Shown here: positions 1 through 40,428 of the stretch, piece after piece
How the letters are laid out: every line of letters starts with the position of its first letter
Position numbering within the stretch: position 1 is the first letter of the stretch
Source: a virus
IMG/VR virus record: IMGVR_UViG_3300047334_000141
Location: 1-40,428 of that record
Length of the DNA stretch: 40,428 nt
Direction: 5' to 3' (one strand)
Made by a program: the position numbers and the translations under genes
The notes under the pieces: model-generated
The model's database searches: none
What the model was told of the DNA's origin: nothing
Seen by the model: the letters and a program-made list of their open reading frames with translations, nothing else

Positions 1-1982
1 GTTGGCAATCCAGTAGGTGTTACAGCAACTATTTGAGTATTACTTGAACTTACAATTGTTGCTTGAGTCGAGCCAAAATAAACAGTTGGATTTAAACCAA
101 AATTATTTCCTATTAATGTTATGTTTACACCGGCTACAGATTGTGTTGGACTAACGCTATTTAAATTTGGTGAGCCAACTACAGTAAATGTAAAAGGAGC
201 AGATGAACCACCAGCATTAGTAACCACTAAAGGTTGAGAACCGGAAGCAATACCAGCAGGTATAGTTACTGTTGCACTTGAACCACTATTTATGCTAAAA
301 TTAGTTGCAGCAGTTCCACCAAATCTAAATGTAGTAGAACTTGTAAAATTAGTTCCATTAACAGTTATAGATGAACCCACACAAGCGGAATTTGCAGAAA
401 GTCCACCATTTACAACTGAAACCGTTGGAGCAGGAGGAATTGGATTTTCAACTACTACATTTACAGTAACAGTTTCATTATCACTTCTTGTAAACACTAC
501 TGAACCGCTACCAATAGCTTTTGGCGTAAAAACATAAGTTTCAGTGCTACCAGAAATTGAACCAGTTGAAATTGTAAAAATATTACTTGGGTAAGAACCA
601 GTTGTAACAGTTAAATCATCTGAATTAACACTAATTGTTTGTGCGGCAGCAGTTGGACTTGCAAAAGTTAAATTAGTATTTGAAGCGGCAAAAGTTGTTG
701 ATGGTCCACCAAGGGTCATTTGACCATTAGTATCTGCCCCATTACCATCTGTATAACTAAAATTAAACGTATCTAAAGAAATAGATGGTCCAGAATAAGC
801 ACTAATAGCTTCACCAAGAGTAATACGTAAAGTTGCCCCAATAGCAGAAGAATTAGGAGTAAAAATTGCTCTTAAAACTGTACGACCAGTTGGTTGAATA
901 GCTATACTATCATAATCGGTAAAACCACCGTTTGCTATTTTATAACTTCCAACATCTGCTTGAACATTAATACTGCTTCCAGGGAAATGGGAATCTAACT
1001 GGCCTTGAGAAATTGTAAGAGGAACATTTAAACCACCATAATTATCATCCATAATCATGAAAGTTAAGGTTCCGTCAGTATTTTCACAAATTAAATAGCT
1101 GCCTTTAACTGGACCATTTCCATTGGTATTATCAAAATAACCATAAACTATACTACCTGAAGTTAGTTTTGGAGTTTTGGCTAATCCAGGAGCACTAACA
1201 CCATATTGAATATAAGAATTAGCATCTACAATTTGACTTAAATCTAAATTGCTATCACCAGATAAATCTGGATAAGTAGTTTTTTCTTCCAAATCAGAAG
1301 TTAAACCAAAATTAGATTTACAAAATACTGGAACATAATGAGGAAATTCACTTAAAGTTAATGGACCTGTTTGTAAACCTTCAGTAGTTGGTGTAGCAGT
1401 TAATTGACCTGAAACAGAAATACCTCTCCAAAACTCATGAGATAAAGCATATTCTAATTCAGCATCAATAATATCTATTTCAGCTTGTAAAAAATTAACT
1501 GCTTCTTCAATATAATCACGTAAATTATTTAATTCTCTTGCAGTAACATTGAATCCCTCATAAAAAGGACAATCAAAATATTCTACTAAATTAGAATAAG
1601 TATTTGAAGCTTGATTATAAGCTACATACGTTACTTGAATACGAGAGAACCCAGGTTCCACATTTGCTAAAGCAGTATTAATTTGAAGTACACTATAGGT
1701 GTCATTCGCAGGATTAGTACCATAAACTTGAGAAGGCAAATTAATAGTGTAAGAATTAGATGGTAAATTGATATTAACTATTGGAATTGCACCAATATTA
1801 GTTCCACTAAAACCAGCCAAGGCGACAGAACTATCACGATTTAAATTTGCATCAGGTGTAATACCGAAAGTATAATCAGTATTTCGATAATACTGAAAAG
1901 CCGGTGATGGGTCAAACAAACACACTACCGATGTGATTGAAGATGCAGATTGGCTAAGATTAAATGGCAAAATTACTGACAT
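1..1982 (-). CDS. Fibre-like Ig/TIG virion protein, N-terminal part (cut by window edge)
   Basis: An uninterrupted frame of about 660 codons runs from an ATG at 1982 off the left edge, so only the N-terminal part is seen. The start is supported by an AGGAAG ribosome-binding sequence 8 bases upstream and lies 4 bases after the previous stop. Residues 1 to about 230 align by eye with the N-terminus of the 1574-residue protein encoded just upstream: both open with a PxNLSQ-AS motif, carry an NDTY(S/T)VL motif near residue 100, and have an REL-x(13)-FLQAEI helix near residue 160. The rest is beta-rich. Two IPT/TIG-like Ig modules begin around residue 520, each with the typical 'G..(I/V)T(V/L).G.NF' signature. 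I infer a tail-fibre or baseplate decoration protein whose shared N-terminal domain docks on the virion. The C-terminal receptor-binding end is not visible. Confidence 0.8.
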   Translation of the reverse strand, partial: MSVILPFNLSQSASSITSVVCLFDPSPAFQYYRNTDYTFGITPDANLNRDSSVALAGFSGTNIGAIPIVNINLPSNSYTINLPSQVYGTNPANDTYSVLQINTALANVEPGFSRIQVTYVAYNQASNTYSNLVEYFDCPFYEGFNVTARELNNLRDYIEEAVNFLQAEIDIIDAELEYALSHEFWRGISVSGQLTATPTTEGLQTGPLTLSEFPHYVPVFCKSNFGLTSDLEEKTTYPDLSGDSNLDLSQIVDANSYIQYGVSAPGLAKTPKLTSGSIVYGYFDNTNGNGPVKGSYLICENTDGTLTFMIMDDNYGGLNVPLTISQGQLDSHFPGSSINVQADVGSYKIANGGFTDYDSIAIQPTGRTVLRAIFTPNSSAIGATLRITLGEAISAYSGPSISLDTFNFSYTDGNGADTNGQMTLGGPSTTFAASNTNLTFASPTAAAQTISVNSDDLTVTTGSYPSNIFTISTGSISGSTETYVFTPKAIGSGSVVFTRSDNETVTVNVVVENPIPPAPTVSVVNGGLSANSACVGSSITVNGTNFTSSTTFRFGGTAATNFSINSGSSATVTIPAGIASGSQPLVVTNAGGSSAPFTFTVVGSPNLNSVSPTQSVAGVNITLIGNNFGLNPTVYFGSTQATIVSSSNTQIVAVTPTGLP

Positions 1983-1985
1983 AAA

Positions 1986-4900
1986 TTAACTTCCTATAGC
2001 TACCCAATTAGTATCTTTGACATTGGACACATAATCAAAAGAGTTTAATGTTGTGTTTGTAATGTTCAAAGACGCCTCACCTTGAACCTTGTAAGATTTT
2101 TTAAAAGGTATCTCTAAATTAATCGTTCCTTTTTTATTCTCAATTCTGCCCCATTGAATGAAAACATCATTGATTTTAATATATGAATGATTAGGTTTAT
2201 CTATATTATAATCTACAGATAAATTAACAACTGTTAAAAATGACCAGGCTGAATAGAATTTATCTAAAATTACACCTAATACAAAAGTATTTGAGTTTGA
2301 GTCGATTACGTCATTTAAAGGCTTCGATACTATCTCACTACCATTATAGTAGAGAATACTGTTTGGTTGCACTTTAACTGATTTTGTTTTTGATGTAAAT
2401 GCAATTTCATATTTATTTGTTTCGGTATTACATTTAATCAAATTCAAAGGAGACTTGATTTTAATTTGTTTACCATTATATTCTAACGAACCTGTCCACA
2501 TTGTTTGAATTCTTTTTATATTAGAACTTAATTCTACTTTTTTAGCTCCCAAGAATTTTTGTCCAATAAAATCACTAAATGAAGAAGGTAATTCATGTGC
2601 TAAAGTAGATGTGTCTGGTTGTGGAGCAATGTAAACGTTTGGAGCATAAACAACTTTAATGAAATCCCACATTGATTTAAACAAACCATTTACGGGGTCA
2701 CAGACACCCAATACGATAGTATAAGGCATACTGTAAAGGTCATTAGGGTCACCAATAATAGCTCCTGGGCCAAAACTACCAGCAGTTTGTACCAATTCAT
2801 TTTGACCTTCATTATAAATAGACGTTGTTAAATAATTAGCTTGAACAGCAGCAGTAGTTAAAGGAACTGATTGACTTCCTCCAACATTTACTGGTGTAAA
2901 ATTAGTTCCCAATGTTTGGTTATAAGTTGCCAACAAATACTGACCTGGAGTCATTGCAACTTCTGTACCAGCAGGAATATATCCATGTCTTCCATCTCCA
3001 AAGAAAATGTTAATTTGAGTTGCCATGGTAACAAGGCATGGACCGCTTTGCGGTTGTACTTGTTCTAAAGTAACAACAGCATAGCCTTGTAAAGGCAGCG
3101 GGCTATCCGGTGCGGGCGGCAACGCAGTATAATTTGCAACAACTTTAAAATCATTAGAATATGGTGGTGGATAAAACGGTGGTGGATTATAAAAACCACT
3201 TGAATCAATTGTTCCAAAAGAAGTATCATCTATAGACCAACTACTTGCTTGAACTGGTCCAATCAAAACATCATCAATATAAAGTTCTGCCACAAATTGT
3301 TGTCCATTACTTGGCACATCAATTGTAATACTTTCTGGTGAAACACGCAGCATATAACTTCCTTGATGAACTGTTGGACTTTGATATACTGGAGTAATTC
3401 TTGCTGCATTATTTACAATATTAATCGAAGCAGCAGCAGTTAAAGGAGTGCTTTGATAAGTATAAGTTGCTTGTGCTAATACTGGATTTATAGATGGTAC
3501 ATTATCAGGTGATTCATAATAACCTGTATTATCAATTAAACCATATATAGAATTACCACCATAAATGTTTTGAATATACCAAAGTGCGCTATTAGTAACA
3601 TCACTTTGATTTCCTAAAGGTTCGGTCAAAGTTGCTGTTAATTGCAATGATGAACCAATGTTAACAGTTGAACTTAGTGGTGTAACTGTAAGTTTTGGAG
3701 GCGGAAGACAAGTTGAAGGAATAACCAAATTAATATTTGTATTAGATACCAAACTTGAATTGCTAAGACTATATAACTGAATAGCATATGAAGCAGGAGA
3801 TTTTGAAATACTGATAGGAATAATTACAGACAATGTATAGTTTACACCATCAACATTTACAGGATTGCCATTATTAGTAAATACTGTACCATTTGAGACA
3901 AGTCTAACTCTTGAATCTGAAGGAAAATTAGTACCAGAAACAGTTACTGCTTGACCAGGGCATGCTTGTGTAACAGAAGAAATTGTTGGGCTTGGAGTTT
4001 TTGGTGCAACGACAGGCGCTGGAGTTGGACTCGGTGTAGGTGACGGAGAAGGTGTTGGAGTTGGAGCAGGAGTAGCTGGAACTAAAGCCAGCGAGCCAAT
4101 AGTTCCAGTAATTGAGTTACCAGCAAAACCAGAATAATTTACAGTAGCACCTTCAATTTGAAGACTAATATTGTTTAGCGAATCTAACGGATAAAATACA
4201 AATCTCATTGTATTATACGAAGTTGAACTATTTGAATTATTATTAGTTGTATCACCTTTAATAGTTACATTATCATATACAATATCTGAAGTTGGCATCC
4301 ATGGCGGTAAAGAACTGAAAAAATTAGGTTCTGGAATAACTGTTTGAATTAAATCAGTATTATTATAAACTTCAATTACAGCAGGATTATAAGCAAAATA
4401 ATAACCGGAATTATTTTGATTAGTTGTAGCATAATAACCAACATCGCTGCCACTTGGAAATACTGGCGCAGATGTTAATTGTGTTGGAGTAGCACTAAAA
4501 TGAGTTCCTTGATTAACAATTAATACACCAGCTTGTTTTTGAGTTCCTACAATATTAGATGAACTACTAAATACAAAATAAAATCCATAAGCATTAGGGG
4601 CAGTATCACCACCTCCGGTCCATTCACTTGTTAAGACTACAACAATACAGCGTTTAGCAGCTTTTGTATCATATGCTTCGGCCCAATATACATCGCCACC
4701 TACAGCAGCAGCAACATAATCATTAGTATAACTCAAAGAATTCATAGATTCAGGAGCGCCAGATGGTTGTGTTAAACTTAACTTACCAGTTCCAGCAGAA
4801 AATGCTGCGGTTCTCCATGCGGGATTTACAGTTTCAACAGCTTTAGATAACAAATCGACATTATGTGATACAACGCCTGTTGCACTTGTGTTTGGAACAA

Positions 4901-6710
4901 TTCTAACTTGTGCAATAGCACTATCGAAATTAACACCATCAGAAGAATAAATTGCTTCAACATTTACTGATTGATTATTTGGAATACCAGTAGGAGCTTG
5001 ATATAATCCATGTAAATCAACAGTTCCTACAGTTGTATTTCCGCCTGCAATTCCATTTACATAATATTGAACATTATAAACAATTGTTCCACTATTATAA
5101 ACTTCAAAAACTTGAGTTTGAAATGGATTTACAGTAACAGTATTTGGTACAATAGTCAAATTACCAGGAGGAGGAATTACTGTAACTGAAGTTTTAGCAA
5201 AAGCAATCCCATTAGGCGAAACATAATCGGCAGCAATAGCAATGTTAAAAACATCATTTGCACTTGCTGGAGCAGTATATAACCCATTACTGTCAACTGT
5301 TCCATGAGCCAGTGTACCTTGTCCAACATTGCCAAGTGAATCAATAATTGACCAATTAACACCTGTTACTGGATTACTATTAAATAAAGCAGTAAATTGT
5401 TGTGTTTCAGTGGCTTGAATAATAGTTGAAACTGGAGTAATTTCAAATGTATCAGTTTCATCTGTACGAGCAATGTTTAAAGTAAAATATGTTGTTTGTC
5501 CAATAGCAGTTGTTAAAATAGAATAACCACTAATAACTCCTGTTGGAACAATAAATGTGACATAATTTTGACTCCAATTTGTAATTAATGCAGAGGCACC
5601 ATTTGAAAATGTAATTGTTCCAGTTTCAAGTCCAAAATTAGCACCGCCTACAGTAACTGTATCACCAATAACAGCATAATTATTTGAAATAGGAGTAGTT
5701 AAAACAGTAATGTATGGATTACCGATAACGTTTAATAAATATTGAGATGTTTTTATAAAACCTTTATTTCCTACATAAAAATTAAATGAATATGAATAAT
5801 TAAAAGTTTTAGGTAATGTAGCTGTTAATGTTTGACCATTTACTGTTGCGCCTAAAGGATAGCCGCTAATGTAAATATCTTCAGTAGCAGTTGGTGTTCC
5901 ACCTGAAACTACTACACTAAAAGTTTGTCCTGCTGTAACATATGTTGGATAGCTTACTATATCATAACCAGTAATAGCATCTTTACTTAGTAATTCATCA
6001 AATGCTTGCGCTTCTACTTTTTTGTATTCTACAAATTTTACATCCAACTCTTCAGACATAGGTATAAAGGTCATAGAATGGGCCTGTAACGATGGTTGTA
6101 AACCTGTTGTGGCTTGTGTTGCAGCAACTGTTCCAGATGCGCTCAAGCCCTTTATAAGCATTCTATTTAATGGGTCAAAAAGTCTGTTATTTATTTGTTG
6201 AATTTCAGCCTGAAGAAATTCTACTGCATTCTTTTCGTAAGAAGCAATTTCTTCAAGTTCCCTTGGATGCAAATCCCATTTTGGATAAAATTTCATGTCA
6301 AGATAATCAACTACTGCAATACCATTGGAATTTAAATAATCGACTCTAAGAGCAGAAATACCTGGTTCAATTGGGGTCGCATCAGTATCAATTAAAAGAA
6401 CTGTATAAGTATCATTTATACTTGGTGGGTTACCTGAAAGAAATGATGGAGGAACAATTGCATAAGCATTTGGTGGAAGAGAAAATACTCCCGGACCATC
6501 AACTGCTCCTACAATTGGGCCATCAATAGAATGCGGAAACCCAAACGAAATTATACTTTCATCTCTAGTATATTCTGATGAAGTTGGAAAAGTTGGTGCG
6601 CCATTAGAATTAAAATATGGTTGAAAAACAGGCACTGGAGGATATAACGAAATAACTCTATTAATCTTCGAGGCTATTTGAGACAAATTCAAAGGTACAA
6701 CTGTTGCCAT
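1986..6710 (-). CDS. Giant tail fibre with Ig-like/TIG arrays and Gp53-like C-terminal tip
   Basis: 1574 residues; the start has an AAGGTT site 8 bases upstream. Residues 1-235 form the N-terminal domain shared with the next gene, including a predicted helix near 150-180. A TIG-like module follows at about 330-412. Ig-like modules are marked by four copies of a G-(T/L)-(V/I)-D-x-x-G-(L/Y/F)-Y-x-x-P motif at about 470, 562, 1057 and 1166. Residues 610-880 look like a lectin-type beta-sandwich. A Pro/Thr/Ser linker at about 880-908 precedes a second TIG-like module. The last 70 residues (FIQWGR, then a run of beta strands, ending NWVAIGS) resemble the Gp53-like C-terminal domain of phage tail fibres. 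I infer a long receptor-binding fibre. Residues 1220-1500 are unassigned. Confidence 0.82.
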   Translation of the reverse strand: MATVVPLNLSQIASKINRVISLYPPVPVFQPYFNSNGAPTFPTSSEYTRDESIISFGFPHSIDGPIVGAVDGPGVFSLPPNAYAIVPPSFLSGNPPSINDTYTVLLIDTDATPIEPGISALRVDYLNSNGIAVVDYLDMKFYPKWDLHPRELEEIASYEKNAVEFLQAEIQQINNRLFDPLNRMLIKGLSASGTVAATQATTGLQPSLQAHSMTFIPMSEELDVKFVEYKKVEAQAFDELLSKDAITGYDIVSYPTYVTAGQTFSVVVSGGTPTATEDIYISGYPLGATVNGQTLTATLPKTFNYSYSFNFYVGNKGFIKTSQYLLNVIGNPYITVLTTPISNNYAVIGDTVTVGGANFGLETGTITFSNGASALITNWSQNYVTFIVPTGVISGYSILTTAIGQTTYFTLNIARTDETDTFEITPVSTIIQATETQQFTALFNSNPVTGVNWSIIDSLGNVGQGTLAHGTVDSNGLYTAPASANDVFNIAIAADYVSPNGIAFAKTSVTVIPPPGNLTIVPNTVTVNPFQTQVFEVYNSGTIVYNVQYYVNGIAGGNTTVGTVDLHGLYQAPTGIPNNQSVNVEAIYSSDGVNFDSAIAQVRIVPNTSATGVVSHNVDLLSKAVETVNPAWRTAAFSAGTGKLSLTQPSGAPESMNSLSYTNDYVAAAVGGDVYWAEAYDTKAAKRCIVVVLTSEWTGGGDTAPNAYGFYFVFSSSSNIVGTQKQAGVLIVNQGTHFSATPTQLTSAPVFPSGSDVGYYATTNQNNSGYYFAYNPAVIEVYNNTDLIQTVIPEPNFFSSLPPWMPTSDIVYDNVTIKGDTTNNNSNSSTSYNTMRFVFYPLDSLNNISLQIEGATVNYSGFAGNSITGTIGSLALVPATPAPTPTPSPSPTPSPTPAPVVAPKTPSPTISSVTQACPGQAVTVSGTNFPSDSRVRLVSNGTVFTNNGNPVNVDGVNYTLSVIIPISISKSPASYAIQLYSLSNSSLVSNTNINLVIPSTCLPPPKLTVTPLSSTVNIGSSLQLTATLTEPLGNQSDVTNSALWYIQNIYGGNSIYGLIDNTGYYESPDNVPSINPVLAQATYTYQSTPLTAAASINIVNNAARITPVYQSPTVHQGSYMLRVSPESITIDVPSNGQQFVAELYIDDVLIGPVQASSWSIDDTSFGTIDSSGFYNPPPFYPPPYSNDFKVVANYTALPPAPDSPLPLQGYAVVTLEQVQPQSGPCLVTMATQINIFFGDGRHGYIPAGTEVAMTPGQYLLATYNQTLGTNFTPVNVGGSQSVPLTTAAVQANYLTTSIYNEGQNELVQTAGSFGPGAIIGDPNDLYSMPYTIVLGVCDPVNGLFKSMWDFIKVVYAPNVYIAPQPDTSTLAHELPSSFSDFIGQKFLGAKKVELSSNIKRIQTMWTGSLEYNGKQIKIKSPLNLIKCNTETNKYEIAFTSKTKSVKVQPNSILYYNGSEIVSKPLNDVIDSNSNTFVLGVILDKFYSAWSFLTVVNLSVDYNIDKPNHSYIKINDVFIQWGRIENKKGTINLEIPFKKSYKVQGEASLNITNTTLNSFDYVSNVKDTNWVAIGS

Positions 6711-6719
6711 TTTTTAACC

Positions 6720-9700
6720 TTAATAAGAGATATCTTTTATAGTATCAATAAATTTTGTTTCTTTACCAAATACTTTATATGGGAAGTATGTATCTGACTC
6801 TAGTAATTTTACTACATATTCGCTGTAACTTGGTTGCACATAATTTAAAACAGCTTGGTAAATTGCAATATCAGTGGGCTGAAAACCAATATATTGTGCT
6901 GGTAATAAAGATGTAATATATCCATAGAAAAATAAATTAGAAGTATTAAAACCATATGGATATATTAAAACTTTCATATTTGGCAATAAATTACTTTGAA
7001 TGATAGAGTTTCCAATTACAGTAACGCCATCTAATGAATATAAGTTACCAGAATTATCAATATTATTTAATAATACAGAATTACCATAAGCATCAGTTTG
7101 AAAGCTTAAAATACCATTTATCTGATATATTATAGAACTTGCACTAATAATTACGTTAGCCAAACCAACACTTGTTTCAATAAATGCACTTGCTGTTAAA
7201 CTAGCTGTATCAATTTCATCTATGTTGATATAACCTAAATATTCAAGATTTGGTTGTGGGTTAGCTGGTCCAGGCAAAGTATTTGTAGTTGTATTAGAAA
7301 ATAAATTTGCAATTCCATAATCTTGGTCAATTGGTTCTGAATTAAATGCATATGGAATTACAATTTCAAAGAAATTTTTCCTCCAATGAACATTTTGTAA
7401 TGGTTTTAAAACATTATAAGCACCACTAATTGGGTCAGTTAGTGTTACAGAATAAGTTTTTCCATTACCACTTAAACGAGAACGCTGCCAAGACTTGTTT
7501 TTATTTAATATAAAATCAGTATCTTTACCAACTTTAATTGTAAATCCTGAAGCAAAATAAATTTCTAAAATAGATTCATTAACAATAGTATCAACAGGAA
7601 AAGTTGATAAATCAAATTGAATATAAGCTATTTTTTCAGGAGTTAAATTATAATATCCTTGTTCAATTTCTAAAGTATTAAGGTCTTCATAAACACCAGC
7701 AGGGGATTGAATTGGAGAACGACGATATCTTTGTGGAGGACCTGGCTCTCCATTTTTATCTGGCAATGCAGCAATAGCATTTTGACTTGGGTCAGTCAAA
7801 AATACAGGCTGATTTATTGAACTTGATATAGGAGTTGTTCTTACGTAATAATTTCCTGAATTATATCTGCTTTGGGGATTGTTACCATGTTGAATAGAAG
7901 TGCCTGAAGCAGAATAAGTATAAACATCGTTATATTGATTTACTGCTTGGTCAAGTCCAATATGTGGGTACTTAAATTGATTACCAGCAATAAAAAAAAC
8001 ATCTCCACTTTGAACTGTATCAGGATTCATTCCATCAACCCAATTAGCATATCCTCCATCTTCAATTTCTAATGTTTTTTTGCGAACTGCACCTGCTGCC
8101 GAAGCATAAGTAAAGTTTGCAATTAAACGAGTTGGTTTATCAACGATGGTGTTTGCATTAGTTCCATAAAAAACTAATCCAGCATATGTATCACCTTCCA
8201 TTTGAAGAGCAATACCATTGTTATTAGGACGTGTAATATTAACAACTCCACCATCATTAATATAATAAAAATTCATATTTGGTAAAATAGATAAAGACAT
8301 AAAACCATACTTTGGATTAAAGAAATTCAAAGTTGTTCCAAGTCTTGCGGCACTTACAGGAAGTGTTTCAGTAATAGGTGCTGTCAATGTATCAATTGCA
8401 CTACTATCGCTATAAGAAGAAATCTTACTTCCAGCAACATTGATATAATCATTATAATTTAAAAAGTATCCAGTAAATGATGGTGAAATATATGTTTGAT
8501 TATATGTTGCTAAATCTGGGTCTTGTCCAGATTGACTTAAAGCCAATCCAGTAAACAAACTCATTATACCACGTTGAAGCTGTTGACCAGACGGTGTATT
8601 CAAAATAATATCAGAGAATGCTAATGCTGTTTGAGAAGCTGTAGATGATGAAGTTGTTTGAATATTAAAAGTCCAACTTGCAGTTAAAGTTTGTTGATTA
8701 CCTGCTGGTAGACCTTGAACAATTACAACATAATTTTCATTAATATATGTACCAAGTGTAATATCAGGAGTATAAGTAACCACATCAGCATTATAATTAT
8801 CTGATGCTTGAAACACTGGCGAACCACTGCGATAGTTAGTTACGGGAATACGAGTATCCCAAATGGTGTAAAGAACAGGTCCAGTAATAACAATTTGTTG
8901 TCCTAATTGACCATCTAATTGTCCAGGTGCAATAACACTATAATCTGAAATTATTGCAATAGGATTATTATTATCATCTAACAATACAAAGTTGCCATAA
9001 TCAAATTCAAAATATCTAATACCTTGTGTACTAGAAATAATTCTATCTAATTTTCCAGCTAATCTATATTGATTAGTTCCAACTTGTCCAAGTGTTCCAG
9101 ATAAACTTGAAGTATAAGTTCCAAATTGCAAAGCTTGAATAACAAATATTCCTGGCGAAGAAAGACTTGATGAACCATTTACAGCTTGTTGAGTTTTTAA
9201 ATTTGAAGCATAAACAGTTTTATTAAATGTGATTTCACCACCAACCATAGTTGTGATATATTCATATCCTGTTACAGTTTCTAATTTAGCAAAAGAAGCT
9301 TGAGCCAAAGCTGTTGGAGGCAAATTATTATTGGCTGTTGCATATGGGCTATCAATTGGTTGCAATGCAGCACTTGTGTCTGCATCATAATAAGAAGCTA
9401 CAGAAAAAGGGCCATTAAACTGTGCAGAATCAGGGAAATTACCATTTACAGTTGCTTCTGTGGTTGTAACTAATCCATAAGAATATAAAATAAAATCATA
9501 TTCATTAGTTGGAAATTTAGTTGCAATATTATTACCATTATTTAAATAAGAAATATTTCTCAAATCTAATTGAATAATGATAGGAGGAAGTGCAGGAGTT
9601 GTATTAGGTAATTGCTTATTAGCAACTAAAGCAGTTCCTTGCCAAGTTGTGTTTCCATAAATATCCGTAGAGCCATTTTGATATGGTACAGCAGAAGTGC

Positions 9701-11378
9701 AGTTATAACCATTTAATAATTCACTTGGCAAATCATATGTACCATCAGGTAATAAAAATGTATTAGTAGCAATTACGAAATAATCTCTACTATACTGTAA
9801 AGGCCCAAAACTTCTATATGAAGTTGGTCCATTACTATTATATTGTTGTGCATACCAAAAAAAATTAATTCCCTCAATAGAATCTCCGCTATTATTTAAA
9901 AATAAATAATTGTAAGTTTCATATAATGAAGAACCTGTAATGGGAATGTTTGTTGTAATATTTTGGTAATTCCATTTAACGATACCACCAGTTGGAATAT
10001 CAATTCCCAATCTAAGTTGACGAGTTAATTCGTTTGTAATATCAAATTGTGTTACATTGTTTAAAATATTAACTGTTTCTACAATTTTCTTTTCTAAAGA
10101 AACAGTTGGTGGTTTATTATTATAAGTTAATGTATCAGGTGCCCAAGATTGTGTGACTCTTTTTAATTCAACATTTGGAGCAGAAACAGGATAACCTTCA
10201 TATTGGTCATATGCTTTATCACTATTAAATTTAGGGTAATCAAGACCAGTTGTATTTTTAAATACTCTAAAGTCAGAGTAATCCCAAATATCATGAGGAA
10301 TATACGGTTGTGCGATAACAGATTCAATCATGTTAGCAACACCAGGTAAAGTGGGTCCTAGTGATAATGATTTATTAATGCCAGATAAAAATCTTCTATA
10401 AACATTATCCGCTCTATAAACTTCTTGAACATATGATGGCTGGTCCCAAGGATTAAATTCATATGTTGAAAAGAATCCTGTTACGTAAACACTTGGATTA
10501 TTTTTGAAAAAATTATTGTTATTATAAGTATAAAATGAACTTACATTGGCAGTAGTTGTGGAACAATCTAACAAAGCAAGAAGCTTACCATTCAAATCGG
10601 TTAATTTATGAGTAACTTCTGGACTTGAAACAATCGTTACAGGACTTATTATACCTGTAAGATATTGTTGATTTTGTGGTGGTGGATTAACAATAATTGG
10701 GGGAATTGTTCCAGTTATATTACCATTACTATCAAATATTAAGGGTCCGTTTATTATTTCTACAGGAGTAACTGTTTGAACACTTATATAAGTCTGTTTT
10801 TGAGAAGAATTACTAAAAAAATCAACATAACTACTATTAATAATGCTATTTCCTACACGCGGAAAGCCATATAATGCTCCAAAATTATTATATAAAGCAT
10901 CTCCATAGTCTTCAGTTGTAGCAGCACCGGCAAATCCTGTAGCAGTATATTCTAATACATCGGTAGCATCTGTTTGAACATTAATAATCATGCCATATTT
11001 AGATGTTGATTCAATAAATACGTCAGTTGTGCTTGCTCCTGAAATACTTACATTCAAAGGAGGAGCTAGAAATGCAACCTGAAATTCAATATAATATTTA
11101 TTAATTCCATTAACACTAAAATTTGCAGTTTCAGAATATGGGCTATATAGATAGTTATTTGATTGAAGTTGAAGTAAACTATTTTTTAGAGTATCAAGTG
11201 CATATCCCGTACCATAAAGTAAATTAAAATTACCTGTGGATTGACTTTCGTCATAATTATCAGGTAAATTGCTCATCATTTGTTTAGTTATAGGACTTGG
11301 GTGTACAATAGATAATACAGCTTCAAAATCAACTTTTGAAGAGTATGCTCCAGAAACTGGTTCGCTTGTAGTACTCAT
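6720..11378 (-). CDS. Large baseplate-peripheral protein, gpI-like N-terminus
   Basis: 1552 residues, directly downstream of the baseplate J-like gene (4-base gap) and upstream of the fibres. AGGA lies 10 bases before the ATG. Near residue 35 is an LPDNYDES stretch followed by a helix containing LDTLKNSLLQL. This resembles the start of P2 gpI-like tail proteins, which normally follow gpJ in the gene order. The middle is almost entirely beta-strand-rich, with many Asn, Thr and Ser residues. Residues about 1235-1345 (IAYIQFDLSTFP and following strands) look like a DNRLRE-type jelly roll. The gene occupies the position of T4 gp7 or P2 gpI, and the length suggests a wedge-periphery protein with fused carbohydrate-binding or adhesin domains. 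Function is inferred mainly from position; I could not match the central 1000 residues. Confidence 0.65.
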   Translation of the reverse strand: MSTTSEPVSGAYSSKVDFEAVLSIVHPSPITKQMMSNLPDNYDESQSTGNFNLLYGTGYALDTLKNSLLQLQSNNYLYSPYSETANFSVNGINKYYIEFQVAFLAPPLNVSISGASTTDVFIESTSKYGMIINVQTDATDVLEYTATGFAGAATTEDYGDALYNNFGALYGFPRVGNSIINSSYVDFFSNSSQKQTYISVQTVTPVEIINGPLIFDSNGNITGTIPPIIVNPPPQNQQYLTGIISPVTIVSSPEVTHKLTDLNGKLLALLDCSTTTANVSSFYTYNNNNFFKNNPSVYVTGFFSTYEFNPWDQPSYVQEVYRADNVYRRFLSGINKSLSLGPTLPGVANMIESVIAQPYIPHDIWDYSDFRVFKNTTGLDYPKFNSDKAYDQYEGYPVSAPNVELKRVTQSWAPDTLTYNNKPPTVSLEKKIVETVNILNNVTQFDITNELTRQLRLGIDIPTGGIVKWNYQNITTNIPITGSSLYETYNYLFLNNSGDSIEGINFFWYAQQYNSNGPTSYRSFGPLQYSRDYFVIATNTFLLPDGTYDLPSELLNGYNCTSAVPYQNGSTDIYGNTTWQGTALVANKQLPNTTPALPPIIIQLDLRNISYLNNGNNIATKFPTNEYDFILYSYGLVTTTEATVNGNFPDSAQFNGPFSVASYYDADTSAALQPIDSPYATANNNLPPTALAQASFAKLETVTGYEYITTMVGGEITFNKTVYASNLKTQQAVNGSSSLSSPGIFVIQALQFGTYTSSLSGTLGQVGTNQYRLAGKLDRIISSTQGIRYFEFDYGNFVLLDDNNNPIAIISDYSVIAPGQLDGQLGQQIVITGPVLYTIWDTRIPVTNYRSGSPVFQASDNYNADVVTYTPDITLGTYINENYVVIVQGLPAGNQQTLTASWTFNIQTTSSSTASQTALAFSDIILNTPSGQQLQRGIMSLFTGLALSQSGQDPDLATYNQTYISPSFTGYFLNYNDYINVAGSKISSYSDSSAIDTLTAPITETLPVSAARLGTTLNFFNPKYGFMSLSILPNMNFYYINDGGVVNITRPNNNGIALQMEGDTYAGLVFYGTNANTIVDKPTRLIANFTYASAAGAVRKKTLEIEDGGYANWVDGMNPDTVQSGDVFFIAGNQFKYPHIGLDQAVNQYNDVYTYSASGTSIQHGNNPQSRYNSGNYYVRTTPISSSINQPVFLTDPSQNAIAALPDKNGEPGPPQRYRRSPIQSPAGVYEDLNTLEIEQGYYNLTPEKIAYIQFDLSTFPVDTIVNESILEIYFASGFTIKVGKDTDFILNKNKSWQRSRLSGNGKTYSVTLTDPISGAYNVLKPLQNVHWRKNFFEIVIPYAFNSEPIDQDYGIANLFSNTTTNTLPGPANPQPNLEYLGYINIDEIDTASLTASAFIETSVGLANVIISASSIIYQINGILSFQTDAYGNSVLLNNIDNSGNLYSLDGVTVIGNSIIQSNLLPNMKVLIYPYGFNTSNLFFYGYITSLLPAQYIGFQPTDIAIYQAVLNYVQPSYSEYVVKLLESDTYFPYKVFGKETKFIDTIKDISY

Positions 11379-11381
11379 TAA

Positions 11382-13406
11382 TTATGTCCTGGAAAACTGT
11401 GACGTTGAATAAGATATGTTGAAATTAGGATTCAATAATCCATATTGCAATATATCAGTTGAAGCGGGTTGATTTGTGAATTCAATATTTATAATTCCTG
11501 TTATAGGGTCTGGTCCGCTTATAATTGTGTAATCTCCAACTATACCAGATGTTGAAGCAACCAAAGGACTTCCGTTTTGATATAATGTTGCTTGAGAAAT
11601 ATCTGCCAAGTCATTAGGTAAAAATGTTGCATATTGAGGATTTGCAGAATTAACTGTTGAAGCATATTGCTGAACAGGACTTACAACAGAAGGTGCTAAA
11701 GTTAAATAAGCTAAAGCATTTGAATTGTCCATAATTGGTTGAATAATATTAAACGTTATAGTTGCAGAACCGGAAGTTGGAAGAGATGCAAAATTAAGTA
11801 TTAATACAGAATTAGTACTATCAAAAAAATCATAAATAGTTGCATTCCAACTTGTAACAACATTGCTTATTACATCTGGAGACGTAACACCTGATTTTGC
11901 ACTGATAGTTGCAAAATTAAATCCAGGACTTACTTGATTTTGTGGATTAATGATATCTGGATTACCAATCCAAAGTCTTGCAGCAACATTATAAGACAAT
12001 ACAGATGAAGATGTATCTACTTCATAATAAAAGCCAAATGGAGTAAAATAACTTTGATTACTGGGAGTGATAAAAGAAGATTGTGTAACATCAGGAATAA
12101 ATAATGATATTTGAATTGTAGAATCAAAATTATTTAAAGATATTGATTGAACATTTCTATCAGTTAAAATATAAAATTCAACATCTTTTTCTGTCAAACT
12201 TTGTGTTATATTTAAATTATTAAAAAGCGTTGATAAATTAGATTGTGCATTGCTATAAAGAGATGGAATATCAGTTCCGCTCAAAATAGAAATATTGCCA
12301 GAAATATAAACAGGAATAGCAGTTGCTTGTTTATATAATACATCTGCCACTACTTCAGTATATTGGTCATACAAAGCTTGAGAATCAATAATTGTATGGT
12401 CATAATTATATGAAATTGTATAAGGATTTGTTGGTGGCGCAACTAACCATTGCAATTGTTGATTAGCTTTTATAGTGCCTTTATAAAATTGCAAAACATC
12501 AGTTGGGTCATTTATTATTTGATATTTATTTGAATCAATATTTGTAGTACTACCAGTTACAGGGTCATATGTTGTAATCTGATTAATCGGATTTAAACTG
12601 TAAAGTGGTTGATTCAAAAATACATAATTTTGTGAATTAGCTGGTGCAGTTTCATTTACGGCAGTACCATAATAATTTGAAGAAAGTTGAAGATATGCAT
12701 CAACAGTATATGGACCGCGACTTAAAGAACTATCTGGCGTTACAAAATAAGGTAAACCATTGATATCTTCAATGTTATATACCGTACTTATCATACCTCT
12801 AGCTGTATTTATATATTGCCCAGTATAGTTTACAGGAATACGTGCTGCTAATGCAGCATCACTTTCTTGGTCTTCACCACCAGTAGTTGGATTGACATTA
12901 TAAACTGCATCAGCAAAATCATAACTGCTATTTGTAATCGTGTATGAACCAACATCACCATCTGCACCAGGATTTAAAGCTACAATTGGAACAGTTGCTT
13001 GTGTTTGTCCAACAGACAATAGTTGATATTGTGTATTAATAAAAATTTGAGAGTCATTGTTTTGGTCTGCGCTAGTGCTATATTGGTCACCAATATTTAA
13101 AGGAGTTGGAGCTTGTATACCAGCTTTAATACTGATAGTTAAAGTTCCAGAAGAACGAATTGGAGGATTACGTTTAACACCAAAATTATAAGCTAATAAA
13201 TCTAATTGATAACCTTGAGCAGTAGTAACTGATTGAGCCAAAGAAACATTTGTTCCAATAGCATATAAAACTTCAATTTCAGAAGCATTAGCATCAATGA
13301 AAATATCTCTAATAACTGTACCAATTTTAACGTCGATAGCAGGATTAATAGTCAAGATATTATCAATAATATCACTTTCGATTTGTGCAAAAGTTTTATT
13401 TGCCAT
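11382..13406 (-). CDS. Baseplate J-like wedge protein
   Basis: 674 residues; AAGGAAT sits 6 bases before the ATG. The N-terminal pattern (helix with IESDIIDNIL, then VKIGTVIRDIFIDANASEIE, then a QGYQLDLLAYNFGVKR segment) is typical of the baseplate J family (P2 gpJ, T4 gp6 core). The GGEDQESDAALAARIP motif near residue 180 is the family's 'tGG.D.Esda.lr.R' signature. The C-terminal half is a beta-rich extension of unknown role. In related particles this protein dimerises with its neighbours to make the wedge ring around the hub and moves on sheath contraction. It lies between the gp25-like gene and the gpI-like gene, the usual wedge cluster order. Confidence 0.93.
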   Translation of the reverse strand: MANKTFAQIESDIIDNILTINPAIDVKIGTVIRDIFIDANASEIEVLYAIGTNVSLAQSVTTAQGYQLDLLAYNFGVKRNPPIRSSGTLTISIKAGIQAPTPLNIGDQYSTSADQNNDSQIFINTQYQLLSVGQTQATVPIVALNPGADGDVGSYTITNSSYDFADAVYNVNPTTGGEDQESDAALAARIPVNYTGQYINTARGMISTVYNIEDINGLPYFVTPDSSLSRGPYTVDAYLQLSSNYYGTAVNETAPANSQNYVFLNQPLYSLNPINQITTYDPVTGSTTNIDSNKYQIINDPTDVLQFYKGTIKANQQLQWLVAPPTNPYTISYNYDHTIIDSQALYDQYTEVVADVLYKQATAIPVYISGNISILSGTDIPSLYSNAQSNLSTLFNNLNITQSLTEKDVEFYILTDRNVQSISLNNFDSTIQISLFIPDVTQSSFITPSNQSYFTPFGFYYEVDTSSSVLSYNVAARLWIGNPDIINPQNQVSPGFNFATISAKSGVTSPDVISNVVTSWNATIYDFFDSTNSVLILNFASLPTSGSATITFNIIQPIMDNSNALAYLTLAPSVVSPVQQYASTVNSANPQYATFLPNDLADISQATLYQNGSPLVASTSGIVGDYTIISGPDPITGIINIEFTNQPASTDILQYGLLNPNFNISYSTSQFSRT

Positions 13407-13416
13407 AATTTATTCC

Positions 13417-13884
13417 TTAAGCCAATGTAATGTCAGCACCAACAGTGATTAATTGATTATCTCCAGACAAGATTACAATTCCGACAGAAAATGTTGTTAA
13501 ATCATCTTCATTATTTGTTACTGCGTATAAATAATCAATATTTAATTCTAGAATTTGTTGAATAATTTCAGAACCTTGAACCTGTTGGTAAGTAGATTGT
13601 TGGTCTTGTAAATACTGCAAATACAATAAAGAATCAGTTACTTTTTGACCAAGAAGATTTATTGTCTGGTCTACTCCATAATTTGTGCCAATAAAGGAAT
13701 CTAATTGAGTACCATATTGATTATAGAATTTATTGACATTTGTGAATAATATTTTTTGAATATCTTGAATAAGCTTATCACGTCCTGTTAAAGACACAAC
13801 TCTACCAACAGCATCAAAAACAATATCATGTTGTCCTAATGCAAAAGAACCTAAAGTACTATAAATTTGAATATCTACACTCAT
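13417..13884 (-). CDS. gp25-like baseplate wedge protein
   Basis: 155 residues, close to the usual length for the family. TGAGGC lies 10 bases upstream of the ATG. Residues 20-65 contain the pattern seen in T4 gp25 and P2 gpW-like proteins: a D-x-V-F-D segment, an SLTGRDKLIQDIQKIL helix and an NKFYNQYGTQL stretch. The C-terminus is a short beta segment. In related phages this small protein starts the sheath-compatible handshake of strands at the baseplate and binds the J-like wedge, whose gene follows after 10 bases. No membrane segment or signal peptide is present. Confidence 0.9.
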   Translation of the reverse strand: MSVDIQIYSTLGSFALGQHDIVFDAVGRVVSLTGRDKLIQDIQKILFTNVNKFYNQYGTQLDSFIGTNYGVDQTINLLGQKVTDSLLYLQYLQDQQSTYQQVQGSEIIQQILELNIDYLYAVTNNEDDLTTFSVGIVILSGDNQLITVGADITLA

Positions 13885-13923
13885 GTTTAAATTGCCTCAT
13901 TTATATACAATATGCAAGAAATA

Positions 13924-16125
13924 TCAGGTTGGTATTCCTTGTATTACTTTATAATCACCAGGTGTTGCTCCATCCGTAGGTATGTTTCTTGGTCTTAAGG
14001 GCAATTCATCGAGTATGTTAATTCCTGAACCTCTAACATTATTTCGTGTAGTGCCTGGCGCGTCTGCTGCAATTTGTGCTGAAGATTGTGTATTTTGATT
14101 TACAGCCACAGATGGGTCTGGTGATTGTGTAACATTAGGAGTTGGAATACTCTGGTCCACTTCACCGCCTAAAACATTTTGTATAGTTGGTAAATTACCA
14201 AAACTACCACCTTGAAATGGGTCTACAGATACTATAGCGGTAGAACCAGATATAGCAGAGTTTATAATAGGCGCAAGAGAACTGCTTGTTCCAGTAACTG
14301 GTACAGAAGTAGTTTTTGGAACTGGTCCGCCAGAAGCCATTAAAGATGAAAGTAAAGAACTTGATTTATTATATCCGGGACTATTTGAATTAAGCGATAT
14401 TTTTCCTGTTTGCAATTGTTTATAAGTTGTAATAGCAGTATTAATTGCATTCAAGTTTGTAATAGAATTTGGAGCAGATTTATTTAAGCTAATAGGAATT
14501 TTGTTAATAATATTACTTAATACGTTTACACTTTGATTAGCAAAATTACTCATGTCTGTAATCGAATTGAAACCATTTAATGGTATTGAATTTAAAATTG
14601 AAGCTGAACCCAATGAACCGTTATTAGAAAAACTACTTACAGTACTTTCAAGCTTACTTATGTCTGCCACAATTTTATCCATAGGATTAATTATAGCAGG
14701 AATAACAGAACCAAAAATACCTTGTAAGTTTGAATTAATAAAATTATCAACAATCCCACTAATAGCTGTTCCAGATGATAATCCGCTAGTTGGCAATAAA
14801 CTAGAAATTTGATTTCCTAATAATTGAGAATTACTATTTAACATGGAAGTTAGTTTTCCAAAAGAACTTGGGAAAGAGCTTGCTAAATGAGTAAAAGTTC
14901 CGTTTGAAAGAAATGTAGATGTTTTTCCTTGTACTTTTCTATATTCATCACTCAAAGCCACTTGTTGTTTTAATAATTTTTTCTTAAAATCAGCAATTTT
15001 ACTAGTAGATTGTTGTGTTGATTGCAATAAAGATTGCTGTGAATTTACAATATCTCCTAATCCCTGAATTACTAAAGGACCATTTACCCAACTACTTAAA
15101 GCATCCTGTAATCCAGCATTAAAATTAGGGTCTATAACTAATGGAGCAGAACTTGCTAACGCACTTGAAATACTTATTCCGCTTGCAGAAATGGCATTTA
15201 AAACATCATTTGATACAAATGAACTTGTATCCTGAGTTTGAAATGCTACAGCACTTGCTGGATTAGATGTAATTACTCCTAGTCTGCCATTTATAATGAC
15301 AGAAGCAACACTTGAAACATTTGCGTCAGTTGCAGACAATTGCTGAAATGTTGTATTTGGCAAAACTTTTTCAGGAGCAAAGCTTGTTCCTGAATATACA
15401 TAAGAGTTAGAAGTTGAATCAAAATTTATTGAAAAAAGACCATTATAATTTGCATCAAAATAATATGTTGATTGTGCATTATTTACAGGATTAATATTTT
15501 GAACGAATTGAGTTTGAACATTATCACCAAAGCCATTAGCATCGTCAATCCAAACATAAATAGAACCATTACTAGCAACGTTAGATATTGATGTTTGAAT
15601 TGCAGTAAGTTCAGCACTTGTTGATGATAAAGAAACAAATGTAGTATTTGGTAAAATTATTTCAGGGGCATAGGATGTTCCTGAATAGACATACGAATTG
15701 GTGTTTGAATCAAGATTTACTGAATATAATCCATAGTTTGTAGCATTATAATAATAAGCTTGATTCGTAATAACGTTTGAAACTAATTGTGTTACAACAA
15801 GACTACCAAATCCTTGTTGGTCATTAATCCAAACTAAAACCGCTTCAGAAGAAGAAGCGCCAACTAAAGAAGATGCCAAATTTTGTATTTGAGTATTTGA
15901 TGCCGGAATGATAATAAATGTTGTATTAGGCAATACACTTGCAGGACTAAAATTAGTACCAGTATAATAATAATCATCTGATGTTGGGTCTAATGCAACA
16001 GGAAACAAACTTATGTTTGAAACATCATAAAAATAAAGTTGATTAGAAATTACATTAGTTACAATTGAATTAACTGTTACTGATGTTCCAAAACCTTGTT
16101 GATTATTAATCCAAATAAATGCCAT
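13924..16125 (-). CDS. Triple-repeat baseplate-associated protein, unknown
   Basis: 733 residues; the ATG overlaps the stop of the spike gene (TAATG), which implies translational coupling. The N-terminal third holds three copies of an approximately 93-residue module, starting at about residues 3, 97 and 190. Each begins with a (I/V)W-I-(N/D)-(D/N)-x-x-GFG motif and ends with a YSGT-type turn, then an LPNTTF strand. The remainder (about 280-733) is Ser/Asn-rich with predicted helices (for example around 360-400) and a Pro/Thr-rich tail. I do not recognise the family. Its place between spike and gp25-like genes suggests a baseplate or spike-associated component. The repeats might form a trimer-like or beaded arrangement in a single chain. 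Confidence 0.7.
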   Translation of the reverse strand: MAFIWINNQQGFGTSVTVNSIVTNVISNQLYFYDVSNISLFPVALDPTSDDYYYTGTNFSPASVLPNTTFIIIPASNTQIQNLASSLVGASSSEAVLVWINDQQGFGSLVVTQLVSNVITNQAYYYNATNYGLYSVNLDSNTNSYVYSGTSYAPEIILPNTTFVSLSSTSAELTAIQTSISNVASNGSIYVWIDDANGFGDNVQTQFVQNINPVNNAQSTYYFDANYNGLFSINFDSTSNSYVYSGTSFAPEKVLPNTTFQQLSATDANVSSVASVIINGRLGVITSNPASAVAFQTQDTSSFVSNDVLNAISASGISISSALASSAPLVIDPNFNAGLQDALSSWVNGPLVIQGLGDIVNSQQSLLQSTQQSTSKIADFKKKLLKQQVALSDEYRKVQGKTSTFLSNGTFTHLASSFPSSFGKLTSMLNSNSQLLGNQISSLLPTSGLSSGTAISGIVDNFINSNLQGIFGSVIPAIINPMDKIVADISKLESTVSSFSNNGSLGSASILNSIPLNGFNSITDMSNFANQSVNVLSNIINKIPISLNKSAPNSITNLNAINTAITTYKQLQTGKISLNSNSPGYNKSSSLLSSLMASGGPVPKTTSVPVTGTSSSLAPIINSAISGSTAIVSVDPFQGGSFGNLPTIQNVLGGEVDQSIPTPNVTQSPDPSVAVNQNTQSSAQIAADAPGTTRNNVRGSGINILDELPLRPRNIPTDGATPGDYKVIQGIPT

Positions 16126-17345
16126 TATGAAGTATAAACCTCTCTACCAGAAGATATACTTCCGGTTCCTGTTCCAGTAGTTCCTGGACCATTTTGAACA
16201 CCAGGATGAGTATGAGACATAATTGCATTATTAATATCATTAATAGTAGCGACTATTTCTGAACTTCCGTTTAATTGAATTTGAGTTCCTTGTACAACCA
16301 CATTACCTGTAGCTGTTACATCTACATTTGCTGTTGCAATTAATTTAACATCGCTAGATGAATTTATAGTGATAGTGCTTGAAGCCATTGAAGAATTTGT
16401 CGTCATTATATTGATATTTCCACTTAAAGTTGTAACATCAAAATCACCTTTTAAATATAAAGTAGTCTTACCTGTTGCAGAAGTGCTATTATCAATATAA
16501 AAATCACCAGGACCTGTAATATTAGTGGCAGTTATTTGGTCAAAATCTGCTGGAATTGTAGAAACATTAACACCTAAATTAATTTGAAAACCACCACCTA
16601 ATTGTAAAATTGAATTTTGGTAAACGGTTTCTTTTGAATTTGCTTGAACATGAGTGTGTTTATCTCCATCAGTAAAGAAAACCATTTCTTTACTAATAGG
16701 ATTCATTTCTATATATTCAGAAACTTTTCCATTTCCAGAACTCCAAAAAGTAAATCCAGAAGTGCCTTCCATATATAATAATGCTTTAGTAATACCCATA
16801 TACATAGATTGTATATCAACATCGCCATTATCATATAAAGAAATATAAGAATGATTATCCCACTTAGGTTGAAAACCATCTCTATTCTTTTTACTTCTGG
16901 CTCTTATAATTATTCCGCCAGGTTCATATTCTATATCATTTGCACCATTTGGTCCTGTTGTAACATCGTAATCCAATAATGCACCCGTGGAAATTGCTCT
17001 TTTTCTTTTGTTTCTTCCAAAAATATAGCTTCCATTTTCACAAACCATAGAAATTTCACCTGGGTCTAAATAAGGCAAATAATCTATGTTGTTAGGATGC
17101 ATGGAAACAATAATTGGTCTATCACCGTCTGAATTATCTAGAATTACCTTATCACCTTTTAAAGGCATAAAAGTAAATCCCCAAGTTAATCCAACAATTG
17201 CATATGGCAAATCAAGACCCTTATAGCTACCACCTTGTGATACGTATTGAATATCAACTGTCTTTTTTTGAGGGTCAACAGCAGTAATAACGCCTATTTT
17301 GCGTTTATCATGATAATCATTTGTTTTCTTAACTGAGTGTGCCAT
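16125..17345 (-). CDS. Baseplate central spike, gpV/gp5-like OB-fold protein
   Basis: 406 residues; AAGGATT lies 5 bases before the ATG. Residues 17-85 (KIGVITAVDPQKKTVDIQY, then a G-L-x-L-P-Y-A stretch and GDKVILDNSDGDRPII) match the OB-fold domain of gpV, gp5 and phage-late-D spike proteins. Residues 230-370 alternate short strands with Gly, Asn, Ser and Thr, as in a triple-stranded beta-helix. The C-terminus has SHTHPG at 377-382, a His-x-His pair of the kind that binds an iron ion at the tip of P2 and phi92 spikes. The protein should trimerise, sit under the hub and pierce the outer envelope on contraction. There is no lysozyme insertion as in T4 gp5; hydrolase activity sits in the hub gene just upstream. 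Confidence 0.9.
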   Translation of the reverse strand: MAHSVKKTNDYHDKRKIGVITAVDPQKKTVDIQYVSQGGSYKGLDLPYAIVGLTWGFTFMPLKGDKVILDNSDGDRPIIVSMHPNNIDYLPYLDPGEISMVCENGSYIFGRNKRKRAISTGALLDYDVTTGPNGANDIEYEPGGIIIRARSKKNRDGFQPKWDNHSYISLYDNGDVDIQSMYMGITKALLYMEGTSGFTFWSSGNGKVSEYIEMNPISKEMVFFTDGDKHTHVQANSKETVYQNSILQLGGGFQINLGVNVSTIPADFDQITATNITGPGDFYIDNSTSATGKTTLYLKGDFDVTTLSGNINIMTTNSSMASSTITINSSSDVKLIATANVDVTATGNVVVQGTQIQLNGSSEIVATINDINNAIMSHTHPGVQNGPGTTGTGTGSISSGREVYTS

Positions 17346-17354
17346 ACTTAATCC

Positions 17355-20300
17355 TTATGGATGATGATAGATTATGTGTCCTGGATTTGAATAAAATTGA
17401 CTTGAATCACAGTAAGAAATAGGCGCAGGTCCCCATGTAAATGAATTAGGAGTAGAACTATTTGAAATCATTTCACCATTACCAGTATAAATACCTACAT
17501 GATGTCCACTACCAATAGTAATAATGTCACCTGGTACAGCTTGCGACACGTCTACAATTTGATAACCTAATGCTAACATTTGTGCTGTATTAGGAACAAT
17601 TACTTGAGGCTGATAAGTAGGTAAGCCTGCCAATTGTAAAATAGCAGAAACACAAGCTGCACATTCTTCTCCAGCAGGAGCGCCAAAAACTCCAATTGTT
17701 GAATCCTTAGCTTGATGTGAAGCTCTAAATTGCAGCATTGCATTATATGTTCTTCTGGAATAATTACTTCCACCAGTACTATTAAGCAAAGGCATATTTT
17801 TTGAGTTTGTAGGATTTCCAACTACTCCCGAGCAATTTAAACAACGTTGATACTTTTGAGTTATAGCCATAATTGTTGCTTGTAGTTTATTAGCATCATT
17901 AGCAGTTAAACTAGAAAGATTTTCATTAGAATACCAAGCAGCTACAACTTTATCTATTACATTATTGGGGTTAACTGATGCTCCAGGAGTGCCATTTACT
18001 CCTGCACCTTTTAAAGTTTTTGTATTATCTCCATATTTCTTTAACAAAGTTGAAATATAATTTATTGCTTCTTGCATTCCACTATTGAAACTTAATAGTA
18101 CTTTTTTAGCATCACTATCTGTAGTGTTAGAATGATAAGCTTTATAAGCATCTAATCTTTCACCAATAGGTCCGTATACTTTATAAGGCCATTGAGATAA
18201 TCCTGGGATTTGAATTGTACAAGTTGGACTCATACCAACAATATAAGAGCCAGAAGCCAAATTTTTCCCTGGATGTTGAGTACCATTTAAAATATTCTGA
18301 ACCTGCGCGGGACCTAAAACCATACTTGGATAACGTAAACTACCTTCAGAACCATTATATGCTGCAAGTGTATAAAGAAATTTGGTTGAATCATAGTTTG
18401 AAGTCTTATAAAATTGTCTAAATTTACCTGCTAAAAATGCAGTACCAGCCGAAAGACATTTATTCCAATCACTAACAGCTTCTTGAGGTGTTAAACCAAA
18501 AGTATTGTAAAATCTTTGCAAATAAACTTGGCTATGTAAAAGTTCTTGTAATGTTGGTTGAGTTGGGTCTGTTTCAGTAAACATAAAACAACTTGTTCCA
18601 CCATCATATTTTTCATTAATGGCATCAATACAAATGCCACCAGTAGATGATGCGGCAGATTCTTCAAACAACAAGTTAATTATAAAATTTGGTGTTACAA
18701 AAAATTTATCTAATCCAACATTTTGAATTGCAGATTGAATATTACCTATTTGACTTGCAACTGTAAAAGAAGGGAAATTAGGATTTTTTAATGGATTATT
18801 AACTACACTAAATCCTCCTTTTATTAATGTTCCTGGAGTTGCATTATATAAAGTAAGCCAATCACTTACAGCCTCTGTTTTTTTAGCTCCTTTTTGAACA
18901 TCAGGAGATAAAGCTTGTAAGGCAGCATCAGTACTTGCATTACAAGTCATAAATTCCCAAAAAGCCGATATCAAACATAATACATAAATACCGCCAATTT
19001 GTTTATTACGGTCTAACTTAAAAGGAACTTCAATTGCAGAAACATTTGTTTCACAAGTATTATTTGCAGCAATATTATCATACGTTGAACCACCAGTTAA
19101 AGGAGCAGGTGAAATACCAGAAGTATGACCATATTGTAAATATAAATCAGTTTTATATCCTTCTGTTAAACTCCAGCTATTTTGAACTTTTGTACAATAA
19201 TAATCAGTGTTTCTTCCAAGTAATCTAATTATTGAACCTGGTTTATATTTTGGATTACCAATAACAGAAACAGATGCAGAAAACATATTCATTTTTGATT
19301 GTAAAAGAGTAATATAAGACGTTAAATACATCAAAAATGGAATTTTAATTAAATTATCAGATTCAGTCATGAAACGATAACCAACACGTCGTTCAATTTG
19401 AGGGTCGGCAGAATGTGCAAAAGCTAATCCTCCCGCACGATATTGACCAGAAACAATAGCTTTAAAGTCTTGTGTAACAGAAGTTGCATCCAAAGCACTT
19501 CCAAAACCAAAACATGCAGTAAAAAGACTTTCTGAATTTTCAAAAGTTTGATATTTAATAACATCATCATCACTAATAGACCATTGAAAAATTTCCTGAG
19601 TTCCCTGGTAATTATCATCTTCCACATATGGAATCATACAAGGAGATAATCTATATTTTAAAATTCCAATATTTGGATGAATATCATCTAAAGTAGTTAA
19701 TCCTTTTGTATTAGGATTTGAATTTGCAGCATTTACAGGATTACTATTAGCAGTTCGATATATTTCGGATACAAGCGCAGAATCATAAGGAGTTTGAGCT
19801 AATGAAGAAAGTTTAGGAGCAAAATCAAAAAAACATTCTCGTAAAGCATGATTAGCGGCTTTTTGTGCAACAGCCCAAGGTCTTTCATTTTCAAAACTAA
19901 TAGCACCAGGTTCTAAATAAATATCTGAAAGAACCCAAGCATATTGCTGTAAATTTTTAACAGTATTAGCAGCATTATTTAAAGTAGTACCAAATTGATT
20001 CGTTTCTTTATCATCATAATATTGAGTAAATGTGGTTTGATAATATTGAATTGTTTTACTATCTTCAGGTGTTAGTTTAAAAATACCTTTTTGAATCAAA
20101 TTTGTAAATAAACTTGTTTCTGTTGCATTTAATTGATTAAACACACTTGATGGATTAGATACATCATTTGTGTTTTGTGCATTTTGTCCAGTAGTATTAT
20201 TTTTAGCATTATCAGGACTATTAGAATCATCAGTAGATGACGATGTAGATATATTTAAAAATTTTTGAATTTGATTAAAAGCTTGACTTACAGTACCTTG

Positions 20301-21392
20301 AACATCTTCAAAAACAGAAGCATTAGTATCCGTGTTTGAAAATTGTAAATAAATAAAAGGAGGTACAGCCATTGCATGATTTGAACTTGTGCTTAAAGCT
20401 AAAGCAGCTTGTTCTGAAGTTGCAATTGGTGGAGTTGCTGCAACAATAGAAGTATTAATATCATTACCACCAGGTAAAGTACCACTTGCACTTGCAATAG
20501 CACTTACGCCGTAAGTGGTTGTGTCTGAGACAGATTTAGCAACTTTAGCCACTTGATTTAAAGCAACACTTACTGCTGAAGGTGCAGAACTTGAAGAAAA
20601 AGCTTGTCTTAAATTTGAACCAAGAAAAGCCCAATCTCCTGTATACAAGCGATTTGTATATTTAACAAGATTACTTACTAACTCACGACCCGTAATAGAA
20701 AAAGAAATAGTGGAAAAAGCATTTAAAGGTAAAGCAGTTATTTTACTCATCCACTCAGAAAAATCAGCCAAAGTAATTGTTAAATAATTACCGTCATTTG
20801 GTGATGAAGTTCTGCTAATGTTTTGAATAACTCCACGGAAAACTACATCTTTATCATATCCACCTTGAACATTTCTATTTTTTAGTTTTATAATAACCGT
20901 ATCCATTACTCCGATACGTTCTTGATTTACGTTTACTCCTTCAGAATAATCATAATCTGTTGAGCCAGTAGTATCAGGACCAACAATTGCAGCATTTTTA
21001 CCATAACTACCTATAGTTGGTAAAAAATAAGAAATACTATCTGAATTTATTAGAACTAATTCAGCAGAACCAACTTCACCAGCTACAACCGAAGTGTTAG
21101 TTCTAATACTAACAACATTTGTTACATCGCTATTTCTATCAATATCAGAACTTAAAATAACATTAGGTGTTACATTTGACATTGAAGGTATACTAACGCC
21201 ACCAACATTTGGTTGGTAATTAGCTCCTGCACCTGTTAAATTTGTTTGTCCTTGAATAAAAGGTATGATTTCAGTATCAAGATTGAATCTGGAATAGAAC
21301 ATTACCTCATATCCTGGTTGGGATAGAGTTACATATTCTTGTCTTTTTTCTTTAATATAAGACTGAAGTTGAGCTATGTTAAAATTAGCCAT
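17355..21392 (-). CDS. Baseplate hub with lytic transglycosylase-like and NlpC/P60 domains
   Basis: 1345 residues, much longer than a simple gp27-type hub. Residues 1-250 and 480-760 look like hub beta domains (GVIQNISRTS at 187-196 and a late IIRLLGRNTDYYCTKVQ segment), separated by a Ser/Asn/Thr-rich disordered stretch at about 385-420. Residues 900-1030 resemble a lytic transglycosylase: a candidate catalytic Glu at 910 or 911 (LLFEES) and a late AAYNGSEGSLRYP motif. Residues 1205-1345 match NlpC/P60: Cys1244 (GEECAACVSAILQLAGLP) and His1298 (GHHVGIYTGNGEMI). Two peptidoglycan activities, glycan and peptide, would act when the spike enters the cell wall. The start has no obvious Shine-Dalgarno sequence and lies 4 bases after the previous stop, so reinitiation is likely. 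Confidence 0.85.
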   Translation of the reverse strand: MANFNIAQLQSYIKEKRQEYVTLSQPGYEVMFYSRFNLDTEIIPFIQGQTNLTGAGANYQPNVGGVSIPSMSNVTPNVILSSDIDRNSDVTNVVSIRTNTSVVAGEVGSAELVLINSDSISYFLPTIGSYGKNAAIVGPDTTGSTDYDYSEGVNVNQERIGVMDTVIIKLKNRNVQGGYDKDVVFRGVIQNISRTSSPNDGNYLTITLADFSEWMSKITALPLNAFSTISFSITGRELVSNLVKYTNRLYTGDWAFLGSNLRQAFSSSSAPSAVSVALNQVAKVAKSVSDTTTYGVSAIASASGTLPGGNDINTSIVAATPPIATSEQAALALSTSSNHAMAVPPFIYLQFSNTDTNASVFEDVQGTVSQAFNQIQKFLNISTSSSTDDSNSPDNAKNNTTGQNAQNTNDVSNPSSVFNQLNATETSLFTNLIQKGIFKLTPEDSKTIQYYQTTFTQYYDDKETNQFGTTLNNAANTVKNLQQYAWVLSDIYLEPGAISFENERPWAVAQKAANHALRECFFDFAPKLSSLAQTPYDSALVSEIYRTANSNPVNAANSNPNTKGLTTLDDIHPNIGILKYRLSPCMIPYVEDDNYQGTQEIFQWSISDDDVIKYQTFENSESLFTACFGFGSALDATSVTQDFKAIVSGQYRAGGLAFAHSADPQIERRVGYRFMTESDNLIKIPFLMYLTSYITLLQSKMNMFSASVSVIGNPKYKPGSIIRLLGRNTDYYCTKVQNSWSLTEGYKTDLYLQYGHTSGISPAPLTGGSTYDNIAANNTCETNVSAIEVPFKLDRNKQIGGIYVLCLISAFWEFMTCNASTDAALQALSPDVQKGAKKTEAVSDWLTLYNATPGTLIKGGFSVVNNPLKNPNFPSFTVASQIGNIQSAIQNVGLDKFFVTPNFIINLLFEESAASSTGGICIDAINEKYDGGTSCFMFTETDPTQPTLQELLHSQVYLQRFYNTFGLTPQEAVSDWNKCLSAGTAFLAGKFRQFYKTSNYDSTKFLYTLAAYNGSEGSLRYPSMVLGPAQVQNILNGTQHPGKNLASGSYIVGMSPTCTIQIPGLSQWPYKVYGPIGERLDAYKAYHSNTTDSDAKKVLLSFNSGMQEAINYISTLLKKYGDNTKTLKGAGVNGTPGASVNPNNVIDKVVAAWYSNENLSSLTANDANKLQATIMAITQKYQRCLNCSGVVGNPTNSKNMPLLNSTGGSNYSRRTYNAMLQFRASHQAKDSTIGVFGAPAGEECAACVSAILQLAGLPTYQPQVIVPNTAQMLALGYQIVDVSQAVPGDIITIGSGHHVGIYTGNGEMISNSSTPNSFTWGPAPISYCDSSQFYSNPGHIIYHHP

Positions 21393-21396
21393 ATTT

Positions 21397-22347
21397 TTAT
21401 TTTAATACAGTATTCCAATTTAAAGGTGTAACCAATACTTGTGTAGTAGACAGTTTTCCATCATCTCCAGGATATGCAGAATTAGCATTTTGTGGTGCTG
21501 AAGACCAATTATTTTTTAAATATTGAAGTATTTGAGCCGTACTTCCGACTTTATAAAATTGAAAAATTGAATTAGCATATTGTCGAGGAGTGTTACCAGG
21601 GTAATTTACATAATTAACTTGTGCTTTACCATTTGAACTGGTTAGACCATTGGTAATTTGGTTCTTTTGAGTTTGAGTAGAATTAAAATTACTACTAGTT
21701 CCGTTATTAGAATATTTCCCTTTAGTCATTACATCAAAAACAATAGTGTATTTGTAAGTATTTTCCTGAGCTTGTCTTTCAAAAGAAAAATCTTTCCATA
21801 CTCCTGAATAAGTTCTTCCCTCAATAGTTAAAACACACGGAGTTGGATTAGAAGCAGTTGCACTTCCACCAGTACTTTGATTATTAAAAACGGCATCCAT
21901 TCTTTGAATTTCTAAATAATATGCTGAACCAGTAGTTCCTCTTAATTCTAAATTTTGCATCATATATCCAAAATCTTGCAATACAATGCCTGTCAAAGTA
22001 TCAATTTGAACTAAACGTTTGCTCTGATTATCAATTAAATGGTTAGGGTCAATGTGTCCTTGAAATTTAAACCCATTACAAACTAATGTAAATCTAAGAG
22101 CAGGTTTTGTCTGTTTGGCAGACTGCTCCTGAAACATATTATTAATGTCATAATTTTTATAAGGATTTTTATTTTGTAATTGACTTCCATATGGATAAAT
22201 ATCAGTAGAAGTAAAAACGGTCGAATTATTGGATGTGGTTGGACTAATATTTTGTATATTAGACTTTTGTTTAACACCGTTAACTTGTCCAGTTGCGGTT
22301 TTTTTATTCTTATTTTTATTAATAATTGGTGGTGTTGTATTTGCCAT
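21397..22347 (-). CDS. Baseplate hub-associated / tube-initiator candidate
   Basis: 316 residues; a GGGAGGT ribosome-binding site lies inside the end of the tape measure gene, 11 bases before the ATG. Residues 1-60 are polar and probably disordered. Residues 80-215 form a compact beta-rich region (LRFTLVCNGFKFQGHI, then VLQDFGYMMQNLELRGTTG, then KDFSFERQAQENTYKYTIVFDVM), a layout like tube-fold proteins that cap the tail tube at the baseplate. The C-terminal part is Asn/Ser-rich. The position directly after the tape measure and before the hub is where T4-, Mu- and SPO1-like phages keep distal tube or hub adaptor proteins. The assignment rests on position and fold impression only. Confidence 0.6.
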   Translation of the reverse strand: MANTTPPIINKNKNKKTATGQVNGVKQKSNIQNISPTTSNNSTVFTSTDIYPYGSQLQNKNPYKNYDINNMFQEQSAKQTKPALRFTLVCNGFKFQGHIDPNHLIDNQSKRLVQIDTLTGIVLQDFGYMMQNLELRGTTGSAYYLEIQRMDAVFNNQSTGGSATASNPTPCVLTIEGRTYSGVWKDFSFERQAQENTYKYTIVFDVMTKGKYSNNGTSSNFNSTQTQKNQITNGLTSSNGKAQVNYVNYPGNTPRQYANSIFQFYKVGSTAQILQYLKNNWSSAPQNANSAYPGDDGKLSTTQVLVTPLNWNTVLK

Positions 22348-22350
22348 GAA

Positions 22351-25056
22351 TTACCAACCTCCCATCGAACCAGCATTCGCAATTGCCGCAACAACAGAAT
22401 TAAATGGATTATTAAGTTGGTTACCAATATTTTGAGTATATTGTTCCATTTGACCCTTGATTCGTGCTTCATTTGCAGCCATTGTTTGCATGAATTTAGC
22501 CATTGCTTTTTTAAGTTCTGCTGGACTTGTATTGTTAACAGTATCAATTTTTTGATTAACAGTAATTGTCTGATTAATGTTTACTCCACCTTTGCCACCG
22601 CCAGATGTTACTGGAGCAGCTTTCATCGCAGCACTTGCTGTACTTTCTCTTGCATTCAAATTTAATGTTTGAGCAGTTACATACATTGTATTAGTTGATT
22701 GTTTAACAGAAGCTAATGCAGCAGATTTTGGAACGCCACTTTTTGCTTCAGCATCATGACCTTTAAAAATATTGCCAATAGCACCGATTGCAGCACCACC
22801 CAGACCTGCTATTGGCAATGCTGCTTTAGCAATCGTTCCACCAACAGCACGAACAGTCCCAGCAGCGCCAGTAGCACCAACAGCCCCAGCAGCACGAGTT
22901 GCTATTCCAAATCCACCGGCGGCAACAGCACCCATGGCAGCACCACCAACACCAATTGCCGCACCAGCAGCACCAACAGCGCGAGCACCATTAGCAAGTA
23001 CTCCACCAGCAGCCATTATACCGCCAGCACCTGCTGCTGCGGCTCTCGCCGCTGCGCTACCAACACCCATTGCAGCATTACGAATTCCACCGGCAGCAGA
23101 ACCTACAACGGCACCTACAGCAGCACCAGTGGCACCTACAGCCCCTTTGGCTTTATTTAAAATATTACCGGCAGCATCTTTTATACCTTTTGCACCATGG
23201 TCTTCGTAAAACTGTTCTCCTATTGCAAGACCACCACCAATAGTAGAACCAGCAACCGCACCAAGTGCAGTTCCTACAATAGGTACAACACTACCAATAG
23301 CAGCCCCAGCAGCCGCGCCAGCACCCATGCCAGCGAGAACTCCACCACCGCGACCCATTTTCTTTTGAGCAGCCGCTTTTTCAGCAGGTGTTCTTGCTTC
23401 TATATTTTCACCTATACCACTAACTACATTACCTAAAGCATTTGTAGCCATCATAACACCAGTTTTTGCAAATGCTCCAACAGGACCAGCAGCAGGTACA
23501 AATTTACCAAGTTTATCACCAAAAAATGTTAATGCATTACCACTAGCCTCTAATCCTTGAGCAACAGCACCTTTTGTATTACCGTGGGCAGCATCATATA
23601 TAGCCATTCCACCATGATAAGCAACTTCAGCGCCACCAACAAATCTTGCTGCACCGGCTGCTGCACCTAATAATTTACCAGCAGTTCCACCAAGAACAGT
23701 AGCAGTTCCTTTGCCAATTGCGCGCAAAACAGGAGCGCCCATTTTACCAACGGCACCAGCAATTGGTCCAGCAACTTTTCCTACTGCATTAGAAGTTTTA
23801 CTAATAATATTAGAAGCACCATTAGCAAATTTGCCAGCATTTTCTGTAAAACCACTAAATTTTTCGGCAATATTGCCAGCAAAATCCTTAGCAGATTCAA
23901 CAGAACTACCAACTCTTTCCGCTATATTGCCAGCTAAATTTCTAGCAGAACTAACAGCTTTACTTAATCCTGTTTTTTCATAACTATCAGCAGCAAAACC
24001 ACGAACTCTTTCCATGATATTATCTGAAGTGTTACGAACAAAAGCACCAGCTTTATTTAAACCTCCTTTGATTTTACCCAGAAGACCTTCGCCTTCTTCA
24101 GAATTATTAAAATTATTTTTTAATTTATTTAAATTATCTCCCAAAAATTTTTTGCCTTTATTAAAAGTATCACCTAAACCACCAAAATTTCTTGCATCTT
24201 TTGCAACTTCTTCAGCGGCACCACCGCCACCTTTTAATAAATTCAGAAAGCCTTTAAAACCATTATTAAGAGCCCCTAATAATTGAGCAGCAACACCACC
24301 AAATTTAGCAGCTAATAAAGCTCCTAAAGCAGTTCCTAATGTTCCTAACATTTTCGATAATCCTGATAACCAATCGGATTTTCCACCATCATCAGAACCA
24401 TTTTTTTGAGCAGCACCAATACCTGTTGGCGAACCCTTCATGTGTTTAAGTAACTCTAAGATAGTCTTAATATCTTTGTTAATATCATCAAGAGTATCAT
24501 TCATTTTATCCCACCATGGTTTTGTTCCACCATCTTTAGAACTTCCCATGTTTTGTTTATTACTTGAATTTGCTTTTGCTTCACCAGCAAAAGTATCTGT
24601 AATTTTTTGAGCAGGATTTAATGCGGTAGCAGTTTGTGTTGGTGCTCCATTTAATGCAGTATTTAAATTTTTATATGTTGAATTAGAATTAATACGACGT
24701 GCAATTCCCAAATCTTGAAAGCTTTTAGCAGGAGAATTATTAATTCTATCTTGAATTATTGGTTTTGAATTAACAATTGTAGCTAAAGAACTTCCTACTA
24801 ATTTAGCATTTGAACCAGAGTTATCATTTTCATCAACCAATTCTTGTTGTGGTGTTCCATTGCTAATAACAGCGGGAACATTACTTTTCATTACAGCGGG
24901 GCGAGAATGTGAAATAGGCCCACTTGTAGGTGAGCCGTTTGAAGTCGCTGCTGATTCATTTACTTTGTTGGCTGCTGCGCGTATTTGCGCTCTTTTTGCT
25001 CTCGCGTTTGCGTTTCTAGCAGCCTTTTGTTCTTCAGTAAGTGGTTTTCTTGCCAT
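22351..25056 (-). CDS. Tape measure protein
   Basis: 901 residues, starting 2 bases after the stop of the frameshifted chaperone. Residues 1-30 are highly basic and Ala-rich. Residues 180-210 form an amphipathic helix, and 220-270 and 290-440 are Gly/Ala-rich helices. Residues about 565-765 are extraordinarily Gly/Ala-rich with GxxxG/AxxxG spacing, like the membrane-active glycine-zipper segments of other tape measures. The C-terminal 830-901 contains a Thr/Val/Asn strand-like segment and a coiled helix. The gene lies between the chaperone pair and the baseplate hub, the canonical place. By the family rule of about 0.15 nm per residue, the tail would be roughly 135 nm, which is an inference. 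Its Shine-Dalgarno sequence is weak (GAAAGAA), so translation is probably coupled to gpGT. Confidence 0.92.
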   Translation of the reverse strand: MARKPLTEEQKAARNANARAKRAQIRAAANKVNESAATSNGSPTSGPISHSRPAVMKSNVPAVISNGTPQQELVDENDNSGSNAKLVGSSLATIVNSKPIIQDRINNSPAKSFQDLGIARRINSNSTYKNLNTALNGAPTQTATALNPAQKITDTFAGEAKANSSNKQNMGSSKDGGTKPWWDKMNDTLDDINKDIKTILELLKHMKGSPTGIGAAQKNGSDDGGKSDWLSGLSKMLGTLGTALGALLAAKFGGVAAQLLGALNNGFKGFLNLLKGGGGAAEEVAKDARNFGGLGDTFNKGKKFLGDNLNKLKNNFNNSEEGEGLLGKIKGGLNKAGAFVRNTSDNIMERVRGFAADSYEKTGLSKAVSSARNLAGNIAERVGSSVESAKDFAGNIAEKFSGFTENAGKFANGASNIISKTSNAVGKVAGPIAGAVGKMGAPVLRAIGKGTATVLGGTAGKLLGAAAGAARFVGGAEVAYHGGMAIYDAAHGNTKGAVAQGLEASGNALTFFGDKLGKFVPAAGPVGAFAKTGVMMATNALGNVVSGIGENIEARTPAEKAAAQKKMGRGGGVLAGMGAGAAAGAAIGSVVPIVGTALGAVAGSTIGGGLAIGEQFYEDHGAKGIKDAAGNILNKAKGAVGATGAAVGAVVGSAAGGIRNAAMGVGSAAARAAAAGAGGIMAAGGVLANGARAVGAAGAAIGVGGAAMGAVAAGGFGIATRAAGAVGATGAAGTVRAVGGTIAKAALPIAGLGGAAIGAIGNIFKGHDAEAKSGVPKSAALASVKQSTNTMYVTAQTLNLNARESTASAAMKAAPVTSGGGKGGVNINQTITVNQKIDTVNNTSPAELKKAMAKFMQTMAANEARIKGQMEQYTQNIGNQLNNPFNSVVAAIANAGSMGGW

Positions 25057-25058
25057 TG

Positions 25059-25861
25059 TTATGTTCTTTCAACCGAAAGCGGAAATGCATCAGGATTATG
25101 ATATTCATTAATTTCACCATCAGTTGTGGTAGCAATAGTCTGAATATTTGTAAGCCTTTCCGTTTTTTCTCTAACAAGTGATTTGAATTTATCTTCATCC
25201 AAATCAGTGTAGACACGACCTTCTTCATCTTGAATTTCTTTAAGACCGACCATTTCAACTTCTTGACTAGTACCTTTTTCCTTTTTATCCATTTCTTCAT
25301 AGATATCAGGACGAATAAGAAATACTAACAATTTCATAAACTCGTCTTTTTCTTCAAATTCAATTTTTTTTCTACGTTCAGCATGCAAGTAATGCCACTG
25401 AATGAAGGCGGGGTGAAGTTTAATTACTTCATCATAAGTTTTATGCAGGTCTTTGCAAACCGTGTCTAAAACTACGCTCCACGGCTGCTCAACGATTTTT
25501 TTACGTCGTCTTCAACCTGCTTACTAATACTCTTATCCAACTTCTCATATTCATCATATAGAGCATTGATAACTGTATAATGTAATTTTGCAATTACTCC
25601 ATTAAGCACTTTGGCAATTTCTTCTGGAGTAGGATTATTAACATCTACAAAATTTTGCTTGCCATTGATAGCAGTAATTGCGCGAGCTAGAATCTCACAC
25701 TTTGTGCTAAGAAATGCGGCAGAAGACTCTGTAGTACCCGCTGCACTAAGGGCGTCCGTCAACCTTCTTGTATCTAATACAGTTAAGCTGAATTGAACGC
25801 CCAAAATTTCTACAGTCTCATTAATGAAACCAATATCAAATAATTTTTCTAAGCTAGTCAT
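25059..25861 (-). CDS. gpGT-like tail-assembly chaperone, -1 frameshift product
   Basis: Predicted fusion of about 267 residues. The first 122 codons are read in the gpG frame up to the in-frame heptamer A_AAA_AAA at 25502-25496. After a -1 slip, the frame continues without a stop (first codons ATC GTT GAG CAG) for 145 residues to the TAA at 25061-25059. The downstream part is helical and strongly charged (for example HAERRKKIEFEEKDEF and DEDKFKSLVREKTERL), as in lambda gpT-type extensions. No convincing independent ATG with a ribosome-binding site precedes the downstream frame; its first possible start would be a TTG at 25388. In lambda and many other tailed phages the fusion and gpG coat the tape measure and recruit tube subunits at a fixed ratio. 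The extension stops 2 bases before the tape measure gene. Confidence 0.9.
25458..25502 (-). promoter_or_regulatory. Programmed -1 ribosomal frameshift signal
   Basis: On the minus strand the gpG frame reads GTA AAA AAA TCG, so the heptamer A_AAA_AAA (25502-25496) fits the X_XXY_YYZ rule exactly. Nine bases downstream, AGCCGTG (25486-25480) can pair with CACGGTT (25464-25458), a 7-pair stem with one G-U and a 15-base loop that contains the gpG stop codon. The stem is modest and may be only a weak stimulator. The -1 frame is open across the entire join. Confidence 0.88.
25472..25861 (-). CDS. gpG-like tail-assembly chaperone
   Basis: 129 residues; GGGAG lies 6 bases before the ATG. The protein is mostly helical: residues 1-30 give a short strand-containing head (TVEILGVQFSLTVLDTRRL), followed by helices ending in EYEKLDKSISKQVEDDVKK. 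It lies between tail tube and tape measure, the standard place for the gpG part of the chaperone pair. The slippery A_AAA_AAA site sits at codons 121-122, 7 codons before the TAG stop. A stem-loop terminator upstream (25874-25900) separates it from the very strongly expressed tube gene, which fits a catalytic rather than structural protein. I infer that it is absent from finished virions, as in lambda. Confidence 0.88.
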   Translation of the reverse strand: MTSLEKLFDIGFINETVEILGVQFSLTVLDTRRLTDALSAAGTTESSAAFLSTKCEILARAITAINGKQNFVDVNNPTPEEIAKVLNGVIAKLHYTVINALYDEYEKLDKSISKQVEDDVKKSLSSRGA

Positions 25862-25873
25862 TTTGTTCTCCCT

Positions 25874-25900
25874 AAAAAGAGGGTAATAAATTTACCCTCT
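25874..25900 (-). terminator. Intrinsic terminator between tail tube and chaperone genes
   Basis: The minus strand reads AGAGGGTAA, a 5-base loop, then TTACCCTCT, a perfect 9-pair stem, immediately followed by TTTT and then AGG. The stem plus U-tract fits a Rho-independent terminator. It lies 23 bases after the tail tube stop and 12 bases before the chaperone start. The chaperone's own Shine-Dalgarno sequence lies just beyond the U-tract. I infer partial termination, lowering chaperone and tape measure mRNA relative to sheath and tube. Confidence 0.8.
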
Positions 25901-25923
25901 GATTATAGAACAATTTTAAATTA

Positions 25924-26643
25924 TTACTGAATTACCGTTTGAGTTAATGAAGTTGGTGCTGTAACTAATGACTGTGAATCTCCAGTAGTTGCTCCAACAA
26001 CAAAACTATTAAGATTTGCAATACTAGCTTGATTGATTTGGGTGTTACGATATGTGAAGCTAACGCTTTCCATAACAGTCTTTGCACCTGCATCAAATGC
26101 AGTTTGATAACCAGTAATCCAGCATTCCAAGTAAGTCTTAACAGTGATACCATTTACTTCTGGGGCCGGATTCATTGTGTGAACTGCAATATTAATAGGC
26201 CATTGAATATCCGCGATAGTGGTTATAACTGCGCCTCTTGTTCCAGAACCAGTACCGTTTACAGTGGCACCCTGTACTGGACCAAATTTGTCGGCAGGCC
26301 AATAATTATAAAGGTCATATGTGTCTACGCCTGGCAGTAATGCTTGATTATATTGAAATGCATCAAACAAACTATCTTTGAAGATTTCAAGGCGTCTTAC
26401 ATCAATTTGCCCAGACCATGTAGATGGCACAAATTCAACCGGATAAATATCTCCAATTTCATATTGCGGAAGAACTTCGCGTGCTTCTCTTGGCGCGAAT
26501 TGTTGAATCAATCCGATAGCGATATTTCCGATATACATTGCTACGAAATCGGCAGATACAACTTTACGACCTTTAGGAGGAACTGATAAGTGAGTAATTT
26601 CTTGGGTTTTTACACCGTATTGATATGAAGGGTCAAAGGGCAT
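25924..26643 (-). CDS. Tail tube protein
   Basis: 239 residues, preceded by the best ribosome-binding site in the window (AGGAGGT). It follows the sheath gene after 21 bases, the invariant sheath-tube order of contractile tails. The sequence is beta-rich with no membrane segment. Features include a VSADFVAMYIGNIAIGLIQQF stretch near residue 30, an IYPVEFVPSTWSGQIDVRRLEIFKDSLFDAF region, and a late YLECWITGYQ...VMESVSFTYRNT strand pair. The tube protein forms stacked hexamer rings through which DNA passes. The length is larger than T4 gp19 (163 residues), suggesting surface loops. Termination at 25874-25900 follows directly, consistent with high expression of sheath plus tube. Confidence 0.88.
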   Translation of the reverse strand: MPFDPSYQYGVKTQEITHLSVPPKGRKVVSADFVAMYIGNIAIGLIQQFAPREAREVLPQYEIGDIYPVEFVPSTWSGQIDVRRLEIFKDSLFDAFQYNQALLPGVDTYDLYNYWPADKFGPVQGATVNGTGSGTRGAVITTIADIQWPINIAVHTMNPAPEVNGITVKTYLECWITGYQTAFDAGAKTVMESVSFTYRNTQINQASIANLNSFVVGATTGDSQSLVTAPTSLTQTVIQ

Positions 26644-26652
26644 GATTTATAT

Positions 26653-26659
26653 ACCTCCT
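26653..26659 (-). promoter_or_regulatory. Strong Shine-Dalgarno of the tail tube gene
   Basis: AGGAGGT is complementary to the 16S rRNA anti-Shine-Dalgarno end over seven bases and sits 9 bases before the ATG at 26643. No other gene in this window has as complete a match, in line with the tube being one of the most abundant virion proteins. Confidence 0.8.
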
Positions 26660-26664
26660 AAAAA

Positions 26665-28560
26665 TTAGAAACCGTTTAAGCTTGAAGTTACCGAAATTGT
26701 GATTTGAATATATTTACATGGGTAAGCTGGGCGTACAGTCAAGGTCAGGTCGATTTCTCTTGGGTCGTTTGGATTGATACGAGCAACAATATCTTTATAT
26801 CCGTAAATAATATTGCTGTTTACAAGTGATTGCATGGTTGTTGTTGCAAGTGAGGTTACTGTTGCAAGAGTTGTGTTTACAATCTTGGTTGCAATAACAT
26901 TTGCTTCCATAACATCACGTAACGATTGTGCAACGAAATCCAACTGACGAACAACTGAAATTTCCTGTGTTTCAGGAGTGCTTGGGTCGCAAGTTAATTG
27001 GTCACGTACACGAATACCATAAGTTGGATTATTTTCAATAATACAAATACCGTATTGTGCAATGCTATTTGCGGTTGGATTATCCAAATGAACTGCAACG
27101 TCGCGGAAACCGCTCAAAATCTTATGAGTTAATGGTTCAGCAGCATCATGTGAAGCCATGATACCTGCACAAGCGGCAGCTAAATAAGTACCATCAACTG
27201 CAACAGTAGTTCTTAAGATATTGTCGTAAATGTACGCAGCAGTAGGATAAATGTACATCATACGCTGTGTACCTGGACTACCTTGAAGATTAGTCGCATT
27301 TTGAATTGAAGTTGTATACAATTCTGAAATTGGACCAGAAACCAAAGCAACACGTTCGTTACGATAATCTCTACTTGATTGCAATGTTACATGTGATAGT
27401 AATGCATTTTGAATACTTGGGTCAGTATTCAAACAAATTACAATGTCAGCACGTTGACCACCAAGCAAATTAATTGCATTGATGAAAGAATTATTTGTAA
27501 CAACTCCGTCTGTTGCTCCACTAAGATAACCAAAAGGATTACTTACTCCACCATTTTGAATTGGTAAACCAAATGCTTGACCCTCTGTTGAAGAAGTTGA
27601 AGCACTATTGGTATCAAATAATCCATAAATAATTTGATGTTGTGTTCCAGCTTGTAACGAATATACATAAAGTAAACCGCCACCAACGCCGTTATTGGTA
27701 GGACCACCATTTAAAGCATAATTATAGGCGTCATTTAATCCATGAATTACAACTTGATTTGAAGTTCCAATATTAACTGTTGCTCCAACCGAACCGTACA
27801 AATCACGATATCCTGGAATTGGATTATAACCAGTTTGTGCTGAGTCTGGAATCAAAAGTTGTGCAGCAACAGGGCTTTGGAAAGTACCATTGAATGCATC
27901 AAGCAATGCAGTTCCATTTACAAACTGATTCCATGAAGCTTGAGAAATTGCAGTAACTGGTGGTGTTGAAATCGAAGCTGTATAAACAATAATTTGTTGT
28001 TGCGATGTGATTTGACTTGGAACCGTAGTTGCTCCCAACAATTGTACATATTGTAGAAGACTTCCAGTTTGAGCAGCCGCAAATGCTTGCTGAGTCAAAA
28101 CTGTGCTTTGGCTATATAAAGGGTCTGCAACAAGTGGATTAAAATCTTGAATATAGAAAGAACCAGCAATTGCACCATTGGTATTTACTGGTAATTGAGT
28201 TACTGCATCAAGTGCCGAAGTAGGAGCAGGACCAAAAGCAGTTGTTGGTAGAGAACTTAATTTGACAGTGAAGAAGGCTGAAGTTGAATTATCAGGTTCA
28301 ACATTCAATCCTAAAACTTGAGGAGCACCATTTTGAAATGCAAGCTGAATTGCCAAAGACAATGGATTTGCCTTGGTTGAATTACCATAAACAGTAATTG
28401 GGTCAGTTGAATTCAAAAATAATTGCGGGCTATATGGACCCTGTAAAGCTTGACCTACAATAGCAACAACAGGCTGTCCAACAGAAGTGGTTACAGTTGC
28501 GTTTGGAATGATGGTGCTGTAAGCGCCTGGTTGTAAATAATTTTGAATAGTTAATGCCAT
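26665..28560 (-). CDS. Tail sheath protein
   Basis: 631 residues, within the usual sheath range. A TGAGGA site lies 7 bases before the ATG. Residues 1-40 (LQPGAYSTIIPNATVTTSVGQPVVAIVGQALQGP) give the typical sheath start, an N-terminal arm then a strand-rich domain. Residues about 395-530 hold the conserved core (RDYRNERVALVSGP, later AACAGIMASHDAAEPLTHKIL). The C-terminal domain is recognisable from RQLDFVAQSLRDVMEANV and a final strand RPAYPCKYIQITISV, which in T4-, P2- and R-pyocin-like tails is part of the handshake with neighbouring subunits. The sheath surrounds the tube and contracts to drive it into the cell. The middle of the protein (about 120-340) is a variable surface domain. Confidence 0.96.
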   Translation of the reverse strand: MALTIQNYLQPGAYSTIIPNATVTTSVGQPVVAIVGQALQGPYSPQLFLNSTDPITVYGNSTKANPLSLAIQLAFQNGAPQVLGLNVEPDNSTSAFFTVKLSSLPTTAFGPAPTSALDAVTQLPVNTNGAIAGSFYIQDFNPLVADPLYSQSTVLTQQAFAAAQTGSLLQYVQLLGATTVPSQITSQQQIIVYTASISTPPVTAISQASWNQFVNGTALLDAFNGTFQSPVAAQLLIPDSAQTGYNPIPGYRDLYGSVGATVNIGTSNQVVIHGLNDAYNYALNGGPTNNGVGGGLLYVYSLQAGTQHQIIYGLFDTNSASTSSTEGQAFGLPIQNGGVSNPFGYLSGATDGVVTNNSFINAINLLGGQRADIVICLNTDPSIQNALLSHVTLQSSRDYRNERVALVSGPISELYTTSIQNATNLQGSPGTQRMMYIYPTAAYIYDNILRTTVAVDGTYLAAACAGIMASHDAAEPLTHKILSGFRDVAVHLDNPTANSIAQYGICIIENNPTYGIRVRDQLTCDPSTPETQEISVVRQLDFVAQSLRDVMEANVIATKIVNTTLATVTSLATTTMQSLVNSNIIYGYKDIVARINPNDPREIDLTLTVRPAYPCKYIQITISVTSSLNGF

Positions 28561-28569
28561 GATTATTCC

Positions 28570-28692
28570 TCATTCTAAATGGGTTACGCAACTATGTTCT
28601 GCTACCAATGTATAATAGCTGATAAACCACATACATGCTTCTTTTAATACGTATGCGAGCGCGTAGTTTTTGTCTAATTTTAACGAATTATT
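28570..28692 (-). other. Open, coding-like in-frame extension behind the tail-terminator candidate
   Basis: After the TAA of the preceding gene (28695-28693), the same frame stays open for 40 codons (starting AAT AAT TCG TTA AAA) and stops at a TGA 9 bases before the sheath ATG. The translation has ordinary protein composition (for example DKNYALAYVLKEACMWF). This is the longest non-coding gap in the window. A stand-alone product could only begin at an internal ATG (28632), giving 20 residues with a poor ribosome-binding site. I saw no convincing -35/-10 promoter here, although a TATTATAC sequence occurs. It may be readthrough, a decayed 3' end, or chance. Confidence 0.35.
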
Positions 28693-29391
28693 TTAATCGA
28701 CCATATAACTTGAATCACCTTGCCAAATATAATTTGGTTGGTCTGGATTAGGATTAGGTGCATATTTAGCAATTTCATTAATTCCAGTAATACTGGTAAC
28801 TGGATAATCAAAGTACAATTCAGCATTTACTGCCAATGTTATATTAGCCACAAAAATATGAGTCGTATCATTTAAAGGAAAATCTGATTCTTCGCCTTCA
28901 TCAATACGTTCTACAATAATACCCTTTATTAAAAGACTTTCTTTTTGAAAACGTTGAAAAGCGGCTGTTATTTCATCTACCATTCTATTACGAACAGGAG
29001 TAGTATCTGCCCATACTTGCATTTGAAAAGTAACATCTGCTAAATATCCATATCTTTCAGCAATAACGCGAGGTCTATATGTTTTTGGTTTTTTCTTATG
29101 CTCTGTGCCAGGTAAATATTGTTGATAAACTTCTTGGTCATCTGAAAATACATCTTGAACAAAACCTTTATTAATACCTAAACTTGTTGTTCTTGAACTT
29201 AAAATTTTCACAAAAACTGCTGGGTAATTTCTTAAATCAACACCATATGCTTCGCGAATAATAGGCATTTTAACTGTTGAATTAGGCGTACCAAATTGAG
29301 AAATTACTTGAAAATAATATCTTAATTCTTCAATAATTATTTCTTTTGTTCTCTGCCCTAATGACTCAATATATAATGGAGTTGTTGGCAT
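28693..29391 (-). CDS. Tail terminator / tail completion candidate
   Basis: 232 residues. The ATG overlaps the stop of an upstream short frame (TAATG). The N-terminal half alternates helices and strands: helix EIIIEELRYYFQVISQ, a YPAVFVKIL strand, a YGYLADVTFQMQVWADT strand pair, then helix VRNRMVDEITAAFQRF and a final beta pair with DTTHIFVANITL. This helix-strand-helix arrangement is like gpU or gp15-type tail terminator proteins. Its place immediately upstream of the sheath gene and downstream of the HK97-gp10-like gene supports that role: terminators cap the tube and sheath and join the tail to the neck. A family assignment was not checked by search. Confidence 0.65.
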   Translation of the reverse strand: MPTTPLYIESLGQRTKEIIIEELRYYFQVISQFGTPNSTVKMPIIREAYGVDLRNYPAVFVKILSSRTTSLGINKGFVQDVFSDDQEVYQQYLPGTEHKKKPKTYRPRVIAERYGYLADVTFQMQVWADTTPVRNRMVDEITAAFQRFQKESLLIKGIIVERIDEGEESDFPLNDTTHIFVANITLAVNAELYFDYPVTSITGINEIAKYAPNPNPDQPNYIWQGDSSYMVD

Positions 29392-29477
29392 TAGTATTCA
29401 TCCTCATATTCATCGTATTCATCGTATTGTGGAGTGCCATTCATTCTTAAAACCGATTCACCAACATGATATCCTTG
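29391..29477 (-). other. Open in-frame extension behind the gp10-like gene, acidic Tyr/Asp/Glu tail
   Basis: The frame of the 262-residue gene continues past its TAA (29480-29478) for 28 codons, ending in a TAA that overlaps the next ATG (TAATG). The translation starts QGYHVGES and ends with an acidic repeat of YDEY type (17 residues from an internal ATG at 29444). It resembles the end of the upstream protein, GYAGYHTSDDYDY. Options are stop readthrough (TAA followed by CAA), a recent nonsense change, or a 17-residue peptide made from 29444. No good ribosome-binding site precedes 29444. Confidence 0.4.
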
Positions 29478-30266
29478 TTAAGTATTGTAATCATAATCAT
29501 CACTTGTATGATAACCTGCGTAACCTTCACGTTCTTCTAAATCATAACCCTCATCACCAGGAACTAAATATTTACCATTTCTATAAATTAATGGCGATTG
29601 ATATTGTTGATTTTGATGCTCTGTAGCTACTTTAGCAAATCTACCTTTATTTCTAATATTATATTTTTTTTGACCACCAGGTTTATAAACATTGTAAAAA
29701 CCTGCATTATTTTTAGCTATACTTAATAATTTTCTTGCTTCTGTTGTTACATAAGCTTCTACAGAAATTTTTAATTCTTGTTCAACACGTTCGTAAATAT
29801 GATAACCTGCAATTCCAGGATGATACCATGAAGCAAATGAAGGTTTTTTAGATTTTTTTCTAGGGTCTAATTGATTATCACCACAGGTTCTATATATAAT
29901 GCCGCCACCAGGTATACGCATTTTAACACGCTTATTAAGCAAAGCATCTCGCATACTAAAACCACTAAAACCACGATTTAATATTCCAAAATAAGGTTTT
30001 GTAGAAGTTATAACAACATTATTATCTTCACCAACAGGTTCTTGAATAAAAGAACGAAGTAATTGACCTGTTCCAAAACCATGATTGAAAGTTTGACCTA
30101 CTTTAGCCGTAATCAAATCTAAAGCCATATCTGATATGACTTTTCTTATTTTTGAATAAACATTTTCTAAAGTTTGAGAATCAATATTATCCTTAACTAA
30201 TTCCATCTCTTCTTCTGTAAGAACATCTGGAATATGAAACTCTAACCTATCATCAGTAGAAGCCAT
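29478..30266 (-). CDS. HK97 gp10-like head-tail joining / tail completion protein
   Basis: 262 residues; the ATG overlaps the previous stop (TAATG). Residues 45-110 form a helix-strand region (helix SDMALDLITAKVGQTFNHGFG, then VVITSTKPYFGILNRGFSGF). Residues 145-175 carry YHPGIAGYHIYERVEQEL, matching the 'hPG..a..f...a' signature of HK97 gp10-like proteins at the head-tail junction. The C-terminal 60 residues are charged and Tyr/Gly-rich. The gene sits between the four-cysteine virion protein and the tail-terminator candidate, the expected place for a completion protein. The frame continues past the TAA stop. Confidence 0.72.
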   Translation of the reverse strand: MASTDDRLEFHIPDVLTEEEMELVKDNIDSQTLENVYSKIRKVISDMALDLITAKVGQTFNHGFGTGQLLRSFIQEPVGEDNNVVITSTKPYFGILNRGFSGFSMRDALLNKRVKMRIPGGGIIYRTCGDNQLDPRKKSKKPSFASWYHPGIAGYHIYERVEQELKISVEAYVTTEARKLLSIAKNNAGFYNVYKPGGQKKYNIRNKGRFAKVATEHQNQQYQSPLIYRNGKYLVPGDEGYDLEEREGYAGYHTSDDYDYNT

Positions 30267-31012
30267 TAATAATTTTGTCCATCGTGTGTATTAAAAAAAT
30301 AATTTTTAATAATAATAGAGGCCGGGAAGTTTTGCCCTGGCATTGAACCGCCAACACCAATTGGAGGAGTAATTACAAGAGTTGCATTAAAGTCTGTGAA
30401 TTCTTGACCATTAATAAATGGAACTGGAACATAATATTTAACGTCGTTACGGTCAATACGCGAAAGTGTAAGCTCTTGATGATGTTTACGACCTTGATGT
30501 TCTACTGCTTCCGAACTATGAATCTCATAACGTTCATTAGCGAATGATACTATAATGTCTTTTTCAGACATAATTGGATTCGTAATAATAGTCCAACCAG
30601 AAGGGCGCTGAACCACTGTTAATCCAGCTTGTTCAATAAGAATATCACTACGGCCAGGAACAAAACTCATTTTTAATTCAATTGCAGGTTCATATCCGCC
30701 TTGAAAACCTGTTCCAAAACAGTTTGTGCATTTTGAAACAGTACATTGGTCATCATTTTCACTAAAATAAATACAACGTTGACCTGTTGTAAGACGACGA
30801 AGCCATACAACCTTTTCACCAGCCAATTGCAAACCTTCTGCATAATATCCAGGCAACGCTCCTAGTAAATTGTGAAGAGCATCGCGGTCTTGAACAGACA
30901 ATTTACCTTCTGTAGAATTTATAAATTCTTGATAATTTGGAATCGTTCTGTATCTAATTGGTTCTGGAATATAAAATCCAGCGCCATCGTCACTATTGTT
31001 TGGATAAGGCAT
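30266..31012 (-). CDS. Neck/virion protein with four-cysteine metal-binding-like motif
   Basis: 248 residues. The start overlaps the end of the homing endonuclease gene by 20 bases and has only a poor GGTAATA leader, suggesting coupling. Residues 80-98 hold Cys80, Cys90, Cys95 and Cys98 (a CTVSKCTNCFGTGF core followed by GGY), a zinc-ribbon or DnaJ-like spacing. The remainder is beta-rich (FVPGRSDILIEQAGLTVV and VKYYVPVPFINGQEFTDFNATL). Its neighbours are a neck candidate upstream and the gp10-like completion protein downstream. I infer a head-tail connector or stopper-type virion protein in which the metal site stabilises a loop. The enzyme class and exact position in the virion cannot be read from sequence. 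Confidence 0.65.
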   Translation of the reverse strand: MPYPNNSDDGAGFYIPEPIRYRTIPNYQEFINSTEGKLSVQDRDALHNLLGALPGYYAEGLQLAGEKVVWLRRLTTGQRCIYFSENDDQCTVSKCTNCFGTGFQGGYEPAIELKMSFVPGRSDILIEQAGLTVVQRPSGWTIITNPIMSEKDIIVSFANERYEIHSSEAVEHQGRKHHQELTLSRIDRNDVKYYVPVPFINGQEFTDFNATLVITPPIGVGGSMPGQNFPASIIIKNYFFNTHDGQNY

Positions 31013-31715
31013 TATTATTACCAGCCTTTTTATTTAACCAGTATCGTTTGTGTGACTCACTTATCTTTCTTTTTGTTTCTTCAGGTAATTTTTTACCTGT
31101 TTGACTAATTTTACTGGTAATTGCTATCTTAGCTTTATGTTCTTCAGATAATTTTTTGCCTAATTTTGCTTTTGCAATATTTTCGCAATGTTTTTTAGAA
31201 AAAATTTTACCTTTGTTAGATAAAGATATTTTAAGCTTTGTTTCTTCTGAAAGTTTTTTGCCAATTTTATGAGCGTTTGTTTTTTCTATTTCTTCTTTTG
31301 TTTTAACTCTTCCAGTATTTGCCACTTTTATTTTTAATATTACTTCTTCTGATGGTTTTTTACCAAACCAATAATTATTAGCTCCACGCATTTTTTCTTT
31401 AGTTTCTTCAGTATGTTTTAAACCAAGATTATTTGCGGCAACAAGTCTAATATTATATTCTGGTTTAATAGTATCCATCCAGTATTGTTCGTGTTCAATT
31501 AATTTTTCAGAAGATTTAATCTCTTCAAGAACATTAAAAATAAAATTTTCTATACCATGTTTATTAAAAGAAGCTTGAAGATGTGCATTTTTATGAACAT
31601 TTCTATTTAGAGAAGATAAATGACGTTTCCATCTTTTATCTAATTCTACAGAACTTCCCACATATTTTTTACCATTTACATTATTAGTTATGCAGTAAAT
31701 ACCTTGTTTTTTCAT
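30993..31715 (-). CDS. GIY-YIG homing endonuclease with NUMOD3 repeats
   Basis: 240 residues. The N-terminal nuclease module has GIY at 5-7, YVG at 18-20, Arg28, Glu76 (EHEQYW) and Asn88, the I-TevI-type catalytic set. Residues 93-230 contain repeated KxSEE(T/H)KxKI-type helices with an intervening 'GKK' turn, the NUMOD3 DNA-binding motif of SegA-E and other free-standing homing enzymes. It interrupts an otherwise continuous virion operon and is preceded by a 107-base gap. Its TAG lies 20 bases inside the next gene's coding sequence. There is no clear Shine-Dalgarno sequence. It presumably cleaves the allele lacking it near this junction to spread by repair. No intron ends are visible, so it looks free-standing. 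Confidence 0.93.
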   Translation of the reverse strand: MKKQGIYCITNNVNGKKYVGSSVELDKRWKRHLSSLNRNVHKNAHLQASFNKHGIENFIFNVLEEIKSSEKLIEHEQYWMDTIKPEYNIRLVAANNLGLKHTEETKEKMRGANNYWFGKKPSEEVILKIKVANTGRVKTKEEIEKTNAHKIGKKLSEETKLKISLSNKGKIFSKKHCENIAKAKLGKKLSEEHKAKIAITSKISQTGKKLPEETKRKISESHKRYWLNKKAGNNNALSKQ

Positions 31716-31830
31716 TATTTATTACTTTATATGTTTTAAACTTATAGTACCTTTGAATTAATATAAATCGAATAGGATTAAAAGTTCTAACTAATGGTTT
31801 CGGAACATCTATTATGATGAATTTAACCAT
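31684..31830 (-). CDS. Possible 48-residue ORF bridging to the homing endonuclease gene
   Basis: An ATG embedded in the end of the preceding gene (in CAATGGTTAA) opens 48 codons, ending at a TAA inside the first codons of the endonuclease gene. The product would be basic and hydrophobic (MVKFIIIDVPKPLV at the start, RYYKFKTYKV later). It fills the 107-base gap, has no strong ribosome-binding site and no recognised family. It may be a leftover of the pre-insertion gene, a coupling leader, or chance in AT-rich DNA. Confidence 0.25.
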   Translation of the reverse strand: MVKFIIIDVPKPLVRTFNPIRFILIQRYYKFKTYKVINNEKTRYLLHN

Positions 31831-32851
31831 TGTCTTTATTCAATGCGCCCATTCTAATCAAATCGGCAGAAACAGATGCTAATTTGGCATGTAGTTCATT
31901 GCGTTCTTCAATAGATGCAGCTTTTGAAATTGCAACATTAATTGACTTACGAAGCTTTTGAAGTTCTTGAAGAGAAGCTGCTTTACGATTACCGGCTGGG
32001 GCTCTCATATTATTTTGTTCATTTTGCTTCATTCTATCCATCACACGCTGTTGATGAACAGGGTCAAAACCTTTTTCCTGTCCATACATTTGTGCATAAC
32101 CAGGATTTTGTTTCATTTGTTGTTCATGCTGTTTTTTAGCTAATGGAGTAGAACTAACTGCCGGATTGCCATTTTGCATTCTATCAATTTGTTGTTTAAC
32201 TTGTTGTCTATTAAGTTGTTGTTTTTGTTTTTCTTGTAATTCAAATTGTGGGAAATTAGGAGCAGTTTCTCCACCGCCAGCTAATTGTGGACCACCATTA
32301 TAATTTGGCATTGCTTTTTGAGGAACAGCAGGAGTTGTCAAAGGATTGCTAACTTGTTTTGGTTTTGCGCTCCAACCTTCTGGTGTTGTAGTAGTCATTT
32401 TTGCAGGAGCAGGTTTTCCATAACCTGCTGGAGTAACAGTTGTCATTCCGCCTGCTGGCTTATCACGACCAGGAATTTTCGCTCCTGGTGGCATACTAAA
32501 ATTACCTTTGCCACTTGGGTCAAAACCAGGACGAGTTTCAATTGCAGTTTGAGTAATACGTTCTTTAAGCTTACTTAAATAAGCCTGACGCTGTTCTTCT
32601 TGCTCTTTCTTTTCCTTATTTTCTTTTAGACGACCATCATGTTCAGGGTCTTCAACTTTACCCTTGTGGCTGTGTTCAACAGCATCATAAAGATAAGGAT
32701 TTTGTTTTTCACGTTCCGATTCTAAAATCTTTTTCTTATGTTCCCACCAACGTTCGTTTTCACCACGATGTTGGTCGTTAAAATCAAAAGCACGTTTAAT
32801 CATGTCGATTTCACGCTTTGTCAATTTTGGTTGATTTTCATTTGAAGGCAT
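31823..32851 (-). CDS. Charged, largely disordered virion-region protein, unknown
   Basis: 342 residues. Residues 1-105 are helical and extremely charged (for example IKRAFDFNDQHRGENERWWEHKK and KENKEKKEQEEQRQ). Residues 106-200 are Pro/Gly/Thr-rich and contain a near-repeat MTTVTPAGY / MTTTTPEGW. Residues 200-285 are Gln/Lys-rich helix. Residues 290-335 form a coiled helix (LQELQKLRKSINVAISKAASIEERNELHAKL). There is no signal peptide or membrane segment. The low-complexity, coiled, charged layout would fit an assembly or scaffolding helper or an internal virion protein, but the usual scaffold position next to the major capsid gene is not in view. An 11-pair hairpin lies directly upstream, between this gene and the neck candidate. 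Confidence 0.6.
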   Translation of the reverse strand: MPSNENQPKLTKREIDMIKRAFDFNDQHRGENERWWEHKKKILESEREKQNPYLYDAVEHSHKGKVEDPEHDGRLKENKEKKEQEEQRQAYLSKLKERITQTAIETRPGFDPSGKGNFSMPPGAKIPGRDKPAGGMTTVTPAGYGKPAPAKMTTTTPEGWSAKPKQVSNPLTTPAVPQKAMPNYNGGPQLAGGGETAPNFPQFELQEKQKQQLNRQQVKQQIDRMQNGNPAVSSTPLAKKQHEQQMKQNPGYAQMYGQEKGFDPVHQQRVMDRMKQNEQNNMRAPAGNRKAASLQELQKLRKSINVAISKAASIEERNELHAKLASVSADLIRMGALNKDNG

Positions 32852-32897
32852 TTGTCTTTATCCTTTTGAATTGGAATTAGAATCTTTACGATTTTCA

Positions 32898-32924
32898 ATT
32901 TATCAAATTTTGTATTTGATAAAT
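32898..32924. repeat. Perfect 11-bp inverted repeat (hairpin) in an intergenic gap
   Basis: Arms 32898-32908 and 32914-32924 (core TTTATCAAAT / ATTTGATAAA) are perfectly complementary around a 5-base loop. It lies between the stop at 32939 and the start at 32851. The minus-strand side is not followed by a U-tract, so it is not a standard terminator. It may be an operator, an mRNA-processing or stabilising hairpin, or a remnant. Confidence 0.55.
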
Positions 32925-32938
32925 ACCAGAATTTTTCA

Positions 32939-33739
32939 TTACAAGGACCAATATCTGCCAACGGCACGAAGTGGTGGCTGACTCATATAAGGGCTACTCT
33001 GGCTTACGATATAGGAGAATCCATACGCATATTGTCTTTTTATACGTAAACGCTCGGCATCTGCTTTTTCAAAAACTGTATTTGCAAGACTTGAATATAA
33101 TTGCGCTTGTGCTGGTTTGTTTACAGTAATATTTCTGTCACTATAACTAACACCTTGTGAAGCAATTTTCATCGCTTGTGCGTTCAACGCAAGATATTCA
33201 GCATAAAGAAAAATTGCATTCATATATTGTAAAGGTACATTATACCAAAAAAACGAACCTTTTGGAGGAGCAGCATTTAAATTATCTAAAGCATCATTAA
33301 GATATTCAGAAAGTTCCTGGTCTGACCAAATCCAACGAGTTGGGTCTGGGTCATGGTCCTTTAAACGAAGTCTTAAACGGCTAATAGGGTCAATTGGAAG
33401 TAATACAGCACCATCAAATGCTAAAATATCAAAACGAATAACTGCCGTCATTAGTTGACCACCAACATACCAACTTAATGTACAGTTATAAGAGCCAGTA
33501 CTCAACAATGTGCTATCAATATTTACATAATAAAAAGTGGTACTGATAGCTACACAAAGTTTATTCTGAAAAATATTTACTGGTCCATTAGGAGTTTCAT
33601 AATCTAATGCAGCAACAGGAGTCATCATATTATCAGGTGGAATAGGATGCCCGTACTGGTCTAATGTATTAACTGTGACAGTGACCAAAGAGCCTTGAGT
33701 ATATTGACTCGTCGGGGTAGATATATTCATTTGCGACAT
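32939..33739 (-). CDS. Neck / head-tail adaptor candidate with N-terminal Ig-like domain
   Basis: 266 residues. Residues 1-110 form an Ig-like beta-sandwich (TQGSLVTVTVNTLDQYGHPIPP, later YNCTLSWYVGGQLMTAVIRFDIL). Residues 115-235 are helical (ISRLRLRLKDHDPD, WSDQELSEYLNDALDNLNAAPP, then helices with YAEYLALNAQAMKIASQG and NTVFEKADAERLRI), a layout like gp6- or Ad1-type head-tail adaptors. The C-terminus is short and Tyr/Ser/Pro-rich. The context (neck region, upstream of gp10-like and terminator genes) suits an adaptor that binds the portal and carries a decorating Ig domain. The Ig fusion is unusual for a plain adaptor. Assignment is by layout, not search. Confidence 0.6.
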   Translation of the reverse strand: MSQMNISTPTSQYTQGSLVTVTVNTLDQYGHPIPPDNMMTPVAALDYETPNGPVNIFQNKLCVAISTTFYYVNIDSTLLSTGSYNCTLSWYVGGQLMTAVIRFDILAFDGAVLLPIDPISRLRLRLKDHDPDPTRWIWSDQELSEYLNDALDNLNAAPPKGSFFWYNVPLQYMNAIFLYAEYLALNAQAMKIASQGVSYSDRNITVNKPAQAQLYSSLANTVFEKADAERLRIKRQYAYGFSYIVSQSSPYMSQPPLRAVGRYWSL

Positions 33740-33788
33740 TTATATTACTCCTCTCTATAGAATACTCAAAGTTGTTGAGTTAGTAGCT

Positions 33789-34640
33789 TTATACGAATTT
33801 TTGCGTGTAATTAATTGATAAACTATTAATTTCAAGCTCAAACACATAAGTTCCAGGTTGCATTACAACAGTATATTTACCGTTCACATCAGTATTTAAA
33901 CGTTGATAAATTCTTTGAGTATTGCTATAATAAATTGTTAAAGCAACATTTGATAAAGGCAAAGAAAATGTATTATTTATAGTTATTGCGGTACCAATAT
34001 ATGCTAACAATGTAATTTTTTCTCTGAATGTTTGACTAAATCTAATTGCTTTAATCTTATCAGGCATTGTAAGAGCATATCCGCGATTGTTTGGATTAGG
34101 CATAAATGCATCCAAATGAAATTGATTACCACTTAAATCAACAATATAAATATCACTCATAGGAATATTTTGAGTTTGAACATTGCTGTAAGAATTAATT
34201 GTGTTAGGATAAATATAAATTTGTTGATTATTTACAGGTTTATTATTAATTGCGCTTGCAGGAGTTACAGTTGTTGTAGGTAAGTTATTAGCTACAGGGA
34301 TATCAGTGTATTTCAAATTCAAGCGTCCAACTAAATTGCTTTCCAACCAAGCCATAGCAAAAAGATTACCATTAAATAAATCAAATACTGGATAAAAATT
34401 ACAATCTGTTGGGAAATCTTTAACCGTGACTACAAAATGAGATGGAGGGTCAGTATTATTTGCGGCAGGGAACCAATTAATACCATCATAAGATTGGTTC
34501 CCGATATTATCATCTGGATGATGAATTGAACTATAAGAAATAAAATAAACATTATTAACTTGGTCAGCAAATGCTCCAGTGCCGTCATTAATTAATAATG
34601 GCGTTCCAAGTGCTGGAGGATTAGGAGCATTATTTGACAT
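33789..34640 (-). CDS. Unrecognised virion-region protein with C-terminal beta domain
   Basis: 283 residues. Residues 1-110 contain aromatic and Gly/Asn-rich strands (VYFISYSSIHHPDDNIG, later VFDLFNGNLFAMAWLESN). Residues about 210-283 look like a carboxypeptidase-regulatory or Ig-type beta-sandwich: LSNVALTIYYSNTQRI, then DVNGKYTVVMQPGTYVFELEI. No signal peptide, membrane helix or catalytic motif is evident. It lies between the YiiX-like hydrolase and the neck candidate, so I infer a structural protein exposed near the neck or collar. No family could be named. Confidence 0.55.
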   Translation of the reverse strand: MSNNAPNPPALGTPLLINDGTGAFADQVNNVYFISYSSIHHPDDNIGNQSYDGINWFPAANNTDPPSHFVVTVKDFPTDCNFYPVFDLFNGNLFAMAWLESNLVGRLNLKYTDIPVANNLPTTTVTPASAINNKPVNNQQIYIYPNTINSYSNVQTQNIPMSDIYIVDLSGNQFHLDAFMPNPNNRGYALTMPDKIKAIRFSQTFREKITLLAYIGTAITINNTFSLPLSNVALTIYYSNTQRIYQRLNTDVNGKYTVVMQPGTYVFELEINSLSINYTQKFV

Positions 34641-34650
34641 AATTTATTCC

Positions 34651-35121
34651 TTAATATAATTTAGTCCATTTTTTAATTAATGGAGAATTTGCCACATCGC
34701 CAGGAGTAACTAATTCGGGCCAAGGAAATATTTTGATACCACATTCGTCTAATTTTTCCGATATCAACTCTGAACAAATATATTGTCTACGTGTTACTGA
34801 ATATGAAATTGGAATTTTAAACATTAATCTTATAAATAAAACCAAGATTTCTGTCCAAGAATATTTATCATTCATACTCCAATTAATTTTTTGTATTAAT
34901 ATAGATTCATTTGGTTGTGGTTCAATATCTGCTAATAAAACTTCACCATCAAAATTAGCATAACTAGAAACTGGAATAGAATGCACTCCGTAAGTCATAA
35001 CTGATTCATAGACCATTTGAGTATCTTCAAAATAGAATCCACAATGTGTATATTCTGACTTGGTAACAAACTTTATAAGTTGACTTAAAAAGTCATGACC
35101 TTTGCAAAAAAGTAATTTCAC
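34651..35121 (-). CDS. YiiX-like (permuted NlpC/P60) cysteine hydrolase
   Basis: 156 residues. The GTG start at 35121 is chosen because AAGGAG lies 8 bases upstream, within the end of the 55-residue gene. The order His26 (YTHCGFY), Glu39 (VYES), then Cys116 (QYICSELIS) is that of circularly permuted papain-like YiiX/YebB hydrolases, in which the His precedes the Cys. The late TPGDVANSP motif also fits. A hydrophobic stretch (EILVLFIRLMF) lies within the fold rather than as a clear membrane anchor. Family members act on peptide, amide or lipid bonds. The substrate here is unknown, and either a virion-associated amidase or a lysis role is possible. It differs from the NlpC/P60 domain in the hub. 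Confidence 0.75.
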   Translation of the reverse strand: MKLLFCKGHDFLSQLIKFVTKSEYTHCGFYFEDTQMVYESVMTYGVHSIPVSSYANFDGEVLLADIEPQPNESILIQKINWSMNDKYSWTEILVLFIRLMFKIPISYSVTRRQYICSELISEKLDECGIKIFPWPELVTPGDVANSPLIKKWTKLY

Positions 35122-35124
35122 GGC

Positions 35125-35292
35125 TTACTCCTTTGGATTTTTCTCCAAATTCGCGATTGCTTCATTTGCGACAACATGGTCACGGACTAAAAGCAATGCA
35201 GCTTTAATAGCAGGAAACGTTTTTGTATCACATAATTTTAAGATACCATCAAAAAGTTCTGTGATTTCTTTACCTAACTCAGTTTTTTCCAT
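35125..35292 (-). CDS. Small 55-residue protein, unknown
   Basis: ATG at 35292 with an AGAGGAT site 5 bases upstream, TAA at 35125. The product is a compact helical protein (MEKTELGKEITELFDGILKL, then CDTKTFPAIKAALLLVRDHV, then VANEAIANLEKNPKE). Its final codons carry the AAGGAG ribosome-binding site of the next gene, so the two are coupled. It fills the gap between the short adhesin-domain gene and the hydrolase gene almost exactly. The helical pattern could suit a chaperone, an inhibitor or an immunity-like partner of the adjacent hydrolase, but nothing in the sequence proves that. Confidence 0.75.
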   Translation of the reverse strand: MEKTELGKEITELFDGILKLCDTKTFPAIKAALLLVRDHVVANEAIANLEKNPKE

Positions 35293-35305
35293 AATTATCC
35301 TCTTC

Positions 35306-35734
35306 TTAAAATAGAATTTGTGAACCTACTACTCTTGATAATTCCGCTTGAACTTCTTGTTGAGTCAACACTGTTATATCTCCTGGTAAAGAATTTAAAA
35401 ATATTGACTCAGTTGTTTTGATTAACATTTCTCCTGCATAAATGTCTCCCGCAGGATAAACAATTGCAAAATATGGAGTATTTAAATATACACCATATTT
35501 TGGATAAGGTTGACCATTTATAAAATTAGTTGTGCTTACAGGCATTCTATAATATATACCATATTGAAATCCAGTTGAAACATTATTACTAATAGTTGGC
35601 GAATTTACATTGTATATATAAACTTGTGGAGCTAACGGTGGACAATATCCAGATTCATCATACCATTTATCAAAAGCAATATTATTGCTATCAATTAATC
35701 CTAAAGAAATAATATTAAAAGATGGTGTAGACAT
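35306..35734 (-). CDS. Stand-alone copy of the lectin protein's C-terminal domain
   Basis: 142 residues; the ATG overlaps the stop of the 915-residue gene (TAATG). It aligns by eye with residues about 783-915 of that protein: both contain an (I)xxLGLxxS start, a PxxPxVYIY / PIIIPIGYVY segment, then (G)xYYR(M/V)PV(S/D)TT, PKY, an (F)xIVYP / STFVYP strand, GxMLxK and a closing SLP-x-DI-x-L-x-x-(Q)-V-x-A-x-L motif. I infer a tandem duplication giving a free copy of this beta-rich domain, perhaps a cap, trimerisation unit or separately docked decoration. There is no catalytic motif. Confidence 0.75.
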   Translation of the reverse strand: MSTPSFNIISLGLIDSNNIAFDKWYDESGYCPPLAPQVYIYNVNSPTISNNVSTGFQYGIYYRMPVSTTNFINGQPYPKYGVYLNTPYFAIVYPAGDIYAGEMLIKTTESIFLNSLPGDITVLTQQEVQAELSRVVGSQILF

Positions 35735-38481
35735 TAAAACACGAATATTTCATGAGCATAAGTAATCAAGTCTGCAACAACTTGAGTTCCCGAAAGTTGA
35801 ATTATATCATTAGGTAATGAACCTGTATAAGATGATGATTTTACCAACATCAATCCATTATATTCACTTGTTGAAGGATAAACAAAAGTACTAATTGGAT
35901 AAGTAAAATTATTAAAATATTTTGGAATAATTTGATTATCAACTACCATTGTAGTATCTACAGGTACTCTATAATAATTTCCTGGCGCAAAAGCCGAAGT
36001 ACTTCCGTAAACATAACCAATTGGTATAATAATTGGAGCATTAGGAGTTGGACAAATTCTAGTTTGTTGTAATATATTTAAATAATCTAGTCTTAAAGAT
36101 TCTTCTAACCCAAGAGGAACTATTTGAAAATTAGAAATTCCACTAGAAGGAGCATCAATTAATTTTCCAGCAACAACATTTAAAATATTGTAATCTAATA
36201 ATTGAGGAATATAATCAAGCTGATTAGTATATGTTATATATGCATATCCTAACTCAAACATAGTAACTGGATTAAATTGAGAAGCATAATCAAATAAAGT
36301 AACTAATTTAATATAACCGTTAAATAATTGCGTTCCATCATAAAAAGCTCCAATAGATGAATTTGTTTGAACCATTGAAGAATCTTGTGATGGGTTACTT
36401 GTATGATAACTAAATGCTTGTTGGTTATATATTTGATTTCCATCTACATAAATATTTAAGTTATACGTAACATTAGTAGAATTAAATCCTGCTGCATTTC
36501 CAGAAGCTTGATAATAACCTTTTGTATATTGAAAAGCTATAAAATGGTCTTGTCCATCCATTACATTTGAACCAACAATATTAAAACTAACTGGTCCTGA
36601 ATAATTTGAAGAATTTTCTTGATAAAATCCCAAATTACCAAAATCATCAACATACATACCTGCATTATTAATATAAACAAGCATTCCACCGCCTGTATTT
36701 GGAGCTATTGCTCTCATCCAAAAAGTAATCCAACCACTAAGAAAATAAACACCTAATTCATTCCCTGAACCAGGATAATTCACTCTATTAGAAGAACTAC
36801 CCGTATAAACTATTTGATTACCAATATCCACAAATCCCGTTAAAGGTGTTGAGTTAAATTCATAAGCGGAATAAAATTCTGCTGATTGTGCCGATGTACC
36901 AAAAGCAGTTCCAGTTGCACCAAGAGTAACTGTATTTATTACATTTGCATTGTAATTATTACCAGAAATATCATAAGCAATGGTTCCATTTGTTTCTTGC
37001 AATGGATAAAAAGCAATGGGGTCTAAATTATTAACATACAATATATATTGCTTTGAAGGTGAAGTAGGTATAAAATTATTTAAGGAATGCAAATATATAG
37101 TTGAATCTGATAATGCAGTTTCGTATAGAGCAACATATTCTAAATTACCATTAAAAGTATCTGGTCTTTGAGGGTAATTATCTCCTATTACAAATCCAGT
37201 TGTGCCATTGTAACCAGTGATAGCTCCTGTATATGTTAATGAATTATCCAAAATTCCATTAACATATATTTTCATAGTTGCGCCATCATAAGTGCAAGCA
37301 ACATAATATTTTGTATTTAAATTAAAAACAGTGTTAGAGGTAACATTTTGTGCATTTGAGAAACCAACATAAAATGTAATAGTTCCATTTGGATTAATAT
37401 TAATTTGAAAACCATAAGTAGTAGAACCAGCCAAGTAACCAACACCAAGTAATCCTACTAAACCATTTGGGTAAGCTTTTAATTTTATAAACCATTCAAT
37501 TGTTAAATCTGATGTTGGTTGAATATAAGAGCTTTGAACTGATGTAACTAATTTAGAAGCAGAATAAGCACCACCTGGCATACTTAAAGATGTTGTTGTA
37601 TCACCTTCAGAAGTTACTAATTCTGTTGAACCTAAAGTTAAAGAAGAACCTACTGTTCCATTTAAACCATAAGGACCATAATCAATCGCAAATGGATATC
37701 CAATTGGGTCACCTAACGGCCAAAACAATAAAGGATTTGATTGTTGAACTAATTGTTCATAATTTGAATTTAAATAACCTAAAGCAATTTTAGAATGTGC
37801 GGCAATAGTAGTTGAAGATAAAGCATAATTATAAATAGCAGTATCTTGAATACTTCCAGGTGCTGAATTAGGACCACCAACAATGTTTCCGTTTCCGATA
37901 GCAAAGCCATGAATACCATCATATCCACCAATAGGACCTGAATAAGCAGTGCTATTATCTAATACACCATCAATATAAATTTTTATTGTAGACCCATCAA
38001 AAGTTCCAGCAATATGATAAGTCTGACCTGATATCAAATTTGTGTTTGAAGTTATGTATGCAGACGTATATGCAGACGTATAATCTACATAAAATTGAAT
38101 TTGACCATTTGGTAATTGGGCAATAGCAGGTCCATTAGTTGAATGGTTTGCACCAATGGAAACTATATTTGGCCCACCACTTGGTGAAAATCCATTAGGT
38201 TGATAAACGAATTCCAAAGTTATATATTGAGTTAATTCAAGTCTTGAATCAAATACAGATTGAACAAGTTTGTTTACATTATTAGGATTACCAGGCATTG
38301 ATAATGATGTACGACTATCAGAACCCAAAATAGGAGTGCTACCCAAAGTAAAAGCAGAACCAACAGTACCATTCAAGCCAAATGAACCATAATCGGTAAC
38401 TTGACTAGAACCTACTGATTCATTTAATTGCCAATAAAGCACTGGATTAGCAGTCAAAACTGCTGCACTATATACGGACAT
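35734..38481 (-). CDS. Three-fold LamG/concanavalin A-like lectin virion protein
   Basis: 915 residues; AGGAG lies 6 bases before the ATG. Two strongly similar LamG-like domains are at about 9-236 and 243-468: each has YWQLNE/FWPLGD near its start, a YGxxGLNGTVGSxxTLGS repeat, a FDGSTIKIYIDGVLDNS / YDGATMKIYVNGILDNS core and a final IYNYALS / LYETALS turn. A more diverged third copy lies at about 480-735 (FYPLQETNG, NIYVDGNQIY). Residues 783-915 are the domain duplicated in the next gene. LamG/laminin-G folds bind glycans, so I infer host-surface or particle decoration. It sits upstream of the neck genes, away from the baseplate fibre cluster. Only the edge of a promoter or terminator region separates it from the 617-residue gene. 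Confidence 0.82.
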   Translation of the reverse strand: MSVYSAAVLTANPVLYWQLNESVGSSQVTDYGSFGLNGTVGSAFTLGSTPILGSDSRTSLSMPGNPNNVNKLVQSVFDSRLELTQYITLEFVYQPNGFSPSGGPNIVSIGANHSTNGPAIAQLPNGQIQFYVDYTSAYTSAYITSNTNLISGQTYHIAGTFDGSTIKIYIDGVLDNSTAYSGPIGGYDGIHGFAIGNGNIVGGPNSAPGSIQDTAIYNYALSSTTIAAHSKIALGYLNSNYEQLVQQSNPLLFWPLGDPIGYPFAIDYGPYGLNGTVGSSLTLGSTELVTSEGDTTTSLSMPGGAYSASKLVTSVQSSYIQPTSDLTIEWFIKLKAYPNGLVGLLGVGYLAGSTTYGFQININPNGTITFYVGFSNAQNVTSNTVFNLNTKYYVACTYDGATMKIYVNGILDNSLTYTGAITGYNGTTGFVIGDNYPQRPDTFNGNLEYVALYETALSDSTIYLHSLNNFIPTSPSKQYILYVNNLDPIAFYPLQETNGTIAYDISGNNYNANVINTVTLGATGTAFGTSAQSAEFYSAYEFNSTPLTGFVDIGNQIVYTGSSSNRVNYPGSGNELGVYFLSGWITFWMRAIAPNTGGGMLVYINNAGMYVDDFGNLGFYQENSSNYSGPVSFNIVGSNVMDGQDHFIAFQYTKGYYQASGNAAGFNSTNVTYNLNIYVDGNQIYNQQAFSYHTSNPSQDSSMVQTNSSIGAFYDGTQLFNGYIKLVTLFDYASQFNPVTMFELGYAYITYTNQLDYIPQLLDYNILNVVAGKLIDAPSSGISNFQIVPLGLEESLRLDYLNILQQTRICPTPNAPIIIPIGYVYGSTSAFAPGNYYRVPVDTTMVVDNQIIPKYFNNFTYPISTFVYPSTSEYNGLMLVKSSSYTGSLPNDIIQLSGTQVVADLITYAHEIFVF

Positions 38482-38497
38482 TTACACTCCTACTAAA

Positions 38498-38524
38498 AGG
38501 CCCGCAAGTCTGACTTACGGGCCT
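38498..38524 (-). terminator. GC-rich terminator-like hairpin between two adhesin genes
   Basis: The minus strand pairs AGGCCCGTAAGT with ACTTGCGGGCCT around a CAG loop, 12 pairs including one U-G, followed by TTTAG (UUUU counting the stem end). On the plus strand the same position is an A-C mismatch, so pairing favours the minus-strand RNA. It lies 5 bases after the 617-residue gene's stop and 16 bases before the lectin gene's start, so termination or attenuation between them is likely. Confidence 0.7.
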
Positions 38525-38529
38525 GCTTT

Positions 38530-40383
38530 TTATGCTACTCTAAATGCCGGGTAATATATTCCTACGTAACCTGCAAAATAATTACTAAAGTCTCTTACAT
38601 TATTTGGTATATATATTTTATATGTTGCAGCATTGTAAGTAAAAGTATCGTGATTGTTCAAAACTGCTGATATACCACTTGGGAACAAAATCATATCTGG
38701 ACAAGTTCCTCTAAAACCAGCACTATTATTGATTCCAGAAGCTCCACCACCATCTACAAAACTCATCACAATACCATCATAATTGTTTGTAAATTTATTA
38801 ATATATGGGAATGAATTATATGTACCAGTACCGCCACTTTGAGGATTAACTGGCATTAAATTAAAAAGTTTTTGATTTACAGTATTTGTATAATCTCTTA
38901 AAACAAGCCATTCTGCGCCATAATTTTGAGTATTATCTTGGTCAGAACTTATTACATATGGTTTGTCTGTTGAACTAATTGGAGTAATTTTACCTACAAA
39001 AACAACATATTCTTCAAAAGTACTAATTGTTGAGTCTCCAACCAATGATAATGCAATATGGTCGGCATAAGTATGAACTCTATAAGAAACGTTTACAATA
39101 TTTGCTTGTGAAGCACTATAAAAATTACAAGCTCTATATCTAAAGTTATAGAATTTTGAAGTTCCAGCAATTCCTAACCCATTTGTCGGAACAGAACAAT
39201 CGTTTTGGAACAAAGCATGAGTTTGGTCATCATAGTACTCTAATATTCCAACATTTACTGCTGAATTAGCATTTGTATTTATATTAAATTCTGCATAAAT
39301 GAATTCATTTGCATTTTGTCCCGAACTAAAATAAATATTAGAAGTTAAATATGTATTTGATGATTGAAAAAATAAAGTTTGATTAAATACATTTGACCAA
39401 CCAGTTGACGCAGTTACTTTATAATAGTAAGTTCCACTTGGTAAATTTCCCGTGCTATAAATTTGATAACATAAACTATTAAAATTGCCACCATTGACTT
39501 GTGCCCAACCATTAATTGTTGATACTGGTTGAGCAGAACCTGTCCAAGCTGTATTAATAGCCGGTGTTACAGCAGTATTTCCTGCGGTTTGTGATAACAT
39601 TGCTACATTTATATATTTACCACTACCAATTGTATTTGCAGAATCATCTAAACTAATTACAATGTGATATAAATTTCCAACAGTCAATGAAACTGGAGAA
39701 GAAAAAACAAACGGAGTATATGCACCATTAACTTGAAAATGATTCATGTTAGCAATAGCCACAGTTGCAGAACCAAGAGGAGTTGTTCCATAAGATGCTG
39801 GAACATTATAATTACCGTTATTAGATTGATTTTCATAAGAAGTTCCATAAATAGAAACAATAATGTTTCCGCCTGGAACACCAGTAATATCTAACGGCAA
39901 ATCAATTTCCGTCAACAATGCATGATTAGCGAAAAACGGTTGTGCTACAGTTTGATTATAACCAATACCATAAAAAGCATTTGATGCACTGGCTGATTGT
40001 GAAAGAAAACTACTTCCTGATGAAGAAGCGGTTAATACACCAGTTGGAGAATTAGGTAATGCATACAAACTACCAGTGGCACCAGTTGGAGCGGCTGTCG
40101 TGGTAATTAAAAAACTACCATCATCGTGAAACATTGTTCTATTACCAGGAATTTGAGTTAAAAATGTCTCAACTCCTGTTGAAGTTCCACGGTAAATATT
40201 CCAAGCTGATGGTATTAAACCACTTCCTACTCCAGGCAATGTTAAAGTAACAAAAGACTCACTGCCACTCAAAGTGGCAGAAGCCTCGTTTGAAGGTCCC
40301 GTTTGTCCCAACGGATTAGTAATAGCAGTTTGCAAAGTACTTAAAAGACTTGAAACTCTAACTGTTCCTTCTGTATATGACAT
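38530..40383 (-). CDS. Large beta-rich surface/adhesin protein with FN3-like N-terminus
   Basis: 617 residues; AGGAG lies 7 bases before the ATG. Residues about 27-97 resemble a fibronectin type III domain (SNEASATLSG, then SAWNIYRGTSTG). Residues 130-262 look like a beta-sandwich with QPFFANHALLTEIDLPLDI, then VIVSIYG-type and TVGNLYHIVISL strands, reminiscent of choice-of-anchor or carbohydrate-binding modules. The C-terminal half is beta-rich with several aromatic turns and ends near FAGYVGIYYPAF. There is no catalytic motif or signal peptide. It heads the visible transcript and is followed by a hairpin terminator. I infer a capsid or collar decoration or a host-binding protein. Confidence 0.65.
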   Translation of the reverse strand: MSYTEGTVRVSSLLSTLQTAITNPLGQTGPSNEASATLSGSESFVTLTLPGVGSGLIPSAWNIYRGTSTGVETFLTQIPGNRTMFHDDGSFLITTTAAPTGATGSLYALPNSPTGVLTASSSGSSFLSQSASASNAFYGIGYNQTVAQPFFANHALLTEIDLPLDITGVPGGNIIVSIYGTSYENQSNNGNYNVPASYGTTPLGSATVAIANMNHFQVNGAYTPFVFSSPVSLTVGNLYHIVISLDDSANTIGSGKYINVAMLSQTAGNTAVTPAINTAWTGSAQPVSTINGWAQVNGGNFNSLCYQIYSTGNLPSGTYYYKVTASTGWSNVFNQTLFFQSSNTYLTSNIYFSSGQNANEFIYAEFNINTNANSAVNVGILEYYDDQTHALFQNDCSVPTNGLGIAGTSKFYNFRYRACNFYSASQANIVNVSYRVHTYADHIALSLVGDSTISTFEEYVVFVGKITPISSTDKPYVISSDQDNTQNYGAEWLVLRDYTNTVNQKLFNLMPVNPQSGGTGTYNSFPYINKFTNNYDGIVMSFVDGGGASGINNSAGFRGTCPDMILFPSGISAVLNNHDTFTYNAATYKIYIPNNVRDFSNYFAGYVGIYYPAFRVA

Positions 40384-40428
40384 TTAACTCTCCTAGAGCT
40401 TATAGATTTGGATTAATCAACGAGAATG
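40384..40428 (-). promoter_or_regulatory. Leader of the 617-residue gene (window edge)
   Basis: 45 bases before the ATG at 40383. It holds a CTAGGAGAG ribosome-binding site 5 bases upstream of the start. The rest is AT-rich and too short to judge a promoter or the end of a preceding gene. Confidence 0.5.

Follow-up and report, generated by a model that had tools for sequence, protein, structure and literature searches.

A probable lambda G/GT-type -1 frameshift at an A_AAA_AAA heptamer in the tail module of an uncultured contractile-tailed phage

Organization of the Tail Module

The window analyzed here is a 40,428-base IMG/VR virus record (IMGVR_UViG_3300047334_000141) with its main genes on the minus strand. 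The genes of its tail module are ordered as sheath, probable tube, G, T, and probable tape measure, which places the overlapping G/T pair between tube and tape measure (Table 1). Elsewhere, the window encodes a sheath-initiator-like protein (E = 2e-7, slightly below the Pfam cut-off) and a baseplate wedge protein (phrog_6, E = 5e-22). These two proteins and the tail sheath therefore identify the window, as judged from homology, as belonging to an uncultured contractile-tailed phage. The role of the tube gene is assigned from gene order because its product matches a single PHROG, phrog_985 'virion structural protein' (E = 2e-12), which belongs to the head and packaging category. No Pfam match was found for the probable tape measure protein.

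Table 1. Features of the G/T locus and its flanking tail genes (window coordinates)
Feature	Coordinates	Strand	Basis or remark
Tail sheath protein, 631 aa	26665..28560	-	phrog_2839, E = 6e-41; Pfam Phage_sheath_1 above cut-off
Probable tail tube protein, 239 aa, directly upstream of G	25924..26643	-	position after sheath
G, tail assembly chaperone, 129 aa, zero-frame product	25472..25861	-	complete ORF and homology
T frame (-1), 147 codons from slip	25059..25502	-	open frame, conserved protein
Slippery heptamer A_AAA_AAA (zero frame GTA AAA AAA TCG)	25496..25502	-	in phase
Stem 1, 5' arm, 9 nt past heptamer	25480..25486	-	AGCCGTG
Zero-frame stop TAG of G, seven codons past heptamer	25472..25474	-	
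Candidate stem 2, 5' arm, in stem 1 loop	25467..25473	-	AGTTTTA
Stem 1, 3' arm	25458..25464	-	CACGGTT
Candidate stem 2, 3' arm	25437..25443	-	TAAAACT
TTG-started 109-aa ORF, product of start-codon gene finding	25059..25388	-	starts within conserved T stretch
Probable tape measure protein, 901 aa, directly downstream	22351..25056	-	phrog_1535 tail length tape measure, E = 6.6e-4; position

Scans with the sheath, tube, G, or T sequences identified four related virus contigs (L001, L002, L003, and L005), three of which are distinct in sequence: L002 and L003 are identical across the 11,500 bases compared. L001 is truncated inside G. The sheath, tube, G, and T scans of virus contigs each returned only subsets of these four relatives, a tube scan of genome contigs yielded no confirmed relative, and searching for the slip region by an exact pattern derived from these sequences recovered three of the known contigs and nothing new.

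The module has several further features. In the gap between the tube gene and G, a -10-like motif, CTATAATY, is present in all four distinct sequences (window 25878-25908, minus strand; L001 4739-4746; L002 12646-12653; L005 9049-9056), beside hairpins of unrelated sequence; across the whole window, the motif is not enriched (5 found against 6.4 expected). Whole-gap minimum free energies (MFE) are -19.9 in the window, -23.4 in L002, -13.3 in L005, and -6.5 in L001, and the hairpin of the window is followed by T5, yet is absent from the list of terminator-like sites. The gap is possibly a promoter or attenuation site. Between the sheath and tube genes, L005 has a GIY-YIG/NUMOD3 homing-endonuclease-like gene (7755-8354) and L001 a NUMOD3 relative (3384-3989); in the window and L002, this gap is too short for such a gene. 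Another homing-endonuclease-like gene lies inside the structural module of the window (30993-31715, minus strand; phrog_314, E = 3e-36), overlapping the next gene by 20 bases. A 915-aa protein with concanavalin-like/laminin G domains (35734-38481, minus strand; Pfam E = 1e-40) is possibly a decoration or adhesion protein. At the other end of the tape measure gene, the +1 frame continues for 89 codons beyond the stop, and a TTG-started 154-aa ORF in another frame (22083-22547, minus strand) overlaps the end of this gene and the start of the next. Following the sheath gene in L001 (2071-2972) are three tandem, similar small ORFs of 106, 95, and 85 aa, which by eye have in common the motif Q.DID.G.K....CAIA; the one that was searched had no Pfam match.

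The Slippery Heptamer Opens a Long -1 Frame

G begins at an ATG with the sequence AGGGAG 6 nt ahead of it and ends at a TAG. Its codons 120-122, GTA AAA AAA, contain the A AAA AAA run in X_XXY_YYZ phase, and seven sense codons (TCG TTG AGC AGC CGT GGA GCG) separate the heptamer from the stop, confirming an in-phase site that the first-pass annotation had placed at this distance from the end of G. The same annotation had described the -1 frame as open from the slip to the edge of the tape measure gene. This frame, KKIVEQPWSVVLD..., is indeed open for 147 codons, up to a TAA at 25061-25059, which leaves two bases between it and the probable tape measure gene (ATG at 25056). T codons 1-38 contain no ATG, GTG, or TTG, the earliest candidate start being the TTG of codon 39 (25388); the 36 start-free codons reported earlier correspond to T codons 3-38. 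G and the fusion, GT, would have one common start, with the slip site joining G to T; the expected fusion measures 122 + 145 = 267 aa, and the T frame forms its C-terminal part. The 109-aa ORF that start-codon annotation had been expected to call is present and is, on sequence comparison, probably not an independent gene. An 88-aa zero-frame ORF inside T (25300-25034) was considered and rejected as a chance occurrence; the corresponding frame in L005 is full of stops.

Canonical heptamers were counted in phase (X_XXY_YYZ with Y = A or T and Z not G) across the 23 main minus-strand ORFs of the window, which span 37,143 nt. Among the 86 found, the site in G opens 147 codons of -1 frame, and the next longest opens 43. 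A_AAA_AAA by itself is not special in the window because two more in-phase AAAAAAA sites, at 29859 and 29670, open just 3 codons of -1 frame before a stop. The run of seven A's is rarer in the window than in shuffled sequence (20 occurrences vs. a mean of 63). Where other genes end with a long open -1 frame, that frame leads into a gene having its own ATG.

Relatives Retain the Heptamer and the -1 Frame

Identity to the window is 72% for the G orthologue of L005 and 41% for that of L002; for T, it is 64% over residues 3-130 in L005 and 37% over residues 1-70 in L002. The site in L005 reads GTA AAA AAA TCT, with a TAG seven codons past the heptamer. In L002 and L003, it reads GTA AAA AAC TAA, a canonical A_AAA_AAC directly before the stop, at the codon matching the site in the window. 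Both distinct relatives covering the site (L005, and L002 = L003) therefore keep an in-phase canonical heptamer together with the -1 frame, the outcome that the first-pass annotation had looked for in related phages. The arrangement it had set against a frameshift, in which the heptamer is missing and T has its own ATG and ribosome-binding site, was found in neither L005 nor L002 = L003, with ribosome-binding sites judged by eye.

In all three sequences, T begins at the slip with KK[I/L]xxxPWS, its start falling at an equivalent residue, and is conserved from the slip codon onward, ahead of the first ATG (codon 56 in the window and in L005, codon 29 in L002). Non-ATG start codons precede this ATG in the window (TTG, codon 39) and in L002 (TTG, codon 14).

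Synonymous differences between the window and L005, counted at codons encoding the same residue and omitting G codons 120-129, which overlap T, are few early in T. They affect 4 of 26 codons in T codons 1-30, compared with 72 of 143 elsewhere (45 of 84 in G codons 1-119 and 27 of 59 from T codon 31 on; Fisher p = 0.001). Double coding is limited to about the first ten T codons, and T codons 11-30 show 3 synonymous differences in 19. This low synonymous change suggests an RNA element in the early part of T; it suggests rather than proves one because the T protein is also most conserved across codons 1-30.

A Candidate RNA Structure Follows the Heptamer

A 7-pair stem 9 bases downstream of the heptamer had been proposed as a stimulator of slipping, and we find it at this spacing (stem 1, AGCCGTG/CACGGTT). 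One of its pairs, G-U in the window, is A-U in L005. Together with candidate stem 2, it would form an H-type pseudoknot of 7 + 7 bp, with a spacer of 9 and loops of 6, 2, and 14, in both the window and L005. In a simple scan for such pseudoknots, scored by stacking energies with a flat penalty and a length penalty, this structure was equalled in 5 of 300 shuffles for the window and 3 of 300 for L005, and by 97 of 3910 natural coding windows of the record (2.5%); the score at the G site ranks second among the 86 heptamers.

The 75 nt past the heptamer differ at six positions between the window and L005, one of them in stem 1 and the others unpaired in the pseudoknot. Part of this region can instead form an alternative hairpin, of -11.1 kcal/mol for the window and -10.4 for L005, which has stem 2 in common with the pseudoknot and excludes stem 1. 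The changes between the two sequences do not separate pseudoknot from hairpin because the differing position 43 is paired in the hairpin, where an A-U becomes a G-U; moreover, the window and L005 are nearly identical here and are therefore not independent tests of structure. Stem 1 and the pseudoknot are absent from L002, whose best pseudoknot is weak, with 52 of 300 shuffles scoring as well. Plain folding energy gives no support for structure because the MFE of the 75 nt is not unusual, with 210 of 1309 coding windows folding as low. From these comparisons, some stimulating RNA structure downstream is likely and its pseudoknot form possible, for which the predicted pairing provides moderate evidence (see also Discussion).

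G Is Related to Tail Assembly Chaperones

At the default limit, neither G, T, nor the small ORF matched any PHROG. When the limit was relaxed, two tail assembly chaperone families, 2792 (E = 1.2e-4) and 2992 (E = 4.5e-4), were matched by G of L005, and these two are also the best matches of the G from the window (both E = 0.011); G of L002 matches neither, even at the lax limit. The chaperone of Mycobacterium phage Breeniome belongs to both families. In hhalign, four G sequences (one partial), combined into a profile and aligned with one built from four Bixzunavirus-like G sequences, gave E = 4.1e-6 at 87% probability. This homology links G to tail assembly chaperones already known. The first-pass proposal that the heptamer joins gpG and gpGT chaperones, in our terms G to T to give GT, is thus supported by the relatives, the homology of G, and the gene order.

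T aligned with the T domains of named phages at only 1% probability (E = 0.054 over 24 columns, from small profiles of 3 and 4 sequences), and no PHROG or Pfam family could be credibly assigned to it, the matches being weak and unrelated. The best of these, to a Pfam nuclear-receptor-protein model (E = 1.7e-4, below cut-off), comes from T of L002. Searches of solved structures and NCBIfam gave matches judged unrelated, the best being a plant protein (E = 0.0039) over 56 residues of G. AlphaFold models are poor, with mean pLDDT of 51 for G and 56 for T, in which only about residues 11-40 come near 80.

Comparison with Known Systems

Among named phages, the closest counterparts are Bixzunavirus-like: Mycobacterium phages Breeniome and Settecandela, Gordonia phage Pupper, and Rhodococcus phage Finch, which have a contractile-tail module and a related G. 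In searches of named phages, neither the DNA of the region nor the tube protein found a match; the sheath did, that of Breeniome being related to the sheath of the window (31% over 43% of the protein). Breeniome, Settecandela, and Finch have the order sheath, two to three small genes, chaperone (a two-piece join), and tape measure; for Pupper, the join and the tape measure are seen in the stretch compared, which stops short of any sheath. In all four, the annotated chaperone ends in the -1 frame. Their heptamer differs, however, being G_GGA_AAA placed 3, 3, 3, and 1 sense codons before the G stop (Breeniome, Pupper, Settecandela, and Finch, respectively), their G has a long N-terminal extension, and their T did not align with ours by profile.

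The lambda G and G-T tail assembly chaperones were reportedly described by Levin in 1993 and by Xu in 2004, 2013, and 2014, and the lambda heptamer is G_GGA_AAG. The locus resembles that of lambda in its order of tail protein, G, T, and tape measure, in size (lambda G has 140 aa and the T feature 144 aa), and in the -1 slip, here a predicted one, near the end of G that joins it to T, as outlined for lambda in review PMC5009743. It differs in having A_AAA_AAA, a contractile tail, and a possible downstream structure, and the likeness drawn here is one of layout and size. According to this review, a -1 slip makes gpG and gpGT in lambda and many dsDNA tailed phages, at 30:1; G binds the tape measure, and T binds the tail subunit. 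A literature search on frameshifting and pseudoknots in myovirus tail assembly chaperones found only this review.

For 13 of 18 Paenibacillus larvae phages, PMC6256562 tentatively proposes AAAAAAA for the equivalent G/G-T pair. These are different phages, of 37-56 kb, their site is likewise a tentative prediction, and the likeness drawn here is one of heptamer and gene pair. In the literature on slip efficiency, A_AAA_AAA appears among the consensus heptamers, one seven-A cassette shifting frame at 10% and a phage chaperone cassette at 7% (PMC3711429), and is described as much less shift-prone in E. coli than A_AAA_AAG (PMC5009743). The lower slipping in E. coli counts against a frameshift at the site in G.

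Discussion

We consider it very probable that the G/T pair is an ordinary case of lambda G/GT-type programmed -1 frameshifting at A_AAA_AAA, as the sequence comparisons above point to. Counting against this reading are the lack of a profile or family match for T, the weak PHROG match of G in the window and its absence in L002, the poor AlphaFold models, and the small number of distinct sequences, three, in which the site occurs. Most ribosomes would read G through to its TAG and yield the 129-aa chaperone, and a minority would slip back by one base on the heptamer and continue into T, and the product would be a fusion some 267 aa long. As in lambda, the tape measure protein would be the binding partner of G, the T portion of the fusion would bring in the tail tube subunit, and the slip would set the G:GT ratio; structure just downstream, a stem or perhaps a pseudoknot, may raise the slip rate. 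What we infer here is that slipping takes place, how often it does, and that it is ribosomal, together with the binding roles and the influence of RNA structure.

Both routes to a shifted product at a run of A's would yield an identical protein, since A runs can also slip in transcription: RNA polymerase would add or drop A's in the A7 tract, which is present in the window and in L005, and part of the mRNA would encode the fusion directly. L002 and L003, however, carry six A's and then a C in X_XXY_YYZ phase, which suits a tandem tRNA slip, and A_AAA_AAC at the codon of A_AAA_AAA is what selection for such a slip predicts. In addition, PMC3711429 places A runs longer than seven among transcriptional sites and A_AAA_AAA among ribosomal ones; we therefore hold transcriptional slippage to be improbable. 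Having only six A's in L002 also counts against an assembly or sequencing indel that split one gene, an explanation suggested by the position of the frame change in a homopolymer, where errors are common. The -1 transition recurs at the matching residue in three other IMG/VR records (L005 and the mutually identical L002 and L003), with stops that differ (a TAG after 7 codons vs. an immediate TAA) and, in L002, with another heptamer as well, and we regard such an error as scarcely credible.

T could also be an independent gene translated from an internal start, either the TTG at 25388 or the ATG of codon 56, with no fusion formed, and a TTG-started ORF of 109 aa does exist. This TTG is, however, not a start codon in L005 and is preceded by conserved codons, L002 has its first TTG and ATG at codons 14 and 29 instead, and by eye no ribosome-binding site lies ahead of TTG-39 or ATG-56. 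An independent T is thus highly improbable.

Returning to the programmed frameshift, a more specific proposal for its control is a tentative and rather doubtful one. A compact H-type pseudoknot, with stem 2 starting inside the G stop codon and competing with the hairpin that uses the same strand, might drive the slip, and its folding might set the G:GT ratio in this phage group; L002 would then manage without it through A_AAA_AAC placed against the stop.

For annotators, G and T should be joined in such genomes, and the TTG-started 109-aa gene should not be called. The pairing of A_AAA_AAA with A_AAA_AAC at one codon provides clean comparative evidence favoring ribosomal over transcriptional slipping. 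No general view is changed by this reading, which would extend a well-established decoding mechanism to contractile-tailed phages of a lineage that has been little sampled.
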